The notes under the pieces: model-generated
What the model was told of the DNA's origin: nothing
Database searches by the model: none
What the model saw: the letters and a program-made list of their open reading frames with translations, nothing else
Made by a program: the position numbers and the translations under genes
Origin: Williamsia serinedens
Lineage (GTDB): Bacteria > Actinomycetota > Actinomycetes > Mycobacteriales > Mycobacteriaceae
Length of the DNA stretch: 64,000 nucleotides
Direction: 5' to 3'
NCBI RefSeq assembly: GCF_024171725.1
Contig: NZ_JAMTCG010000002.1
Coordinates: 496,001 to 560,000 of the forward strand
Part shown: positions 1 to 64,000 of the stretch, one piece after another
How the letters are laid out: each line of letters begins with the position of its first letter
Numbering within the stretch: position 1 is the stretch's first letter

Positions 1-63
1 ACTTTTACCCTTGGTCGTTCGTCGGGATGTCATGGACACCCCTGGTGCTGGGATGATGCACGC

Positions 64-1419
64 GTGATCGTCCTCGAGATCCTCGCCGGACTGCTGGTCG
101 TCGTGGTCATCACGGCGTTCACCGGCTACTTCGTGGCGCAGGAGTTCGCGTACATGGCGGCCGACCGCTCGCGACTCGGCGCCGCAGCAGATGCCGGTGA
201 CGGCGCCGCAGCGCGTGCGCTCACCGTCACCCGGCGCACGTCGTTCATGCTCTCCGGTGCGCAGCTCGGCATCACGGTCACCGGACTGCTCGTGGGGTAC
301 GTCGCGGAACCGCTGATCGGTCAGGGGGTCGGCGAGCTCCTCGGCGGGATCGGTATCGGTACCGCCGTCGGCGTCACCATCGGCACCGTCGTCGCCGTCG
401 TCGTCTCGACCGGCGTGCAGATGGTGTTCGGTGAGCTCTTCCCCAAGAACCTCGCGATCGCCCGGCCGGAGCCGGTCGCGCGGTGGTTGGCGCGGTCGAC
501 CACGATCTACCTCTCGCTGTTCGGGTGGCTCATCTGGCTCTTCGACCAGTCGTCGAACCTGTTGCTGAAGGCTTTGAAGATCGAACCCGTCCACGACGTG
601 GAACACTCGGCGACCCCGCGGGACCTCACCCACATCGTCGCCGCCTCACGGGCGACCGGCGAGATCGACGACGACACCTCGACGCTGCTCGACCGCATCC
701 TCGACTTCCCCACGCGGACCGCCGATCACGCGATGGTGCCGCGCCCGCGCGTCGACACGCTGGCGGCCGACACACCGGTCGCCGAGGTTCGCGCGCGGAT
801 GGCGACCGGTCACACGCGGTACCCCGTTCTCGGGTCCGACCCCGACGACCTGCGCGGCATCGTGTCGCTGCACGACCTGCTCGACGACTCCGTGACGGGT
901 GTCGCCGCCGACGTCGCCCGACCGGCCGTCGCCGTCCCGACGTCGCTTCCTCTGCCGGAAGTGCTGCAGGAGATGGACACCCGGCGGGTACAGATGGTGG
1001 CGGTGATCGACGAGTACGGCGGGTTCGCGGGCATCCTCACCCGCGAGGACGTCGCCGAGGAGCTGCTCGGGGACATCGCCGACGAGCACGACGTCGTCGT
1101 GGCCGCGCTGCGGTCGTCCACGGAGTCGTCGTGGACCGTCCGGGGTGACCTGGCCGTCGACGAACTCGAGCGGCTGGTCGGGCACAAGCTCCCGGCCGGT
1201 GACCACGAGACCGTCGCGGGGGCGGTTCTCGCCGTGCTGCAACGTTTCCCGGAGACCGGTGAGACCGTCCTCGTCGATCTCGAGCCCGACCCGACGGAGG
1301 CCGCCCGCACCGACGACCACCCCCGCCGCACGCTGGCGTTCACCGTCCGTGAGGTGCGCCGACGGGTACCGGCCGTCGTCGAGGTCGACCTGCGCGAGGA
1401 CTCGGAGGTGCTGCGATGA
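64..1419 (+). CDS. CNNM/CorC-like membrane protein with CBS pair (451 aa)
   Basis: Hemolysin-family (DUF21/CNNM) integral membrane protein. Relatives export or sense divalent cations such as Mg2+ and Co2+; the substrate here is inferred only from family. The N-terminal about 200 residues hold the DUF21 membrane block (hydrophobic helices at about 3-25, 90-125 and 150-170). The family-typical stretches GAQLGITVTGLLVGY and FGELFPKNLAIARP are visible. Two CBS motifs follow (about 215-340, with VIDEYGGFAGILTREDV typical of CorC/HlyC proteins). The C-terminal 90 residues match the CorC_HlyC accessory domain. The start is GTG, and no clear Shine-Dalgarno lies close to it. The stop overlaps the next ATG by 4 nt, so the two paralogues are translationally coupled. 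Confidence 0.9.
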   Translation: MIVLEILAGLLVVVVITAFTGYFVAQEFAYMAADRSRLGAAADAGDGAAARALTVTRRTSFMLSGAQLGITVTGLLVGYVAEPLIGQGVGELLGGIGIGTAVGVTIGTVVAVVVSTGVQMVFGELFPKNLAIARPEPVARWLARSTTIYLSLFGWLIWLFDQSSNLLLKALKIEPVHDVEHSATPRDLTHIVAASRATGEIDDDTSTLLDRILDFPTRTADHAMVPRPRVDTLAADTPVAEVRARMATGHTRYPVLGSDPDDLRGIVSLHDLLDDSVTGVAADVARPAVAVPTSLPLPEVLQEMDTRRVQMVAVIDEYGGFAGILTREDVAEELLGDIADEHDVVVAALRSSTESSWTVRGDLAVDELERLVGHKLPAGDHETVAGAVLAVLQRFPETGETVLVDLEPDPTEAARTDDHPRRTLAFTVREVRRRVPAVVEVDLREDSEVLR

Positions 1420-2432
1420 GCAACCCGTGGGTCGTCCTGGCCGTCAGCGTCCTGCTGATCGCGGCAAGCGCATTCTTCGTCGCCGTCGAGTTCGCCCTGA
1501 TCGCCGCGCGCACGCACCGACTCGCGGAGGACGCGGCCACCAGTCGCTCCGCCCGTGCGGCCGTCCGCAGCGCCACCGACCTGTCGGTGCTGCTGGCGGG
1601 CGCGCAGCTGGGCATCACCGTGTGCACCCTCGCGCTCGGTGCCGTCACGAAACCCGCTGTGCACTATGCGTTGACGCCGCTCATCGAGGGCTGGGGTGCA
1701 CCCACCTGGGTCGCCGACGTCGCGGGGTTCGTCCTCGCGTTGGTCGTCGTCACCTTCCTGCACCTGGTCGTCGGTGAGATGGCGCCGAAGTCCTGGGCCA
1801 TCGCACACCCGGAGAAGTCGGCGATCCTGCTGGCGTTGCCGATGCGCGGCTTCCTGATCGTCACCCGCCCGCTCCTGTTGTCGCTCAACACGATCGCGAA
1901 CTGGTTCCTGCGCCGCGTCGGCGTCGAGCCCGTCGACGAGACGTCGTCGGGGCAGGACCCCGCCGCGCTGCGCCACCTGGTCGAGCACTCCGGGACCACC
2001 GGCGCCCTCGACGACGAGTACCGCGGTCGCCTGCTCAGTGCCCTCGACCTGCAGCAGATGACGGTCGCCGACGTGCTCGGTGCCGGAGACACCCATCCGG
2101 CGCAGGTCGACATCGACGCATCGCCGGCTCAGATCCGCTCCGCCGCGGACGACTCGGGCCACCTCCGCCTGCTCGTCCGGTCGGCGGGGGTGCCCGTCGG
2201 CATGGTGCACGCCCGTGATGCTGTGGCGGCACCGTCAGACGCGACCGCGCGCAGCCTCATGCGCCCGGTGGCGCGTGCGACACCGCAGGAGCGTCTCGGC
2301 GACCTGCTGCACACCATGCGCTCGGACCGAACGCACCTCGCGGTGGTCGTCGACGACGACCGCACGCTGGGCGTCGTGACGGTCACCGATGTCGCGGACC
2401 GGATCCTGCGGGGTACGGGGACACCGGTCTGA
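1416..2432 (+). CDS. CNNM/CorC-like membrane protein, second paralogue (338 aa)
   Basis: Second DUF21/CNNM membrane protein, coupled to the first by an ATGA overlap. It shares the diagnostic blocks FFVAVEFALIAARTHRL, GAQLGITVCTLALG and VGEMAPKSWAIAHPEK. The CBS pair spans about residues 200-330 and ends in VVDDDRTLGVVTVTDVADRIL. The C-terminal CorC_HlyC domain of the first protein is missing, so this is the short form. Such tandem long and short pairs are common in actinobacteria and may form heteromers (inference). Confidence 0.88.
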   Translation: MSNPWVVLAVSVLLIAASAFFVAVEFALIAARTHRLAEDAATSRSARAAVRSATDLSVLLAGAQLGITVCTLALGAVTKPAVHYALTPLIEGWGAPTWVADVAGFVLALVVVTFLHLVVGEMAPKSWAIAHPEKSAILLALPMRGFLIVTRPLLLSLNTIANWFLRRVGVEPVDETSSGQDPAALRHLVEHSGTTGALDDEYRGRLLSALDLQQMTVADVLGAGDTHPAQVDIDASPAQIRSAADDSGHLRLLVRSAGVPVGMVHARDAVAAPSDATARSLMRPVARATPQERLGDLLHTMRSDRTHLAVVVDDDRTLGVVTVTDVADRILRGTGTPV

Positions 2433-2552
2433 TCCGAGGCCGACCCGCGGCCTGCAGGCAGATCCGCGTCATGCATGGCGCGGGTTCGCTGAGGAGTCGC
2501 GGGTTCACCTCCGCGCGGTACGGTCGTCTCGCCGTTCACCGAGGAGGACACC

Positions 2553-2936
2553 GTGTACCGACCCACAGTTCGTGCAGCGACCGCGACCTGGCTCGCCGGG
2601 ACATCGATCGCGTTGATCACCCAGGGGCTGTTCCCCAACCAGTTCGCCGACACCACCGCATGGGGTCGCAACGCGGGGTGGCAACGCGAGATCGCGATCT
2701 GGAACCTCGGCACGCTCGTCGCGGGAGGCGCGATCGTCGCCGGCGACCGGGATCCGGTGCGTGCACAGCTGCGTGGCCTCGCCGTGCTGTCGACGCTGTT
2801 CGGCGTGAATCACGCAGTGGCGGCAGCGCAGTCGGGCGGCAAGCCCGGCAACATCGCCTGGGCCGTCATCAACGGTGGCGGCGTCGTGTCCGCGCTCGCC
2901 GCGCTGGCGAGCGAGCGCCCGTCCCGCCGCGGCTGA
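2553..2936 (+). CDS. Small predicted membrane protein (127 aa)
   Basis: GTG start preceded by a strong GAGGAGG site 6-7 nt upstream. The protein has four short hydrophobic stretches (about 10-28, 47-62, 70-88 and 100-118), which suggests a four-helix membrane protein. It contains FGVNHAVAAAQSG and a short basic C-terminus. I do not recognise a specific function. It ends 3 nt before the convergent phosphatase gene. Confidence 0.7.
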   Translation: MYRPTVRAATATWLAGTSIALITQGLFPNQFADTTAWGRNAGWQREIAIWNLGTLVAGGAIVAGDRDPVRAQLRGLAVLSTLFGVNHAVAAAQSGGKPGNIAWAVINGGGVVSALAALASERPSRRG

Positions 2937-2939
2937 GCG

Positions 2940-5015
2940 TCACACGCCGATCGACCCGTCCTTCTTCCACACCGCGACCACCGACGGTCTCGGCTGACTC
3001 GACCCTCCGTCGGGCCAGTTCGACGACGGGTTGTCGGCGCTGGCGTCGTCGGTCTCGCCGGGGTGCTGCACGCAGACGAGGACACGCTCCGAGGTGATGA
3101 TCGGTCCGCACGTCTCGGCGCCCTTCGGCACGGTCAGGAACTGTTTGGTCTCTCCGCGATTCGGGCCGTCGAGTGCGACGGCGAACAGGCCGTCGTTGCT
3201 CTCCAGTGCGTTGCCGTCGGTGGAGATCCACAGGTTGCCGTGCGGGTCGAACGCGACGTTGTCCGGGCATGAGATGGGGCTGACCTTCGTCTTGTCGAAG
3301 CCGCCGTAGTACGTGTCGGCTGCTGCCGGGTCGCCGCAGACCAACAGCAGCTCCCAGGTGAAGTCGGTACCGGCGTGATCGTCGGTGAGTTCGATGATCT
3401 GGCCGTTCTTGTTCTCGTTTCGGGGATTCGCCGCGTCGGCGACGGCTTCTCCCGTGGTGCCGCGTTTCGAGTTGTTGGTCAGCGCGCAGTACACCTTTCC
3501 GGTTTTCGGATGGGGCTCGATGTCCTCGGGGCGATCCATCTTCGTGGCGCCAGCCTTGTCCGCGGCCATGCGGGTGAACACGGCGACCTCGGCGGGTGAC
3601 ATCCCCTCGATCCGCGAGGTGGCCCTGCCGGACTCGTCGACGGTGAGCAGCGGGACCCACCGTCCGGTGCCCGCGAACTTCTGGCCGGCCGGCAGTTCGC
3701 CCGAGCCGTCCACCTGCCGCGGGGTGTCGCCGGTGAGCACCGCGACGTACAGCGTCCCCTCGTCGAGGATGCGGAGGTTGCTGCGCATCGCGGCAGCGCT
3801 CGTCCCCGACCGCACCTTCCTCGACGACACGAACTTGTAGATGTACTCGAACCGTTCGTCGTCACCGGAGTACGCGACGACGGTGCCGTCGTCGGTGACG
3901 TGGATCGTGGCCGACTCGTGCTTGGCGCGGCCCAGCGCGGAGTGCTTGATCGGCGTCGACGACGGATCGTGCGGGTCGACCTCGACGATGTATCCGAAGC
4001 GGTTGCCCTCGTTCGGGTTCTTCGAGAGGTCGAAGCGCTCCTCGTAGCGGCCCCACTGGTGGTAGTCCGCGTCGTCCTCGAAGCTGTAGCGGTTCAGACG
4101 CTCCTTGGCGGTCGGGTCGGTCACCGCGGACGCGCCGCTGAAGTAGTTGGGGAAGTTCTCCTCGCCGGACAGCATGGTGCCCCACGGGGTGAGCCCACCG
4201 GAGCAGTTCCCGATCGTCCCGAGGATGCGGGTGCCGGCCGGGTCGGCCGAGGTCCGGACGAACTCGCTGCCCGCGGCCGGGCCGGTGAGCGTGAAAGGCG
4301 TCGAGGCCGTGATCCGCCGGTTGCGTTCTCCGACAACCGGTGTGAGCTTGCCCGTGCCGGACTCGGCCGTCACCTCGACGACGGTGATGCCGTGGGCGGC
4401 CATGGACACCCGGGCCTGGTTCTCGGTGGGGTTCTTGGGCTCGTAGCCCGTGAACATGAACTCCTCGGTCGTGTACTCCTGGTTGCAGACCAGGTAGAAC
4501 CGGGCCGCCTCACCCTCGATCGGGATCAGGCCGGCGAAATCGTTGTTGAATCCGAACTGCTTCTCCTGGGCCTCGGGTGTCTGGGCAGCGATGTCGAAGC
4601 GGGGTGCGCCGGGGATGACCGGGTCGCCCCAGCGGATCACGACCGACTGCTCGTAGCCGTCGGGGATCACCACGGCGTCCTGCGTGTTGGGTGCGACGGC
4701 GGTGAAGTCCATCCCGGTGCCCGTCCCTGTGCCGGTGACGGGAGGTGTCGACGGGGTGGACGTCGGGTTCCCGTCGGCCCCGCAGGCCCCTAGGAGGGAG
4801 ACGGCTCCCACTCCGACGGCGGTCGCGGCGCCGCCCTTCAGCAGCGATCGCCGCGACACCACAGATCGCACCACGTCGCCGAAATACGCGTTGTCGCTGG
4901 TGTTGCCCGGCTGCTTCCAACAGGCCTCACCGCACTTGTACTGGCAGGTGACGTGCGCGCGCGACGACGAGCCGGGCGCGCCGAGGGTGGACAAGGGCAA
5001 CGGGATGCGGACCAC
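2940..5015 (-). CDS. PhoX-like (DUF839) Tat-exported phosphatase (691 aa)
   Basis: Extracytoplasmic PhoX-family phosphatase, typically a Ca2+/Fe-dependent alkaline phosphatase. The family N-terminus LPLSTLGAPGSSSRAHVTCQ and the CQYKCGEACW block are present. A twin-arginine signal VSRRSLLKGG lies near residue 50, followed by a lipobox-like LLGAC. It is therefore probably a Tat-exported, lipid-anchored protein. Downstream blocks include GNCSGGLTPWGTMLSGEENF, HESATIHVTDDGTVVAYSGDDERFEYIYKF (split here only for description) and FDPHGNLWISTDGN. The frame stays open to 5219, but GTG 5015 has GGAG six bases upstream and starts the conserved family N-terminus, so it is preferred. Confidence 0.9.
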   Translation of the reverse strand: MVRIPLPLSTLGAPGSSSRAHVTCQYKCGEACWKQPGNTSDNAYFGDVVRSVVSRRSLLKGGAATAVGVGAVSLLGACGADGNPTSTPSTPPVTGTGTGTGMDFTAVAPNTQDAVVIPDGYEQSVVIRWGDPVIPGAPRFDIAAQTPEAQEKQFGFNNDFAGLIPIEGEAARFYLVCNQEYTTEEFMFTGYEPKNPTENQARVSMAAHGITVVEVTAESGTGKLTPVVGERNRRITASTPFTLTGPAAGSEFVRTSADPAGTRILGTIGNCSGGLTPWGTMLSGEENFPNYFSGASAVTDPTAKERLNRYSFEDDADYHQWGRYEERFDLSKNPNEGNRFGYIVEVDPHDPSSTPIKHSALGRAKHESATIHVTDDGTVVAYSGDDERFEYIYKFVSSRKVRSGTSAAAMRSNLRILDEGTLYVAVLTGDTPRQVDGSGELPAGQKFAGTGRWVPLLTVDESGRATSRIEGMSPAEVAVFTRMAADKAGATKMDRPEDIEPHPKTGKVYCALTNNSKRGTTGEAVADAANPRNENKNGQIIELTDDHAGTDFTWELLLVCGDPAAADTYYGGFDKTKVSPISCPDNVAFDPHGNLWISTDGNALESNDGLFAVALDGPNRGETKQFLTVPKGAETCGPIITSERVLVCVQHPGETDDASADNPSSNWPDGGSSQPRPSVVAVWKKDGSIGV

Positions 5016-5115
5016 GCAGATCTCCAGGGCTGGGGAGGTGAGGTGACCCGCGAACGCTACGTGCGTGAGGTAAAGCGGTGTCCAGCCCCGGGTAAACGAA
5101 TGGCAAAGACGCCTG

Positions 5116-5529
5116 TCAGCAGTTGGCCGGTTCCCGCTCGCAGTACGGCGTCGTCCCCGGGAACCGTCCGCGGTTGGCGGCCACCCACCGGTACGCGGTC
5201 TCCGACAGCGGTCCCGCACCCGGGACCCGGTAGAGCCAGCGGGGAACCGGTACCCCGGTGGCGACGGCCGCGGCGACGGCAGCCGCCTCGGCCGCAGCGC
5301 ACACCCTGCCGTCGTCGCCGAGCCACCAGATCGACGCCATCAACTCGTCCTGGGACAGTCGCCGACCGAGTGCCGTGGACAACCGGTCGACGACGTCGGC
5401 CTTCTGCAACGGCTCGAGTCGGACGTCTCCGGTGCGGTTCAGCCGCTCCAGGAGATCGCGGGAGCGCGTGCACATCCCGCAGTGTCCGTCGAAGAAGAGG
5501 ACGCCCGGACCCGACGGTGACGCGCTCAC
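5116..5529 (-). CDS. DCC (DUF393) thiol-disulfide oxidoreductase-like protein (137 aa)
   Basis: Matches the DUF393/DCC family: the N-terminal LFFDGHCGMCTRSRDLL carries the D-x-x-C-x-x-C motif that names it. It continues with LERLNRTGDVRLEPLQ and a central SIWWLGDDGRVCAAAEA block. The family is predicted to have a thioredoxin-like redox fold, but the substrate is unknown. Its start overlaps the stop of the upstream LLM oxidoreductase by 4 nt (ATGA), so the two are cotranscribed and a redox link is plausible. About 100 bp without a gene separates it from the PhoX gene. Confidence 0.85.
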   Translation of the reverse strand: MSASPSGPGVLFFDGHCGMCTRSRDLLERLNRTGDVRLEPLQKADVVDRLSTALGRRLSQDELMASIWWLGDDGRVCAAAEAAAVAAAVATGVPVPRWLYRVPGAGPLSETAYRWVAANRGRFPGTTPYCEREPANC

Positions 5530-6341
5530 CCGCGCAGCGAGTCCCGCCAGCGACAGAGTTCCTCGACGCCGGTGAGGTCGTACTCGGGTCCCGTGACCCC
5601 GACGGTGAAGAAGGTGACACCCTCGGCGTGCAACTGCTCGGCGCGGGCGACCAGATCCTTCAGCGCATCACCGGAGGCGGCGTCGGCGGGGTTGAACTCG
5701 ACGCCGGCGGAGTGCTCGATCTCGCCGGGGTCGCGGCCGATGTCCGAGCAGTGCGACTCCAGCACCGACGACTTGTGGCGGTAGGACTCCGGATCGACGA
5801 AGTAGTGCCATGTGTCGGCGTACTCGGCGACGTAGCGCAGCGTCTTCTTCTCACCACCACCCCCGATCAGGACGGGGATCTTGCGGGTCGGCGCGGGGTT
5901 GAGCTTGCCCCAGCGGTCGACGATGCGCGGCAGTGCGGCGCCGAGATCGTTCAGACGCGAACCGGCCGTGCCGAACTCGTATCCGTACTCGGTGTAGTCC
6001 TTCTCGAACCAGCCCGACCCGATGCCCAGGATGAGGCGACCGCCGGAGATGTGGTCGACGGTGCGCGCCATGTCGGCGAGCAGCTCCGGGTTGCGATAGC
6101 TGTTGCACGTGACGAGCGCACCGATCTCGATCCGGGAGGTCTGCTCGGCCCAGGCGGCGAGCATCGTCCAGCACTCGAAGTGGGCGCCGTCCGGGTCGCC
6201 GTAAAGCGGGTAGAAGTGATCCCAGTTGAACGCGACGTCGACACCGGCGTCCTCCGCGCGGCGCACCGCGTCGCGGATGAGTCCGTAGTCGGGGGCGTGC
6301 TGGGGCTGGATCTGGACACCGATACGAACGTCTTTCGCCAT
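5526..6341 (-). CDS. LLM-class F420-dependent oxidoreductase (271 aa)
   Basis: Luciferase-like monooxygenase fold of the F420-dependent type: a TIM barrel with an early DVAFNWDHFYPLYGDP, then RIEIGALVTCNSYRNPELLADMARTVDHISGGRLILGIGSGW, and IPVLIGGGGEKKTLRYVAEYADTW. These blocks are hallmarks of the mycobacterial F420-LLM subgroup. The substrate cannot be read from sequence. A TTG at 6353 would add four residues. The ATG at 6341 starts the conserved MAKDVRIGVQ, and neither has a strong ribosome site, so the start is uncertain. The gene is coupled to the DCC gene downstream. Confidence 0.88.
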   Translation of the reverse strand: MAKDVRIGVQIQPQHAPDYGLIRDAVRRAEDAGVDVAFNWDHFYPLYGDPDGAHFECWTMLAAWAEQTSRIEIGALVTCNSYRNPELLADMARTVDHISGGRLILGIGSGWFEKDYTEYGYEFGTAGSRLNDLGAALPRIVDRWGKLNPAPTRKIPVLIGGGGEKKTLRYVAEYADTWHYFVDPESYRHKSSVLESHCSDIGRDPGEIEHSAGVEFNPADAASGDALKDLVARAEQLHAEGVTFFTVGVTGPEYDLTGVEELCRWRDSLRG

Positions 6342-6399
6342 GGTCACAGTCAACCCGTTGGGAGCGGACTTGGCCAGGACGGACTTCGCGCCACGGCCC

Positions 6400-6831
6400 T
6401 CAGGCCGCGCCGGACACCTGCGCGAGGAAACCGGCCCAGTCCTCGAGGTGGTGGGTCCGACGGATCCGGCCGTCGACGACGTCGTGGAACTCGTGCAGGG
6501 CTATGGAGACGGCGCGTCCGGATGGCGGCGCGCCGACGAGTTCCCCGGTGTGCCGCCCGCGGATCTCACAGCGCGTCGCGATCGTGCCGACGCCATCGGC
6601 GTCGCGCCCGTCGACGACCCGGCGCACGACGATCTCGAGTCCGGAGAGTGCCGCCTGCAGGCCGCGGATGACCGGTGCGGCTCCCTCGGGGCCGGGACCC
6701 TGGCCCGGGGCGAGTGGGACGTCCTCCCAGTCGGGTGTGACGACGTCGGCGAGGAGTTCAGGGTGGCCCGCGAAGGCGCGGTAGAACGTCGACACGAGGT
6801 CGTCGAGGGCCGGGGTGTTCGGGTCGGTCAC
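6400..6831 (-). CDS. SnoaL/NTF2-fold ester cyclase-like protein (143 aa)
   Basis: Small NTF2-like protein of the SnoaL polyketide-cyclase/ester-cyclase type: LVSTFYRAFAGHPELLADVVTPDWEDVP, then a central VIRGLQAALSGLEIVVRRVV and a C-terminal IALHEFHDVVDGRIRRTHHLEDW, the usual cone-shaped fold ending in a helix. It starts at GTG 6831, overlapping the TGA of the SDR gene by 4 nt. It is therefore the second gene of an SDR-SnoaL operon under the divergent TetR regulator. Substrate unknown. Confidence 0.82.
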   Translation of the reverse strand: MTDPNTPALDDLVSTFYRAFAGHPELLADVVTPDWEDVPLAPGQGPGPEGAAPVIRGLQAALSGLEIVVRRVVDGRDADGVGTIATRCEIRGRHTGELVGAPPSGRAVSIALHEFHDVVDGRIRRTHHLEDWAGFLAQVSGAA

Positions 6832-7535
6832 CACGGGAGCTCGATTCCGTCCTGCAGGAAACGACCGGCCCCGGTACCGGTCTCGAGTTCGACGACCTGA
6901 CGAACACTCGCGGCGCCGTCGTCCACGGGCCGTCCCCCGTCGCCGCCCATGTCCGTCGCGGTCCATCCCGGCGACGCGAGGTCGACGGTGATCCCGTCGT
7001 CGGCCAGCTCCGCGGCCAGCATGCGGCCGAGGGCGTTCACGGCCGCCTTCGACGTCTTGTAGGCGGGTACACCGCCGCCCATCCGCGCCAGCGACGCCTG
7101 CTCGGACGACACGATGACGATCCGCGGATCGTGGCCCCCGCGGAGCAGCGGCAGGAAGGACTGCGTCACCCGCCAGGTCCCGAGGAGATTGGTGCGTATC
7201 GCCTCGTCCACCACGGTCAGGTCGGCGTCGACGGCGGTCTGCCATGGGTCGAAGTGGATGGCCGCGTTGTTCACGAGGACGTCGAGGTGCCCGTGTTCGG
7301 ACCTCACGAGTTCCGCAGCGGCCGTGACGGATCCGGGGTCGGTGACATCGAGCGTCAGGGGGAGGATCGCCCGCTCGGGGGACCCGCCCGACAGGTCGGC
7401 GGCGGCGGCTTTCGCCGCGTCGGGGTCGCGCGCCGCGAGCAGCACCGTGTGTCCGCGGTCGGCGAGTTGGGCGGTGAGTGCGCGACCGATACCGCGGTTC
7501 GCGCCGGTGACGAGGGTGATCCTGCTGTCGGGCAT
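6828..7535 (-). CDS. Short-chain dehydrogenase/reductase (235 aa)
   Basis: Classical SDR with the Rossmann motif VTGANRGIGRAL, the NNA motif in LVNNAAIHFDPW, the catalytic serine region VIVSSEQASLA and YKTSK (YxxxK). ATG 7535 follows AGGAGG at a 6-nt spacing. It is the first gene of the SDR-SnoaL pair and is transcribed divergently from the TetR gene at 7625. Control by that regulator is inferred from the inverted repeat between them. Confidence 0.88.
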   Translation of the reverse strand: MPDSRITLVTGANRGIGRALTAQLADRGHTVLLAARDPDAAKAAAADLSGGSPERAILPLTLDVTDPGSVTAAAELVRSEHGHLDVLVNNAAIHFDPWQTAVDADLTVVDEAIRTNLLGTWRVTQSFLPLLRGGHDPRIVIVSSEQASLARMGGGVPAYKTSKAAVNALGRMLAAELADDGITVDLASPGWTATDMGGDGGRPVDDGAASVRQVVELETGTGAGRFLQDGIELPW

Positions 7536-7579
7536 GGCGGCCTCCTGATGTGATCAGCGTTGTATCTGCGGCGACATCG

Positions 7580-7617
7580 ACGCTAACACACCAGCGATGT
7601 ACGTCAAGTGTTATCAT
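7580..7617. promoter_or_regulatory. Divergent SDR/TetR promoter with inverted-repeat operator
   Basis: Half-sites TAACAC (7584-7589) and GTGTTA (7608-7613) form an inverted repeat with an 18-nt spacer. On the plus strand TATCAT (7612-7617) is a TANNNT -10 box exactly 7 nt before the TetR ATG, implying a leaderless transcript. On the minus strand TTGACG (complement of 7602-7607) and TAGCGT (complement of 7580-7585), 16 nt apart, look like -35/-10 for the SDR gene. The repeat overlaps both -10 boxes, as expected for autorepression. No experimental support. Confidence 0.45.
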
Positions 7618-7624
7618 CGATCAC

Positions 7625-8320
7625 ATGGCCGTTGACCCGATCTCCCCGCGCGAGCGGATCCTCGCCGCGGCCGCGCGGCTGCTCGTCGACGAGGGCCGGG
7701 ACGCGGTCACCACGAGGGCGGTCTGCCGCGAGGCGGGGGTGCAGGCGCAGACGATCTACCGCCACTTCGGCGACATGCGGACGTTGCTCACCACCGTCGC
7801 CGCCGACGGCTTCCGTGCGTTCTTGCGCGCCAAGAAGTCGCGGGAGGCCGGGGACGACCCGGTTCAGGAGTTGCGCGCGGGATGGGATCTACACATCGAG
7901 TTCGCGCTGGACAACCCGCAGATCTACGCGCTCATGTACGGCGAGCCCCGCCCCGGGTCCGACGTCCTCGAGGTCTACGAGGTCCTGCACGGCATCGTGC
8001 AGCGTGCCGCGGCGGCCGGTCGGCTGACGGTCCCCGTCGACGTCGCGGCGTCGGTGATCTACGCGAGCGGTATCGGAGTGGCGATGACACTCATAACCAC
8101 CTCGTCGGACGATCTCCCTGCCGCTGCGGAGCTGTCGTCGACTACGCGTGATGCCGTCATCGGTGCCGTCACATCGGGGTCCTCCGCCCCGAGATCCGGG
8201 GGTGCCGCCCGGCACGCCGTGGCACTGGCGACCCTGCTGGCGCAGGACCCGCACGGACTCACCGACGCGGAGGTCGCACTGATGCGCCAGTGGTTGGCCA
8301 CGGTGAGCGGCCGCGGCTGA
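7625..8320 (+). CDS. TetR/AcrR-family transcriptional regulator (231 aa)
   Basis: N-terminal TetR helix-turn-helix: ERILAAAARLLVDEGRDAVTTRAVCREAGVQAQTIYRHFGD, with the typical TIYRHF recognition helix. The C-terminal ligand domain (about 75-225) is helical and unassigned. ATG 7625 is chosen because it sits 7 nt after a TANNNT box and begins the usual domain length. The open frame upstream has no family sequence. It probably represses the divergent SDR-SnoaL operon and itself. Confidence 0.87.
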   Translation: MAVDPISPRERILAAAARLLVDEGRDAVTTRAVCREAGVQAQTIYRHFGDMRTLLTTVAADGFRAFLRAKKSREAGDDPVQELRAGWDLHIEFALDNPQIYALMYGEPRPGSDVLEVYEVLHGIVQRAAAAGRLTVPVDVAASVIYASGIGVAMTLITTSSDDLPAAAELSSTTRDAVIGAVTSGSSAPRSGGAARHAVALATLLAQDPHGLTDAEVALMRQWLATVSGRG

Positions 8321-8358
8321 CCGGGGTCGGTGTCGGTGGCAGGTGGGACGATGCGGCG

Positions 8359-9615
8359 GTGAGCACCGACGACGCCGAGCAGCGGTCTCGTCCGGCGATC
8401 CTCCACGCCGACCTCGACTCGTTCTACGCGTCCGTCGAGCAGCGCGACGACCCCGCGCTTCGCGGCAGGCCCGTGGTGGTCGGCGGTGGGGTGGTACTCG
8501 CCGCCAGCTACGAGGCGAAGGCCTTCGGCATCTCGACCCCGATGGGCGGCAGCGCTGCGCGGCGTCTCTGTCCGCATGTGATCGTCGTGCCCCCGCGCTT
8601 CGCGGCCTACACCGAGGCGAGCCGGGCGGTGTTCTCGATCTTCCACGACACCACACCGCTCGTGGAGGGGATCTCGGTCGACGAGGCCTTCCTCGACGTG
8701 TCGGGGCTTCGCCGTATCCGGGGATCGCCGGTCGAGATCGGGCGCACACTGCGGGAGCGCGTGGCCGCCGAGGTGGGTCTCCCGATCACCGTCGGCATCG
8801 CGCGGACGAAGTTCCTCGCGAAGGTGGCCAGTGCCGTCGCCAAACCCGATGGGCTGCTGGAGGTCCCGGCGCACGGCGAACTCGCCTTCCTCCACCCGTT
8901 ACCCATCGAGCGGCTGTGGGGCGTCGGGAAGGTGACCTCGGCGAAGCTGCGGTCCCACGGGATCGACACCGTCGGGGACATCGCCGACGCGGGCGAGGAT
9001 CGACTGGCGACCATCGTGGGCCGAGGTGCTGCTGCGCACCTGCACGCGTTGTCGCTGGCGCGGGATCCGCGTCGGGTCACGACGGGCCGCCGACACCGGT
9101 CGATCGGAGCGCAACGTGCCATAGGTCGCGGGCCGCACGCCTTCGCCGACCTCGACGCGACGGTGATGGGCATCGTCGACAAGCTCGGCCGTCGCCTGCG
9201 CACCGCCGAACGCGTGACGCGGACGGTCGTGCTGCGACTGCGCTTCGACGACTTCACCCGGGCGTCGCGGTCGCACTCGTTCCACGACGCCACCGACTCG
9301 ACAGATCTCATCCTCTCCGCGGCCCGACGACTGCTCGCCGACGCGGCACCGCTGATCGCGGAGCAGGGATGCACGCTGGTGGGCGTCGCGCTCACCAACC
9401 TCGCCGACGCAGACCCCTACCAGCTGTCGCTGCCCTTCCGGGAGCAGGAGAAGGGCGCCGCGGCGCCCGTCAGCGGCGGCCGGGTCTCGATGGACACCGG
9501 GGCCCTGGACGCCACCCTCGACGAACTCCGTTCCCGGTTCGGCGCGACGTCGGTCACCCGCGGTGCGCTGGTGGGCCGCGCAGACCCCGACGACACACCC
9601 CTTCTTCCCGACTGA
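8359..9615 (+). CDS. dinB: DNA polymerase IV (418 aa)
   Basis: Y-family translesion polymerase. The catalytic palm motifs ILHADLDSFYASVEQ (first Asp pair) and GISVDEAFLDVSG (SxDEAF/LD) are intact. So are the steric-gate region DSFYASVE, the VGIARTKFLAKVASAVAKPDG helix-hairpin region and the little-finger domain (about 240-350). Start GTG 8359 begins directly before the conserved RPAILHADLDSF block; the upstream open frame is not conserved-looking. The C-terminus ends without a clear QxSLF-type beta-clamp motif, although DPYQLSLPF near residue 355 could serve (QLSLPF resembles the clamp-binding consensus). Confidence 0.93.
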   Translation: MSTDDAEQRSRPAILHADLDSFYASVEQRDDPALRGRPVVVGGGVVLAASYEAKAFGISTPMGGSAARRLCPHVIVVPPRFAAYTEASRAVFSIFHDTTPLVEGISVDEAFLDVSGLRRIRGSPVEIGRTLRERVAAEVGLPITVGIARTKFLAKVASAVAKPDGLLEVPAHGELAFLHPLPIERLWGVGKVTSAKLRSHGIDTVGDIADAGEDRLATIVGRGAAAHLHALSLARDPRRVTTGRRHRSIGAQRAIGRGPHAFADLDATVMGIVDKLGRRLRTAERVTRTVVLRLRFDDFTRASRSHSFHDATDSTDLILSAARRLLADAAPLIAEQGCTLVGVALTNLADADPYQLSLPFREQEKGAAAPVSGGRVSMDTGALDATLDELRSRFGATSVTRGALVGRADPDDTPLLPD

Positions 9616-9659
9616 CTGGACAATTTCCAACCCGCGTGTCCAGTGAGTGTGGCGTGGCT

Positions 9660-9665
9660 TACAGT
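9660..9665 (+). promoter_or_regulatory. Putative -10 box (TACAGT) for leaderless lipase mRNA
   Basis: TACAGT fits the actinobacterial TANNNT -10 consensus and ends exactly 7 nt before GTG 9673, the arrangement seen for leaderless transcripts. No Shine-Dalgarno precedes that GTG. Confidence 0.4.
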
Positions 9666-9672
9666 GACCCGG

Positions 9673-10941
9673 GTGAAGTCATTTCGTGGGGTCATGACCG
9701 TCATCACCAGCGCCGCCGTCGCCGCGGCGACCGCACTCGTCGTCGGCGCATCGCCTGCGCAGGCGGCACCGGGCGACGCGTTCTACACGCCGCCTCCGAC
9801 GTTGCCGTCCGGCAACGGCGCGATCGTCAAGACGCGCCCGACGCCGATCTTCCTGCAGATCCCGGGTGATCCCCGTCCGTTCCCCGGCGCAGCGCAGACG
9901 GTGATGTACACCTCGGAGCTGCAGGATGGCACGCCGACCGCGGTCACCGGCACCTACATCGAGCCGTTCGCACCGTGGCGCGGCCGCGGCCCACGGCCGA
10001 CCGTCGTCATGGCGCCCGGCACCATCGGCCAGGGTGACGACTGCGCCCCGTCGAAGCTCGTGTCCTTCCCGATCTCACTGGACACGAAAAACCTCGCGCT
10101 CGGGTCGAACTACGAGCAGCTGTTCGCGAACGTGCTGCTCTACCAGGGCTACCGGGTCCTGATGACCGACTACATCGGCATGGGCACCCCGGGCGTCCAC
10201 ACCTATGTCAACCGCGTCGAGGAGGGGCACGCCGTCCTCGACGGTGCCCGTGCCGCGCTCAACCTCGGCAAGCTCCCGGCCGGGTCGCCGATCGGGTTCT
10301 GGGGCTACTCGCAGGGCGGCGGCGCGACCGCATCCGCGGCCGAGATGGCGTCGACCTACGCGCCCGAGCTGAACATCAAGGGCACCTACGCGGGCGCCCC
10401 GCCGGCCGACCTCGAGGTCGTCCTCAAGGCCGTCGACGGCTCGTCGATCGCCGGTGTCATCGGGTACACGGTCAACGGTCTCGTCGCCCGCTACCCCGAG
10501 CTGGGTCCGCTGATCCAGAAGGAGGCCAGCCCGGCGGGCAAGGCGGCGCTCAAGCAGCTCGCGACCTCGTGCATCGGCGACACCGTGTTCCGCTACGGGT
10601 TCCAGCGCACCAACGGGTGGACCACCTCGGGACAGTCGCTCTACCAGATCTCGCAGAAGTACCCGCAGATCCAGAAGGCGTTGGCCGACCAGCTGATCGG
10701 GAAAATGAAGCCGAACGCGCCAGTCCTCGTCGACACCGGCATCAACGACGACATCATCCCCAACAGCCAGGTGATGACGATGGTGCGCAGCTGGCGGGCG
10801 CAGGGCGCGAACGTGCGTGTGGTGACCGACGGGACCCCGCCGATCTTCCCGAAGCTCGCCGCGAACCACGTGTTCCCGTACCTGTTCGGGGCTCTGCCCG
10901 CGTCGCAGTTCCTCTACGACCGGTTCAACGCGACGAACTGA
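9673..10941 (+). CDS. Secreted LIP-family lipase (422 aa)
   Basis: Secretory lipase of the LIP family (PF03583 type), found widely in Mycobacteriales. It has a basic N-terminus, a hydrophobic core (TVITSAAVAAATALVVGA) and a signal peptidase site near SPAQA/APGD. The alpha/beta-hydrolase nucleophile elbow is FWGYSQGGGA. Probable Asp and His partners lie in LVDTGINDDIIPN and AANHVFPYLF. Cysteines in GDDCAPSK and ATSCIGD may form a disulfide outside the cell. It likely hydrolyses acyl esters extracellularly. GTG 9673 is preferred because of the -10 box; ATG 9694 is an alternative. Confidence 0.88.
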   Translation: MKSFRGVMTVITSAAVAAATALVVGASPAQAAPGDAFYTPPPTLPSGNGAIVKTRPTPIFLQIPGDPRPFPGAAQTVMYTSELQDGTPTAVTGTYIEPFAPWRGRGPRPTVVMAPGTIGQGDDCAPSKLVSFPISLDTKNLALGSNYEQLFANVLLYQGYRVLMTDYIGMGTPGVHTYVNRVEEGHAVLDGARAALNLGKLPAGSPIGFWGYSQGGGATASAAEMASTYAPELNIKGTYAGAPPADLEVVLKAVDGSSIAGVIGYTVNGLVARYPELGPLIQKEASPAGKAALKQLATSCIGDTVFRYGFQRTNGWTTSGQSLYQISQKYPQIQKALADQLIGKMKPNAPVLVDTGINDDIIPNSQVMTMVRSWRAQGANVRVVTDGTPPIFPKLAANHVFPYLFGALPASQFLYDRFNATN

Positions 10942-10948
10942 CCGCGCC

Positions 10949-11791
10949 TCACATGCGCGCCCAGCGCGCCATGACGAACGCGTAGACGCCGTAGGCCGCG
11001 AGCCCGATCGCTGCGATCACCAGCAGCGTCGGGCCCGCGGGCCACGAGCCGAGCGTCTTCACCGCGCCGTCGAGGCCGGTCGCCTTGGACGGGTCGGCGC
11101 GCAGGACGGCGACGACCAGCAGGATCCCGGCGACGGCGAGCACCAGGCCCTTGGCCACGTACCCGACGACGCCCGCGACGACGACCACGGGTTGGTGGGT
11201 GATCGTGAGATCGTCCATGAAGGCGCGCGAGGCGCCTTTGTACACGTGGTAGCCGCCGACGCACACCACGGTGACCGCCACGACGATCAGCAGCAGCGTC
11301 CCCACCGTGGAGGACATCAGCCGCGCACTCATCCCGGCGTTCTGGCTGCCGCTCGACGAGTGGTCGCCCAGCGCGAAGCGCGCTGCGGTCCACGCGAACG
11401 CGAAGTAGATGACGGCCAGGCTCAGGGCCTTGCCGCGGTCGAGCCACGCCGACGGACCGCGGTCACCGTCGTCCGGCTCGGTGGCGTGCACGCCGATCGC
11501 GGTCTCGGCGAGGCGCCACAACGCCATCGCCACGAACGCGGCCGCCGCGAGCACCAGCGCGATGGTGCCGCCGGTGGTCGCCGAGACGGCGGCCAGTGCA
11601 CCCGACTGGTCGGCGTTGCCGCCGTCGCCGATCGCGATCCGTATCACCACGTAGGCGATGAGCAGGTGCACGATCCCGCTGACGACGTGGCCGGCGCGGG
11701 CGGCGCCCTCGAACCACGGCTCGTCGGTCGCGCGGTCGACGAAGGCCCGCCACCTCCGTAGAGGTGACGGGCCCTGGTCGTGTGGCGTCAG
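10949..11791 (-). CDS. DUF1206 membrane protein (about 280 aa; start uncertain)
   Basis: Three-repeat DUF1206 membrane protein with paired hydrophobic helices throughout and the recurring pattern ARAG-x-V-x-x-G/KG-x-x. The coding signature clearly extends upstream of GTG 11671: translation of 11672-11746 reads ATDEPWFEGAARAG then HVVSGI, the standard first repeat. No ATG, GTG or TTG lies in that frame before the ino1 stop. The best candidate is CTG 11791-11789, one base after the ino1 TGA, which gives a normal family length. Function unknown; gene order suggests coexpression with ino1. Confidence 0.75.
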   Translation of the reverse strand: MTPHDQGPSPLRRWRAFVDRATDEPWFEGAARAGHVVSGIVHLLIAYVVIRIAIGDGGNADQSGALAAVSATTGGTIALVLAAAAFVAMALWRLAETAIGVHATEPDDGDRGPSAWLDRGKALSLAVIYFAFAWTAARFALGDHSSSGSQNAGMSARLMSSTVGTLLLIVVAVTVVCVGGYHVYKGASRAFMDDLTITHQPVVVVAGVVGYVAKGLVLAVAGILLVVAVLRADPSKATGLDGAVKTLGSWPAGPTLLVIAAIGLAAYGVYAFVMARWARM

Positions 11792-11792
11792 A

Positions 11793-12890
11793 TCAGGAGT
11801 CCGCGCCGATGATGAACGCCTCGAGCTGCTGACGCGCGGTGTCGTCGGCGATCTGCTCCGGCGGGCTCTTCATCAGGTACGCCGACGCCGGGAGGATCGG
11901 GCCACCGAGGCCGCGGTCCTTGGCGATCTTCGCGGCGCGCACGGCGTCGATGATGATGCCGGCCGAGTTCGGCGAGTCCCAGACCTCGAGCTTGTACTCC
12001 AGGTTCAGCGGCACGTCGCCGAAGGCGCGACCCTCGAGGCGGACGTAGGCCCACTTGCGGTCGTCGAGCCACTCGACGTGGTCCGACGGGCCGATGTGGA
12101 CGTTCTTGTCCTCGATCTTGCCGGCCAGCGAACCGGTGAGGTTCGAGGTGACGGCCTGGGTCTTCGAGACCTTCTTCGACTCCAGACGCTCGCGCTCGAG
12201 CATGTTCTTGAAGTCCATGTTGCCGCCGACGTTCAGCTGGTACGTGCGGTCCAGCGCAACGCCACGGTCCTCGAACAGCTTCGCCATCACGCGGTGGGTG
12301 ATGGTGGCACCGACCTGGCTCTTGATGTCGTCGCCGACGATCGGGACACCGGCCGCGCGGAACTTCTCGGCCCACTCGGGGTCGGAGGCGATGAAGACCG
12401 GCAGAGCGTTGACGAACGCGACACCCGCGTCGATGGCGCACTGCGCGTAGAACTTGTCGGCCTGCTCCGAGCCGACGGGCAGGTACGAGACGAGGACGTC
12501 GACCTGCGCGTCCTTCAGCGTCTGCACGACGTCGCCGCCGTCGCCGTCGGCCTCGGTGATGGTCTGGCGGTAGTACTTGCCGAGGCCGTCGAGGGTGTGG
12601 CCGCGCTGCACGGTCACGCCGGTCGGCGGGACGTCGGCGATCTTGATGGTGTTGTTCTCCGACGCGAAGATCGCCTCGGACAGGTCGAACCCGACCTTCT
12701 TGGCGTCCACGTCGAACGCGGCGACGAACTCGACGTCGCGCACGTGGTAGTCGCCGAACTTGACGTGCATGAGGCCGGGGACGACCGCATTCTCGTCGGC
12801 GTCCTTGTAGTACTGCACGCCCTGTACCAGGGATGAGGCGCAGTTGCCCACGCCCACAATCGCCACGCGGACGGACTTGGTGTCACCCAT
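11793..12890 (-). CDS. ino1: Inositol-3-phosphate synthase (365 aa)
   Basis: Converts glucose-6-phosphate to inositol-3-phosphate with NAD+, the first step to myo-inositol, phosphatidylinositol lipids and mycothiol. The NAD-binding glycine motif is [16 protein letters not shown]. Actinobacterial MIP-synthase blocks [35 protein letters not shown] and [13 protein letters not shown] are present, with the C-terminal [16 protein letters not shown]. The length is normal. ATG 12890 overlaps the end of the upstream PadR gene by 8 nt, so the two are coupled and the regulator likely controls this gene. Confidence 0.96.
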
Positions 12891-13479
12891 GGTCGGGCTC
12901 TCCTTCTTTCTGTTGCGAAACTGCCGTTGTGTCGGGTTCGAGGACCGGGCCGTCGGGTTCGGCCGCGGACTCGGCGGCGATGAGCTCGTTGAGCCACCGC
13001 ACCTCGCGCTCGCTCGATTCGAGGCTGAGCTGGTGGAGCTGGCGGGTGTACCGGTCGACCGCGCGTGTCGAGCGCCCGACCGCCTCCCGCAGACCCTCGC
13101 GCCGCTCCTCCACCTGACGACGACGGCCCTCGAGGATGCGCATCCGCGCCTCCGCCGGCGTGCGGCTGAAGAACGCGAGGTGCACCCCGAACCCGTCGTC
13201 GGTGTAGTTCTGCGGACCGGTGTCGGCGACGAGCTCGGCGAACCGCTCCCGTCCCGCGGGGGTCAATTTGTACACACGCCGTGCCCGCCGCTTGAGCGTC
13301 CCCTGCGGACCGGCGTCCTCGACGATGAGGCCGTCGGACTGCATCCGACGCAGCGTCGGGTACAGCGAGCCGTAGGAGAAGGCACGGAACGCGCCGAGCA
13401 GTCCGGTGAGGCGCTTGCGCAGCTCATAGCCGTGCATCGGTGCCTCCAGGAGGAGACCGAGCACTGCCAATTCGAGCAC
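12883..13479 (-). CDS. PadR-family transcriptional regulator (198 aa)
   Basis: PadR winged helix at the N-terminus: [23 protein letters not shown], then [19 protein letters not shown] and the wing [19 protein letters not shown]-terminal helical region (about 110-198, [15 protein letters not shown]) acts in dimerisation. Start GTG 13479 has AGAGGGG about 8 nt upstream and begins the family N-terminus; the open frame continues to 13680 without conserved sequence. The PadR-ino1 order is conserved in mycobacteria, so a role in inositol synthesis control is likely (inference). Confidence 0.9.
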
Positions 13480-13694
13480 TGGACGAACCCCTCTTCCTGA
13501 CCTGTCGGACGAACGTGTACCGCTGATGCTACACACACATGTATCGCGCCGATATAACCGGTACAGGAAACCGGACATGAACCACGTCTTGCCGGGGAAC
13601 GGTCGTGACATGGCCGACAGGTGCCCCGTGGTCTGTGTCGGCGGGTGCACGGACGACCGTTCGGCGCTCGTGCGGGCCACGTACTCTTGTCCTC
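13480..13694. promoter_or_regulatory. Divergent PadR/DUF5318 intergenic region
   Basis: This 215-bp gap holds the promoters of both neighbours. TACA (13530-13533) and TGTA (13540-13543) form a short inverted repeat, a possible PadR site. TACTCT (13682-13687) is a TANNNT box exactly 7 nt before GTG 13695, consistent with a leaderless DUF5318 mRNA. No gene was recognised here. Confidence 0.4.
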
Positions 13695-14105
13695 GTGCTG
13701 GTGCAGAGGCAGACGGTGGACTACGCGTTGCAGCGCCGGTCCCTGCTGTCCGAGGTCGACGCGGGTCGGACGGCTGTCGGGGCGGTGTGCGACGCGGACC
13801 GATACCTCCTGCGCGCCGCGGCCTTCCACGGCCGGCCCAGCGACGTGATCTGCCCGATCTGCCGCAAGGAACAGCTCACGCTGGTGTCGTGGGTGTTCGG
13901 CGACCGCCTCGGTACGGTGAACGGCTCCGCCCGGTCCGTCGACGAGATCACGCGGCTCGCCGCCGACAGCGAGGAGTTCACCGTCCACGTCGTGGAGGTG
14001 TGCCGGAGCTGTCGCTGGAACCATCTGGTCCAGTCGTTCGTCGCAGGACGGGTGCCCCGACCGCGGCAGCGACGATCACGTCGCGCCGCGGGCAGTGCAG
14101 ACTGA
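13695..14105 (+). CDS. DUF5318 zinc-ribbon-like protein (136 aa)
   Basis: Matches the mycobacterial DUF5318 family encoded just upstream of ponA1: VDYALQRRSLLSEVDAGRT, DADRYLLRAAAFHGRPS, CPICRKEQLTLVSWVFGDRLG and a second pair in VVEVCRSCRWNHL. The two CxxC pairs suggest a bound zinc. The C-terminus is basic (RPRQRRSRRAAG). Molecular function is not known; the conserved link to a peptidoglycan synthase hints at a cell-wall or division role. GTG 13695 is chosen from the -10 spacing and family N-terminus; GTG 13701 is also possible. Confidence 0.85.
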   Translation: MLVQRQTVDYALQRRSLLSEVDAGRTAVGAVCDADRYLLRAAAFHGRPSDVICPICRKEQLTLVSWVFGDRLGTVNGSARSVDEITRLAADSEEFTVHVVEVCRSCRWNHLVQSFVAGRVPRPRQRRSRRAAGSAD

Positions 14106-14150
14106 CCGACGGACCTCGGGGTCCGACGACGAGAACGGTGTGGGTGAACG

Positions 14151-16313
14151 GTGAGCAACGGAACTGGTGCGCGCGCGACGCAGGACACGAAGCGGTCGCG
14201 TCTGAACGTGGTGGCGTGGATCGTCGGCGTGCTGGGCTGTCTGGTGCCGCTGGCGGTCGTCGTGATGGCCGTGGTGTTCCTGTTCACCTACCTGGGCGCC
14301 TCGGTGCCCGGCCCGGACGCCATCAAGCAGAACCAGGTCGCGACGATCCTCGACTCGCGCGGCGGTGAGATCGCGCGGATCGTGCCGCCCGAGGGCAACC
14401 GCACCGACGTCTCCATCGACAAGATCCCGAAGGCGATGCAGGACGCGGTGATCGCCGCCGAGGACCGCGAGTTCCGGACGAACGCCGGCTTCTCGGTGTC
14501 GGGTCTGGCGCGTGCGGCTCTGGGTCAGCTCACCAACAACGCCGACGCCGGCGGCGGTTCGACGATCACCCAGCAGTACGTGAAGAACGCGCTGGTCGGC
14601 GACGAGCGCAGCTACACCCGCAAGTTCAAGGAACTGGCGATCGCGACCAAGATGTCGAACGAGTGGTCCAAGGACGACATCATGGCCGCCTACCTGAACA
14701 CGATCTACTTCGGTCGGGGCGCCTACGGCGTCTCCGCCGCGGCGAAGGCCTACTTCAACAAGGACATCACCCAGATCACCGTGCCCGAGGCGGCGGTGCT
14801 CGCCTCGTCGATCCGGTCGCCGTCCTACTACGACCCGGCGACGAATCCCGCGGCGGCGCAGGAGCGCTGGCGCTACGTCCTCGACGGCATGGTCACCATC
14901 GGCGCGCTGACGCCGCAGGACGAGGCGTCCCTGAAGTACCCGCGGGTCGCCGCGCCGCGGGACACCTCGGGCAACGTGACGAGCGGCCCGAACGGTCTGA
15001 TCAAGCAGCAGGTGCTCGCGGAACTGAACTCGCTGAACATCTCCGAGCAGGACGTGCAGACCGAGGGTCTGAAGATCACCACCACGATCGACCCGCAGGT
15101 GCAGCGCTCGGTCGTCTCCGCCGCCAACGGGCAGTTGGAGGGCGAACCGAAGAACATCCGCGACGCGGTCGTGTCGATCGACCCGGGCACCGGCGCGGTG
15201 CGCGGGTACTTCGGCGGCAACGACGGCCAGGGCTTCGACTACGCCCAGGCCGGCCTGCAGACGGGGTCGTCGTTCAAGGTGTTCGCCCTCGTCGCCGCTC
15301 TCGAGCAGGGCATCCCGCTGTCGAAGGTGTACAGCTCGTCGGCGTTCACCGCCCCCGGTGGCAACACCGTGACGAACTCCGACGGCGAGAGCTGCGGGTC
15401 GTGCAATCTCGCCACCGCGCTCAAGCTCTCGCTCAACACCGTCTACTACCGGCTGATGCTGGACCTCGACGGTCAGGCGAAGGCCGTCGCCGACGCGGCG
15501 CATCAGGCCGGGATCGCCCAGAGCTTCGGCGACATCAAGGAGACGCTCACCAACGCCGACGGCAGCGGCGTCGAGGGTGGTGTCGTCCTCGGCCAGTACC
15601 AGTCCCGCGTGATCGACATGGCATCGGCCTACGCGACCCTGGCCAACCAGGGCGTCTACCACGCACCGCATTTCGTGCAGAAGGTCGAGACCTCCGACGG
15701 CACGGTGCTCTACGAACGCAAGTCCGACGCCGGTGAGCGTCGGTTCTCCGCCGCGGTCGCGAACAACGTGACCTCCGCGATGGAGCCCATCGCCGCGTAC
15801 TCCCGCGGGCATGCGCTCGACGGGGGCAGCCGACCGTCGGCCGCGAAGACCGGCACCACCCAGCTCGGCGACACCGGCCAGAACAAGGACGCCTGGATGG
15901 TCGGGTACACCCCGCAGCTGTCGACGGCCGTGTGGGTCGGCACCGATGCCGGTGTGGCGCTGAAGAACTACACCGGGTCGATCGTCTACGGGTCCGGCCT
16001 GCCGTCGGACATCTGGCAGGCGGCGATGGACGGTGCGCTCGACGGGCAGCCGATCGAGCAGTTCCCCGAGCCGGCCGCCATCGGCGGCGTCGCGGGCGTG
16101 CCGTACGAGGCGCCCGAGACCACCGAGGCCCCGACACGCACGCGGCGCAACGAGGAGACCACGGAGGCGCCGTCGCCCACGACGACGTTCGCGCCGCCGT
16201 CGGCGACGCTCGCGCCCGGCGTGACCATCCCGCTGCCCGGCCCGCCGACGGAGACCGTCGTGACACCCACGCCGGAAGCGAACGGGAACGACCCGTTCCA
16301 GAACGGCGGCTGA
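14151..16313 (+). CDS. ponA: Class A penicillin-binding protein (720 aa)
   Basis: Bifunctional peptidoglycan synthase. A cytoplasmic tail and one membrane helix (about 20-48) precede the GT51 glycosyltransferase domain, with AEDREFRTNAGFS (catalytic Glu), GGSTITQQYVKNAL and GRGAYGVSAAA. The transpeptidase domain carries SSFK (nucleophile Ser373), SLN in LKLSLNTVYY and KTGT (Lys566). The C-terminus (about 645-720) is Pro/Thr/Glu-rich and lacks a PASTA domain. It starts at GTG 14151 and lies downstream of DUF5318, as in mycobacteria. It acts at the outer face of the plasma membrane and is a beta-lactam target. Confidence 0.95.
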   Translation: MSNGTGARATQDTKRSRLNVVAWIVGVLGCLVPLAVVVMAVVFLFTYLGASVPGPDAIKQNQVATILDSRGGEIARIVPPEGNRTDVSIDKIPKAMQDAVIAAEDREFRTNAGFSVSGLARAALGQLTNNADAGGGSTITQQYVKNALVGDERSYTRKFKELAIATKMSNEWSKDDIMAAYLNTIYFGRGAYGVSAAAKAYFNKDITQITVPEAAVLASSIRSPSYYDPATNPAAAQERWRYVLDGMVTIGALTPQDEASLKYPRVAAPRDTSGNVTSGPNGLIKQQVLAELNSLNISEQDVQTEGLKITTTIDPQVQRSVVSAANGQLEGEPKNIRDAVVSIDPGTGAVRGYFGGNDGQGFDYAQAGLQTGSSFKVFALVAALEQGIPLSKVYSSSAFTAPGGNTVTNSDGESCGSCNLATALKLSLNTVYYRLMLDLDGQAKAVADAAHQAGIAQSFGDIKETLTNADGSGVEGGVVLGQYQSRVIDMASAYATLANQGVYHAPHFVQKVETSDGTVLYERKSDAGERRFSAAVANNVTSAMEPIAAYSRGHALDGGSRPSAAKTGTTQLGDTGQNKDAWMVGYTPQLSTAVWVGTDAGVALKNYTGSIVYGSGLPSDIWQAAMDGALDGQPIEQFPEPAAIGGVAGVPYEAPETTEAPTRTRRNEETTEAPSPTTTFAPPSATLAPGVTIPLPGPPTETVVTPTPEANGNDPFQNGG

Positions 16314-16323
16314 GGCGCCGGGG

Positions 16324-17895
16324 GTGGCCGAGGACTGGGAGTCCCCGACGCGGTTCGCGCCGGATCCCCGCGTCGCCGACGACCGCGTCCTGCCGAGTCA
16401 CGCCGACCCGGTCGCCCGCGAGGGATCCATCGCCATCGGTGGTCCGGTCGGCTTGCACGCGGTCGTCGGTCGCGCCCGGTACTGGACGCCCCTGCGGGTG
16501 ATCCTCCTGCTCGCCCTGGTGGTCCTGGCTCTGGGCTGGTACGGCAAGGCGGGGTGTCTGCAGCAGGCGCCGAACCCCGACACCGGTGTGCAGCAACTGG
16601 ACTGGAGCAACCACCGGCAGTACATCGCGCTGTGCTACTCCGACACCGTTCCGCTGTACACCGCCGAGCGGTTGAACACCGGCGCACTGCCCTACAAGGT
16701 GTCCTGGACGGAGACGAAGCCCGACGGCAGCCCCCAGGTCCGCCACATGGAGTACCCGGTCCTCACCGGGATGTACATGTATGGCGCCGCGCAGGTCACC
16801 GCGGGATGGCAGTGGCTGCACGACCACTGGGGATTCCCGTCGGCGATCGACGTCGTCGTCTTCTTCGTGGTCTGTGCGCTCGGCCTCGCCCTGTTCTGGC
16901 TGGTCACGATCTGGGCGACCGCCCTCGTCGCCGGCGCGCGCGTGTGGTCGGCGGCCATCGCCGCCGTCTCGCCGCTGGTGATCGTGCACGCCTTCACCAA
17001 CTTCGACGCGATCGCGACCGCGTTCCTGGCCCTGGCCATGCTCGCGTGGGCGCGCCGCAACCCCTGGGCGGCAGGTGTGCTCGTCGGTCTCGGCGCCGCG
17101 GCCAAGCTGTACCCGGCGCTGTTCCTCATCCCGCTCGCCGTGCTGTGCCTGCGTGCGGGCAAGGTACGCGAGTTCACGGTCACCGCGGCGTCGGCCGTCG
17201 CGGCGTGGCTCGTGGTGAACCTGCCGATCATGGTGCTGTTCCCGAGCGGCTGGTGGGAGTTCTTCCGTTACAACTCCTCCCGCGGCACCGACCCGGACAC
17301 GTGGTTCACGGTGGTCAGCCGGGTGTCCGGCTATGACTGGGGTGCCGACGCGAACGGTCGGTCCGCGCTGGTGAACGCCCTGTTCGTAGGGTTGTTCGCG
17401 GTGGTGTGCGTCGCGGTGGTGGCCATCGGCCTGACAGCCCCGACCCGTCCGCGTGTCGCGCAGTTGCTGTTCCTGGTGCTCGCCGGCTTCCTGTTGGTGA
17501 ACAAGGTGTGGAGTCCGCAGTACTCGCTCTGGCTCGTGCCCGTCGCCGTGCTCGCGGTGCCGCGGTTCCGAGTCCTGCTGGCCTGGATGGTGATCGACGC
17601 GGCGGTGTGGATACCACGCATGGGTCTGTATCTGCCAGCCGACGTGAAATGGCTACCGGAACAGTGGTTCACCGGCGCGGTCGTGCTGCGCTTCGTGGCC
17701 GTGCTCGGCCTCTGCGCCGTCGTGATCTGGGAGATCTACCATCCGCGACGCGATCTCGTGCGCGTCGGCGTGGGCGGTCGGCTCTACGACGACCCCGCCG
17801 GCGGGGTGCTGGATGGTGCCGCCGACGCGGTACGGCCTCCCCGGAACCCGTCGTCGCCCGCACCGGACGACGCGGTCGCGACCGCCGTCGGATAG
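16324..17895 (+). CDS. GT87/DUF2029-type polytopic mannosyltransferase-like protein (523 aa)
   Basis: Polytopic GT-C-fold protein with about 10 hydrophobic helices. It fits glycosyltransferase family 87, whose mycobacterial members use polyprenyl-phosphate-mannose in PI-mannoside and lipoglycan assembly. Visible blocks are an extracytoplasmic loop with CYSDTVPLYTAERL, NFDAIATAFLALAMLAWARR, AKLYPALFLIPLAVL and VNKVWSPQYSLWLVP. The GTG start lies 10 nt after ponA, so they are probably cotranscribed (Rv0051-like position). The last 112 bp overlap the 3' end of the convergent second GT87 gene. Confidence 0.85.
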   Translation: MAEDWESPTRFAPDPRVADDRVLPSHADPVAREGSIAIGGPVGLHAVVGRARYWTPLRVILLLALVVLALGWYGKAGCLQQAPNPDTGVQQLDWSNHRQYIALCYSDTVPLYTAERLNTGALPYKVSWTETKPDGSPQVRHMEYPVLTGMYMYGAAQVTAGWQWLHDHWGFPSAIDVVVFFVVCALGLALFWLVTIWATALVAGARVWSAAIAAVSPLVIVHAFTNFDAIATAFLALAMLAWARRNPWAAGVLVGLGAAAKLYPALFLIPLAVLCLRAGKVREFTVTAASAVAAWLVVNLPIMVLFPSGWWEFFRYNSSRGTDPDTWFTVVSRVSGYDWGADANGRSALVNALFVGLFAVVCVAVVAIGLTAPTRPRVAQLLFLVLAGFLLVNKVWSPQYSLWLVPVAVLAVPRFRVLLAWMVIDAAVWIPRMGLYLPADVKWLPEQWFTGAVVLRFVAVLGLCAVVIWEIYHPRRDLVRVGVGGRLYDDPAGGVLDGAADAVRPPRNPSSPAPDDAVATAVG

Positions 17896-19310
17896 TCGCG
17901 AGGCGGTGCACCGTCGTCACCGGTCGCCCGTTCCCACCGCGCGGGCGCCCGTACGAACGCCACGAGCAGGATGGCGAGCACCAGTGCGTGGGACCACACG
18001 CCGATGTTGACGCCGGTCATCACCCACCACTTCATCGGCTGGCCCGAGGTGTAGATGCCGAACAGTCGGAAGATGGTGAGGTCCAACGCGAGATCGCCGA
18101 CGAGGTAGATCGCGATGAGTTGCCAGCGCACCCGGAGCAGGACGAAGAACGGCAGGATCCACAGCGTGTACTGCGGCGAGTGCACCTTGTGGAACAGCAT
18201 GAAACCGGCCAGCATCGCCGCGCTCACACCGATCCACGGGAACACGCGCCCGGACCGCCACGCACGGACCCCGAGCGCGATCACCACCGCGAACGACAGC
18301 AGGATCAGGGTCGGTGAGGCCACGCCGACGATCGAGTTGTAGGTCGGTGTCATGCCGCCGGTGAGGTGTCGCAGGCCCCAGTACCAGATCGAGTTGGTGT
18401 CGACCTCGGCCTTTCGGCGCCCCTGGAACGTCAGCGACGCCTTCCACCCGTCGAACCCGGCGATCATGAACGGCAGCTGGATGGCCACGACGGTCACGAT
18501 CGCGGCTCCGAGAACCCAGGCCGCCCCGACGACGTCGATCCCGCGTCGCACCGCCGACACCGACATCAGGTCGACGCGGCGCAGGCCGCGGGTCGCGACG
18601 TAGATCGCGAGCGGCAGCACGAACAGCCCGGGATAGAGCTTGAGGCAGAACCCGACGGCCAGGATCACCGCGGCCAGGGAACCGCTGACGCGCAACGGTA
18701 TCCGGGGTCTGCCGGTGCGGTCGGAGACGGACTCGCCGTACACCATGAGGGCGACCGCGCCGACGGCGGTCGCGACGACGGGCAGCTCCCAGTTGTGGAA
18801 GGCGTAGAGGATCAGCGGCGGCGTCGCGGCCCACAGCAGCGCCCACCACCGGACGAGCAGCCCCAGCAGGACGGTGACGAGGATCCCGAAGGGCGCCAAC
18901 AGGATCGCGGAGTGCACGAAGAACTGGGTGTCGGTGTGGGCACCGATCGCACCCAGGTACATGAGCACACCCGACAGGACCGGGTACTCGACCGCCCCGC
19001 CGTAGAGCACGCCGTCGGGTCGGATGCCACCGTGGATGAACGGGAAGACGTGGTTGTTGATGTCGCGCCCGATCCACAGGAACTGCAGGTCGGAGTAGCA
19101 CGGCATGAGGAGTTCGTGCTTGCCGACCGGCCAGTGCGCACTGCGTCCCGACATGTCGTAGGGCGGGCCACCGCAGTCGAGCTTGCCCAGGAAGCCGAGC
19201 GTCATGAACGCGAGGGTGAACAGCAGCAGGACCAGCATGAGCACGGTGGTCTCGCCGCGCAGGGCGTGCCGACGCAGCCGTCGACGATCGGCGACGGACA
19301 CGGTGGACAT
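17784..19310 (-). CDS. GT87/DUF2029-type polytopic mannosyltransferase-like protein, second copy (508 aa)
   Basis: A diverged paralogue of the neighbouring GT87 protein: the same CYSDLQFLWIGRDI loop, EYPVLSGVLMYLGA, FCLKLYPGLFVLPLAIYV and FHKVHSPQYTLWILPFFVL blocks, with about ten membrane helices. The ATG start gives MSTVSVADRRRLRRHAL, a basic cytoplasmic N-terminus. The C-terminal tail (about 460-508) is polar and Ser/Thr/Pro-rich. Its coding DNA for the last 37 residues is antisense to the tail of the other GT87 gene. The acceptor is unknown. Confidence 0.83.
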   Translation of the reverse strand: MSTVSVADRRRLRRHALRGETTVLMLVLLLFTLAFMTLGFLGKLDCGGPPYDMSGRSAHWPVGKHELLMPCYSDLQFLWIGRDINNHVFPFIHGGIRPDGVLYGGAVEYPVLSGVLMYLGAIGAHTDTQFFVHSAILLAPFGILVTVLLGLLVRWWALLWAATPPLILYAFHNWELPVVATAVGAVALMVYGESVSDRTGRPRIPLRVSGSLAAVILAVGFCLKLYPGLFVLPLAIYVATRGLRRVDLMSVSAVRRGIDVVGAAWVLGAAIVTVVAIQLPFMIAGFDGWKASLTFQGRRKAEVDTNSIWYWGLRHLTGGMTPTYNSIVGVASPTLILLSFAVVIALGVRAWRSGRVFPWIGVSAAMLAGFMLFHKVHSPQYTLWILPFFVLLRVRWQLIAIYLVGDLALDLTIFRLFGIYTSGQPMKWWVMTGVNIGVWSHALVLAILLVAFVRAPARWERATGDDGAPPRDYPTAVATASSGAGDDGFRGGRTASAAPSSTPPAGSS

Positions 19311-19320
19311 GGCCTACAGG

Positions 19321-21330
19321 TTAGGGGGAGTCCCTGGGAGGACGCGCAGGCCCCGCGACGGCGTGATCGCCGTCGAGCGGGCGGGCCTCGGTCTCGACCC
19401 ATCCCACACCCCGGCGCCCGTCGTTGCGGGTGAAGGTGCCCCAGGAGCGTCGGATGACCTCGTCCGGTCGGCCCGGGCCACCGGGGCGGGCGACGTCGGC
19501 GTGACATGTCGGGGTGAAGGTCACGGTGTGCGCGCCCGGCTCCACCGCGAAGCTCAGGGTGCGGTCACGGTCGTCCGGGTCGCCGTGGTCCAGCACGCGG
19601 CAGACGTCGACCAGCACCGGCGCGGTCGTCGCGCCCTGGAGATGCCCGAGGGACACCGGAGCGATACCGGGGATGCGGACGTCGAGCCCGTTCATCTCGC
19701 TGTCGTCGTCGAAATGGGCGACGAAGGCGGTCCACCGCATGTCCCACCAGTCGGTGCCGGCCCAGGAGTGGTCCCGGTACCCGGGGGCGTCGACGGCGAT
19801 CCGCCGCTCGGCCGGCCCGAGACCCGAGAGCGTGATGGTCCCCGTCACGACCGACGGCACGAGCAGCAGCGGGCTGCCGCCGTAGAGCGCCGGGTCGGCG
19901 CAGGCGTACCAGTGCAGGTCCAGGACTATCCCCACGTCGTCGCCGCCGGCCTCACCGCGCCCGCTCAGTCGCAGGTGCACGTGCCGCAGAGGGTCCACGA
20001 CGGTGTGCTGCATGCGCATTCCGGGCATGGTCACCGACAGGTTCTCGTCGATGTCAGGGGTGGGTGTCGCCACCGTGATCTGCGGCAGGTCGGGCCCGGT
20101 GATCGACACCGTCACGTACGCACCCTCCGTCAGGGCCGAGTGCCTGCCGAAACGGACCCACACGCCCACCTCGGCGGTGGTGTCGGCAACCGCCAGCGTC
20201 CACTCCTCGCTGAGACCGTCTCCCACCGAGTCGGGGTGGGCGAACTCGTCGGCGAGCGCCACCGGGCGGGAAGGGCGCCCCGGCGCCGGGGTGACGAGGG
20301 GACGCCCGAGGTCCTCGAGGAACGTGCACACCCGGGCGAACATGGTCAGCCAGAGGTCGGTGATCGACCGTCCCGGACCGGCCTTCTCCGGCGCCTCCCA
20401 GCCCGGCGTCTCGACCGCGCACCGGATGACCTGGACGAGCACGAGGAAGGCGTGGTCGTGGATCTCCCGCCGCAACGCCCCGATCGCCTCGCCGTCGACC
20501 GGCCCGCCCAACCCGACGAGGTAACGGTGGAGCAGTTCGTCGTAGCTCCGTCGGCGGACCTCGGGCGGCAGCGACATCGACAGGAACGACGCCAGGTCGA
20601 CCACGCGAGGTCCCCACGTGACGTGGCTCCAGTTCGTCACGACAACCGGTCTCGCCGCACCATGTCGTCCGACGACGAGGTTCCCGTAGCGGAAGTCGCC
20701 GTGCACGATCCCTGCGCGCGCGCCCAGCCGGGCGGCGTGGTCGGTGAGGGTCCCGATCGATGCGACCACCTGGTTGGCCAGCGTCAGATGGACCGGATCG
20801 ATCCGTTCGCCGTACTGCTCGACGAACCGGACATAGTCGTCGCCGAGGCCGTCGTGGTCGGGGACGGGGAGGGGGTCGACCCAGTCCGGACGGGGGCCGC
20901 GCCAGTCGACCGCGCGGTGGACGGTCGCCAGCGCCGCCATCGCGAGGAACGACGTCGGGTAGGTCGGCCCGACGACGTCGTCGCCGTAATGGGACGGACC
21001 CGGGTCGTCGAGCACCGTCCAGAACCGTCCGGTGCCCGGGTCGAGACAGGTCGCACGGCAGGTGGCGACGGGCAGCTCGAGTCCCGTCGAGCCGGCGTAG
21101 AAGCGGTGCTGCCGCTCGAGCGGGAGCAGCGAACCCGTCCACCCGGGGTCGACGCACTTCACCACGACGGTCTCGACGTCGCCGTCGGGCCGGCGAACAT
21201 GCAGGCGGGCGGCCTGGGTGATGCGTCCGCGGGTGACGCGCTCCAGCGACCAGCCGCGCGCGTCGGCGATGCCCAGGACATCGCGGACCCACGTCGCGTC
21301 GATGTCGTCGAAGGACCACCACCCGGCCAC
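19321..21330 (-). CDS. APH-like phosphotransferase fused to a C-terminal beta-rich domain (669 aa)
   Basis: The N-terminal about 330 residues form an aminoglycoside-phosphotransferase-like kinase fold: VVVKCVDPGW (candidate ATP Lys) and the catalytic-loop motif IVHGDFRYGNLVV. The next motif reads VVVTNWSHVTWGP where the family normally has D-W, so the metal-binding Asp appears replaced by Asn. The rest (about 360-660) is beta-rich, with WWDMRWTAFVAHFDDDSEMNGLDVR, resembling the hydroxysteroid-dehydrogenase-like/DUF7064-7065 modules linked to such kinases. The substrate is unknown. Start GTG 21330 lies 8 nt after TAACGT. Confidence 0.75.
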   Translation of the reverse strand: MAGWWSFDDIDATWVRDVLGIADARGWSLERVTRGRITQAARLHVRRPDGDVETVVVKCVDPGWTGSLLPLERQHRFYAGSTGLELPVATCRATCLDPGTGRFWTVLDDPGPSHYGDDVVGPTYPTSFLAMAALATVHRAVDWRGPRPDWVDPLPVPDHDGLGDDYVRFVEQYGERIDPVHLTLANQVVASIGTLTDHAARLGARAGIVHGDFRYGNLVVGRHGAARPVVVTNWSHVTWGPRVVDLASFLSMSLPPEVRRRSYDELLHRYLVGLGGPVDGEAIGALRREIHDHAFLVLVQVIRCAVETPGWEAPEKAGPGRSITDLWLTMFARVCTFLEDLGRPLVTPAPGRPSRPVALADEFAHPDSVGDGLSEEWTLAVADTTAEVGVWVRFGRHSALTEGAYVTVSITGPDLPQITVATPTPDIDENLSVTMPGMRMQHTVVDPLRHVHLRLSGRGEAGGDDVGIVLDLHWYACADPALYGGSPLLLVPSVVTGTITLSGLGPAERRIAVDAPGYRDHSWAGTDWWDMRWTAFVAHFDDDSEMNGLDVRIPGIAPVSLGHLQGATTAPVLVDVCRVLDHGDPDDRDRTLSFAVEPGAHTVTFTPTCHADVARPGGPGRPDEVIRRSWGTFTRNDGRRGVGWVETEARPLDGDHAVAGPARPPRDSP

Positions 21331-21338
21331 GAGGCGCG

Positions 21339-21344
21339 ACGTTA
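21339..21344 (-). promoter_or_regulatory. Putative -10 box (TAACGT) for the phosphotransferase gene
   Basis: On the minus strand TAACGT fits TANNNT and lies 8 nt before GTG 21330, with no Shine-Dalgarno between them, so a leaderless or near-leaderless transcript is possible. Confidence 0.3.
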
Positions 21345-21401
21345 CCGGGCGGTGGCGCTGCTGTCGTCGCCGGTGATTTCGCTGGTCACGACCGGTTGCT
21401 G

Positions 21402-21407
21402 TACCGT
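21402..21407 (+). promoter_or_regulatory. Putative -10 box of the rpsF operon
   Basis: TGTACCGT (extended -10, TACCGT core) lies about 83 nt before the rpsF ATG. The -35 region is weak. A very strong AGGAGGTGA ribosome site follows at about 21474-21482. Confidence 0.35.
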
Positions 21408-21490
21408 GGGCGAGTTGCCGACGCAGGCGACCCTCCTGCCACGGACAGTCCGTGGCCGATTCTCAGTCCACAGGAGGTGATGGGATCCCC

Positions 21491-21778
21491 ATGCGTCACT
21501 ACGAATTGATGGTCATCCTCGACCCGAGTCTCGACGAGCGCACCGTGGCCCCGTCGTTGGACACGTTCCTGAACGTGGTCCGCAACGACGGCGGCAAGGT
21601 CGCGAAGGTCGACATCTGGGGCAAGCGCCGGCTGGCGTACGAGATCCAGAAGCACTCCGAGGCGATCTACGCCGTCATCGATCTCGATGCCGAGCCCAAG
21701 ACCGTCACCGAGCTCGACCGTCAGCTGAAGCTGAACGAGTCGGTGCTGCGGACGAAGGTGCTGCGCTCGGGCAAGTGA
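21491..21778 (+). CDS. rpsF: 30S ribosomal protein S6 (95 aa)
   Basis: Ribosomal protein S6: [45 protein letters not shown] and [12 protein letters not shown] are canonical. ATG 21491 follows AGGAGGTGA; an in-frame upstream ATG at 21452 lies in the leader and is not family sequence. First gene of the conserved rpsF-ssb-rpsR-rplI cluster; binds S18 in the small-subunit platform. Confidence 0.97.
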
Positions 21779-21918
21779 GCCCACGGGTCGGGTGTCGGGA
21801 CGGGTCTGCATGATCGTGGAACCGAATCGACGCCCGGCGGGTCGAATGAAGCGAGACTTCTCACCGACCCACCCTTGAACCCGCCCCACTCGCACCGAAC
21901 CACCAAGGAGATCGATCC

Positions 21919-22431
21919 ATGGCCGGCGACACCGTCATCACCGTCATCGGGAACCTCACGGCTGATCCGGAGCTGCGTTTCACGCCCTCCGGCGCGGCGG
22001 TCGCGAACTTCACCGTCGCGTCCACCCCGCGCACGTTCGACCGTCAGACCAACGAGTGGAAAGACGGCGAGGCGCTGTTCCTGCGCTGCAGCATCTGGCG
22101 GGAGGCCGCGGAGAACGTGGCCGAGAGCCTCACCAAGGGTGCGCGGGTGATCGTCTCCGGTCGCCTCAAGCAGCGTTCGTACGAGACCCGCGAGGGCGAG
22201 AAGCGTACGGTCGTCGAGCTCGAGTGCGACGAGATCGGCCCCTCGCTGCGGTATGCGACGGCCAAGGTCAACCGCGCCTCGCGCGGTGCCGGCGGCGGTG
22301 GCGGGAACTACGGCTCCGGAGGTGGCGGCGGTGCCCGCCAGTCCGGCGGCGGCGGTGCTGTCGACGACCCGTGGGGCAGCGCCCCCGCGAGCGGGTCGTT
22401 CGGCGGCAGCGACGACGAGCCCCCGTTCTGA
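21919..22431 (+). CDS. ssb: Single-stranded DNA-binding protein (170 aa)
   Basis: OB-fold [28 protein letters not shown] and [25 protein letters not shown], then [41 protein letters not shown] in the fold (1-115). A glycine-rich linker (about 118-150) leads to the acidic partner-binding tip SDDEPPF. AAGGAG precedes the ATG. It lies 140 bp after rpsF in the standard S6-SSB-S18 order and protects ssDNA at replication and repair sites. Confidence 0.97.
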
Positions 22432-22493
22432 CACGACACATCTGAGGGTGCTCCGCGTGCGCGCGGACACCTGACATCCCAGGAGAACAACGA

Positions 22494-22760
22494 ATGCCCA
22501 AGGCAAAGAGCAGCGGCGGCGGCCGGAAGGGCCGCGCCGAGAAGGTGGTCAAGGCCAAGGCCTGCACCTTCTGCAAGGAGAAGAACCTCGTCATCGACTA
22601 CAAGGACACGTCGCTGCTGCGTCGTTTCCTGTCCGACCGCGGCAAGATCCGGTCGCGTCGCGTGACGGGCAACTGCGTCCAGCACCAGCGTGATGTCGCT
22701 GTGGCCGTCAAGAACTCGCGCGAGGTGGCGCTCCTGCCGTTCACCTCCACGGCGCGCTGA
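22494..22760 (+). CDS. rpsR: 30S ribosomal protein S18, zinc-motif form (88 aa)
   Basis: S18 with [19 protein letters not shown] and [19 protein letters not shown]. The N-terminal CTFC and the later NCVQHQ give the Zn-binding (C+) ligand set rather than the zinc-free paralogue. CCCAGGAG precedes the ATG. It lies in the S6-SSB-S18-L9 cluster and pairs with S6. Confidence 0.97.
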
Positions 22761-22777
22761 GCGGAAGGGATCACACC

Positions 22778-23233
22778 ATGAAGCTCATCCTCACCGCCGA
22801 GGTCGAGAACCTCGGTGTCGCCGGCGACACCGTCGAGGTCAAGGACGGCTACGGCCGCAACCTGCTGCTGCCCCGCGGCCTGGCCATCCCGGCCACGCGC
22901 GGCGCGCAGAAGCAGGTCGACGGCATCCGCCGTGCCCAGGAAGCCCGCGCCGTGCGCGGCCTCGAGCACGCGAACGAACTGAAGCAGTCCCTCGAGGCGC
23001 TCGACGCGGTCACCCTGACCGTGAAGACCCATGACTCGGGCAAGCTGTTCGGTTCGGTCACCACCGGTGACGTCGCCGCGGCGATCAAGTCGGCCGGCGG
23101 ACCCGCCGTCGACAAGCGCTCGGTGTCGCTGCCCAAGGGACACATCAAGTCCACGGGCACCTTCCCCGTCGAGATCACGCTCCACCCGGACGTGACCGCC
23201 TCGGTGCAGCTCTCGGTGGTCGCCGCGGCCTGA
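22778..23233 (+). CDS. rplI: 50S ribosomal protein L9 (151 aa)
   Basis: L9 N-domain [34 protein letters not shown]-like block (seen as [17 protein letters not shown] and [16 protein letters not shown]), a long connecting helix and the C-domain [17 protein letters not shown]. Starts 17 nt after rpsR with a GGAAGG ribosome site. It ends just before a strong terminator. Confidence 0.97.
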
Positions 23234-23253
23234 CGGCCCGCTCGATCGCGTCC

Positions 23254-23292
23254 CCTCGGCCCCCGTCCGCATCGCGCGGTCGGGGGCCGAGG
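23254..23292. terminator. Bidirectional terminator hairpin after rplI
   Basis: Arms 23254-23269 and 23277-23292 form a 16-bp GC-rich stem with one mismatch (core CGGCCCCCG/CGGGGGCCG) and a 7-nt loop. There is no U-tract, as is usual in high-GC actinobacteria. It sits between two convergent genes. Confidence 0.75.
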
Positions 23293-23299
23293 TGTCTGA

Positions 23300-24349
23300 T
23301 CAGCGGTGCGCGAGATAGGTGCGTGCTTGGGCGCCCACGAGGTCGACGAGATCGTCCTGCGCGATGTTCACGTCCAGCAAATGCAGACCCCACGTGGCGT
23401 TCGGCAGTTGTGGGAGTGCCACGGCCGGAACGGGATCCCCACCACTCACCTGCAACACGTGCGGGCCCGCGCCCGTCGTGCAGCGCCCGTTGTACCCGGT
23501 GACGGGCCGCCCCGCGATCCGACTGCGCAGTGGGGCGGTGGCCGCGGATCCGAGGGCGGCCGGGTTCGTGCACGCCACGCTGTAGCCGTCGCCCGCCGGG
23601 AGGGGGCGCGACGGTGAGGACACCTCGGTGGGCACGACGCCGTAGCGGGTGTCCGCGGGCGGGGTGCGCCCAAACGTCGAATAGGCGACGACGCATCCCG
23701 TCTCGGCCCGCGCGGTGCAGAGCGGGGTGCGGGTGAAGTCGCCCCCGACGAGCGACCCGGAGCGGGTGAGGACGTTGCCGCCCAGCAGGATCGCCGACAC
23801 GAGCCTGTCGTGGACGGGCGACGGCTCGATCTCCTCCCGCAGGAGCGTGCGCAGCATGAGCGTGCCCTGGGAGTGTCCCACCAGTACGACGCCACGGCCG
23901 CCGTTGTCGTGGGCGAGGTAGTCGCGCCAGGCGCTCAGCACATCGGTGTACGCCACGCGCAGGGCGGCGGTGCGGTCGGCGGTGGACCGGGCCGAGAACA
24001 GCCCACGCAGCGTGCTCTGCCGGTAGACGGGCGCCCAGACGCGGCACCGGGCCCCGAACGGCTCGGCCTGCTGGTTCGCGATCAGGCGTTCCTCCGGTCC
24101 GACCGACCGGGGTGCGTTCACGCCCGGTGCGAGGGACACGGTGGGGTAGACGTAGAAGCAGTCGACCGGCGCGTCCCCGCGCCCGCCGCACGGGTCCGCC
24201 GGCTGTCCCGGGCGACACAGCCACAGCGTCGACGACGGACTGGGACCAGCCGTTGCGACAGCAGGGATCCCGACGACGGCGAGGATGCCCGCGAGCACGG
24301 CCACGAGGGCGATGACGCGGTGGGTCGGGCGGGCTGGTCCTCGTCGCAT
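23300..24349 (-). CDS. DUF3089-type exported alpha/beta hydrolase (349 aa)
   Basis: DUF3089 hydrolase: CFYVYPTVSL, RVWAPVYRQSTL and the nucleophile elbow VLVGHSQGTLML. The late HLLDVNIAQDDLVDL region likely carries the catalytic histidine and ends near TYLAHR. The N-terminus (RRGPARPTHRVIALVAVLAGILAVVGIPAVATAGP) is a signal peptide or anchor. Paired cysteines suit an extracellular enzyme. ATG 24349 has AGGACG upstream and follows the preceding gene by 10 nt. Substrate unknown, probably an ester or lipid. Confidence 0.83.
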   Translation of the reverse strand: MRRGPARPTHRVIALVAVLAGILAVVGIPAVATAGPSPSSTLWLCRPGQPADPCGGRGDAPVDCFYVYPTVSLAPGVNAPRSVGPEERLIANQQAEPFGARCRVWAPVYRQSTLRGLFSARSTADRTAALRVAYTDVLSAWRDYLAHDNGGRGVVLVGHSQGTLMLRTLLREEIEPSPVHDRLVSAILLGGNVLTRSGSLVGGDFTRTPLCTARAETGCVVAYSTFGRTPPADTRYGVVPTEVSSPSRPLPAGDGYSVACTNPAALGSAATAPLRSRIAGRPVTGYNGRCTTGAGPHVLQVSGGDPVPAVALPQLPNATWGLHLLDVNIAQDDLVDLVGAQARTYLAHR

Positions 24350-24359
24350 GGGCGTCCTG

Positions 24360-24914
24360 TCAGTGGCCGGGTGAATCCTCGATCCTGTCCAGTAGACGAC
24401 ATCCACCGGGTGCCGTGGGCGACATCCGAACGGGGATCGCGATCACGTCGCCGGGACCGAGATCCACCGGGAGGTCCACGGTACGCTCGGCGCCACAGGC
24501 GACCAGCGTCGCGGGACGTCGATGGGTCACGGAGACGCGCCCGACGAGACGGGCCTCGTACCAGCACATCTCGTCACCGCAGACGCACACGGTCGACGAC
24601 AGCCGTGTGCGACCGCACAGGACACGGCGTGCCTCCGGACCGGCTGTCACCCCCGACACGGTGAGCGCCACCACGCCGACGGGATCGCCTGCGGCAGGGC
24701 GGAACACGAGCGGCGTACCGAGGAGCCGCGCGGTGCGGGCGAGTGAGAGCCCCTGTACCGCAACGTCGTCGACGGTGGCGAGCGTCTCGGCCGGCCAGCG
24801 GGTCCGGTCCAGGGGGTCCGGGAGACTGCCGCGCAGGGTCGGCAGGATGTCGGTCAGTGTCACGACGACCGGTCTACCCGCGTGAGACTTCCGTTCCGTT
24901 GCCGTTGACGCCAT
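24360..24914 (-). CDS. Conserved-looking protein of unknown function (184 aa)
   Basis: Not recognised. Starts at ATG 24914 (MASTATERKSHAGRPVVV); nine more residues are possible from 24941. The sequence is beta-rich and contains a cysteine cluster VCVCGDEMCWYEA near the middle, which could bind metal, and ends CRLLDRIEDSPGH. There is no signal peptide or membrane helix. It lies 10 nt upstream of the DUF3089 hydrolase, so the two probably share an mRNA. Confidence 0.6.
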   Translation of the reverse strand: MASTATERKSHAGRPVVVTLTDILPTLRGSLPDPLDRTRWPAETLATVDDVAVQGLSLARTARLLGTPLVFRPAAGDPVGVVALTVSGVTAGPEARRVLCGRTRLSSTVCVCGDEMCWYEARLVGRVSVTHRRPATLVACGAERTVDLPVDLGPGDVIAIPVRMSPTAPGGCRLLDRIEDSPGH

Positions 24915-25451
24915 TTCGACGGTCCGCCCACCCGTGCACACACGATCTCTACGCGACGCGCCGATGCGCTACCCTCGGCGGAGTCGGAAGACGGACGTAC
25001 TGTTTCGACAGGTCGACCGCCCTGCCTCGCACCGTTCGGGTGGCCGTTCCCCGCCTCGTGGTCTCGTCGTCGGAGCCTGTTCACGGTGCCGTCATGTCCT
25101 GTCCGTTGCGACGGACGCGAACACGCCCGGCGGACCGTCTCACCGCGACACGCCGGGCAACCTGAGAAATCTTTTGTCCACCCCTTTACCGGCGCTTGAC
25201 CAGCGCGGACGTGTGTACGGGACCCCGTCCATCCACAGGTGTGCACAGGTGGTGCACATGGAAGGCCCCATCGGTCCACAGGATGTGCACACATCCCTCC
25301 ACACGCGCGGTTGGACGATCACACAACGCGCCCTAATGTCGTGACCCGTCGCCCGCGCCGTTCGCGGTGTCGGTGTCGACCGGTAGAACCGGTCGACGGG
25401 GCGAGGTGCCTCGAGCACAGACCGGGCAGGGTCGAGTCGGGAGGATCAGCT
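24915..25451. promoter_or_regulatory. 537-bp dnaB upstream region with iterated TCCACA/GTGCAC motifs
   Basis: No convincing gene: the plus-strand frame 24934-25344 has no recognisable protein pattern. Between 25174 and 25303 there is a cluster of DnaA-box-like words: TTGTCCACC (25174-25182, 8/9 to TTGTCCACA), CCATCCACA (25229), CGGTCCACA (25272) and CCCTCCACA (25295). TCCACAGG plus TGTGCACA occurs twice (25232-25247 and 25275-25291). The near-palindrome GATGTG-CA-CACATC lies at 25282-25295. A regulatory or DnaA-binding role is plausible. GGGAGG before GTG 25452 is the dnaB ribosome site. Confidence 0.4.
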
Positions 25452-27659
25452 GTGGCTGTTGTGGATGAACGCGGTCATACGCCCCGTGACGAGCCGCCGT
25501 CGGAGGACTTCGGACGCCAGCCACCCCAGGATCTGCTCGCCGAACAGTCGGTGCTCGGCGGCATGATGCTGTCGAAGGACGCCATCGCCGACGTGCTCGA
25601 GGTGTTGCGGCCCGGCGACTTCTACCGGCCGGCGCACCAGGCCGTCTACGACGCCATCCTGGAGCTGTACGGCAAGGGCGAGCCCGCGGACGCCGTGACG
25701 GTCTCCGCCGAGCTCGAGCGGGCCGGTGAGCTCCGTCGGGTGGGCGGGGCGCCCTACCTCCACACACTGATCTCCACGGTGCCCACAGCGGCCAACGCGG
25801 GCTACTACGCCCAGATCGTCGCCGAGAAGGCCATCCTGCGGCGGCTGGTCGAGGCCGGGACCCGCATCGTCCAGTTCGGGTACGGCGGTGACGACGGCCA
25901 GGACGTCGCCGAGGTCGTCGACCGTGCCCAGGCCGAGGTGTACGAGGTCACCGAGCGCCGGACCGCCGAGGACTATGTCCCGTTGGAGGAGCTGCTCCAG
26001 CCGACGATGGACGAGATCGACTCCATCGCCTCGCGCGGTGGGCTGTCGCTCGGTGTGCCAACGGGATTCGCCGATCTCGACGCCGTCACCAACGGCCTGC
26101 ACCCCGGTCAGATGATCATCGTCGCCGCGCGCCCCGGTGTCGGCAAGGCACTCGCGCTGGACACGCCGCTGCCCACGCCGACCGGGTGGACCACGATGGG
26201 CGAGGTGAAGGTGGGCGACCACCTGATCGACGCCCAGGGACGTCCCACCCGGGTGGTCGCCGCGACCGAGGTCATGACGGAGCGCCCCTGCTACGAGGTC
26301 GAGTTCTCCGACGGATCGGTGCTCGTCGCCGACGAGCAGCACCAGTGGCTCACCGAGACCGAACGGGGCGCCGCGGTCCAGACGACCGGACAGCTGCGGG
26401 GTCAGGTGGGCTCCGTCGGTGTCCGCAACGCCGAGCCGATCGATCTCCCGCGTCGCCGGTTCTGCTACGGCCCGTACACCGTCGCGGCGTTGGCGGGCAT
26501 GGCGTTCGACGACCCGGAGATCGCGATGCGCATCGACGCCGAGGGTCCCGTCGACGTCATGGCCCTCATGTCCGACCTGGGCGGGCGAATCCCCTACGAG
26601 TACTTGCGCGGATCGGTCGCCCAACGACGGGCGCTGCTCGCGGGCCTGCTCGACGCGCGCGGGATCGTCGACGACGACGGCTGGATCACCGTCCCCGCCG
26701 CGACGCAGCACATGACGTCCGTCGTGGCGGATCTGGCGGCGGGACTCGGGTATTCGTACCGACGCGCCGCGACAGGCTGGGTACGGATCGATGCCGACGA
26801 CGATGTGTTCACCGTGCACCACAAGGCGATCCGCCACAAGGAACTGCGACGCGCGTCGGGGGTCCGTCGGATCGTCGCGGTCCGTGCGATCGACAGCGTG
26901 CCGGTGCGGTGCGTCGAGGTCGACAACGCCGACCACCTCTACCTGGCCGGCGAGTCGATGATCCCGACGCACAACTCGACCCTGGCGATGGACTTCCTGC
27001 GCAGCTGCTCGATCGCCAACCAGCTGACGTCGGCGATGTTCTCCCTCGAGATGGGGAAGACCGAGATCGTCATGCGACTGCTCTCGGCGGAGGCGAACAT
27101 CAAGCTCGCCGACATGCGGTCGGGTCGCATGAGCGACGACGACTGGACCCGCCTCGCCCGGCGGATGGGCGAGATCTCCGAGGCGCCGCTGTTCATCGAC
27201 GACTCACCGAACCTGACGATGATGGAGATCCGCGCGAAGGCGCGCCGCCTCAAGCAGCGCCACGATCTCCGCCTCGTCGTCATCGACTACATGCAGCTGA
27301 TGACGTCGGGCAAGAAGGTCGAGTCGCGCCAGCAGGAGGTCTCGGAGTTCTCCCGAAACCTCAAGCTGCTGGCCAAGGAGCTCGAGGTCCCGGTCGTGGC
27401 GATCAGCCAGCTGAACCGTGGTCCCGAGCAGCGCACCGACAAGAAGCCGCAGGTGTCCGACCTCCGTGAGTCGGGATCGCTGGAGCAGGACGCCGACATG
27501 GTCATCCTGTTGCACCGCCCCGACTCCATCGAGCGCGACGACCCCCGCGCCGGCGAGGCCGACATCATCCTCGGCAAGCACCGCAACGGCCCGACGGCCA
27601 CCATCACCGTCGCCCACCAGCTCCACATGTCCCGCTTCCGGAACATGGCCAAGGGCTGA
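25452..27659 (+). CDS. dnaB: Replicative DNA helicase DnaB with in-frame intein (735 aa precursor)
   Basis: The N-extein holds the primase-binding domain (PPQDLLAEQSVLGGMMLSKDAIADVL, YRPAHQAVYDAILEL) and runs to ARPGVGK, the Walker A lysine at residue 232. A 276-residue intein follows. The C-extein resumes with STLAMDFLRSCSIANQ and carries MFSLEMGKTEIVMRLLS, RLVVIDYMQLMTSG (Walker B), VVAISQLNRGPEQRTDKKP and SGSLEQDADMVILLHR. The spliced product would be 459 residues, normal for DnaB. Start GTG 25452 has GGGAGG 7 nt upstream and gives the family MAVVDE N-terminus. The helicase cannot bind ATP properly until the intein splices. Confidence 0.96.
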   Translation: MAVVDERGHTPRDEPPSEDFGRQPPQDLLAEQSVLGGMMLSKDAIADVLEVLRPGDFYRPAHQAVYDAILELYGKGEPADAVTVSAELERAGELRRVGGAPYLHTLISTVPTAANAGYYAQIVAEKAILRRLVEAGTRIVQFGYGGDDGQDVAEVVDRAQAEVYEVTERRTAEDYVPLEELLQPTMDEIDSIASRGGLSLGVPTGFADLDAVTNGLHPGQMIIVAARPGVGKALALDTPLPTPTGWTTMGEVKVGDHLIDAQGRPTRVVAATEVMTERPCYEVEFSDGSVLVADEQHQWLTETERGAAVQTTGQLRGQVGSVGVRNAEPIDLPRRRFCYGPYTVAALAGMAFDDPEIAMRIDAEGPVDVMALMSDLGGRIPYEYLRGSVAQRRALLAGLLDARGIVDDDGWITVPAATQHMTSVVADLAAGLGYSYRRAATGWVRIDADDDVFTVHHKAIRHKELRRASGVRRIVAVRAIDSVPVRCVEVDNADHLYLAGESMIPTHNSTLAMDFLRSCSIANQLTSAMFSLEMGKTEIVMRLLSAEANIKLADMRSGRMSDDDWTRLARRMGEISEAPLFIDDSPNLTMMEIRAKARRLKQRHDLRLVVIDYMQLMTSGKKVESRQQEVSEFSRNLKLLAKELEVPVVAISQLNRGPEQRTDKKPQVSDLRESGSLEQDADMVILLHRPDSIERDDPRAGEADIILGKHRNGPTATITVAHQLHMSRFRNMAKG
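26148..26975 (+). mobile_element. Class 3 intein in DnaB Walker A motif (276 aa)
   Basis: Inserted between GVGK and STLAMDF. Residue 1 is Ala (ALALDTPLPTPTGWTTMGEV) in place of the Cys/Ser nucleophile. Block B reads ADEQHQWLT with Trp67, block F VPVRCVEVDNADHLYLAG with Cys255, and block G MIPTHN with Thr274. This is the W-C-T triplet that defines class 3 inteins, with Ser as +1 extein residue. The middle (about 105-205) is a shrunken LAGLIDADG remnant: LLAGLLDARG aligns with the second motif but lacks its usual acidic residue, and the first motif is eroded (YTVAALAGMAF). Homing activity is therefore probably lost. Confidence 0.9.
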
Positions 27660-27662
27660 CGG

Positions 27663-29057
27663 TCAGCGATCCAGCTCGGACAGCTTCCGTCGCGGGATCG
27701 GCCTGCCGGAGAACACCTTCGCGGAGATCGAGGCCAGGCGGACCACGCCGAGGTAGGTCGACGGGTTGAGCAGCGTGGGCCAGGCTGTGCGGCGTCGGCG
27801 CTCGTCGACAGGGCGCCCGTCCATGCGGTCACGCAGCCATCGAAGCGCGGTCGGCGCCGACATCGGGTGCATCAGCATGTGTTCGCTGAAGCGGTCGCGG
27901 TGGTAAGTCACGTCGGTGCCCGCGGCCGCATACGTGCGGGCGAGGGCGTCGATGTCGTCGACGGCGACGATGCGGTCGTTGCAGGCCTGCACCAGCAGGA
28001 CCGGGACGGTCGGGGGCGACTGACCGAGCCGGAGTGAGTCGAACACGCGGCGCACCTCGGGAAGGGCGAGAACCTCGTCCAACGGGGTGTCGAGGAACGC
28101 GTCCATGTCGGTGAACATGAAGCGGACGACCGCCTCGACGGTCGTCATCGACTGCAGGCGCGCCAACTTGACCCGACCGCTCTCGGTCGCGTGCGCGTCG
28201 ATGATGCGGTCGAGCTCGGGGTAGACATGCCGCAGCGCACTGACCACCAAGGCCGGCAGACCGGACCAGAAGGTGCCGTTGAGCCGGGTGTAGGTGTTGC
28301 CGAGATCGCCGACGGGTGAACCGAGTACGGCGCCGACGAGGTTCAGCTCCGGGGCGTGCGCGTCGTACATCTCCGCCGCCCAGGCGGTGGCGAGTCCACC
28401 GCCGGAGTAGCCCCACAGTCCCACCGGGGCGTCGGGTCGGAGACCGAGCGGCGCGAACGAGAGAGCCGCCCGGATCCCGTCGAGGGCGACGTATCCGGGC
28501 TCGAACGGAAGGCCCCACAGTCCCTTCGGGCCCTCATGGTCCGGGACGGACACCGCCCATCCCTCGGCGAGGAGCGCCGAGATGAGGAGGAACTCGAGCT
28601 GGGGCAGAGCACCGATGGCCTTCGCGCCGCGGCGCAACGCGTACGACGGGAAGCAGCGACCGGTCACGGCGTCGATCGCGCACTGGTACGACACGATCGG
28701 GGTGGGCCGGTCGTCGTCGGGATGATCGGGGACCAGCACCGTGGTCACCGCGACCATCGGATCCCCACGCAGATCCGTCGTGCGGTAGTTCAACTGCACC
28801 GCCCTGACCGGCTGGGGCACCAGGCCGAGGAACGCAAGCTGCACATCACGCGAGCGCAGGACCGTGCCGGGCGCCAGATCCTCGAACCCGTCGGTCGACG
28901 AGTAGAAGTCGTCGTCGCGCGGGAGTCGCGGGCGTCGGCCTGCGTGGGTCTCGTGCCGCGCCGCGAACGGGCGTTCCGGTGACGCGGGTGCGGCGGAGTC
29001 GTGTGGGCTGATGGGAGGGTCCTCTGTCGGATCTGACACGTCTGCGTGTCCGAGCAC
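27663..29057 (-). CDS. LIP-family lipase/esterase (464 aa)
   Basis: Secretory-lipase fold with the elbow [34 protein letters not shown], a candidate Asp in [15 protein letters not shown] and His in [32 protein letters not shown] near the N-terminus is typical of mycobacterial lipases. Unlike the gene at 9673 it shows no signal peptide, so it may be cytoplasmic or exported in a non-classical way. GTG 29057 is used; GTG 29039 is an equally plausible start. It is convergent with dnaB, 3 bp apart. Confidence 0.83.
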
Positions 29058-29099
29058 CCCGACGCTACCGGAGGGCAGCGCCGGGGTCGGTCCGCGGGA

Positions 29100-29465
29100 T
29101 CAGGCGGCGGCGAGGACGATCACCGTCACGACGGCGAGGACGAGGGCGACGATCGACGGCACCGAACCACCGCGCGTCTCGGGGTCGGAGAAGTCGCCGT
29201 GGCGGACGTGGAAGATCACCGCGCCCGCGAACACGATCGCCAGCCCGATACCCGCGGCGATCCCCAGCGGATGCCACGCGATGCCGATCAGCAGGCCGAT
29301 CGCGCCGGCGACCTCGGCGGCACCGATGAAGCGGACGAGGTTCGCGCTGAGACCACGGCCGGTGAGCATCTCCGTCGCGGGTCCCTTCAGCCCTGCCTTG
29401 GGTACACCGGCGAAGGCGGAGAACAGCGCCAACACGATGGCGAGGACGACGGCTGCGATGGTCAT
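29100..29465 (-). CDS. DoxX-like four-helix membrane protein (121 aa)
   Basis: Small DoxX-family-type membrane protein: four hydrophobic helices, FSAFAGVPKAGLKGP, LVRFIGAAEVAGAIGLLIGI and VFAGAVIFHVRHGD. These proteins are often linked to redox or electrophile stress. ATG 29465 follows AAAGGTG; GTG 29474 would add three residues. It is divergent from a MarR regulator, and two operator boxes lie in front of it, so repression by MarR is likely. Confidence 0.82.
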   Translation of the reverse strand: MTIAAVVLAIVLALFSAFAGVPKAGLKGPATEMLTGRGLSANLVRFIGAAEVAGAIGLLIGIAWHPLGIAAGIGLAIVFAGAVIFHVRHGDFSDPETRGGSVPSIVALVLAVVTVIVLAAA

Positions 29466-29487
29466 GGAAGACACCTTTCGACGAGTG

Positions 29488-29501
29488 CTTGCGCACGCAA
29501 G
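29488..29501. promoter_or_regulatory. MarR operator box 1
   Basis: CTTGCG-CA-CGCAAG is a 14-bp inverted repeat with 6-bp arms, between the divergent DoxX and MarR genes. It sits inside a 17-mer GTGCTTGC(G/T)CACGCAAG that recurs 36 bp away. Confidence 0.65.
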
Positions 29502-29523
29502 GACCTCAGCATGACATCTGGTG

Positions 29524-29537
29524 CTTGCTCACGCAAG
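29524..29537. promoter_or_regulatory. MarR operator box 2
   Basis: CTTGC-TCAC-GCAAG repeats box 1 with one changed base. Centre-to-centre spacing is 36 bp, so the boxes are not exactly on the same helical face (about 3.4 turns). It lies about 34 bp before the MarR ATG. Confidence 0.65.
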
Positions 29538-29570
29538 TATCGTGGGAGCGGGGATCGAGAGGAGCGCGCG

Positions 29571-30035
29571 ATGGGAAGAACGGGAGCAGACGGTGCGCGT
29601 CCGCTGGACGGCCGGGAGATCCGTGTGTGGAAGTCGTTCGCGCGCAGCCTGATCGTCGTCCCGCGGACGCTCGAGGCGGATCTGCTGGAGCACTCGTCCA
29701 TGACCCTGGGCGAGTACCAGGTGATGGTGATGCTGTCGGAGGCACCCGACCACAGCTCCCGGATGAGTGAGCTGGCCAGTGATGTCGGCCTGTCGGCGAG
29801 CCGCATGACCCGGCTCATCGACGGGCTGCGTCGGCGCGGGTGGGTGGAGAAGAGGCGTGACGGTTGTGACCGTCGCGGCGCGATCGCGGTCTTGCGGCCC
29901 GACGGCCTCGCGGCGCTGGAGGAGGCCTATCCCGCCCACCTCGCCGCGGTCAGGCGGCACGTCATGGACCACCTCGGGAGCATGGATCTCGAGACCCTGG
30001 CCATCGCGCTGGAGGCCATGTCGGACGCGCGGTGA
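29571..30035 (+). CDS. MarR-family transcriptional regulator (154 aa)
   Basis: Winged-helix MarR: LGEYQVMVMLSEAPDHSSRMSELASDVGLSASRMTRLIDGLRRRGWVEKRRDGCDRRGAIAVL shows the recognition helix and wing (DxRxx replaced by DGCDRRG, with a cysteine). A cysteine in the wing could be redox-sensitive. ATG 29571 follows GAGAGGAG. It probably binds the two boxes upstream, repressing itself and the DoxX-like gene. Confidence 0.88.
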   Translation: MGRTGADGARPLDGREIRVWKSFARSLIVVPRTLEADLLEHSSMTLGEYQVMVMLSEAPDHSSRMSELASDVGLSASRMTRLIDGLRRRGWVEKRRDGCDRRGAIAVLRPDGLAALEEAYPAHLAAVRRHVMDHLGSMDLETLAIALEAMSDAR

Positions 30036-30045
30036 CTTGCACTGT

Positions 30046-30071
30046 TGAGACGGATCTATATATTCGTCTCA
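30046..30071. promoter_or_regulatory. TetR-type operator over the MpaB promoter
   Basis: TGAGACGGA (30046-30054) and TTCGTCTCA (30063-30071) are 9-bp inverted arms with one mismatch around an AT-rich 8-bp centre. TATATT (30059-30064) inside it looks like a -10 box, so a bound repressor would block polymerase. It precedes the MpaB gene, whose downstream partner is a TetR regulator. Confidence 0.6.
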
Positions 30072-30101
30072 TCAGCGTGACGCGAACGGCAGGAGACGAC
30101 G

Positions 30102-31025
30102 ATGAGCATCGGGTTCGACGAGGGGATCCGTCAGGCCGAGCCGATGCCGGTCGACGACGCGGGGGCCGAGGCCGCGCCCAATCCGCTCGGGCCGTCGTCG
30201 CTGATCTGGAAGTTCTACGGCGATCGGCGTGCGGTCCTCAGCTTCCAGCGCGTCGCCGGCACCGAGAACTGCATCGAGCAGCTCGCGAAGGGGGTGGAGG
30301 ACCACTCGGTCATCTTCAGCGACTTCGCGGGACGGGCGCGACGGACCGTGCCACCCATCATGAAGACGATCTACCGCGAGAATCCCGCCGTGTGGGGACG
30401 GAAGGTCCGCGACTTCCACCGGTCGATCAAGGGGACGGTCGACAGCGACGGCTCGCGCTACCACGCACTGAACCCGGAGTTGTTCTACTGGGCCCACGCG
30501 ACATTCGTCGACCAGGTGCTGTTCACCACCGACACCTTCATCCGCCGGCTGTCCGAGGACGAGAAGGCGCAGATCTTCGAGGAGAGCAAGGCCTGGTACG
30601 CGCTGTACGGCGTCAGCGACCGGACACAACCCCAGACCTACGACGAGTTCCGCGCCTACTGGGACTCCATGCTCGACCGGTTCGTCGCGACCAGGACGAT
30701 CACCTACGCGACCGGGTATCTCCGCAAAGGCGTGCCTCGGCCGAAGCAGGTGCCGGCGTGGGTGTGGCGGGTTCTCGGTCCGGTGGTCGACGCAGGGCTG
30801 CACGTCGTGGTTGTCGGAACGCTGCCGCAGCAGATGCGTGACGTGTGTGCGCTCGCGTGGACCGAGAAGGACGAACGTCGGTTCCAGCGTTTTGCGGCCA
30901 CGATGCGTGCGCTGAACCCGGTCATCACCCGGCTGCCGATGCGGACCCTCTACGTGCCATGGGCCGTCGACGCGTGGTCACGTGTCGGCATCGACCCACG
31001 GCGGATCGCGAACCGTCCCGCGTAG
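30102..31025 (+). CDS. MpaB/Lcp-like (DUF2236) oxygenase family protein (307 aa)
   Basis: DUF2236 family, which includes latex-clearing protein and MpaB-type b-haem enzymes. Visible blocks: LIWKFYGDRRAVLSFQRV, ENPAVWGRKVRDFHRSIKG, HALNPELFYWAHATFVDQVLF and a C-terminal LPQQMRDVCALAWTEKDERRF. AGGAGACGACG precedes the ATG. The reaction is unknown in most members; oxygenase activity is a family inference. It forms an operon with the TetR gene 9 nt downstream. Confidence 0.85.
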   Translation: MSIGFDEGIRQAEPMPVDDAGAEAAPNPLGPSSLIWKFYGDRRAVLSFQRVAGTENCIEQLAKGVEDHSVIFSDFAGRARRTVPPIMKTIYRENPAVWGRKVRDFHRSIKGTVDSDGSRYHALNPELFYWAHATFVDQVLFTTDTFIRRLSEDEKAQIFEESKAWYALYGVSDRTQPQTYDEFRAYWDSMLDRFVATRTITYATGYLRKGVPRPKQVPAWVWRVLGPVVDAGLHVVVVGTLPQQMRDVCALAWTEKDERRFQRFAATMRALNPVITRLPMRTLYVPWAVDAWSRVGIDPRRIANRPA

Positions 31026-31034
31026 TCTGCGCGC

Positions 31035-31649
31035 ATGGCCCCCAGCGCCCGCCGCGCCGCACTGCGGACATCGGCGTCCCCCGCCGAGCAGGAGGCCGAG
31101 ATCGTCGCCGCGGCCGAGGCCGAGTTCACCGCGGTGGGTGTCCGCAGGGCGAGCCTCGACGAGATCGCCCGCGTCGCGCGCGTCAGCCGCAGCACCCTCT
31201 ACCGGCGCTTCCCCGGCAAGGAAGACCTGCTCGTCGCCGTGGTGCGTCGGATGTCGTTGCAGCTCACCAGAGATCTGCACGAGGCGACGCGGGGTCTCGG
31301 TCCCCGCGAGGCCGTCGTCGAGGCATTCGTGCTCGCGACGCGGGAGGTCCGCGGCAGCACACTCGCCAAACGGCTGCTCGTCGACGAGCCCGAGATGCTC
31401 GAACTCGTCGTCGGCAGTGCGGATCCCGATCCCGGGCCCTCGCTCATCGACACCGTCGGCACACTGATCGCGGGCACCCTCCGTCGCGCGGGGGCGACGA
31501 TGCCCGACGACGATCTACGGGTGGCCGCCGATCTGGTCTTCCGTGTCCTGGTCTCGGTCTCCCGACGTGCCTCGGCAGCGGTCGACATCGACGACGAACC
31601 GGCGATCCGCGCGATGGCCACGACCTTCCTCGCGCCGATGGTGCACTGA
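31035..31649 (+). CDS. TetR/AcrR-family transcriptional regulator (204 aa)
   Basis: TetR HTH: EAEIVAAAEAEFTAVGVRRASLDEIARVARVSRSTLYRRFPGKEDLL, with STLYRRF as recognition helix. The helical C-terminus covers about 80-200. ATG 31035 lies 9 nt after the MpaB gene, so both respond to the promoter at 30046-30071, where an inverted repeat of TetR size overlaps the -10. Autoregulation is inferred. Confidence 0.88.
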   Translation: MAPSARRAALRTSASPAEQEAEIVAAAEAEFTAVGVRRASLDEIARVARVSRSTLYRRFPGKEDLLVAVVRRMSLQLTRDLHEATRGLGPREAVVEAFVLATREVRGSTLAKRLLVDEPEMLELVVGSADPDPGPSLIDTVGTLIAGTLRRAGATMPDDDLRVAADLVFRVLVSVSRRASAAVDIDDEPAIRAMATTFLAPMVH

Positions 31650-31716
31650 CGTCGGAACACACTCCCGCGCCGATGCGTTGGTGCATCCGTCCAGTCCAGA
31701 GGCGAGGGGGAGTGCG

Positions 31717-32667
31717 ATGCGCGCGATCGGTTTCACCGATTTCGGCGGACCGGAGGTCCTGACCGTTCTCGACGTCCCGGAGCCCCGTGCCGAGGACGGC
31801 GACGTGAGGATCCGCGTCCAAGCGGCGGCGGTCAACCCGTCCGATCTGGTGACGCGGTCCGGCGGGGGCCGCGAGCGATGGACCGATGTGCGACCGCCCT
31901 ACATCCCCGGCTGGGAGGCCGCGGGGGTCGTCGAGGAGGTGGGCCCGGACAGCGAGTTCACCGTCGGCGACGAGGTCTTCGCCATCACGCTCCCTGTCCT
32001 CGACGGTGGCGGTGCCTACCAGGACTCGATCGTCGTGCCGACTGCATCCGTGGTTCCGCGGCCCGCCGGCGTCGATGTGTTCGCGGCCTCGACCATCGCG
32101 ATGAACGGGATGACGGCGCTGGTCGCTCTCACGCTCGCGGATCTCGACGACGGTGACACGCTGGCGGTCACCGGGTCGGCAGGAGCGTTGGGCGGGTATG
32201 TGATCCAGATCGCGGCGCACCGGGGCATCCGGGTGATCGCCGATGCGAAGGAGTCCGACGAGGAGCTCGTCCGTGGTCTCGGCGCAGCCGAGGTCGTGCG
32301 TCGCGGGGACGACGTCGCCGAGCGGTTCCGCGAGCTGGCCCCGAACGGTGTCGACGCCCTCATGGACGGCGCCGTCCAGGGCGACCTGGTGGTCCCCGCG
32401 CTTGCCGACGGAGGCCGGTACCTGGCTGTGCGGTGGGCGGGGATCGGCGGCGAGACAGAGGAATCCGACCGCATCGTGCGCCACGACGTGCGCGTCGCCG
32501 ACCACGTCCGCGACGCCGGCGGACTCAGGGAGCTCGCGTCACTGGTCGACGAGGGCGTCCTCACGCCCCGCGTCGCCGATGTCCTGCCCGCGGAACAGGC
32601 CGAACAGGCCCACCGGCGTCTGGAGGCGGGCGGTCTGCGCGGTCGCCTGGTTCTCGACTTCCGCTGA
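31717..32667 (+). CDS. Zinc-free MDR/quinone oxidoreductase-like protein (316 aa)
   Basis: Medium-chain dehydrogenase/reductase of the quinone oxidoreductase type: MRAIGFTDFGGPEVL, VQAAAVNPSDLVTRSG, GWEAAGVVEEVG and the cofactor motif LAVTGSAGALGGYVIQIAA, ending GGLRGRLVLDF. No structural or catalytic zinc cysteines are present. It likely uses NADPH; the substrate is unknown. GAGGGGGA precedes ATG 31717. It lies 67 bp after the TetR gene with no sign of coupling. Confidence 0.88.
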   Translation: MRAIGFTDFGGPEVLTVLDVPEPRAEDGDVRIRVQAAAVNPSDLVTRSGGGRERWTDVRPPYIPGWEAAGVVEEVGPDSEFTVGDEVFAITLPVLDGGGAYQDSIVVPTASVVPRPAGVDVFAASTIAMNGMTALVALTLADLDDGDTLAVTGSAGALGGYVIQIAAHRGIRVIADAKESDEELVRGLGAAEVVRRGDDVAERFRELAPNGVDALMDGAVQGDLVVPALADGGRYLAVRWAGIGGETEESDRIVRHDVRVADHVRDAGGLRELASLVDEGVLTPRVADVLPAEQAEQAHRRLEAGGLRGRLVLDFR

Positions 32668-32734
32668 GGTCACGAGGTGTGCCGGTTGTCCACAGGCAGA
32701 ACCGCGGCCTCTGGTCGTTGTCGATGGTCGAATG

Positions 32735-32740
32735 TATGTT
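32735..32740 (+). promoter_or_regulatory. Putative -10 box (TATGTT) of the HNH gene
   Basis: TATGTT fits TANNNT and ends 6 nt before ATG 32747; no ribosome site lies between, so the mRNA may be leaderless. Confidence 0.4.
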
Positions 32741-32746
32741 CGATGC

Positions 32747-34339
32747 ATGACCACGACGTTGGGCTCCTTCGACACCTCGGGTGTTGTGGCGTCGCTCGCC
32801 GGCGACGAGAAGCATTCGGCGACTGAGCTCGTGGAGATCCTGGCGCACTGTCGGTCGATTATCGCCTCCGCGGATTACCGGATGCTGTGCGCTGCCAGCC
32901 TGATCCACGATGAGCGGTGTGAGGACTTCCTGGTCGAGGTCGGCGAACACGACTCGGGGCAGCGCGAGTCAGCGGACGAGATCATGGCTGCGGGGATGGA
33001 TCACCTCGCCGGACGCGATCCGCGTGCCGAATTCGGGCCTGACGGGTTGGAACGGGCGACCGCCGAGGTCGGTGCCGTCCTCGACGTCCCGGCGGCCAAA
33101 GCGAGGGAGATCATCACCGCCGGTGACACCGCCCGGTACCGGCTGGTGTTCACCGGACAAGCCCTGGCCGTCGGCCGGATCGACCTGGCCGGGTTCCTGC
33201 TCATCTGCGCCCGCACAAAACTCGTGACCGATCCCGACCTCGCGAAGATTCTCGACACCCACATCGCCCAAGCCCTGTTCGAGCGGCCACCGCTGTCGCG
33301 AGCCCGGCTAGTGGCGATGGTCGACACGACCGTGGCGATGGTCGATCCCGACGCCTTGCTGCGTCGTAAAGAGCGTGCCGCAACCGACCGCGACGTCACC
33401 ATCCGCCCCGACCGGTTTCAGCCCGGCGCCTCCCGGGTCTCGGCGTCTCTGCCGATGACCGACGCCGCCGCCATCGACGCCCGACTCACCGCCATGGCCG
33501 ACTCGGTCCATTCCGGTGACCCGCGCACCCGCGCCCACCGTCGCGCCGATGCCCTCATCGCTCTCGCCGCCGGGCTCGATTACCTCACCTGCGGCTGCGA
33601 CACCTGCACCCAGGCTGTCGACACCGAGCCCGACGTCGAGATCGACGCGGCGGTCGACCCTGCGCCCGCCGTCGAGCAGCCTGCACCGCAGCCGATCGCA
33701 CCACCGGTCGGACCGGCGCGGCCGGTGTTCCACATCGTGGTGAACCTGTCGACGCTGCTCGGCCTCGACGACGCTCCCGGTTACCTCGACGGGCGCGGGA
33801 TCATCGACGCCGACACCATGCGCGCGCTGTTCGCCGACGCCCAGCGCGAATTCCTGCGCCGCGACGACCACGCCCGCGCAGCTGCGGCAGCATCGACCTA
33901 CGCCCCGTCGAAGAAACTCGAGGCGCTGGTCCGGGCGGGTGAACTGTGCTGCACCTTCCCCGGCTGCTCCGCACCCGCCTGGTCGGTCGACCTCGACCAC
34001 ACCGACCCCTTCGACCACCGCGACCCACACGCCGGCGGTCAGACGCGTCGCGAGAACCTGAAGCCGCTGTGCCGGTTCCACCACCGCATCAAGACCTTCG
34101 ACACACGATGGCGCGACTACCAGTCACCCCTGGGTGAGGCGTTCTTCGAATCCCCCACCGGGCACATGTTCCTCGGCAACGCCTACACCGCCCTGGACAT
34201 CTTCCCCGCCCTCGGACCACGACCGAAGCCCGACAACCACCCCGCGCGTGCAACACTCGCCGACAAACGAAGCCAGGCGCGCGCCGCGCACATCCGCACC
34301 ATCGACCGCTACGAGGATGCCGACCCGCCGCCATTCTGA
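32747..34339 (+). CDS. DUF222/13E12-type HNH endonuclease-like protein (530 aa)
   Basis: N-terminal DUF222 helical region (about 1-300; [30 protein letters not shown]) and a C-terminal HNH domain: [18 protein letters not shown], then [14 protein letters not shown] with the paired cysteines and H-H of the zinc/metal site. An acidic, proline-rich linker spans about 300-330. Such 13E12-repeat genes are multicopy in actinobacteria and may be selfish nuclease genes; the native role is unclear. The 3' end overlaps the convergent xanthine dehydrogenase gene by 31 bp. Confidence 0.87.
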
Positions 34340-36936
34340 TGCAACGCCGCCCAGACGCGGGCGGGGTTCATGGGCAGCTGCCCGATGCGGACACCGGTGG
34401 CGTCACGGATCGCGTTGGCGATGGCGGGAGCGACGGGGTTGTAGGGGGATTCGCTCATCGACTTCGCGCCCGACGGGCCGAGGCGGTCGTAGGTGTCGGC
34501 GAAGAGGACCTCGGTCCGCGGTGAGTCCGACAGCCGCGGGATGTGGTAGTTCCGCAGGATGTCGGTCTGGACGACGCCGTCGCGCAGGATCATCTCCTCG
34601 TACAGGGCGGACCCGATCGCCTGTGTCGCCCCACCTTCCACCTGACCGCGGCACTGCTGCTCGTTGAGGACTGTGCCGGCGTCGGCCGCCTGGATCGACT
34701 GGAGGATGCGCACCCGTCCCGTCGGCAGGTGCACCGCCACCCGGACGGCGTGGACGTTGAACACGACGCTGCGCGGTGTGCCGTCATGTCGACCACGGAC
34801 GACGATCGGCCCGGACTCGCCGGAGTCGATGCGCCGCCGCAGTTCCCGGCACGCCACCTGCAACGCGCGCCCTGCGACCACCGTCCCCGCGGACCCGAAC
34901 GCACCGGTGTCGTGGCGCACGACGTCGGTGTCCGACTGGCGCACCACGACGTCCTCCGGCGGCACATCCAGCGCGTCGGCGGCCAGCTGCACGTGCACCG
35001 TCGTGGTGCCGTTGCCGAACTCGGCCGTGCCGACCGAGACGACGATCCGACCGTCGGCGTCCCGTTCGGCGGTGACGTCGGCGACATGCCCGTCCGGCGG
35101 GATGGTCGCGATCATCGACGGCGACATCCCCTCGCCGACAACCCACTCCGGGTCGTCGCGGTACCCGTGCCCCCCGCGGTCGGGGTCGTCGGCGCCCTCA
35201 CGCAGAGCGCGTTCGGCGAGGTCGAGACACTGGTCGAGTCCGTAGCTGCCGAACTCGAGATCGTGGTCCTCGACCTGCCAGGTCACGAACTTCTCGGACG
35301 GCGTGATGACGTTGCGGCGTCGGAACGCGAACGGGTCCAGCCCGAGCTCCCGGGCGAGGTCGTCCATGGCGCTCTCGACGGCGAAGATGACCTGACCGAG
35401 TCCGTACCCGCGGAACGCACCCGACGGCAGGTTGTTCGTGTAGACGCAGTGGGCGTCGACCCGTTTGTTCGGGCTGCGGTACAGCGACACCGATTCCGAG
35501 CACCCGTGAAACATGACACCGGGACTGTGGTTGCCGTAGGCGCCGGCGTCCGACAGCACGTCGATGGTCAGCGCGGTGAGGGTGCCGTCGCGCTCCGCGG
35601 CAGCGGTGACCCGCACCCGCATCGGGTGTCGACACGGCGCGATCGTGAACTGGTCGGTCCGCGACATCTCGTACGCCGCGGGGCGGCCGGTCTTCCGCAC
35701 GGCCAGCAACACGACGTCCTCGGTGAGCAACTCCTGTTTGGCCCCGAACGCCCCGCCGATCCGGGGTGCGACGACGCGGATGCTGTCGGTGGGCAGACCG
35801 AACACGTAGGCCAGTTCGTCGCGGACGAGGAAGGGCACCTGTGAACTCGACCGCAGGACATACCGATCGTCGTCGTCGATCCACCCGATGGTGCCGTGCG
35901 TCTCGAGGTGCACGTGCTGCACACGCGCTGTCTGCCACTCCCCCTCGACCACGGCACCCCCGGCCGCGCGTGCCGCCGCAACCCCGGCCGCCACATCACC
36001 GACGCCGCCGTGGATCTCGGCGATCACGTTCCGCGCGGGGTCCGCGATCCGCGCCGTCGTCGCATCCTTGTCACCGTGCACCGCGGGCGCACCGGGCCGC
36101 ATCGCCTCCTCGGCGTCGAACACCGCGGGCAGGACCTCGTAGGTCACATCGATCAGGTCGACGGCCCGCTTCGCCTCCCGCGGGGAATCGGCGACGACGG
36201 CGGCGACCCGCTGCCCGACGTAGCGCAGCCGGGTGTCGAAGACACGGATGTCGTCGGGATCGTCGGTGCGCGAGTGGTGGCGGGCCGTCGAGAAGGCCAC
36301 TCCGGGGTCGTCGTGATGGGTCAGCACGGCGCGTACCCCGGGAGCGGCCTCGGCCCGGGACGTGTCGATGCCGGCGATCCGCGCCGACGGATACGGGCTC
36401 CCCAGCACGGCGATGTGGCCGAGGTCGTCGACGTGGACGTCCATCGTGTACGACTCGGCACCCGTCACGATGCGCTGTGCCGCGGGGGCTTTCACGGCGG
36501 CGGGCTCGGCGGGGAGGGCATCGGCGTCGACGGAGTCTGTGATCGCCTCCTCGATTGCTCGATACCCGGTGCACCGGCAGAGATTGCCCTTCAGGGTCCG
36601 GTTCAGGTCGCAGGCCTTCTCCCGGTCCAACGTCGACGCCGTGACGATCATCCCGGCGGTGCAGAACCCACACTGGAACCCTGCGCGCTCGACGAACGCC
36701 CGCTGCACGGTGTCCAGGCCCGGACCCGCGGCGGTGGTGATCTCGCTGTCGATCGCCCGGAACGCCGGGACGATGCAGGAGTGCACGGGACGGCCGTCCA
36801 AGACGACGGTGCACGCGCCGCAGTCGCCGGAGTCGCATCCCTTCTTGACCGCGGTGTGCCCGTGCTCGCGCAGATACGTCCGCAGGCACTGGCCGGGCCC
36901 GGGGGTGCCGTCGACGTCCTGTCCGTCGACCCTCAT
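34309..36936 (-). CDS. Xanthine dehydrogenase: fused [2Fe-2S] and molybdopterin subunit (875 aa)
   Basis: The N-terminus (1-150) has both iron-sulfur modules: [15 protein letters not shown] and QCGFCTAGM with [11 protein letters not shown]. The rest is the molybdopterin domain: [38 protein letters not shown] and the late [21 protein letters not shown], whose Glu aligns with the catalytic base. This Fe-S plus Mo arrangement in one chain, with separate FAD subunit, resembles aldehyde oxidoreductase Mop rather than three-subunit XDH. Purine substrate is inferred from operon context. ATG 36936 overlaps the FAD-subunit stop by 4 nt. Confidence 0.88.
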
Positions 36937-37748
36937 GCCGCCGACCCCAGTTCGGTGACGACCTCGCGGACGAGATGCGGCACCACCGCGCGCCGCCACT
37001 CGGCGGTCCCGTGCGCATCGGTGAACCACGCGGCCTCGGGAACGACTGCGGCGCAGGCGGCGACGACCTCGTCGGGCTCGCGGGACGGAACCGGGATCGC
37101 GAACGGCCGCACCGTCCCGCCACTAACGGAGATCACGACGCCGCCGTCGGTGGCGCGGCCGAGGACGACGGCACCGGCGCGGCCGTACTCCGCGTAGGAG
37201 ACCCGTCGGGCCGCGACCGGCGCGGTGAGCGCCGCTGTCGGCACATGGATGGACCGCAGCAGATCGCCGGGCGCCAGCGAGTTCCGCTGGTTGCCCACCA
37301 CGACGTCGGCGACCGAGACGACGCTGTCGGTGCCGTCGGGATGCCACACCAGCAGCGATGCGTCGAGGACCGAGCACAGCGACGTCATGGACCCGGCGGG
37401 CAAGGCCAGACAGACGTTGCCGCCGACGGTCGCGGTGTGCCAGATCTTGTACGACGCGACCAGCGAGTCGGCGCACCACCGGAACAGTGTTCGTGCGTGC
37501 CAATTCTCGGGGAGATCCGCGTGGACGAGGCGGTCGATGGTGCAGGTCGCCGCGATCTCGAGGCCGTCGTCGGCGACGGTGAGGTCCGGCCAGTCGAGTG
37601 TCGTGAGGTCGACGAGGCGGCGGAGGTCCCGACCCGGCTCGGCCATCACCGACGTCCCGCCGGCCAGCAGCGCGTCGCCGGGCAGCGGGGAGGGCAACTC
37701 GTCCCGCGTGGTGGGTCGGACGACGTCGTCGACGAAATGCAGATCCAT
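36933..37748 (-). CDS. Xanthine dehydrogenase FAD-binding subunit (271 aa)
   Basis: FAD subunit of the molybdenum hydroxylase family: [25 protein letters not shown] (FAD loop), [16 protein letters not shown] (second FAD motif) and a CO-dehydrogenase-type C-domain (about 165-265). ATG 37748 follows GAGGAG. It transfers electrons from the Fe-S/Mo chain to NAD or another acceptor. It is coupled to the neighbouring large subunit by ATGA overlap. Confidence 0.88.
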
Positions 37749-37755
37749 GGACTCC

Positions 37756-39111
37756 TCAGCCTGCCCGATCGAGCAGTCGACGATGCGCCGCGGCGACGTC
37801 ACGTGCGAGCTCGTCGGCATCCGAGCCGATGGCACGGCCGTCCGCGACGACGGTTCTCCCCCCGACCCACGATCGGCGGATCGGCGGTGGTGAGCCGAGC
37901 ACGAGCGCGGCGACCGGATCATCGATGCCGGCGTGCGCCGGCCCGGTCAGATCCCACAGCACCATGTCGGCCAGCATGCCCGGGGCGATGCTCCCGAGGT
38001 CGTCACCGCGCCCGAGGACCCGCGCACCGCCGACGGTCGCCAGCCGCAGCGCCTCCCGCGTGGACAGGGACGTCGGCCCGCCGACGGCGCGGGCGAGCAT
38101 CAGCGCCATGGTCACCTCCTGCAGCAGCCGGGCGGATTCGTTCGACGCCGCACCGTCGACACCCAGCCCGACGACCGCGCCGGCGTCGAGGAGGTCCCGG
38201 GTGCGGGCGATCCCCGCGCCGAGCCGACTGTTCGACGTGGGGCAGTGCGCGACGGCGGTGCCGGTGCGGCCGAGTTCGGCGACGGACTCGTCGTCGAAGT
38301 GGATGCCATGGGCGAACCAGACATCGGGCCCTGTCCAGCCGAGGTCGCTCATGTACTGCAGAGGCGTGCAGCCGAAATGATCGGCGCAGTAGTCGGTCTC
38401 GTCGCGCGTCTCGGCCAGGTGCGTGTGCAACCGCACGCCACGGTCGCGGGCGAGGGCCGCGGACTCCCGCAGCAGATCGGCGGTCACCGAGAACGGGGAG
38501 CACGGTGCCAGCGCGATCTGCACGAGTGCACCGGGGGACGGGTCGTGCCAGCGGTCGATCGCCTCGGCGCTGTCGGCCAGGATCGCGTCGATGGGTTGTA
38601 CGACGGAGTCCGGGGGCAGGCCCCCGTCCTTCTCGCTGAGGTCCATCGATCCGCGGGTCGGATGGAACCGCACCCCCAGCGTGGTCGCGGCGTCGATCTC
38701 GGCGCCGAGCAGATCACCGGCGCCGGTGGGGAAGACGTAGTGGTGGTCGGTGGTGGTGGTGCACCCGGACTCCAGGAGCGCGGTGATGGCGCCGCGTGCG
38801 CCGGCGTGCAGGCCGTCGACGTCGATGCCCGCCCACACCGGGTACAGGGTCGTCAGCCACTGAAACAGCGTGTGATCGGCGGCGAGCCCACGGGTGATCC
38901 ACTGGTAGAGGTGGTGATGGGTGTTCACGAGGCCGGGGGTAAGCAGGCACCCGGTCCCGTCGAACCGCGCGGCGTCGGCAGGGATGGCATCGGCGCCGAC
39001 GTCCACCCCGGTGACCCGGTCGTCCTCGACGAGGACGGTGGCGGTGGCGAACTCGCGACCGTCGGCGTCCATCGTGACGACGGCGGCGTTCTCGACGACG
39101 ATCGAGGTCAT
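37756..39111 (-). CDS. Guanine/8-oxoguanine-deaminase-type amidohydrolase (451 aa)
   Basis: TIM-barrel amidohydrolase of the TRZ/ATZ group: metal motif PGLVNTHHHLYQW, HTHLAETRDETDYC, AHGIHFDDESVAELG and the late GLGVDGAASNES with the metal Asp. Matches the 8-oxoguanine deaminase/hydroxydechloroatrazine hydrolase type. In this operon it could make xanthine from guanine or urate from 8-oxoguanine, both feeding uricase. ATG 39111 overlaps the uricase stop by 4 nt. Confidence 0.85.
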   Translation of the reverse strand: MTSIVVENAAVVTMDADGREFATATVLVEDDRVTGVDVGADAIPADAARFDGTGCLLTPGLVNTHHHLYQWITRGLAADHTLFQWLTTLYPVWAGIDVDGLHAGARGAITALLESGCTTTTDHHYVFPTGAGDLLGAEIDAATTLGVRFHPTRGSMDLSEKDGGLPPDSVVQPIDAILADSAEAIDRWHDPSPGALVQIALAPCSPFSVTADLLRESAALARDRGVRLHTHLAETRDETDYCADHFGCTPLQYMSDLGWTGPDVWFAHGIHFDDESVAELGRTGTAVAHCPTSNSRLGAGIARTRDLLDAGAVVGLGVDGAASNESARLLQEVTMALMLARAVGGPTSLSTREALRLATVGGARVLGRGDDLGSIAPGMLADMVLWDLTGPAHAGIDDPVAALVLGSPPPIRRSWVGGRTVVADGRAIGSDADELARDVAAAHRRLLDRAG

Positions 39112-40016
39112 GTGAGCCAGGTCCGCTGCGGGATCCAGGCCGGCCCGGCGTCGGGTGCGTCGTCCCGGCTCACCGCGGCCTGGATGAGTCCGTACGGGCG
39201 GTCGTCGGCGTGGAACACCTCGTTGGGGTTGTCGAGGCCGAACGGTGACAGGTCGTAGACGAAGTGGTGCTTGTTCGGTGCGGACAGCCGCACCTCGACG
39301 ATCTCCGGATGCGCCTCGAGCACAGCCGATCCCATCGCGAACAACGTCTGCTGCAGTGCCTTGGACTGCAGGGTCGCGAACTGGGCCACCATGATCGTCT
39401 TGACGTCGTCGTAGACCGCGTCCCAGTCGACGTAGACGGTGGAGAACCGCCACTTCGCGACCAACGACGTGGCCATCACACGATCGGTCGTCGGCTCGAG
39501 GATCGTGTACTTGTCGGTCGGGAAGCCGTGGAACTCCGACCCGGTCGACTTGAGGATGACCAGATCGGAGAACCCGCCGATGACCCAGGTGCGGCGGGTC
39601 CCGTCGGAGTCGTCGACGATGATGTCGGCGGTGCGGGTCTCCTGGCCGCGCCGGACCCAGGTGTGGTCGTGCTCGGTGCCGTCGACGAGGACCCGCTGCC
39701 AGGCGTACTCCTCGATCTCGATGCGCGCACCGCTCACCGGGTCGACGGTGTCGACGAAATGCGTTGCCAGATCGAGCCCGTACTGCTCGATGGTGGCGAT
39801 GCCCTTCTCCTTGGCGAAGGCGTAACAGGTCTGTTTCTGCGTGTCGGTGGGGAGGACGGCGCCCTGGTCACCGACCGTGTACGCCTCGGTGAACGCGCCG
39901 CGCAGGGCCGTCCCGACGTTCAGGTCGCGGATCTCGTGCCGGGGCGTGTCCCGGTAGATGCGGACGACGCGGTTCTCGGCCTTGCCGTACTGGTCACCGC
40001 TCAGGGTGATCCCCAT
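39108..40016 (-). CDS. pucL: Urate oxidase, uricase (302 aa)
   Basis: Cofactor-free uricase, two T-fold repeats: MGITLSGDQYGKAENRVVRIYRD, PTDTQKQTCYAFAKEKGI (with the catalytic Lys-Thr region), ILKSTGSEFHGF and LSAPNKHHFVYDLSPFGLDNPNEVF. Converts urate to 5-hydroxyisourate with O2. ATG 40016 follows GAGGAG. It lies between HIU hydrolase and the deaminase, so the next two steps are encoded just upstream. Confidence 0.95.
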   Translation of the reverse strand: MGITLSGDQYGKAENRVVRIYRDTPRHEIRDLNVGTALRGAFTEAYTVGDQGAVLPTDTQKQTCYAFAKEKGIATIEQYGLDLATHFVDTVDPVSGARIEIEEYAWQRVLVDGTEHDHTWVRRGQETRTADIIVDDSDGTRRTWVIGGFSDLVILKSTGSEFHGFPTDKYTILEPTTDRVMATSLVAKWRFSTVYVDWDAVYDDVKTIMVAQFATLQSKALQQTLFAMGSAVLEAHPEIVEVRLSAPNKHHFVYDLSPFGLDNPNEVFHADDRPYGLIQAAVSRDDAPDAGPAWIPQRTWLT

Positions 40017-40030
40017 GGGAGACGCTCCTC

Positions 40031-40354
40031 TCAACTGCCGCGATAGGTGGAGAACGCGAACGGGCTCAACAGGATCGGGACGTGGTGGTGCCCGCCGGCA
40101 TCGGTGATCCGGAAGGCGACGACCACCTCGGGGTAGAACGCCTCGACCGCCTGCGCGGCGAACCAGGCCCCGGTGTCGAAACGGATGCGGTGGACGCCTG
40201 TCGGCAGGTCGTCGGCGAGCGGGCCGATGCGCCCGTCGTCGTCGGTGGTGCCGCTGGCGACCTCGGTGCCGTCGTCCGCCGTCAGGGTGACCGGGACCCC
40301 GACCGCCGGACGTCCGGCGACCGCGTCGAGGACGTGTGTGCTCACCGACGCCAT
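40031..40354 (-). CDS. uraH: 5-Hydroxyisourate hydrolase (107 aa)
   Basis: Transthyretin-like HIU hydrolase: STHVLDAVAGRPAVGVPV holds the N-terminal active-site His and ends in FSTYRGS, the family signature tetrapeptide YRGS. PLADDLPTGVHRIRFDTG and HHHVPILLSPFAFSTY are also typical. Hydrolyses 5-hydroxyisourate to OHCU. ATG 40354 shares one base with the stop of the OHCU decarboxylase gene. Confidence 0.93.
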   Translation of the reverse strand: MASVSTHVLDAVAGRPAVGVPVTLTADDGTEVASGTTDDDGRIGPLADDLPTGVHRIRFDTGAWFAAQAVEAFYPEVVVAFRITDAGGHHHVPILLSPFAFSTYRGS

Positions 40355-40881
40355 CAGCGCGCGTCCTCGGCCAGTTGTGCAGCCGGACAGATCATCCGCG
40401 ACAGGCGGTTCCGGGTGATCTTGGCCAGCTCGAGCCGCAGCACGCGACGTTCCGTGGCGGGGTCGTTGTGCAACCGCTGCCGCAGGATGCGCAGCAGTTC
40501 GGTCGCGGGCCGCCCGTCGGCGTGCACCAGGTACACGTGACCGAACATCTGCTCGTACTCCTTGTTCGCGATGCGGAGCTCGTCGAGCACGGCGGGGTCG
40601 GCACCGGTCACATTGCGCTGCTCCCGCGCCGAGCTGGCGTTCGTCGACCGCTCGCCGATGCGCGGGTGGCCGTCGAGCGCCTCGTCGAGGTCGGTCTCGG
40701 TCAGCTCGGCGATGATGAGGTCGGACTGGTCCAGCAGCGCGTCCTCGTCGCTGAACGGCCGTGCCGCGGCGACCCTCAGGGCCCACATCCGCGACGAGCA
40801 GCACGCGTACAGCGCATGCACCGCCTGCGTCTCGGAGAGCGCGTTGAAGCTGTCGATCCCTCGCCAGTCGGGACGTCGCAT
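40354..40881 (-). CDS. uraD: OHCU decarboxylase, stand-alone (175 aa)
   Basis: 2-Oxo-4-hydroxy-4-carboxy-5-ureidoimidazoline decarboxylase: FNALSETQAVHALYACCSSRMWA, LDGHPRIGER with the catalytic His, SSAREQRNV with the Glu-Gln pair, MFGHVYLVHADGRPATELLRILRQRL and ELAKITRNRL. It makes (S)-allantoin. Catalytic residues are intact, unlike the domain fused to the upstream permease. It starts 3 nt after that gene. Confidence 0.93.
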   Translation of the reverse strand: MRRPDWRGIDSFNALSETQAVHALYACCSSRMWALRVAAARPFSDEDALLDQSDLIIAELTETDLDEALDGHPRIGERSTNASSAREQRNVTGADPAVLDELRIANKEYEQMFGHVYLVHADGRPATELLRILRQRLHNDPATERRVLRLELAKITRNRLSRMICPAAQLAEDAR

Positions 40882-40884
40882 CGG

Positions 40885-42888
40885 CTACCGGCCGGTCCCG
40901 TCGAGCCGACCGATGTCCTCCAGGCGTCGCAGCCGAGCGGTCGCGATGGGGTTGGCGTCGGCGACGAGGTCGTCGAAACGGTAGTTGGCGATCTTGGCGA
41001 TCTCGATGAGCGCGAACGACCGCTCGCTGGTCGGTGAGTTCTTCATGCGCGACCATCCGTTCCTCAGGACCCGCTCGTAGCGTTCGGTCTCGCGCGCGCA
41101 GATGACGAGGGGGAACCCGAAGTGCTCATGGTAGGCCTTCGCGAGGTCGGTGACCGTGCCCAGTTCCTCCTCGTCGAGCACCACCAGGCCGGTGTGGTCG
41201 ACGGCCGTCGGGTTGCCCACGTCGTCCTGTGCGCCGAGGTCCGGGAACGACCGGATCAGTTGCAGCTGCTCCTCGTCGCTGCCGGTGAGCATCGCCTCCG
41301 AGAACGCGGCGCGCAGATCGTGCGTGGTCTCGAACGGGCGTTGTTCGAACGCTCGGTCCACCACCCAGTCGGTGCCCTGGACGAGCCCGCCGAACGTCGC
41401 GCGGAACGTCTCCCGGGACATGTCGTTGACCTCGGCGAGCCGGATGGCACCGCGACCGGCGACCGCCGGTCCCCGCGACCCGGTGTGGAAGAACAGCAGG
41501 TTCAGCAGGATCGCCGTGATCGCGCCCATCGTGATCCCGGTGCTGAAGGGGATCTGGAGCAGACCGGGGACCGCCTCGTCGACGCCGGGGAGTCCGGGGA
41601 CCTCGACCGGTGCGCCGTTCACCGTGATGGTCTCCGGCGCCACCGACTGCGAGAACTGGACGTAGAGGCCCATCGCCAGTGACGTGCCCGCGATGATCAG
41701 GTTGCGGTGGTCGGTGAAGTCGACCGCCCCGAGGGTCTGGATCCCGACGATCGCGACCGTGGCGAACATGACCAGCGCCGCACCACCGAGCACCGGCGAC
41801 GGGATGGTCTCGACGAGCTTCGCGGTCTTGGGGAGGAGACCCAGGATGATCATGATGACGCCGGCGGCCGCCACGACGAACCGGCTCTTCACCCCGGTCA
41901 GCCGGACCAGACCGACGTTCTCGGAGAACGCCGTGTAGGGGAACGAGTTGAAGATGCCGCCGATGACGGTGGCCAGGCCGTCGGCGCGGACCGTCGCGGC
42001 GATGTGCGCCTTGGTGATCCGCTTGCCGACGATCTCGCCCGTCGCGAACACCGACCCCGTCGACTCGACCGCCACGACCAAGAGCACGACGACCATCGAG
42101 ACGATCGCGATCACGTCGAACCGGGGCCAGCCGAACGCGAACGGGTCGGTGAAACCGACCCAGGGCGCCTCGCCGACGGCCGCGAAGCCGGTGTCTCCCA
42201 GGGTCCAGGCGACGAACGTCCCGACCACGAGCCCGAGCAGGATCGAGATGGTCGCCCAGAAGCCGCGGAAGAACCGTTGCATCAGCACGATCAGGACGAT
42301 CGTGCCGATCGCGTACAGCAGCCAGCGGCCGTTGCCGGCGTCGGGGAGTTTGGTCTCCGGATCGCGCGTCGCGTCACCCGCGCCGACCGGCAGCAGACAG
42401 ATGCCGATGATGGTGATCAGCGTGCCTGTCACGACGGCCGGGAAGAACCGCACGAGTCGCGCGAAGAACGGCGCGATGAGGAACGTGATCACGCCGGCGG
42501 AGATGACCGCGCCGTACACGGTGAGCAGGCCGACGCGGCCGCCCCCGTTGTCGTTGGCGATCTTGATGACCGGGGCGAGGGTGGCGAACGTGATCCCCTG
42601 CAGCAGAGGGAGGCGGACGCCGATCTTCCAGATGCCGACGGCCTGCAGGAGCGACGCGATGCCGCACGTGAACAGGTCGGCGGTGATGAGCATCGTCAGC
42701 GCCTCGGAGTCGAGCTTGATGGCGCTGGCGATGAGCAGTGGCACCAGGACCGCGCCCGCGTAGAACGCGATGACGTGCTGCAGACCGAGGGTTGCGAGCT
42801 TGCCGAACGGCGGGACCTCGTCGACCGGGTGCTTACGCGTGACGGCCGGGCGTGCGGCTGCAGATGGGTCGTCGGTGTTCGTCGCCAT
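40885..42888 (-). CDS. NCS2 purine permease fused to an OHCU-decarboxylase-like domain (667 aa)
   Basis: Residues about 20-480 form an NCS2 nucleobase permease with about 12 helices: GLQHVIAFYAGAVLVPLLIA, LPLLQGITFATLAPVI, VVAVESTGSVFATGEIVG and the NAT signature SENVGLVRLTGVKSRF. Residues about 495-655 match OHCU decarboxylase: FRATFGGLVQGTDWVVDRAFEQRPF, FGFPLVIC and ALIEIAKIANYRFDDLV. The catalytic HPDL is SFPDLG (His to Phe) and the EQ site is DH, so the tail may be non-catalytic. ATG 42888 follows GAGGGGAC. First gene of the purine operon; it likely imports urate/xanthine. Confidence 0.9.
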   Translation of the reverse strand: MATNTDDPSAAARPAVTRKHPVDEVPPFGKLATLGLQHVIAFYAGAVLVPLLIASAIKLDSEALTMLITADLFTCGIASLLQAVGIWKIGVRLPLLQGITFATLAPVIKIANDNGGGRVGLLTVYGAVISAGVITFLIAPFFARLVRFFPAVVTGTLITIIGICLLPVGAGDATRDPETKLPDAGNGRWLLYAIGTIVLIVLMQRFFRGFWATISILLGLVVGTFVAWTLGDTGFAAVGEAPWVGFTDPFAFGWPRFDVIAIVSMVVVLLVVAVESTGSVFATGEIVGKRITKAHIAATVRADGLATVIGGIFNSFPYTAFSENVGLVRLTGVKSRFVVAAAGVIMIILGLLPKTAKLVETIPSPVLGGAALVMFATVAIVGIQTLGAVDFTDHRNLIIAGTSLAMGLYVQFSQSVAPETITVNGAPVEVPGLPGVDEAVPGLLQIPFSTGITMGAITAILLNLLFFHTGSRGPAVAGRGAIRLAEVNDMSRETFRATFGGLVQGTDWVVDRAFEQRPFETTHDLRAAFSEAMLTGSDEEQLQLIRSFPDLGAQDDVGNPTAVDHTGLVVLDEEELGTVTDLAKAYHEHFGFPLVICARETERYERVLRNGWSRMKNSPTSERSFALIEIAKIANYRFDDLVADANPIATARLRRLEDIGRLDGTGR

Positions 42889-42974
42889 GGTGTCCCCTCT
42901 CCGGCCCCGTCCGGTAAGGACACCCTCGCGCCACCGACGACGATCCGCGACCGGGGGAGCGAAGATATACACCG
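42889..42974. promoter_or_regulatory. Divergent purine-operon/MobA-like promoter region
   Basis: The 86-bp gap contains an AT-rich word GATATA (42964-42969), rare in this DNA, that can serve as -10 for either direction (TATATC on the minus strand). No clear inverted-repeat operator was found. Confidence 0.35.
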
Positions 42975-43535
42975 ATGACTCACGGCTGTAACGAACCTGG
43001 GGCGGTGGTGGGTGTGGTCCTCGCCGCCGGCGCCGGCACGCGCTACGGGTCGCCGAAGGTCCTCGTCGACGACTGGTTGACCCGGGCGGTCGGCGCGGTG
43101 GACGCCGGCGGGTGTGCACCCGTGATGGTCACCCTGGGCGCGGCGATCGTGGACGTGCCCGCCCCGGCGTCGGCGGTCGTCGTCGCCGACTGGGAGGCCG
43201 GGATCTCGGCGTCGGTCCGCGCCGGCGTCGAGGCGGCTGGGTCCGTGCCCGGAGTGGTGGGGGTGCTGATCACGCTCGTCGACGTGCCCGACGTCGACGC
43301 GGCGGTCGTGGCGCGGGTGCTGCGGTCGTCCGGGCGCTCACCCGACGCGGTGGTGCGGGCCTTCTACGACGGCCGGCCCGGTCACCCCGTGTACATCGGG
43401 TCCGCCCACCTCGACGCTCTGCGCACGACGCTGCACGGAGACCGCGGCGCGGGTCCCTTCCTCACGGCGCATCCCGGAGTGCGGGCCGTCGAGTGCGGTG
43501 ACCTCGCGACCGGCCACGACATCGATCGACGGTGA
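42975..43535 (+). CDS. MobA/MocA-like molybdenum cofactor nucleotidyltransferase (186 aa)
   Basis: MobA-like NTP transferase: VVGVVLAAGAGTRYGSPKVLVDDW (nucleotide-binding loop), VLITLVDVPDVDAAVV and RAFYDGRPGHPVYIG, matching MocA-type molybdopterin cytidylyltransferases. It probably makes the dinucleotide Mo cofactor used by xanthine dehydrogenase. It is divergent from the purine operon and converges on XdhC with a 3-bp gap, so the trio is a functional unit. Confidence 0.85.
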   Translation: MTHGCNEPGAVVGVVLAAGAGTRYGSPKVLVDDWLTRAVGAVDAGGCAPVMVTLGAAIVDVPAPASAVVVADWEAGISASVRAGVEAAGSVPGVVGVLITLVDVPDVDAAVVARVLRSSGRSPDAVVRAFYDGRPGHPVYIGSAHLDALRTTLHGDRGAGPFLTAHPGVRAVECGDLATGHDIDRR

Positions 43536-43538
43536 GGG

Positions 43539-44612
43539 TCAGGCGCTGTGCGACAGCGGTAGTCCCGACGCCGCCTGCCGCACGGCGGTGATCTCTGCCC
43601 CGACGGCCACCGCGATCTCGGCGGGCGTCTGCGCGCCGATGTCGAGGCCGATCGGGCTGCGCAGTGTCGCCAGCTGCGGCGCGGTGACCCCGCGAGCCCG
43701 CAGTCGGCGGACGCGATCGTCGTGCACCCGGCGGGAGCCGATGGCCCCGACGTAGCCGAGGTCGGCGTGCAGGGCCACCTCCAGGAGGTCGATGTCCGTG
43801 CGCACGTCGTGGGTCAGCGAACAGACCGCCGTGCGCCGATCGACCCGGCCGGCGTCGATCTCCGCGGCGAGGTGGTCCGCCGGGGTCGCGACGACGACCT
43901 CGTCGGCCTCCGGGAAGCGACGCTGCGTCGCGAACTCGGCACGGTGATCGCACACCGTGACCCGGAAACCGAGGAGCGTGGCCTGCCGTGTGACGGCCGC
44001 GGCGACCGCAGCCCCGCCGTAGACCAGCATCCGCGGACGAGGCGGATGGACGTCGACGAACACCGACACGGCGTCGGTGAGATCGATTGCGGTGCTGCGG
44101 CCGGCGTCGAGGACCCGCTTCGCCTTGTCGCGGAGGGCTCGATCGAGCTCGGTCGACCCGAGCGACCCCAGCAGGTCCGCCGATCGCACCACGACGGTCT
44201 CGCCCAGGCGCGCGGTGTCGGGATGAGCGACGACGGTGGCGGCCGCGACAGGGCGGTCCGCGGCGCGATCGGCGACAACCGTCTCGAGGTGCGGAGTGCG
44301 GTCGCGGGAGACCGCGCTCACCAGGACGTCGATGGTTCCGCCGCAGGGCAGGCCGACGGCGAGCACGTCCTCGGCGAGTCCGTAGCGACGCACCGATGCG
44401 GGCGCGCCGTCGAGGACGTCACGGAGGCAGGCGAGCACGTCGGCCTCGACGCAGCCACCGGACACCGATCCGCTCACCGACCCGTCGGGCAGCAGCGCCA
44501 TCGTCGTCCCCGGCGGACACGGCGTCCGGCCGGAGGTGCGCACGACGGTCGCGACAGCGATCTCGGCGCCGGCGCGCCAGTCGGCGAGCATGTCGGCCGT
44601 CACGTCGGACAT
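43539..44612 (-). CDS. xdhC: XdhC/CoxI-family xanthine dehydrogenase accessory protein (357 aa)
   Basis: XdhC-CoxI N-domain: VATVVRTSGRTPCPPGTTMALL, SGSVSGGCVEADV, VGLPCGGTIDVLV. The C-terminal Rossmann domain has MLVYGGAAVAAAVTRQATLLGFRVTVCD and LGYVGAIGSRRVH. Its known role is to bind the sulfurated molybdenum cofactor and insert it into xanthine dehydrogenase. It lies next to the purine operon but on a separate transcript. Confidence 0.92.
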   Translation of the reverse strand: MSDVTADMLADWRAGAEIAVATVVRTSGRTPCPPGTTMALLPDGSVSGSVSGGCVEADVLACLRDVLDGAPASVRRYGLAEDVLAVGLPCGGTIDVLVSAVSRDRTPHLETVVADRAADRPVAAATVVAHPDTARLGETVVVRSADLLGSLGSTELDRALRDKAKRVLDAGRSTAIDLTDAVSVFVDVHPPRPRMLVYGGAAVAAAVTRQATLLGFRVTVCDHRAEFATQRRFPEADEVVVATPADHLAAEIDAGRVDRRTAVCSLTHDVRTDIDLLEVALHADLGYVGAIGSRRVHDDRVRRLRARGVTAPQLATLRSPIGLDIGAQTPAEIAVAVGAEITAVRQAASGLPLSHSA

Positions 44613-44657
44613 GGGTCTCCTCTCGGCCGGATGAGCCGCACACTAATGCCCTGAACG

Positions 44658-44689
44658 CGATCTTGACGCCCGGGGCGACGATCTTGACG
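44658..44689. repeat. 21-bp-spaced direct repeat upstream of XdhC
   Basis: CGATCTTGACG occurs at 44658-44668 and 44679-44689, exactly two helical turns apart, in the 123-bp gap between divergent XdhC and the unknown gene at 44736. It may be a regulator site or carry -35 elements (TTGACG). Confidence 0.4.
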
Positions 44690-44735
44690 GGTTGCCCCCT
44701 ACCCGTGCCGCGCGTCGGCGAGCACGCTCGGATGC

Positions 44736-45263
44736 ATGGCCGCACCCGTCGACACCACCACCGTCCCGCTCACCGAGATCGCGTCTGTCCACGCCGATCC
44801 CGACGTCGAGTCGTTCGTCCGCATCGATTCGCCGGTGCACTACCGGCTGCGTCCGACGACGCCGGGGCGACTCGCGTCCGCGACGTGGGACCGCTCGCAC
44901 AACCCGCCCCGAGCGACGTCCGGTCACATCGTTCTCGACTACCCCGTCACCGACGGGATCGTCGTCGTCGAGGGGCTGTACGCCGTCACCGACGGCATGC
45001 GCTCGGCGATCGAGGCGGCCGGACTCACCGGGGTGGAGTTCGGTCCCGTCGCGGTCACCCGCGCCCCGCACATGGTCGACATGCGTGAGCTGCCCCGGCT
45101 GCACACCCTGGTACTGACCGGGCGGGCCTGCCGCGACGACGTCGCGCCGTGGCGGTGCGAGTCCCTCGCCCTGTCGCTGCGGGCCGCCCGCACCGTGTGG
45201 GGCGTCGACGCCGCGCTCCTCCCGCGCACCACGGTTCTCGACGTGATCGGTCTGCCGGACTAG
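44736..45263 (+). CDS. Protein of unknown function (175 aa)
   Basis: Not recognised. No signal or membrane helix. The middle reads VVEGLYAVTDGMRSAIEAAGLTGVEFGPV and RELPRLHTLVLTGRACRDD; the compact alpha/beta pattern resembles small immunity- or DUF-type proteins but nothing specific. Third-position GC and ATG context match neighbours. Its stop codon overlaps the convergent next gene by 4 bp. Confidence 0.65.
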   Translation: MAAPVDTTTVPLTEIASVHADPDVESFVRIDSPVHYRLRPTTPGRLASATWDRSHNPPRATSGHIVLDYPVTDGIVVVEGLYAVTDGMRSAIEAAGLTGVEFGPVAVTRAPHMVDMRELPRLHTLVLTGRACRDDVAPWRCESLALSLRAARTVWGVDAALLPRTTVLDVIGLPD

Positions 45264-46102
45264 ATGCCCGTCGAGCGCTGCTCCTCCAGCGATCGGAGTG
45301 TGCGCCGCGTCTGCACGGCCATGTCGGAGCGGAACAGCGAGAGCCGCGCCGCAGCGACGGCGTCGGCGATGTCGCCCGGCACGTCGAGCAGTTCCGACAG
45401 GGCTGCGCGGGCTGCGGGTTCGCTCTCGGCAGTGCGAATCACGAACATCACTTCGTCGGCGCGTTCCTGCGCCGCGACCATCGCGCGCGTGAATGCAATC
45501 TGCTCGTCGAGATCGGGAGTGTTCTGAGGGGGACGGCCGCGCCGGCCGAGAGGCTCACCGACCGGTCCGTCCCACGCGAAGAACGACTTCCCCGACGACG
45601 CCGATACGTCGAGGTGTTCGAGGTCGAGGAGCGCGCGTCCGTCGTCGTTCGCAACGCGCGACAGGACCCCGGTCGCGTCGTCGAACGCGACGTGGATCGT
45701 CCCCTGACCCGGCGCGGCGAGCGGCACCGACCACGCCGGGCGTCCCGCGACCTCGACGCCCTGCGCGTTGCCGATGGGCGCCACGTCTTGGCTCAACTTC
45801 CGCAGCAGGGAGTCGGCGCCGAGGAGGTCGAGTGGCGTGAAGTGGGTGCCCAGGATCGGTACCCGGATGTCGCCGTCCATCAGGCGCATCTCGCCGTCGA
45901 TGCGGATCACGGTCCGTTCGGGACCGGCGACGTAGATGGTCTGACCGTCGCGGTCGATGCGCCAGCGACCGCCGGGGGCGTGGGCGAAGTCGTACCGGAC
46001 AGTCTCGTCGGGTGATTCGGTGACGACGAGCGTTCCCGACACGCTCACCGCCTCGGCGGCGGCGTTCCGTCCGACCAGTTCGACCCACGACGGTGACGGC
46101 AT
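45260..46102 (-). CDS. LolA-like protein with GyrA-like helical tail (280 aa)
   Basis: The N-terminal about 165 residues are beta-rich with YDFAHAPGGRWRIDRDGQTIY and GRPAWSVPLAA, resembling the LolA/LppX fold but without a signal peptide. The C-terminal about 75 residues (TRAMVAAQERADEVMFVIRTAES, ARAALSELLDV, VAAARLSLF) resemble the coiled-coil/tower edge of DNA gyrase subunit A (IRASE..ARAGLIELLDI..QAILDMQLRRL in mycobacterial GyrA, from memory). Function unknown. Confidence 0.7.
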   Translation of the reverse strand: MPSPSWVELVGRNAAAEAVSVSGTLVVTESPDETVRYDFAHAPGGRWRIDRDGQTIYVAGPERTVIRIDGEMRLMDGDIRVPILGTHFTPLDLLGADSLLRKLSQDVAPIGNAQGVEVAGRPAWSVPLAAPGQGTIHVAFDDATGVLSRVANDDGRALLDLEHLDVSASSGKSFFAWDGPVGEPLGRRGRPPQNTPDLDEQIAFTRAMVAAQERADEVMFVIRTAESEPAARAALSELLDVPGDIADAVAAARLSLFRSDMAVQTRRTLRSLEEQRSTGI

Positions 46103-46111
46103 GGCCGCAGA

Positions 46112-46672
46112 CTATCCGCGACCTCTGACGGTCCACCGCGGATCGCGTCCCGCGGTGGCGACGACGCGATCGAGGCGATCGGCGTCGGCGGGGAGGGGGC
46201 CGCGCGGGCCGAACGGACCGTCGTCGCCGGTGTCGGACGAGAAGCGGACGAAGAACTGCTCGACATGCGCGAGGACGTCATCCGACGGGGCGAATGCCTG
46301 ACCGGTCGCGCGCGCGAGATCCCAGGCGTGGATCGTCAACTCCTCGACCGCGACGATCGCGTTGTCGGCCGCGTCCATCTCGATGCCGCCCGCAGAGGTC
46401 CGGCCCGCCCAGGCCGACGGCTGCGACCACGCCCGCGCGAGGTCGTCCAGGGCTGCGGGGATCACGGTCCGCCAGTTCTCGACGAGACCGTCCGGCGGGT
46501 CGAGCGGACCCTTGCGGGCGTTCGTGGTGAACACGTCGACGAACTGATGGACGTGTGCGAGCAGGTCGCGCACCGCCCAGTCGTCGCACGGCGTCGGGCC
46601 GTCCAGTCCCCCGGTGTCCACGCCGCGCACCAGCCGCGACATCTCGGTGGTGGCGGGCTCGAGATCGAACAT
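46112..46672 (-). CDS. TIGR03086-type DinB-fold metal-binding protein (186 aa)
   Basis: Maleylpyruvate isomerase N-terminal/DinB-fold protein of TIGR03086: GPTPCDDWAVRDLLAHVHQF and VEELTIHAWDLARATGQ carry the histidine pattern for a metal site. Members include mycothiol-dependent enzymes. Substrate unknown. GGAAGG lies upstream of ATG 46672. Confidence 0.87.
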   Translation of the reverse strand: MFDLEPATTEMSRLVRGVDTGGLDGPTPCDDWAVRDLLAHVHQFVDVFTTNARKGPLDPPDGLVENWRTVIPAALDDLARAWSQPSAWAGRTSAGGIEMDAADNAIVAVEELTIHAWDLARATGQAFAPSDDVLAHVEQFFVRFSSDTGDDGPFGPRGPLPADADRLDRVVATAGRDPRWTVRGRG

Positions 46673-46784
46673 GACATGCCTTCCGTCGGGGTCACCCGTT
46701 CTGACCCGCGCACGGCCGGGAACTCATCGCCGGTGCCGCGATCGTCGTACTCTCCCCTCACCCGAGACGGTGGGGGAGGTGGCG

Positions 46785-48536
46785 GTGGTGCGGCAGCCCG
46801 GTGTGATCGTGTGCGGCCACGCGGGTGTCGCCGTGCCCATCACCGACCACCTCCTCGCCGCGGGCGCACCCGTGACCGTCGTGGTGCGCACCGCGGACGC
46901 TGCCGCCCGGGCCACGCGCGATGGGGTGGGTGTCGTCGTGTGCGCCGGCCCCCTCGGCGAAGCGCTGATCGCGGCCGGCCTCGAGACGGCGGACGCCGTC
47001 GTGTGCGTCGAGGACGGCGAGATGGCTAATCTCGAGACCGCGCTGGTCGCACGCCGCCTGCGCCCCGACGTCCGGATCGTCACCCGGCTCGCGAACGCGA
47101 CCGTCGGGGGAGCGTTGGCCGCCACCGACGACGGACACCACGACACCGTCCTCGACGTCGCCGACCTCGCTGCCCCGTCGGTCGTGGAGGCATGCCTGGG
47201 CATCACCACGCACCGCATCACCGCTGCCGGCATCGACGTCGTCGCGGCCACGGTCCCGGTCGGACGGGACGGGACGCTGCGGGAGATCTTCGGCGACCTC
47301 GCCCCCCTCGCGGTGACCGCCCACGACGGCGAGATGGTCGCGTGCCCGGGCCGCGACCACCGCGTCGCGGCGGGCGACGTCGCGACGATGCTCGGCACCG
47401 CCGACGAGTTCGCGGCGCACGGACTGACGATCGACGAGGTGTCCGAGGAGGGCGCCCGCCCCCGACCACCCGGGATGGTGCGCCGCGCGCGGGCCGCAGT
47501 GCGCTCCTTCGTGCGGGACGCCAACCCGAACTTCTTCCGGATGCTGCTCGTCCTCGTCGCGCTGTTGGTGGTGTCGACAACGGTGCTGCGGCTGTTCTAC
47601 CGCAAGCCCGGGATGAGCGTGCTCGACGCCGTGTACTTCAGCACGGAGACCATCGCGACGGTCGGCTACGGCGACTTCACCTTCTCCGATCAGGCTGTCG
47701 CGCTGCGCATTTTCTCGATCGTGCTGATGTTCCTCGGGCTCACGACGACCGCGATGGTCATGGCGTTCCTCGCCGAACTGCTCATCTCCCGACGCATCGC
47801 GGAGGCGGCCGGTCGGCGTCGGGCACGGTTCATGACCGGCCATGTCGTCGTGATCGGGTTGGGCGCGTTCGGGATCCGCGTCGCACGGGACATCGCCGCG
47901 CGCGGGAGAGAGGTGGTGATCGTCGAACGGTCGGTCGACAACCGGTTCCTGTCGGCGGCGTCGGCGTCCTCGATCCCCGTGGTCATCGGGGACGCGACGT
48001 TGGCCTCCACGCTCGCCGACGCGCGTGTGCACACCGCCGGCGCGGTCGCGGTGCTCACCAGCGACGACATGGTGAACATCGAGACCGGCATCGCGGTGCG
48101 GGGTGCGCTGGGGGACGCCTGGGCGACCAGGGTTGACCGGCGCGGTGTGCCGGTGGTGCTGCGTGTCTTCGACCGCGCGATGGGTGACGCCGTCGCCGAC
48201 CGGTTCGGCTTCCGGAACGTGCGGTCGACGACGGAGCTCGCGGTGCCGTGGTTCGTCGGCGCGGCCCTCGGCCTGCAGGTGCTGAGCACCTTCACGGTGC
48301 AGTCGATGAGCTTCGTCGTGGGCCGGCTGCGGGTCGCGCCCGACGGAGGACTGGTCGGCGTCGCGATGCAGGAGCTGTCGGCGCACACCCGCGTGATCGC
48401 GATCCGACGCCACGACAGCGGTGACCTCGAGTACCCACCCCGACGCGGCACCTCATTCGCCGCCGGCGACGAGGCCTACGTCGTCGGACCGCACGAGGAG
48501 CTGCTGGCGGTGCTCGAGCACCAGCGGGTGGGTTGA
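46785..48536 (+). CDS. RCK-gated two-helix potassium channel-like protein (583 aa)
   Basis: Order: N-terminal TrkA-N/RCK domain (1-150; GVIVCGHAGVAVPITDHLL), a linker, a two-helix pore (about 255-340) with selectivity filter TIATVGYGDFTF, and a second RCK domain (VVVIGLGAFGIRVARDIAARG) plus a TrkA-C-like end (about 500-575). TVGYGD indicates K+ selectivity. Several in-frame GTGs (46770, 46779, 46785, 46788) compete; 46785 has GGGGGAGG six nt upstream. TACTCT at 46748-46753 is a possible -10. Confidence 0.88.
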   Translation: MVRQPGVIVCGHAGVAVPITDHLLAAGAPVTVVVRTADAAARATRDGVGVVVCAGPLGEALIAAGLETADAVVCVEDGEMANLETALVARRLRPDVRIVTRLANATVGGALAATDDGHHDTVLDVADLAAPSVVEACLGITTHRITAAGIDVVAATVPVGRDGTLREIFGDLAPLAVTAHDGEMVACPGRDHRVAAGDVATMLGTADEFAAHGLTIDEVSEEGARPRPPGMVRRARAAVRSFVRDANPNFFRMLLVLVALLVVSTTVLRLFYRKPGMSVLDAVYFSTETIATVGYGDFTFSDQAVALRIFSIVLMFLGLTTTAMVMAFLAELLISRRIAEAAGRRRARFMTGHVVVIGLGAFGIRVARDIAARGREVVIVERSVDNRFLSAASASSIPVVIGDATLASTLADARVHTAGAVAVLTSDDMVNIETGIAVRGALGDAWATRVDRRGVPVVLRVFDRAMGDAVADRFGFRNVRSTTELAVPWFVGAALGLQVLSTFTVQSMSFVVGRLRVAPDGGLVGVAMQELSAHTRVIAIRRHDSGDLEYPPRRGTSFAAGDEAYVVGPHEELLAVLEHQRVG

Positions 48537-48575
48537 GGGGGCCGCCGCGCCCGCCGCGGATGGTTCGATGGTCAG

Positions 48576-49826
48576 GTGAGCGGAATCGACGTCGACGTGG
48601 TCGTGGTGGGCGCGGGACTCGCCGGGCTGCGCTGTGCCGGTGCGTTGCGTCGACGGGGGTTGGACGTGCTCGTCCTGGAGCGGTCCGACGCCCCGGGAGG
48701 ACGGGTCCGCACGGACATGATCGACGGGTTCCGATGCGATCGCGGATTCCAGTTGATCAACCCCTCCTACCCGGCGATACAGCGTCACGTCGACCTCGAC
48801 GCGCTGGACCTCCAGGTCGCCGGGCGCGGTGTCCGTGTGGTCGACGCCGACGGGGGCGTCCACACCCTCGCCGACCCGTTCCGTCACCCGGACCTCGCGG
48901 CCGCCACCGTCACGTCGGCGGCGTCGCTGCGATTGCTGCGCCCGAAGGCGGTCGTCGGGGCGGTGCGATGGGCTCTGCCCGCGATGGGTCCCGTCCGGCG
49001 TCTGCAGGCACGACCCGACGCTGCGGTGGGGGACGACTGGGACCGCTACGGCGTCGACGGCCCCCTGCGGGACTCGGTGCTCCTGCCGTTCCTCAGCGGA
49101 GTTCTCGCCGACGCGGACGGGGCGACGTCGGATCGCTACGTGCGGTTGGTTCTCCGCAGCTTCCTCCGCGCGACGCCCGGTGTGCCCGCGGACGGTATGC
49201 AGGCGCTGCCCGACCAGCTGGCGGCGTCGTCGGACGCGACGCTGCGCTACGGGGTGGAGGTCGAGGGGATCGACGAGGCGGGGTCGTCGGTCACGGTGCG
49301 AACCGGGGACGGGCAGTCGACGGTCGCGCGTGCCGTCGTCGTCGCGGGTGACGCCGTCGACGCCGCGCAGCTGACCGGCGTCGACACCTCGCCGATGCGA
49401 GGTCTGGCGACGTGGTGGTTCGCCGCCGACCCGGGGTTGTCGGACCCGTTCCTGCGCGTGTCCGGTTCCGGTGGGCCGCTGGCGAACACGGCCGTCATGA
49501 GCGCCATCGCACCGGGCTACGCACCGGCCGATCGATCCCTGGTGCAGGCGAGCGCCGTGCTCGGGGACTCCGATCCCGTCGACGAGAGCGTGGTGCGATC
49601 CGAACTCGCCCGTCTGTGGCAGACGTCGACGACAGGCTGGGAACTGCTGACACGCAACGTGATCCGTCGGGCCCTGCCTTCACAGGCGCCGGGACTGCCC
49701 GTCCGTCGGCCGGTGCGCGTCGGGGAGCGCACGGTGTTCGCCGGCGACCACCGCGACACCCCGTCACTGCAGGGCGCGATGGTCTCCGGGTCGCGTGCGG
49801 CACGTGCGGTCGTCGGGCTGCTCTAG
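48576..49826 (+). CDS. FAD-dependent amine oxidase/desaturase-like oxidoreductase (416 aa)
   Basis: FAD motif VVVVGAGLAGLRCAGALRRRGLDVLVLERSDAPGGRVRTD (GxGxxG and the RSD-GGR loop) at the N-terminus and VGERTVFAGDHRDTPSLQGAMVSG at the C-terminus define the protoporphyrinogen-oxidase/phytoene-desaturase-like superfamily. Substrate unknown. Starts at GTG 48576, 39 bp after the K+ channel. Confidence 0.87.
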   Translation: MSGIDVDVVVVGAGLAGLRCAGALRRRGLDVLVLERSDAPGGRVRTDMIDGFRCDRGFQLINPSYPAIQRHVDLDALDLQVAGRGVRVVDADGGVHTLADPFRHPDLAAATVTSAASLRLLRPKAVVGAVRWALPAMGPVRRLQARPDAAVGDDWDRYGVDGPLRDSVLLPFLSGVLADADGATSDRYVRLVLRSFLRATPGVPADGMQALPDQLAASSDATLRYGVEVEGIDEAGSSVTVRTGDGQSTVARAVVVAGDAVDAAQLTGVDTSPMRGLATWWFAADPGLSDPFLRVSGSGGPLANTAVMSAIAPGYAPADRSLVQASAVLGDSDPVDESVVRSELARLWQTSTTGWELLTRNVIRRALPSQAPGLPVRRPVRVGERTVFAGDHRDTPSLQGAMVSGSRAARAVVGLL

Positions 49827-49945
49827 CTCGCCGAGCGTGCACCAGATCCCGCCGAGCGTGCGGTAGATCCCGCCGAGCGTGCGGAACCCGAACTTGCACG
49901 TGAATCGAGTGCACAGTGGACGAGATCTGATGCACGCTCGGCGAG
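49827..49945. repeat. 119-bp inverted-repeat element with 21-bp tandem repeats
   Basis: Left arm 49827-49848 and right arm 49924-49945 are 22-bp inverted repeats with one mismatch. Three CCGAGCGTGC-starting copies lie at 49831, 49852 and 49873 with a 21-bp period. It fills the gap between two convergent genes. It may be a dispersed palindromic element that also acts as terminator. Confidence 0.6.
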
Positions 49946-49967
49946 TTGGGCCCCGGGCGTCGTCGCG

Positions 49968-50822
49968 TCAGCGGACGGAGTCGATCCGTTCCGCCACGAG
50001 CTCGGCGACGAGTGCGGGATGGGTCTCGGGCAACCAGTGGCCACCATCCTCGACGACCTCGAAACGGTACTTGCCGAGAACATGTGCCGCGGTCCCGATC
50101 GCCCCGGTCCGGGTGAGGAACGAGTCGCGCGCACCCCAGATGAAGGTCGTGGGCACGGTGACGTCCCCGGCGGCGCCACCGAGTCCGAACGGCATCCCGC
50201 GGTACCAGTTCATCCCGCCGGTGAGAGCCTCGGTCTCGACCACCCGCTCGCGCACGATGGCCAGGCTCTCGTCGTCGAGACCACTGCGTCGCAGCGACGC
50301 CTCGAGGCGCGGCCGCACGGCGCGCACGCCGCGCTCGGGGACGACGGGCAGCTGGATCGCCGCCATGTACCAGGACCGCAGTGCCTGCGACGACGTGCCG
50401 AGTGCCGTGAGGAACGCGGCGGGGTGCGGCACCGACAACGCCGTGTAGGTCTGCAGCAGCTCGGGTCGCCGACTGGCGGTGGCCCATCCCGCGATCGCAC
50501 CCCAGTCGTGACCGACGAGGTGGACGGGTCCGCCGATCCTGTCGACGAGTGCGGCCACGTCCGAGACGAGCTCGGGGATCGCGTACGCCCGACGACCGCG
50601 CGGCCGGGCCCCGGGGCTGTAACCACGCTGGTCAGGGGCGATGGTGCGGATCCCGCGCCCGGCCAGGTCGGCCGCGACCCGCCGCCACGACTCCTTCGTC
50701 TGCGGGAAGCCGTGCAGGGCGACGACCACCGCGCCGTCGGCGCCGGGGCTGTCGAGTGGACCGGTGTCCACGACGTCGAATGTCAGGTCGCCGTTGCGGA
50801 ACTCGGTGATGCGATCGGTCAT
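49968..50822 (-). CDS. Epoxide-hydrolase-like alpha/beta hydrolase (284 aa)
   Basis: Alpha/beta-hydrolase: VVALHGFPQTKESW (oxyanion HGFP), VHLVGHDWGAIAGW (nucleophile Asp in GHDWG), and a late GGHWLPETHPALVAELV with the catalytic His. The GHDWG elbow with Asp nucleophile points to an epoxide hydrolase or haloalkane dehalogenase. ATG 50822 overlaps the previous gene's stop by 4 nt; last of a four-gene overlapping string. Confidence 0.88.
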   Translation of the reverse strand: MTDRITEFRNGDLTFDVVDTGPLDSPGADGAVVVALHGFPQTKESWRRVAADLAGRGIRTIAPDQRGYSPGARPRGRRAYAIPELVSDVAALVDRIGGPVHLVGHDWGAIAGWATASRRPELLQTYTALSVPHPAAFLTALGTSSQALRSWYMAAIQLPVVPERGVRAVRPRLEASLRRSGLDDESLAIVRERVVETEALTGGMNWYRGMPFGLGGAAGDVTVPTTFIWGARDSFLTRTGAIGTAAHVLGKYRFEVVEDGGHWLPETHPALVAELVAERIDSVR

Positions 50823-51709
50823 CCTGTCGCCTCCTGGACGATCCGGCACGACGCGTCGCGCCCCTCGGGTGTCGGTGTCAGCGGATAGGCGTGCACCGCG
50901 CCGGGTTGCTCGACGAGTTCCACCTGACCGCCGGCGGCCCGGATGTCGTCGACGAGGTGCAGTGCGTCGGGCAGGAAGATGTCCCGATCGCCGATGTAGA
51001 CCGTGGTGGGGGGCAGCCCTGCGACACGCCCGCGCAGGGGACTGACCCGCGGGTCGTCGGCGGACAGGTCGCCACGCCATGCGCGGCCCGCCTCGCGGAG
51101 TCCGGCCGGGACCAGCCAGGGGTCGCGACGTGCGATGGCCTCGACGTCGGGATCGGTCAGTGCGATGTCGAGCCATGGCGCGATGAGGGCAACGCGCCCC
51201 GGGTGGACGTTGTCGTCGACGAGGGTCTGCGTCAGACCCAGCGCGAGCCCTCCGCCCGCGGAATCACCTGCCACGGTGATGTTGTCGGGACCGATCTCAC
51301 GGGCGAGGCCGTCGAAAGCACGACGGACGAACGGGTACGCGTTGGCGGCGGTGTGGGCGGGTGCGAGGCCGTAAAGCGGTACGACAACCCGCGCCCCGGC
51401 GTCGGCGAGACGCTCGATCAGGCGCCAGTGGAAGCCCGTGATCGGCGCGATGTAGGCGCCACCGTGGAGGTAGAGCACCCCGCGGCCGGTCGGGTGCGCC
51501 GGTGCGACGGTCCAGCAGCGGAACCCGTCGACGGTCGCGTCGGACACGGTGTGAGACCTGCGCAGAGACGACGGAGGATCGGCCGGCGGCCCAGCGGACG
51601 CCATCCTGCGGCGCGCGTGCTCGGCGGTGCGCATCCGACGGCGGTAGCGGATCCGGACGACCAGGGCGGTCAGGTGCATCATCGGACTGGCCATGGCGAC
51701 CATCGTCAC
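50819..51709 (-). CDS. HSL-type alpha/beta hydrolase (296 aa)
   Basis: Hormone-sensitive-lipase type: GVLYLHGGAYIAPITGF (HGGAY oxyanion hole), TVAGDSAGGGLALGL (GDSAG nucleophile), VYIGDRDIFLPDA and PGAVHAYPL (Asp and His). The GTG start (51709) overlaps the SWIM stop by 4 nt; ATG 51694 is an alternative. Likely an esterase; substrate unknown. Confidence 0.88.
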   Translation of the reverse strand: MTMVAMASPMMHLTALVVRIRYRRRMRTAEHARRRMASAGPPADPPSSLRRSHTVSDATVDGFRCWTVAPAHPTGRGVLYLHGGAYIAPITGFHWRLIERLADAGARVVVPLYGLAPAHTAANAYPFVRRAFDGLAREIGPDNITVAGDSAGGGLALGLTQTLVDDNVHPGRVALIAPWLDIALTDPDVEAIARRDPWLVPAGLREAGRAWRGDLSADDPRVSPLRGRVAGLPPTTVYIGDRDIFLPDALHLVDDIRAAGGQVELVEQPGAVHAYPLTPTPEGRDASCRIVQEATG

Positions 51710-52476
51710 CCATGGCCGCGGACGCGAGCCACCAGCTCCGCCAACTCGTCGGTGACCTCCGCGACGTCGAGCGCGGCGACTCCCGAGGCGCGGAGCGCTC
51801 GGGCCAACCCGTCGGTGTCGAGCTCGGAGAGGACGTCGAAGTCCGGCGGTGTGGGGAGCGGTGGCAGCACGCCGACCGCGAACGGGTCGTCGGAGGGGCG
51901 GCGGGGAGGGGTGTCGTCCTGCGGAGGTGCGTCACCGGAGACCGGATCGGTGCGCATCCGGGTGAGCAACGTGGGCACGTCCGCCCCCATCATGGCCAAG
52001 GCGACGCCGGGGCTGTCGTCGATGCGGGCGGCGAGTTCGTAGGCGACGGCGAGCACGTGGATGCAGTGCGGCTCGTCGTCGGGGCACGAGCACTCGACGG
52101 TGAGATCGGCCGCCTCGGTGGGCAACACCATGGCCGCGAGGGTCGGCGGCTGCTCGCCGCGGGCGACGGCCAGCAGGTCGTCGGTGGCGTCCTGCGCCCG
52201 AAGCAACGACACGACGGTGTCGGGCTCGACGGTGCGGAACCGCAGTGCGGTCTCGAACGGGTCGAGCTGGCTGCCCTGGACCAGGGCGGTGACGAGGCCT
52301 GCTTGCAGGCGGAGGTCGTGAACCTGCCGTTCTCGGAAATAGCTGCGCGCCTTCGTCACCCGTCGGGTGTCCGACGGGCGGTCCGCGATGTCGAGCACAG
52401 CACGCGCCCATGGCGTGCGCCCGTATCCGCGGAGCGGGGTGTCACCCCGACGGGGTCGTCCGCCGCGGGGGCTCAT
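51706..52476 (-). CDS. SWIM zinc-finger protein (256 aa)
   Basis: SWIM motif VECSCPDDEPHCIHVLAVAYEL (C-x-C-x(n)-C-x-H) at about residues 127-148 is a Zn-binding module often paired with SNF2 helicases. The C-terminal half is Pro/Asp-rich. ATG 52476 overlaps the helicase stop by 4 nt. It probably works with the helicase on nucleic acid or protein complexes. Confidence 0.87.
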   Translation of the reverse strand: MSPRGGRPRRGDTPLRGYGRTPWARAVLDIADRPSDTRRVTKARSYFRERQVHDLRLQAGLVTALVQGSQLDPFETALRFRTVEPDTVVSLLRAQDATDDLLAVARGEQPPTLAAMVLPTEAADLTVECSCPDDEPHCIHVLAVAYELAARIDDSPGVALAMMGADVPTLLTRMRTDPVSGDAPPQDDTPPRRPSDDPFAVGVLPPLPTPPDFDVLSELDTDGLARALRASGVAALDVAEVTDELAELVARVRGHG

Positions 52477-55340
52477 TCCCCGACCGCCTCGTCGCGCAGC
52501 CGGATGAGGTCGTGCAGCTCGTCGTCGCCGATGTCGGCCAGCCAGTGCTCACCCGAGGTGACGGTCAGGTCCGACAGCACCCGCTTGTCCCGGATCATCG
52601 CGTCGATCCGTTCCTCGATGGTCCCGATGCAGACGAACGTCCGGACCTCGACCTCGCGCTGCTGGCCGATCCGGTGGGCGCGGTCGGTGGCCTGGTCCTC
52701 GACGGCGGGGTTCCACCACCGGTCCACGTGCAGGACGTGATTCGCGGCGGTCAGGTTGAGTCCGGTACCGCCCGCCTTCAGCGACGCGATCATCAGGGGC
52801 GGACCGTCGGTCTCGGAGAACTGCTCGACCATGGCGTCGCGCGCTCTGCGACCGACACCGCCGTGCAGGAAGGGGACTGGCGCGTCGAGCCGGGCGGCGA
52901 GCCACGGTGCGAGCATCTCCCCGAACGCGGTGAACTGTGTGAACAGCAGGGCGCGTTCGCCGTCGGCGACGATGGTGTCGACGATGTCGGCGAGGAGTTC
53001 GAGCTTGCCCGAGCGATGCGCGTTGCGGCGCACCAGCGGCGAGCCGTCGCCGAGGAAGTGTGCGGGGTGGTTGCACACCTGTTTGAGGCGGGTGAGTGCG
53101 GCGAGCACCGTCCGGACGCGGTGCCCCTCGTGGGTGGCGTCGGACTCGACCTTGCCCAGCGCCGCCATGAGGTCGTCGGTGACGGCGCGATAGAGCGCGG
53201 CCTGCTCGACCGTCAGGTTGGCGCGCACGGTCAGCTCGGTCTTCGTCGGCAGGTCCGCGACGATCGTCGGGTCGGTCTTGACGCGCCGCAGGATGAACGG
53301 CGAGGTCATCGCGGCCAGGCGACGAACGGCGTCGGGGTCGCGCTCCCGTTCGATGGCCTCGGCGAAGCGGGCCTTGAACGCCGAGGGCGAGCCGAGCAGC
53401 CCGGGGTTGACCAGGTCGACGACAGCGCGGAGATCCTCGAGTCGGTTCTCCACCGGCGTGCCCGTCAGCGCGACACGATGGCGCGCCCGGATCGCGCGGA
53501 CCGCCTTCGCCGCGGCGGTCGACACGTTCTTCACGTGCTGCGCCTCGTCGACGACGAGTCGTTCCCAGCGGACGTCGCCCAGGGCCTCCTTGTCGCGCAC
53601 GGTGAGCGCGTAGGTGGTGACGACGACGTCGGCCGAGGTGACCGCGGACGAGAACCGTGCCGCCCGCGTGCGGCCCGCGCCGTGGTGGACGAGCACGCGC
53701 AGATGCGGTGCGAATCGCGCGATCTCGCGCTCCCAGTTGCCCACCACCGACATCGGGCACACGATCAGGGTCGGACCGGGTCCGTCGTCGCCGGCCTGCT
53801 CGCGTTCCGCGCACAGCAGCGCGATCACCTGGATCGTCTTGCCCAGTCCCATGTCGTCGGCGAGGACGGCGCCGATCCCCAGGTCGGAGAGATGGGCGAG
53901 CCACTCGACGCCACGGTGCTGGTACGGCCGCAGGTCGGCGACGAGGGTGTCGGGAACGGGCCGCGGGTCCGGCCGGACCGCGCCCTGAGCGGCGATGTCG
54001 TCGAGCCAGGACAGTCCGGACACCGAGGCGACGGGGATGCCCGGGCCGCCGGCGCCGGTGACGAGCCCGAACAACTCGCCCATGTCCGGTGGGTGGCCGG
54101 ACGCGGCCAGCGCCTGCTGGGTGGTGATGAACTCCGCTGCGCGACGCAACGACGTCCCGTCCGCCCGGACCCACACCCCGCGGACGCGGACGAGGCTGCC
54201 CTTCTGCTCGGCGAGCGAGCGCAACTCGCCCTCGTCGAGGACGGTGTCGCCGAGTGCCAACTGCCACTGGAAGTCCCGGATCTCGGCCAGGCCCGCCATC
54301 ACCGATCGCTGAACGGTCGCACCGGGGGCCGCGCCCCGCAGTGACAGAGTCGGTGTCGCGATGGCGATGGTGCGGGGAAGCAACACCCCGATCCCGGCGT
54401 CCCCCAGGGCGGTCGCCCCATGCTCGAGCAGCGCGCCGACGGTCTCGGTGTCGAGGAGGAAATCCAGGGTGTGGTCGTCGTGGCCGGCGCGGGCCAGGGG
54501 ATCGAACGCCCGCACCGCACCGGCGAGTTCGGTGGTGACCTCGTCGAGTTCGAGGGGTGAGAGCCGACGGATCTCGAGCGGCTCGTCACCGTCGGGTGTA
54601 CGTCGGCACACCTGCAGCCGCCAGTGCTGCGCCTCGGGGTCGTCGGACGCGGCCGGCTCGTGCAGGCGCAGGACGAGAGAACTCTCGCCCTCGCGGACGG
54701 CGTCGGACCAGTCCTGCCACGACCGGGACGCGGCCGACGCGCGGTCGGGGGCGATCGCGCTGTCCGCGTCGGGCAGGAGCGAGCGGACGAAAGGGGAGCG
54801 CACGGCGCCGGCGGGGATGTCGCGGCAACGCTCGCGGCACGTGAGGTCGACGAGTTCGCGGCAGAAGTCCTCGACGGCCTCGGCGCCGCCGTTGTCGATC
54901 AGCACCTGGGGCGCGGCCGCGCTCGCCTGTGACAGCCAAGTGCGCCACGGGGCCGTGGGGACCGGGGTCCATCGGACGCTCCACGATCCACCGACCCAGG
55001 CGACCGCCGGGGCGACGGCCCCCGAGGTCACGAAGCGTCGGACACCCTGCGTCACATGGCGATAGAACTGGAGCTCGCCGCCCGGTGCGACGCCCAGGTC
55101 GTCGTCGAGGAGCGCGACGGTCGCCGCCGGACCGAGCGTGACCGTGCCTGCGTGGACGGTGGCCTCGCCGACGCGGATCCCGATGGTGCGCCGCAGGGTC
55201 CGACCGGTGACCACGGCGGCGACGGGCGCCGGGAGATCGTCGCGGGGCTCGGTGGTGGGTGCACCGGAGGAATCGGTGAACCACAACGACATCCCGACCC
55301 CCGGCCGCCACAGCGCATGGGTCGGCGGGGTCGGACTCAC
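52473..55340 (-). CDS. SNF2-family DEAD/DEAH helicase, HepA-like (955 aa)
   Basis: N-terminal about 400-residue helicase-associated region (HALWRPGVGMSLWFTD and, near residue 330, LLPRTIAIATPTLSL), then SNF2_N: LADDMGLGKTIQVIALL (Walker A), DEAQHVKN (Walker B/DEAQ), and helicase-C SLKAGGTGLNLTAANHV and QATDRAHRIGQQREVEV. Uses ATP to translocate on dsDNA; mycobacterial relatives are HelZ-like. GTG 55340 is used; start of a four-gene overlapping string. Confidence 0.92.
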   Translation of the reverse strand: MSPTPPTHALWRPGVGMSLWFTDSSGAPTTEPRDDLPAPVAAVVTGRTLRRTIGIRVGEATVHAGTVTLGPAATVALLDDDLGVAPGGELQFYRHVTQGVRRFVTSGAVAPAVAWVGGSWSVRWTPVPTAPWRTWLSQASAAAPQVLIDNGGAEAVEDFCRELVDLTCRERCRDIPAGAVRSPFVRSLLPDADSAIAPDRASAASRSWQDWSDAVREGESSLVLRLHEPAASDDPEAQHWRLQVCRRTPDGDEPLEIRRLSPLELDEVTTELAGAVRAFDPLARAGHDDHTLDFLLDTETVGALLEHGATALGDAGIGVLLPRTIAIATPTLSLRGAAPGATVQRSVMAGLAEIRDFQWQLALGDTVLDEGELRSLAEQKGSLVRVRGVWVRADGTSLRRAAEFITTQQALAASGHPPDMGELFGLVTGAGGPGIPVASVSGLSWLDDIAAQGAVRPDPRPVPDTLVADLRPYQHRGVEWLAHLSDLGIGAVLADDMGLGKTIQVIALLCAEREQAGDDGPGPTLIVCPMSVVGNWEREIARFAPHLRVLVHHGAGRTRAARFSSAVTSADVVVTTYALTVRDKEALGDVRWERLVVDEAQHVKNVSTAAAKAVRAIRARHRVALTGTPVENRLEDLRAVVDLVNPGLLGSPSAFKARFAEAIERERDPDAVRRLAAMTSPFILRRVKTDPTIVADLPTKTELTVRANLTVEQAALYRAVTDDLMAALGKVESDATHEGHRVRTVLAALTRLKQVCNHPAHFLGDGSPLVRRNAHRSGKLELLADIVDTIVADGERALLFTQFTAFGEMLAPWLAARLDAPVPFLHGGVGRRARDAMVEQFSETDGPPLMIASLKAGGTGLNLTAANHVLHVDRWWNPAVEDQATDRAHRIGQQREVEVRTFVCIGTIEERIDAMIRDKRVLSDLTVTSGEHWLADIGDDELHDLIRLRDEAVGE

Positions 55341-55391
55341 GACGTCATCGTGGCACGGGGGGCCGACACGGCGACGTCGAGCACAGGGCGG

Positions 55392-56024
55392 TCACCGAGT
55401 TGCCAACAGTTCGGCACGGTGCACCACGGCATCCAGCGAGGCCCGTAGAGGTGCGGTGTCGCGCTGGACCTGCGCCATGAGCAGTCCGCCCTGCAGGGCC
55501 GCCAACGTGGCCACGGCGAGCGACGCGGTGTCGACCGAGTCCTCGAACACGCCGCGGTCGCGCATCGCGTCGTACCCGCGCCGGATCGCCCGCTCCCACC
55601 GGGCCAGTGCCCGCGCCACCGCGGCGCGGGCGTCGGGGTCCGTCTCGGCGACCTGAGCGCCGAGTGAGCCCAGCGGGCACCCTCCCGAACAGCCACCCAG
55701 CCGCTGGTAGTCGACGATCCCGTCGCACCAGCGCCGGAGTCCGTCGAGGGAGTCGAGGTGTGCGAACACCTCTTCGTGGGTGCCGACGATGGTCTCGTCC
55801 TGGTGGGCGATCACCGCGCGCACCAGCTCGTCCTTGTCCGAGAAGTAGTGGTAGATCTGCGAACTGCTGACCCCGGCGCGGTCGCGGACATCCTCCATCG
55901 TCGTGCCCGACACCCCGATGTCGAGCATCAACGCGGCTGCCGCCGTGACGATGCGCTCCCGAGTCTGTCGACCACGGCTCGTCAGCGGGCGTCCGGTGCT
56001 CGTGCGCAGGCTGTCGGTGGACAT
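55392..56024 (-). CDS. TetR regulator, LmrA/YxaF-like (210 aa)
   Basis: HTH: TRERIVTAAAALMLDIGVSGTTMEDVRDRAGVSSSQIYHYFSDKDELV. The C-terminal domain contains YQRLGGCSGGCPLGSLGAQ, a motif of LmrA/YxaF-type TetR proteins; its cysteines could be ligand or redox sensors. Divergent from the operon at 56127 with a palindrome between, so it probably represses that operon. Confidence 0.9.
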   Translation of the reverse strand: MSTDSLRTSTGRPLTSRGRQTRERIVTAAAALMLDIGVSGTTMEDVRDRAGVSSSQIYHYFSDKDELVRAVIAHQDETIVGTHEEVFAHLDSLDGLRRWCDGIVDYQRLGGCSGGCPLGSLGAQVAETDPDARAAVARALARWERAIRRGYDAMRDRGVFEDSVDTASLAVATLAALQGGLLMAQVQRDTAPLRASLDAVVHRAELLATR

Positions 56025-56042
56025 GGCGCGACCCTATCTTTT

Positions 56043-56060
56043 CTGGAGTGGACATTCCAG
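56043..56060. promoter_or_regulatory. TetR operator before the five-gene redox operon
   Basis: CTGGA-GTGGACAT-TCCAG is an 18-bp inverted repeat with 5-bp arms, flanked by T-runs (TTTT and TTTTT). It lies between the divergent TetR gene (start 56024) and the peroxiredoxin-like gene (56127). Confidence 0.55.
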
Positions 56061-56126
56061 TTTTTGCTCGACATCGTGGTCGATGTCGGGGACGACCCCG
56101 ACGTGCGCAGACCCGAGGAGCAGACG

Positions 56127-56798
56127 ATGACCGCAGCCCAGGACTCCATGATCGACCGACTGACCGCGACGCTGGTGGGGTCGCGCACCCAGTTCCCCGC
56201 CGAGGTGTCGGATGCGTTCGACGCCGACCGTGCGGCGCTGGACGCCGCCGGAGTGCCCGACGACGTCGCCGCCGTGGGCACGACGCTCCCGGACGCGGGC
56301 GTCCTCACCGTCGACGGGTCCACGACGCGCCTCTCCGACGAGTTGGGCGGACGGACCGCCGTTCTCGTGTTCTACCGCGGTGCGTGGTGCCCCTTCTGCA
56401 ACATCGCCCTCCGGGCGTACCAGCAGGAACTGGTTCCCGCGTTGGAGGAGCGGGGCGTCGCGCTGGTCGCCCTCAGCCCGCAGAAGCCGGACGGCTCGCT
56501 GAGCACCGCCGAGGCCGACGAGTTGACGTTCTCGGTGCTCTCCGACGCCGGCAACGCTGTCGCGCGCAGCCTGGGCATCCTCGCCCCGACGAACCCCGAC
56601 GCCCTCGCCGCACAGCGGAAGCTCGGTCTGGACGTCACCGAGGTGAACGCCGACGGCACGGCAGATCTGCCGTTCCCCACCGTCGTCGTCGTGGATTCGT
56701 CGCGGACGGTGCGCTTCATCGACGTGCACCCGAACTACACCTCACGCACCGAGCCCGCGCAGATCCTCGCCGCGCTCGACGCCATAACCGATCGCTGA
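56127..56798 (+). CDS. AhpC/TSA-family peroxiredoxin-like protein (223 aa)
   Basis: Thioredoxin-fold peroxiredoxin-like: AVLVFYRGAWCPFCNIALRAYQQEL contains CPFC, a CxxC variant typical of the AhpC/TSA-related group, and ALSPQKPDGSLSTAEADELTFSVLSDAGN. GAGGAG precedes ATG 56127. It probably reduces peroxides or disulfides. First gene of an operon of five. Confidence 0.88.
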   Translation: MTAAQDSMIDRLTATLVGSRTQFPAEVSDAFDADRAALDAAGVPDDVAAVGTTLPDAGVLTVDGSTTRLSDELGGRTAVLVFYRGAWCPFCNIALRAYQQELVPALEERGVALVALSPQKPDGSLSTAEADELTFSVLSDAGNAVARSLGILAPTNPDALAAQRKLGLDVTEVNADGTADLPFPTVVVVDSSRTVRFIDVHPNYTSRTEPAQILAALDAITDR

Positions 56799-56839
56799 AC
56801 GCCCCGTCTCACAACTCATCTCCCGACAGGAGTCCTGCC

Positions 56840-57598
56840 ATGACCCAGCCCGACTATTTCACCCGTTTTGAGAACCTCGCCTTCGACCGCACCGACGACG
56901 GTGTCCTCACCATGCGGTTCCACACCGACGGTGGCCCCGCGACCTTCACCGGGCAGACCCACGAGGACCTCCCGAAGGCGCTCGAGGAGATCGCGCTCGA
57001 CGCCGACAACCGGGCGCTGGTCCTCACCGGCACCGGCGACGTGTTCATGGACAGCATCGACGGCGACAGCCTCGGTGAGATCTTCCGACCCGCGGTCTGG
57101 GAGAAGATCCGCACCGAGGGACTCGCAGTCCTGCAGCGGCTCCTCAGCCTGCCGATCCCCGTGGTCGGTGTCGCGAACGGTCCGGCGACCGTGCACTCGG
57201 AGTACCTGTTGCTCACCGACATCCACATCGCCTCCGAGCGCGCCACCTACGGCGACTTCCCCCACCCGGCGTTCGGGATCACCGCCGGTGACGGGCTGCA
57301 GGTGGTGTGGGAGGAGATCGCCGGGACGGCGCGTGCCAAGTGGCTGCTGTGGACCGGTGACACGATCGACGCCGCCACCGCGGAACGGTGGGGCGTGGTC
57401 AACGAGGTCGTCGAGCACGATCAGGCGTATGCCCGCGGGCTGGAACTGGCACGCACCCTGGCCGCCAAGCCACGCCTCTACCGGTCGCTGCAGAAGCAGA
57501 CCCTGAACCAGAAGCTGCTCCGCCGCATCGTCGAGGGGGTCCCGTTCGGCATGGCTCTGGAGGGTCTCACCGCAGCCGATCTCGCCTATCAGCAATGA
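56840..57598 (+). CDS. 6-Oxocamphor-hydrolase-like crotonase (252 aa)
   Basis: Enoyl-CoA-hydratase fold with the residues of 6-oxocamphor hydrolase in register: His in QTHEDLPKAL, His in ATVHSEYLLL, His in GDFPHPAFG, Asp in TAGDGLQVVW and Glu in GMALEGLTAADL. Such enzymes cleave C-C bonds in beta-diketones without CoA. The substrate here is unknown. ACAGGAG precedes the ATG; the stop overlaps the next ATG. Confidence 0.82.
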   Translation: MTQPDYFTRFENLAFDRTDDGVLTMRFHTDGGPATFTGQTHEDLPKALEEIALDADNRALVLTGTGDVFMDSIDGDSLGEIFRPAVWEKIRTEGLAVLQRLLSLPIPVVGVANGPATVHSEYLLLTDIHIASERATYGDFPHPAFGITAGDGLQVVWEEIAGTARAKWLLWTGDTIDAATAERWGVVNEVVEHDQAYARGLELARTLAAKPRLYRSLQKQTLNQKLLRRIVEGVPFGMALEGLTAADLAYQQ

Positions 57599-58779
57599 CA
57601 GCGCGGGCTGATCTGGCGGCGACCCTGTACGCGATCGCGTTCACGAAACAGCCTGCGCCCGAGGCGGATGTCGGTCCGCGCAGCCCGAGGATCGTCGCCC
57701 GTGTCGGCCTCATGCTCGGCATCTGCGTCGTGGTGTGCCTGGCGACGGGGCTCGTGAGTCACTGGATCCAGCACCCGCCGGGCTGGTTCGCGTTCCCGAC
57801 CGATCCACCGTGGCTGTACCGGGTCAGTCAGGGCCTGCACGTGATCACGGGGACGGCGGCGATCCCGCTGCTGCTGATCAAGCTGCAACTCGTGTACCCG
57901 CGGCTGTTCGCGCGGCCGGTCATCGGCACACCGTTGCGCGCGGCCGAACGCCTCTCGATCGCCGTCCTCGTCAGTTCGATGATCTTCCAGTTGTTCACCG
58001 GCCTGATGAACACCGCGCAGTTCTACCCGTGGCGGTTCTTCTTCACCACGACGCACTACGCGATGTCGTTCGTCGTCGTCGCCGCACTGCTCGTGCACAT
58101 CGCGGTCAAGCTTCCGATCATCCAGGCGGCGTTCCGGTCTCCACTGGGGTCCACCGAGGCGATCGACAATGAGCCGGTGACGGGCGAGCGTGGGGTCTCG
58201 CGCCGCGCGATCCTCGGCGGCTCGGTGGCGGCCGCAGGGCTCGCGGTCGTGGCGTTCGCGGGTCAGACCGTCCCGTTCCTGCGGTGGGTCTCGTTCCTCG
58301 CGCCGCGGTCGGGGGAGGGTCCGCAGGGGGTGCCCGTCAACCGGACCGCGTCGGCGGCCGGAGTCGTCGACATGGCTCGAGCCGCCGACTACGTGCTGAC
58401 CGTCGTGGCCGACGGGCGGAGCAGGGCACTGACCCTCGACGATCTGCGGCGACTTCCCCAGCACGACAGCGATCTCCCGATCGCCTGTGTGGAGGGCTGG
58501 AGCGCAGAGGCCCGTTGGCGTGGGGTCCGGGTGCGCGATCTCGTCGCGATGGTCGGCGGCGACCCCGACCGTGCCGTGCGCGTGGTCTCCCTCGAACGCG
58601 GGATGTACGGCGAGAGCCTGCTGCCGGCCGCATTCGCCCGCCATCCGAGCACGCTGGTGGCCCTCGAACTGCACGGTGAGCCCCTCACCGTCGATCACGG
58701 GTACCCGTGCCGACTGATCGCCCCCAACCGTCCGGGTGTCCTGCAGACCAAGTGGCTCAGCCGGATCGAGGTCACATGA
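57595..58779 (+). CDS. Cytochrome b/molybdopterin oxidoreductase fusion (394 aa)
   Basis: The N-terminal about 190 residues carry four membrane helices with histidines in SQGLHVITGT and TTHYAMSFVVV, like a b-type cytochrome anchor. A linker SRRAILGGSVAAAG (a Tat-like RR) leads to a sulfite-oxidase-fold molybdopterin domain with PIACVEGWSAEARWRG (Mo-ligand Cys), GYPCRLIAPNRPGVLQTKWLSRIEV. It probably moves electrons through the membrane. ATG overlaps the previous stop (ATGA). Confidence 0.88.
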   Translation: MTARADLAATLYAIAFTKQPAPEADVGPRSPRIVARVGLMLGICVVVCLATGLVSHWIQHPPGWFAFPTDPPWLYRVSQGLHVITGTAAIPLLLIKLQLVYPRLFARPVIGTPLRAAERLSIAVLVSSMIFQLFTGLMNTAQFYPWRFFFTTTHYAMSFVVVAALLVHIAVKLPIIQAAFRSPLGSTEAIDNEPVTGERGVSRRAILGGSVAAAGLAVVAFAGQTVPFLRWVSFLAPRSGEGPQGVPVNRTASAAGVVDMARAADYVLTVVADGRSRALTLDDLRRLPQHDSDLPIACVEGWSAEARWRGVRVRDLVAMVGGDPDRAVRVVSLERGMYGESLLPAAFARHPSTLVALELHGEPLTVDHGYPCRLIAPNRPGVLQTKWLSRIEVT

Positions 58780-59222
58780 TCATCCGCCTCGCGCGGCTGG
58801 TCCTGATCCTGGCCGCACTGCCTGTCGGCTGGTACGGGTTGTCGCTGCTGTGGGACATGAGCGCTGCCGACAAGGCCTCGATCCTGGTGTGGCTCATCGG
58901 CGGACTCGTCGCCCACGACGCGATCTTCGCGCCGGCATGCATCGCGGCCGGCCACAGCGTGAGAGCGATCCTCCCGCAGCGGTGGTGGCCCCCGGTGCTC
59001 GCCGGATCGTCCGCCACGCTGCTCCTGGTGCTCCTCGCTCTTCCCGTTCTGTACCCGCGATCGACGTCGCAGCTCCCACCCGGGGACGGGCAGAGCGGCA
59101 CCATCCTCGACCGCCCCTACGGCCTCGGGCTGGGTCTCGCGGTACTCGTGATCTGGGCCCTCGTCGTCGTGCTGATCGTCCGGCACCGCACACCATCGCA
59201 GTCAACCGACACCAAGGAGTGA
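58776..59222 (+). CDS. Small membrane protein (148 aa)
   Basis: Three to four hydrophobic helices: LARLVLILAALPVGWYGLSLLW, AGSSATLLLVLLALPVLYP and LGLGLAVLVIWALVVVLIV. It has no recognised domain and the helices are linked by polar loops. ATGA overlap with the oxidoreductase suggests a partner subunit. Function unknown. Confidence 0.75.
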   Translation: MIIRLARLVLILAALPVGWYGLSLLWDMSAADKASILVWLIGGLVAHDAIFAPACIAAGHSVRAILPQRWWPPVLAGSSATLLLVLLALPVLYPRSTSQLPPGDGQSGTILDRPYGLGLGLAVLVIWALVVVLIVRHRTPSQSTDTKE

Positions 59223-59225
59223 ACA

Positions 59226-59996
59226 GTGTCATCCATATTCATCACAGGATCGTCCGACGGCCTCGGACTCATGGCGGCGCGGTCGCTCGTGGCCGACGGG
59301 CACAGCGTCACGCTGCATGCGCGCAACGCCGCCCGCGCCGACGAGACCCGGGAGGCGGTCCCCCAGGCACACGGGATCGTGGTCGGCGACGTGTCGCAGA
59401 TCTCCGAGATGCGGTCGGTCGCAGAGCTGGCCACCGAGAACGGTCCGTACGACGCCGTGATCCACAACGTCGGCCTGGGGTACATGGCCTCCGAGCGGGT
59501 CGAGACCGCCGACGGACTCGATCGCACCTTCGCGGTCAATGTCCTCGCGCCCTACGTGATCACCGCGTCGATGCCACGACCGAAGCGGCTGGTCTACCTG
59601 AGTTCGGTACTGCACCAGCAGGGTGTCTTCGACCTCTCCGATGCCCAGTGGACCCGACGACCGTGGGACGGCAACCAGGCGTACGCCGACAGCAAGCTGT
59701 TCGATCTGATGCTCGCGTTCGCTGTCGCACGACTCTGGCCGGACGTCCTGGTGAACTCCGTCGAACCAGGGTGGGTGGCCACGAAACTCGGCGGCGCCGA
59801 AGCGACCGACGACCTCGACGCAGGGCCTGTCACCCAGGTCTGGCTGGCCACGAGCGACGAACCGGCGGCGCTGGTCACGGGGCAGCACTTCTACCACCAG
59901 GAGCTCGCGGCGACCCATCCCGACGCGCGGTCGGTGGAGAAGCAGGATCAGCTGCTCGCACACTGCGCGGAACTCACCGGGATCCGGCTCACCTGA
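59226..59996 (+). CDS. Short-chain dehydrogenase-like protein (256 aa)
   Basis: SDR with FITGSSDGLGLMAARSL (cofactor loop), HNVGLGYM in place of NNAG, LVYLSSVLHQQ (catalytic Ser) and YADSK (YxxxK). It starts GTG 3 nt after the membrane protein gene. Last gene of the five-gene operon; the reaction likely involves the diketone pathway (inference). Confidence 0.87.
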   Translation: MSSIFITGSSDGLGLMAARSLVADGHSVTLHARNAARADETREAVPQAHGIVVGDVSQISEMRSVAELATENGPYDAVIHNVGLGYMASERVETADGLDRTFAVNVLAPYVITASMPRPKRLVYLSSVLHQQGVFDLSDAQWTRRPWDGNQAYADSKLFDLMLAFAVARLWPDVLVNSVEPGWVATKLGGAEATDDLDAGPVTQVWLATSDEPAALVTGQHFYHQELAATHPDARSVEKQDQLLAHCAELTGIRLT

Positions 59997-60010
59997 GTCG
60001 GCGCCGGCGA

Positions 60011-61041
60011 TTACTCGCAGGCGACACCGTCGCCGTCCCGATCGAGGCCCGCGCGGTATCCCGGGTCCCCGACACGCAGCGGCGCCGCGCCGGCGGCGCG
60101 GGCGGCGGAGCAGTTCCGGTAGTAGGCCGAGCCGCCGTCCGGAGTCGCGGCCGGGACGAGCGGTCGGGGGGCCTCGGTGGTCGTCGGGGCCGGCGGTGGT
60201 GGTGGCGGGAGCTCGACCGTGGTGGTGGTCGTCGGTGCCGCTGCGGTCACCTGCCCGCCGCAGGACGTGAGGATCCGGACCATCGCGTCCTTCTCCGCCG
60301 ACGTCACCCACAGTCGGTAGGCCGACTTCACCGTGATCTGCCGCTCGACATAGGTGCAGCGGTAGGAGCGGCTCGGCGGCAACCAGGTCGCAGTGTCGCC
60401 GTCGCCCTTCTGCTGGTTCGTCGGGCCGTCGGTGGCCTGCAGGTTGCGGGGGTCGTTGGCGAAGTCGCGGCGCTCGTCGGCCGAGAGTTGCTGCGCGCCT
60501 TTCTGCCAGGCGTCGGACAGGGCGACGACGTGGCGATCTGGACGGCCTCGGACGTCCGCTCGCCGCGGGTGAACGGGATCGACCGGCCGGTGTAGGGGTC
60601 GGCGAGCGTTCCGGAGAGCACGACGCAGTCGCGGGTGCCCGGCCTGGCGACGACACCCGTCAGGTCACGGCGAAGGACGTCGTTGCGCGTGTCGCATCCG
60701 TTGTGGCCGAACGCGACGTCGACGTCGTCGGACCACGCCTGCCCGAACTGTGCTCGGCTGTAACCGGTCTTGGGGGCGCGGCCCTTCACCGGCAGGGTCT
60801 CGAGAGTGGCCAGCGCGGCCGACGCCGCGCCGGAATCGGCAGGCGGAGATGTCGTCTCGACCGGCGTACTCGTGCTCGTCGGCTCGGGCGAGCTCGTCGC
60901 GACCGTCTCGGTGGTGGTGCGGGTGACCGCGGCCGCCTGGTCCGACGCCTGCTGGGTGTCGTCGGGCGCGACGAGACCGACCAGTGCGATCACCGCGACG
61001 ACCCCGACCCCCGTGAGAACCCCCAGGCGACGCCGGGTCAC
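60011..61041 (-). pseudogene. GmrSD/DUF1524 HNH nuclease with excalibur tail, frameshifted
   Basis: Upstream half (from ATG 61041): a signal/anchor RRLGVLTGVGVVAVIALVGLV, then a Thr/Pro-rich linker and LPVKGRAPKTGYSRAQFGQAW, DVDVAFGHNGCDTRNDVLRRDL and GERTSEAVQI of the GmrSD-C/DUF1524 HNH domain. It then loses frame at 60533-60534. The next frame continues HVVALSDAWQKGAQQLSADE, DPRNLQATDGPTNQQKGDGD, a Pro-rich linker and an excalibur Ca-binding end YRNCSAARAAGAAPLR with DRDGDGVACE. One missing base removes the catalytic Asp-His-Val codon. Either a real pseudogene or a sequencing error. Confidence 0.82.
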
Positions 61042-61799
61042 GTGACGGTGACGCCGCCGTCCACGACGATGGTCTGCCCGGTGACGTAGCCGCCTGCGTC
61101 GGACGCGAGCCAGACAGCGGTCGCGGCGAGTTCGGCCGGGTCACCCATGCGCTTGAGGAGCTGGCGCGCCTGCTGCGACTCGAGGTAGCCCGCGTCGTAC
61201 TGCTCGGTCATCTCCGATGCGAAGAAGCCAGGAGCGATCGCGTTGACGCGGATGCCCTTCCGGCTACCCCACTGCTGGGCCAGGTCGCGCGTGAGACCGA
61301 TGACGCCGGCCTTGCTCGCCGCGTACGCCGCCTGCGGCAGACCCGCGGTCGTGAGCCCGAGGACGCTGGAGATGTTGATGATGCTGCTCCCCGGCTGCAT
61401 CACCTTTGCGGCAGCCTGTGCGGCCCAGTAGGAGCCGTTCAGGTTGATGTCGATGACGGTGCGGAACTGCTCGGGCGTCTCTCGTGTGGCGGGCACCGCG
61501 GTCCCGACGCCGGCGTTGTTGATCAACACGTCCACTCGACCGAACGCCTCGGTCGCGGCGTCGACCATGGCCGCGGCCTGTCCGGGGTCGGCGACGTCGG
61601 TCGCCACGCTGACGGCCTTCGCTCCCAGCGACTCGACCATCGCCTGGGTGTCCGCGAGCTTGTCGACGCGACGAGCCGCGAGGACGACCGACGCCCCCGC
61701 CTCGGCGGCGGCGCGGGCGAAGGCGACGCCCAGGCCCGACGACGCGCCGGTCACGATGACGACCTTGTCGTCGAGGCGGAACATGTCGAGCACGGCCAT
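61038..61799 (-). CDS. Short-chain dehydrogenase/reductase, glucose/3-ketoacyl-like (253 aa)
   Basis: SDR: VVIVTGASSGLGVAFARAAA, INNAGVG, IINISSVLGL, YAASKAGVIGLTRDL (YxxxK) and the C-terminal GGYVTGQTIVVDGGVTVT. GAGGAG precedes ATG 61799. Its stop overlaps the ATG of the following GmrSD gene by 4 nt. It sits 29 nt after an acyl-CoA dehydrogenase, suggesting fatty acid or acyl-chain metabolism. Confidence 0.9.
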   Translation of the reverse strand: MAVLDMFRLDDKVVIVTGASSGLGVAFARAAAEAGASVVLAARRVDKLADTQAMVESLGAKAVSVATDVADPGQAAAMVDAATEAFGRVDVLINNAGVGTAVPATRETPEQFRTVIDINLNGSYWAAQAAAKVMQPGSSIINISSVLGLTTAGLPQAAYAASKAGVIGLTRDLAQQWGSRKGIRVNAIAPGFFASEMTEQYDAGYLESQQARQLLKRMGDPAELAATAVWLASDAGGYVTGQTIVVDGGVTVT

Positions 61800-61828
61800 G
61801 GGCGATCTCCTCGCTGAGATGTCGGTTC

Positions 61829-62974
61829 CTACAGACCGAGATCGCGGCCGATGATCTCCTTCATGATCTCGTTGGAGCCGGCCCAGATCTTGGTCACCCG
61901 GGCATCCTTCCATGCCTGCGCGATGCGGTACTCGTTCATGAACCCGTAGCCGCCGTGGAGCTGCACGCAGACGTCAAGGACCTTGTTCTGGATCTCGGCG
62001 GTCCACCACTTGGCCTTCGCGGCGTCGGCGGGGCTGAGCTCGCCGTCGCAGTGCGCGGCGACGCAGGCGTCGACGAAGGCCTGCGTCACGTCGAGCTGGG
62101 TGGACAGCTCGGCGATCGTGAACTTGTTGTACTGGAACGAGCCGACGGCTTGTCCGAACGCCTTGCGCTCGGTGACGTAGGTCAGGGTCTCGTCGAACAG
62201 CGCGCGGGCGTGCGCGATGTTCGAGACGGCGCAGTTCATCCGTTCCTGCGGCAGGAACGTCATCATGTGGATGAAGCCGCGGTCGACTTCACCGATGACG
62301 TTCTCGGCCGGCACCCGGACGTCGGAGAAGAACAGCTCGGCGGTGTCGGACTCGGGCTGACCGACCTTGTCGAGCTTGCGGCCGCGCTCGAAGCCCTCCA
62401 TCCCCTTCTCGACGGCGAACAGGGTGATGCCCTTGGCCTTCTTCTCCGGCGACGTCTTCACCGCGACGACGACGAGATCGGCGTTGAAGCCGTTGGTGAT
62501 GAACGTCTTCGAGCCGTTGAGGATCCAGTCGGACCCCTCCTGGCGGGCGGTGGTCTTGATCCCGGCGAGGTCCGATCCGGCGGCGGGCTCGGTCATCGCG
62601 ATGGCGGTCACCGTGTCGCCGGTGCAGAAGCCCGGCAGCCACCGCTGCCGCTGCTCCTCGGTGGTCAGGTGCACGAGGTAGGGCGCGACGATGTCGACGT
62701 GGATGCCGAACGCCGACGGGATCGCGGCGCTCACGCCGGAGAGCACCTCGGTGAGTTTGGCGTTGAAGCGGTAGTCACCGGCGGCCGAGCCGCCGTACTC
62801 CTCGGGGATCTCCAGACCCAGGAAGCCCAGCTCCCCCGCCTGCTTCCAGATCTCGCGGTCGATGAACCGCTGCTCGATGATCTTCTCGTGGCGCGGCGTG
62901 ACGTACCGGTCCACGAACTCCTGGACCGATTCGCCGAACGCGCGGTGGTCGGGTCCGTACAGGGTCCTGCGCAT
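61829..62974 (-). CDS. Acyl-CoA dehydrogenase (381 aa)
   Basis: ACAD fold: EIPEEYGGSAAGDYRF, TAIAMTEPAAGSDLAGIKTTA (FAD/substrate signature), NGSKTFITNGFNADLVVV, QERMNCAVSNIAHARAL and VQLHGGYGFMNEYRIAQAWKDARVTKIWAGSNEIMKEII (C-terminal signature, broken here). Oxidises acyl-CoA. CGAGGAG precedes ATG 62974; an open frame extends to 63082 without family sequence. Probably cotranscribed with the downstream SDR. Confidence 0.93.
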   Translation of the reverse strand: MRRTLYGPDHRAFGESVQEFVDRYVTPRHEKIIEQRFIDREIWKQAGELGFLGLEIPEEYGGSAAGDYRFNAKLTEVLSGVSAAIPSAFGIHVDIVAPYLVHLTTEEQRQRWLPGFCTGDTVTAIAMTEPAAGSDLAGIKTTARQEGSDWILNGSKTFITNGFNADLVVVAVKTSPEKKAKGITLFAVEKGMEGFERGRKLDKVGQPESDTAELFFSDVRVPAENVIGEVDRGFIHMMTFLPQERMNCAVSNIAHARALFDETLTYVTERKAFGQAVGSFQYNKFTIAELSTQLDVTQAFVDACVAAHCDGELSPADAAKAKWWTAEIQNKVLDVCVQLHGGYGFMNEYRIAQAWKDARVTKIWAGSNEIMKEIIGRDLGL

Positions 62975-63107
62975 GGTGTCTCCTCGACGATCTGTGATCC
63001 CGGGCGCACCGTTGTTACCGGCGAGTAGCTCCAGGTGACTCCATGCTGCGCCGAGACGTGCGTGCAGGTCAAAACGCTGCATGTGATCTGGATCGCACCC
63101 CGTCGAC

Positions 63108-63113
63108 TACCGT
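63108..63113 (+). promoter_or_regulatory. Putative -10 box (TACCGT) for leaderless Mop mRNA
   Basis: TACCGT fits TANNNT and ends exactly 7 nt before ATG 63121, with no ribosome site in between. Confidence 0.45.
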
Positions 63114-63120
63114 CGCGGAC

Positions 63121-63333
63121 ATGCGCCTCTCCACGCGGAACCAGCTGTCCGGGACCATCGCCGAGATCACCCTCGGGTCGGTCATGGCGACCGTCAAGGT
63201 CACCCTCGACCCCGGCGGCCAGACCGTCGTCTCCTCGATCACCAAGGAGGCCGTCGAGGAACTCGGCCTCACCGTCGGCCAGCCCGCCACGGTCCTCGTG
63301 AAGTCGACCGAGGTGACCATCGGGGTGGAGTGA
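63121..63333 (+). CDS. Mop-type TOBE-domain molybdate-binding protein (70 aa)
   Basis: A single TOBE/Mop domain: MRLSTRNQLSGTIAEITLGSVMATVKVTL and SSITKEAVEELGLTVGQPATVLVKSTEVTIGVE, the molbindin pattern. Binds molybdate/tungstate for storage or sensing. The gene fits the molybdoenzyme content of this window (XDH, cytochrome b oxidoreductase) but is not next to them. Confidence 0.9.
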   Translation: MRLSTRNQLSGTIAEITLGSVMATVKVTLDPGGQTVVSSITKEAVEELGLTVGQPATVLVKSTEVTIGVE

Positions 63334-63339
63334 CCGAAC

Positions 63340-63406
63340 GAGAACCGCCCCGAGAGGGACGTCCGATGGCGTAGTGCCGTCGGGGTGCCTTCTCGGGGCG
63401 GTTCTC
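63340..63406. terminator. Bidirectional terminator between Mop and the MFS gene
   Basis: Arms 63340-63355 and 63391-63406 are perfect 16-bp complements (GAGAACCGCCCCGAGA and its complement), with a 35-nt loop that has its own short inverted parts. It lies between convergent genes and has no U-tract. Confidence 0.6.
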
Positions 63407-63418
63407 AGTGGTGTGCGA

Positions 63419-64000
63419 TCAGCGGCCTGCGTACTCCTCGAGCTCCGCGTGCTCGGCGTCGCGTGCGGCGACGCCGGTGAACCCGACGCTCGCCAGCTCC
63501 TCGCCGACCGTCTCGTGCGGCTCGTCCGTCGAGGTCTGCGCCGGCTTGCGGCCGGTGAACAGCGACGCGATCGCGCCGAGGACGCAGCAGACGATGGCGA
63601 AGGTGAACGCCGCCGACAGACCGTTGGAGAACGGCTCCGAGATGAGGTGCGGGAAGAAGTTCAGCCCGGTGAGCGTGTCCTGGTTCGACTGCGACAGCGT
63701 CGACAGGTGCGGTCCGACGAGTTCCTTGATCGGGTTGTAGCCCAGGAACGCGGCGAACAGCACGCCGACGGTCGGCAGGTTCGCGACCGCGTTCGCGTCG
63801 GACTGCGAGACACCGTGCGCCACCAGCCCACCGTGCATCGCCGACGGCAGGTCGCTGGACAGGCCGGCGATCATCAGGCTGAAGAACAGGCCGATCGACA
63901 GCACCATCGCGGCGTTCTGGAACGTGGTCATCATGCCCGCGCCGGACCCGCGGGAGTTCGCGGGCAGGCTGTTCATGACCTCGGCGCGGTTGGGGGATGC
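63419..64000 (-). CDS. MFS transporter, DHA2-like, C-terminal part (truncated by window)
   Basis: C-terminal portion of an EmrB/QacA-type (14-helix) major facilitator: NSLPANSRGSGAGMMTTFQNAAMVLSIGLFFSLMI, VLFAAFLGYNPIKELVG and FTFAIVCCVLGAIASLFTG, followed by a polar acidic tail. The frame is open past 64000 (ASPNRAEV before NSLPAN), so the start is outside the window. Likely a proton-coupled drug exporter. Confidence 0.85.
   Translation of the reverse strand, partial: ASPNRAEVMNSLPANSRGSGAGMMTTFQNAAMVLSIGLFFSLMIAGLSSDLPSAMHGGLVAHGVSQSDANAVANLPTVGVLFAAFLGYNPIKELVGPHLSTLSQSNQDTLTGLNFFPHLISEPFSNGLSAAFTFAIVCCVLGAIASLFTGRKPAQTSTDEPHETVGEELASVGFTGVAARDAEHAELEEYAGR

Follow-up and report, generated by a model that had tools for sequence, protein, structure and literature searches.

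Why should a purine permease carry at its C-terminus a domain of the same family as the enzyme encoded, intact, by the next gene? This question was raised by a gene of Williamsia serinedens, found in a 64,000-nt stretch of contig NZ_JAMTCG010000002.1 (the window, which here means that whole stretch). An earlier note on this DNA had described the gene as an NCS2 permease with a C-terminal domain of OHCU-decarboxylase (UraD) fold whose active site is lost, and had proposed a regulatory or substrate-binding role, or a coupling of import to purine breakdown. A literature search of open-licence PMC papers found no description of a permease-UraD fusion.

The fused gene and its surroundings

Profile searches bore out the reading of the gene as a fusion (Table 1). 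The permease body scored 325.5 bits with PF00860, against a cut-off of 27, which places it in the NCS2/NAT family, and it was above the cut-offs of NCBIfam TIGR03173, the pbuX subfamily (468.9 against 414.15 bits), and TIGR00801 (344.2 against 291.8 bits). The tail contained a UraD domain by PF09349 (114.6 bits, cut-off 24) and lay below the two NCBIfam equivalog cut-offs, TIGR03164 (92.2 against 96.25 bits) and TIGR03180 (38.7 against 139.4 bits). The open frame begins with the ATG at 42888, behind a purine-rich GGAGAGGGG. Within the W. serinedens genome, PF09349 matched the fused tail and the standalone uraD, two copies only, and PF00860 matched three proteins. Named relatives placed the window copy near Williamsia, with 84% over the tail for W. 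deligens.

Table 1. Features of the fused gene and its neighbours (window positions).
Feature	Position	Strand	Remarks
NCS2 permease + UraD-like pseudoenzyme tail	40885..42888	(-)	667 aa
Xan_ur_permease domain, aa 30-413	41650..42801	(-)	Pfam PF00860, E 4.8e-97
OHCU-decarboxylase-fold tail, aa 488-638	40975..41427	(-)	Pfam PF09349 OHCU_decarbox, E 8.2e-33
Phe548 at catalytic His67 position	41245..41247	(-)	alignment to zebrafish UraD
Asp564 at Glu87 position	41197..41199	(-)	alignment to zebrafish UraD
Arg637, equivalent of Arg161	40978..40980	(-)	kept in all fused tails read
ADANP motif, aa 643-647	40948..40962	(-)	beyond the domain, within the C-terminal extension
Intact standalone uraD (HPRIG, REQ)	40354..40881	(-)	distant UraD lineage; starts 3 nt after fused stop
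5-Hydroxyisourate hydrolase, uraH	40031..40363	(-)	PF00576, TIGR02962; start inferred from Met before domain
Urate oxidase	39108..40034	(-)	TIGR03383, 340.8 bits
8-Oxoguanine deaminase	37756..39117	(-)	NF006055, 652.6 bits; start approximate
MobA-like NTP transferase	42975..43535	(+)	divergent
XdhC-family maturation factor	43539..44612	(-)	

The NCS2 motifs QH, VAVESTG, RADG and FSENVG were all present in the window copy. These motifs hold the substrate-binding residues of NCS2 transporters, and the QH pair (helix 1), the Glu (helix 8) and the Asp (helix 9) were intact in the window copy as well as in the commonest fused variants. Beyond the UraD domain, the last A, N and P of the ADANP motif were invariant in 33 aligned full-length members, taken from the named-genome loci and the window; the tail of Rubrobacter radiotolerans had no ADANP motif in an 11-sequence alignment. 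A frameshift or assembly artefact was considered and rejected, since permease and tail shared one open frame in all 83 fetched family loci and in all but one of the 80 named loci, the exception (L178) being cut by a contig end.

The neighbouring uraD was found to be intact and 3 nt downstream, as the earlier note had stated. It is in the same reading frame as the fused gene, separated by one stop and one codon (40882-40887), and read-through would give a three-part protein. This same-frame relation held in 29 of 65 loci, which is little above chance. On the other side of the fused gene, the MobA-like and XdhC-family genes suggest a molybdenum hydroxylase nearby.

The tail has a UraD fold without the catalytic histidine

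The tail was modelled by AlphaFold2 with 32 sequences (mean pLDDT 84.3). Comparison with OHCU-decarboxylase structures, a check that the earlier note had proposed, matched the model to zebrafish UraD (2o70; Z 19.8, rmsd 2.0, 161 aa aligned) and Klebsiella UraD (3o7h; Z 15.8), with the first unrelated chain at Z 5.3. In a full-length model (33 sequences, pLDDT 81.1, pTM 0.65) the body was nearest to UapA with xanthine (5i6c; Z 46.7, rmsd 2.8, 427 aa), with UraA also near and SLC26Dg farther (Z 33.3), and the last membrane helix ended near aa 468. As modelled, the tail is a UraD fold and the body a UapA/UraA fold.

In UraD, His67 and Glu87 are catalytic and Arg161 is a residue of the enzyme pocket (zebrafish numbering). 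Alignment to the zebrafish enzyme placed Phe548 of the window tail at His67, Asp564 at Glu87 and His565 at Gln88, giving a motif SFPDLG, compared with HPDLAG or HPRIG in active UraDs. The earlier note had read these changes as HPDL to SFPDLG and EQ to DH, and both readings agree with the alignment. The second hinges on a short gap, as the Glu87 column was gapped for the window sequence in two alignments; relatives aligned without a gap (e.g. L202, L213) show Asp in this column. An alignment slip hiding the His was also considered. Some relatives have FHDLG, with a His one position later (14 of the 80 named loci; mycobacterial tails such as L160, L164 and L188). The slip was rejected, since the window has FPDLG and in the FHDLG relatives the replaced column is that of Pro68. 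Together with the survey below, the residues make it well supported, at the level of sequence, that the tail would be a catalytically dead pseudoenzyme of UraD fold.

The histidine is missing from every permease fusion read

A family search with the tail covered 401 genomes, 112 of which had a match at E 1e-6. There were 94 tail matches in open frames of at least 640 aa, all with E 5.3e-17 or better, and the architecture, which the earlier note had called unusual, is not so within this group. Of these loci, 83 were fetched and read and 11 were left out. The His site was occupied by Phe in 55 and by Tyr in 28, and by His in none of the 83, and every one of the 66 standalone UraDs in the 83 loci and the G431 locus retained His. 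A standalone uraD was present on the same strand, within the fetched stretch, in 65 of the 83 loci. In genome G431 the fused gene survives only as a broken piece (L116, 3929-4258), next to an intact uraD and uricase.

Named genomes were scanned with an 11-sequence alignment as query. Among the best 80 of 457 relatives, the His site was Phe in 64 and Tyr in 16, the Glu87 site was Asp in all 80 and the Arg161 site Arg in all 80. The 62 non-permease UraDs in the same loci all had His, Glu and Arg at these sites. Actinobacterial hosts of the fusion included Gordonia, Williamsia, Mycobacterium, Tsukamurella, Segniliparus and Kribbella, together with Nocardioides, Geodermatophilus, Pseudonocardia and Microbacteriaceae; the fusion was also carried on a plasmid of Rhodococcus qingshengii. 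Pseudomonadota with the fusion among the best 80 of 457 were Solimonas, Lichenicoccus and Amaricoccus. One bin labelled Acidobacteria had the fusion as well; its tail grouped among mycobacterial tails in the tree, and the label may reflect a binning error.

Wider searches gave the same pattern. At class level, PF09349 was found in 188 of 394 genomes; 30 loci among the matches listed and 20 chosen regions, mostly long frames, were read, and the chosen regions yielded three more permease fusions (L117-L119), all with Tyr. At phylum level a match was found in 54 of 396 genomes, and genomes of a Rubrobacter type, of which R. radiotolerans is a named example, were added from the fetched loci. Among the Rubrobacter-type rows, some of which represent one gene fetched twice, 19 permease-fused rows all had Tyr and 40 other rows had His, with one row giving no letters. 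In Pseudomonadota, 100 of 349 genomes had a match; 30 loci were read, leaving out weaker matches. All 29 further non-permease UraDs from these loci kept His, Glu and Arg, and Solimonas, the starting genome, supplied the sole permease fusion in the 30 loci.

The sequences were pooled with one representative per distinct core, pieces from one genome being merged only if their cores were identical. Sequences shorter than 120 residues, including an out-of-frame row (L225), were omitted, and the cut tail of L178 was counted by hand as fused. The position of His67 was Phe in 95 and Tyr in 56 of the 151 distinct fused cores, and His in none; that of Glu87 was Asp in 142, Glu in seven and Ala in two; Arg161 was kept in all 151. 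The four residues His, Glu, Gln and Arg were present in all 175 distinct non-permease UraD cores. Since the fused tails form a single clade, the loss of His may be one event that was kept, and the 151 cores do not amount to 151 independent tests. The loss is nevertheless no local oddity of the window; it holds in every permease-fused copy read. The earlier note had held that the idea of a pseudoenzyme would fail if homologues restored the His and Glu. None of the 151 cores restores the His, and Glu is present in the seven, which were Rubrobacter-type cores and at least L119. In group g7, which is probably Corynebacterium, the Glu87 column reads Asp, Ala or Gly depending on the alignment.

UraDs fused to other proteins served as a control. 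His, Glu and Arg were kept in UraDs joined to uricase (L263, L269), allantoicase (L124, which is the same gene as L019, L125 and L032), HIU hydrolase (L272, L283, L204) and an M20 peptidase (L294, L296, L300). These enzyme fusions made up 12 of 18 scanned proteins, L019 and L124 being one gene; the other six were long frames with PF09349 alone and were not counted. His was also kept where permease and uraD are separate adjacent genes, as in Deinococcus and Priestia. Because the non-permease fusions keep these residues, fusion per se does not cost the His, and this explanation was rejected. The collection amounts to a natural experiment: in all fusions examined, one and the same domain retains its catalytic residues when joined to a soluble enzyme and is without the His when joined to a permease.

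Origin of the tail and selection on it

A tree of the tails was built from 146 columns only, with the three trait columns masked, and many of its forks stayed open. All 48 non-redundant fused tails fell on one side of a branch with SH-aLRT 99. The clade sits inside the Rubrobacter-type HPDLAG UraDs, and the HPRIG uraD of the window belongs to a remote clade. A recent duplication of the downstream uraD was therefore rejected as the source of the tail. Which UraD lineage adjoins the tail differs from group to group.

A permease tree of 33 rows placed the bodies of two Rubrobacter-type fusions, L252 (1798-3735) and L260 (3872-5782), with unfused permeases (fork 97), though their tails are in the common clade, which is thus found on two permease lineages. 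Two histories would explain this: transfer of the tail to a second permease, or another fusion event beside the same uraD lineage. In L258 and in L259 (3703-5640; outside the permease tree), an active HPDLAG uraD sits, as judged from its open frame, directly behind the fused stop, much as in the window. A simple reading is that uraD was duplicated in tandem and that the first copy was then fused.

The tail was found to be under purifying selection about the same as that on the permease. Median dN/dS was 0.303 for the tail and 0.305 for the permease (2050 pairs), and 0.265 for the downstream uraD (1500 pairs); these are Nei-Gojobori values for close pairs, and because synonymous sites approach saturation they are informative only relative to one another. 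Contrary to equal constraint, the g7 tail gave a higher value (0.209, 45 pairs) than the g7 permease (0.122, 52 pairs).

Several polar columns that are invariant in 49 active UraDs, namely His67, Glu87, Gln88, Ser84 and Asn108, were lost or loosened in 66 non-redundant fused tails. Other columns were kept: Phe115, Arg161 and Glu146 in all 66, and Tyr111 in 65. Newly fixed columns appeared as well, with Arg in 64 of 66 at Arg526 of the window, Gly in 61 of 66 at Gly611, and Gln in 61 of 66 at the column occupied by Ser530 in the window copy.

A possible control part of the permease, or a structural one

We propose, with a probability of roughly one half, that the tail, a dead UraD fold, now serves an NCS2 permease of the xanthine/urate type as a permanent cytosolic control element. 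In a Rubrobacter-like ancestor, a permease gene would have been fused to a uraD copy lying next to it. An aromatic residue would then have taken the place of the catalytic His, and the domain would have been retained for its use to the permease. From the cytosol, on which side the tail presumably lies given the known topology of NCS2 proteins, it may act on the elevator movement of the permease or on its dimer, while the old pocket, with the aromatic residue and the kept Arg, may read a small purine-like ligand. Such a mode of action would resemble that of the STAS tail of SLC26 transporters. The cytosolic side, the regulation, the ligand binding, the dimer contact and the order of events are what we infer; a purine-sensing pocket is plausible because, among the pocket sites seen, only an aromatic residue stands at one and an Arg at another. 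A regulatory or binding pseudo-domain, which the earlier note had put forward, is supported as the likely role. If the tail does sense a ligand, a retired pathway enzyme would have given a nutrient transporter feedback control of its own.

More tentatively, and with rather less likelihood than the proposal itself, the fused proteins may represent a widespread actinobacterial class of transporter gated by a pseudoenzyme sensor. In such a class the dead catabolic domain would read a cytosolic purine or ureide and set the rate of its own uptake, as an NCS2 counterpart of the SLC26-STAS arrangement that is transferable between permease lineages.

The tail could instead be purely structural: it would help the permease to fold, to dimerise or to stay stable without binding any ligand, and the aromatic residue would only fill the old pocket. 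We regard this as a possible though less likely account. Phe and Tyr alone occur at the His site, as core packing would predict; the new conserved residues and the ADANP extension could contact the permease body; and the tail persists without the pathway. The retention of Arg161 in 151 of 151 cores, however, is more than packing would seem to need, though this is not decisive.

Relation to the urate pathway

The earlier note had also suggested that the tail couples purine import to downstream decarboxylation, as a metabolic channel. The tail would here tether UraD, uricase or UraH at the permease, and imported urate would be passed to the enzymes. The gene order permease-uraD-uraH-uricase and the adjacent uraD in 65 of 83 loci are consistent with such a role. 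Excerpts of two reports describe the M. smegmatis xanthine/uracil permease Msmeg_1293 as induced in nitrogen limitation, and its number precedes those of genes for OHCU decarboxylase, transthyretin, uricase and guanine deaminase (PMC4222082, PMC4617892). The co-induction of this like-ordered gene set, as given in the excerpt of PMC4617892, would also favour a channel. An arginine phosphosite, R475, is listed for Msmeg_1293 in part of a further report (PMC9604228); if this protein has the tail, R475 would fall near the tail start.

The 18 genomes that have a fused copy but whose fetched stretch shows no standalone uraD were searched for PF01014, PF00576 and PF09349. In all 12 g7 genomes, which are every g7 genome with a tail match in the family search, no PF01014 uricase (HpxO, HpyO and PuuD are outside this profile search) and no PF00576 HIU hydrolase was found, and PF09349 matched the fused copy only. 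The other six genomes all encode HIU hydrolase and one or more additional UraDs, and one of them also a PF01014 uricase. Corynebacterium glutamicum, taken as a control, had a PF09349 copy, known from the domain match alone, and no PF01014 or PF00576. The g7 neighbours were a TPP enzyme and an MFS transporter in one genome and a pyruvate-formate-lyase-like protein in another. In Kribbella the fused gene adjoins pucR and a gene for a xanthine-dehydrogenase-type FAD/iron-sulphur protein, and in Nocardioides it adjoins a xanthine-dehydrogenase-type gene. No Pfam family matched the neighbour proteins in L114 and L211, and one neighbour in Amaricoccus (L209) was transglutaminase-like.

Judged by gene content, INDEPENDENCE from the pathway holds in some genomes: the tail follows the permease, not urate breakdown. 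For this reason the coupling of import to decarboxylation is unsupported. A channel is made improbable by the 12 g7 genomes, which have none of the partners, and by the Kribbella and Nocardioides copies. Moreover, there is no fixed partner, because the UraD beside the tail varies in lineage between groups. A link to the pathway still has to be reckoned with in the commonest arrangement, because the gene directly precedes uraD in 65 of 83 loci.

It is very unlikely that the tail is still an enzyme, for the old reaction or a new one, with Tyr or Phe and Asp replacing His and Glu. The fold and Arg161 are kept, and seven distinct cores keep Glu87; because of these seven, and because the Glu87 column of g7 is uncertain, residual chemistry is possible for some tails. 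However, in 95 of 151 cores the His site is Phe, a residue without an acid-base group; the sites of Glu, Gln, Ser and Asn are variable; and 65 of 83 loci encode an intact UraD beside the tail. Least probable of all is a neutral relic of an old fusion that is being lost, which would fit the one genome with a broken remnant only (G431) but not the purifying selection like that on the permease, the newly conserved columns, or retention from Rubrobacter-type genomes to Actinomycetes, g7 and Pseudomonadota.

Comparison with known systems

The control part proposed here has likenesses to several known systems. With UraD (PF09349; 2o70, 3o7h) the tail shares the fold and keeps Arg161, Tyr111, Phe115 and Glu146; unlike UraD, it has Phe or Tyr for His67, mostly Asp for Glu87, a variable residue for Gln88, the attachment to a permease and the ADANP extension. 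Other UraD fusions likewise join UraD to another enzyme, mostly one of purine breakdown, but they keep all three checked catalytic-site residues. The body resembles the NCS2/NAT permeases UapA, UraA and PbuX (TIGR03173) in fold, family score and conserved motifs, and differs by the folded C-terminal domain of the fused protein; several prokaryotic NAT members are described, in the excerpt of PMC6597760, as practically tail-less.

In SLC26 transporters the C-terminal STAS domain has a role in transport control. SLC26/SulP proteins with this domain, such as SLC26Dg, have a related body fold and a folded cytosolic domain at the C-terminus, whereas the tail described here is OHCU_decarbox by sequence and fold, not STAS. 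The comparison is one of how the proteins may work only.

Two minor observations concern single residues and annotation. At the FSENVG motif of helix 10, the NAT signature starts with Glu in the window copy and most other fused permeases, and with Gln in all 14 unfused permeases seen; the Glu may alter substrate choice. A change from Gln to Glu was rejected as a strict mark of fusion, as Gln occurs in the fusions of g7, Lolliginicoccus, Amaricoccus and some Rubrobacter types, and Gly in one Rubrobacter type. On a plasmid of R. radiotolerans (L137, 5001-6998), the fused protein WP_084264147.1 has Tyr in place of the His and carries the annotation uraD/OHCU decarboxylase, which is likely a database error.
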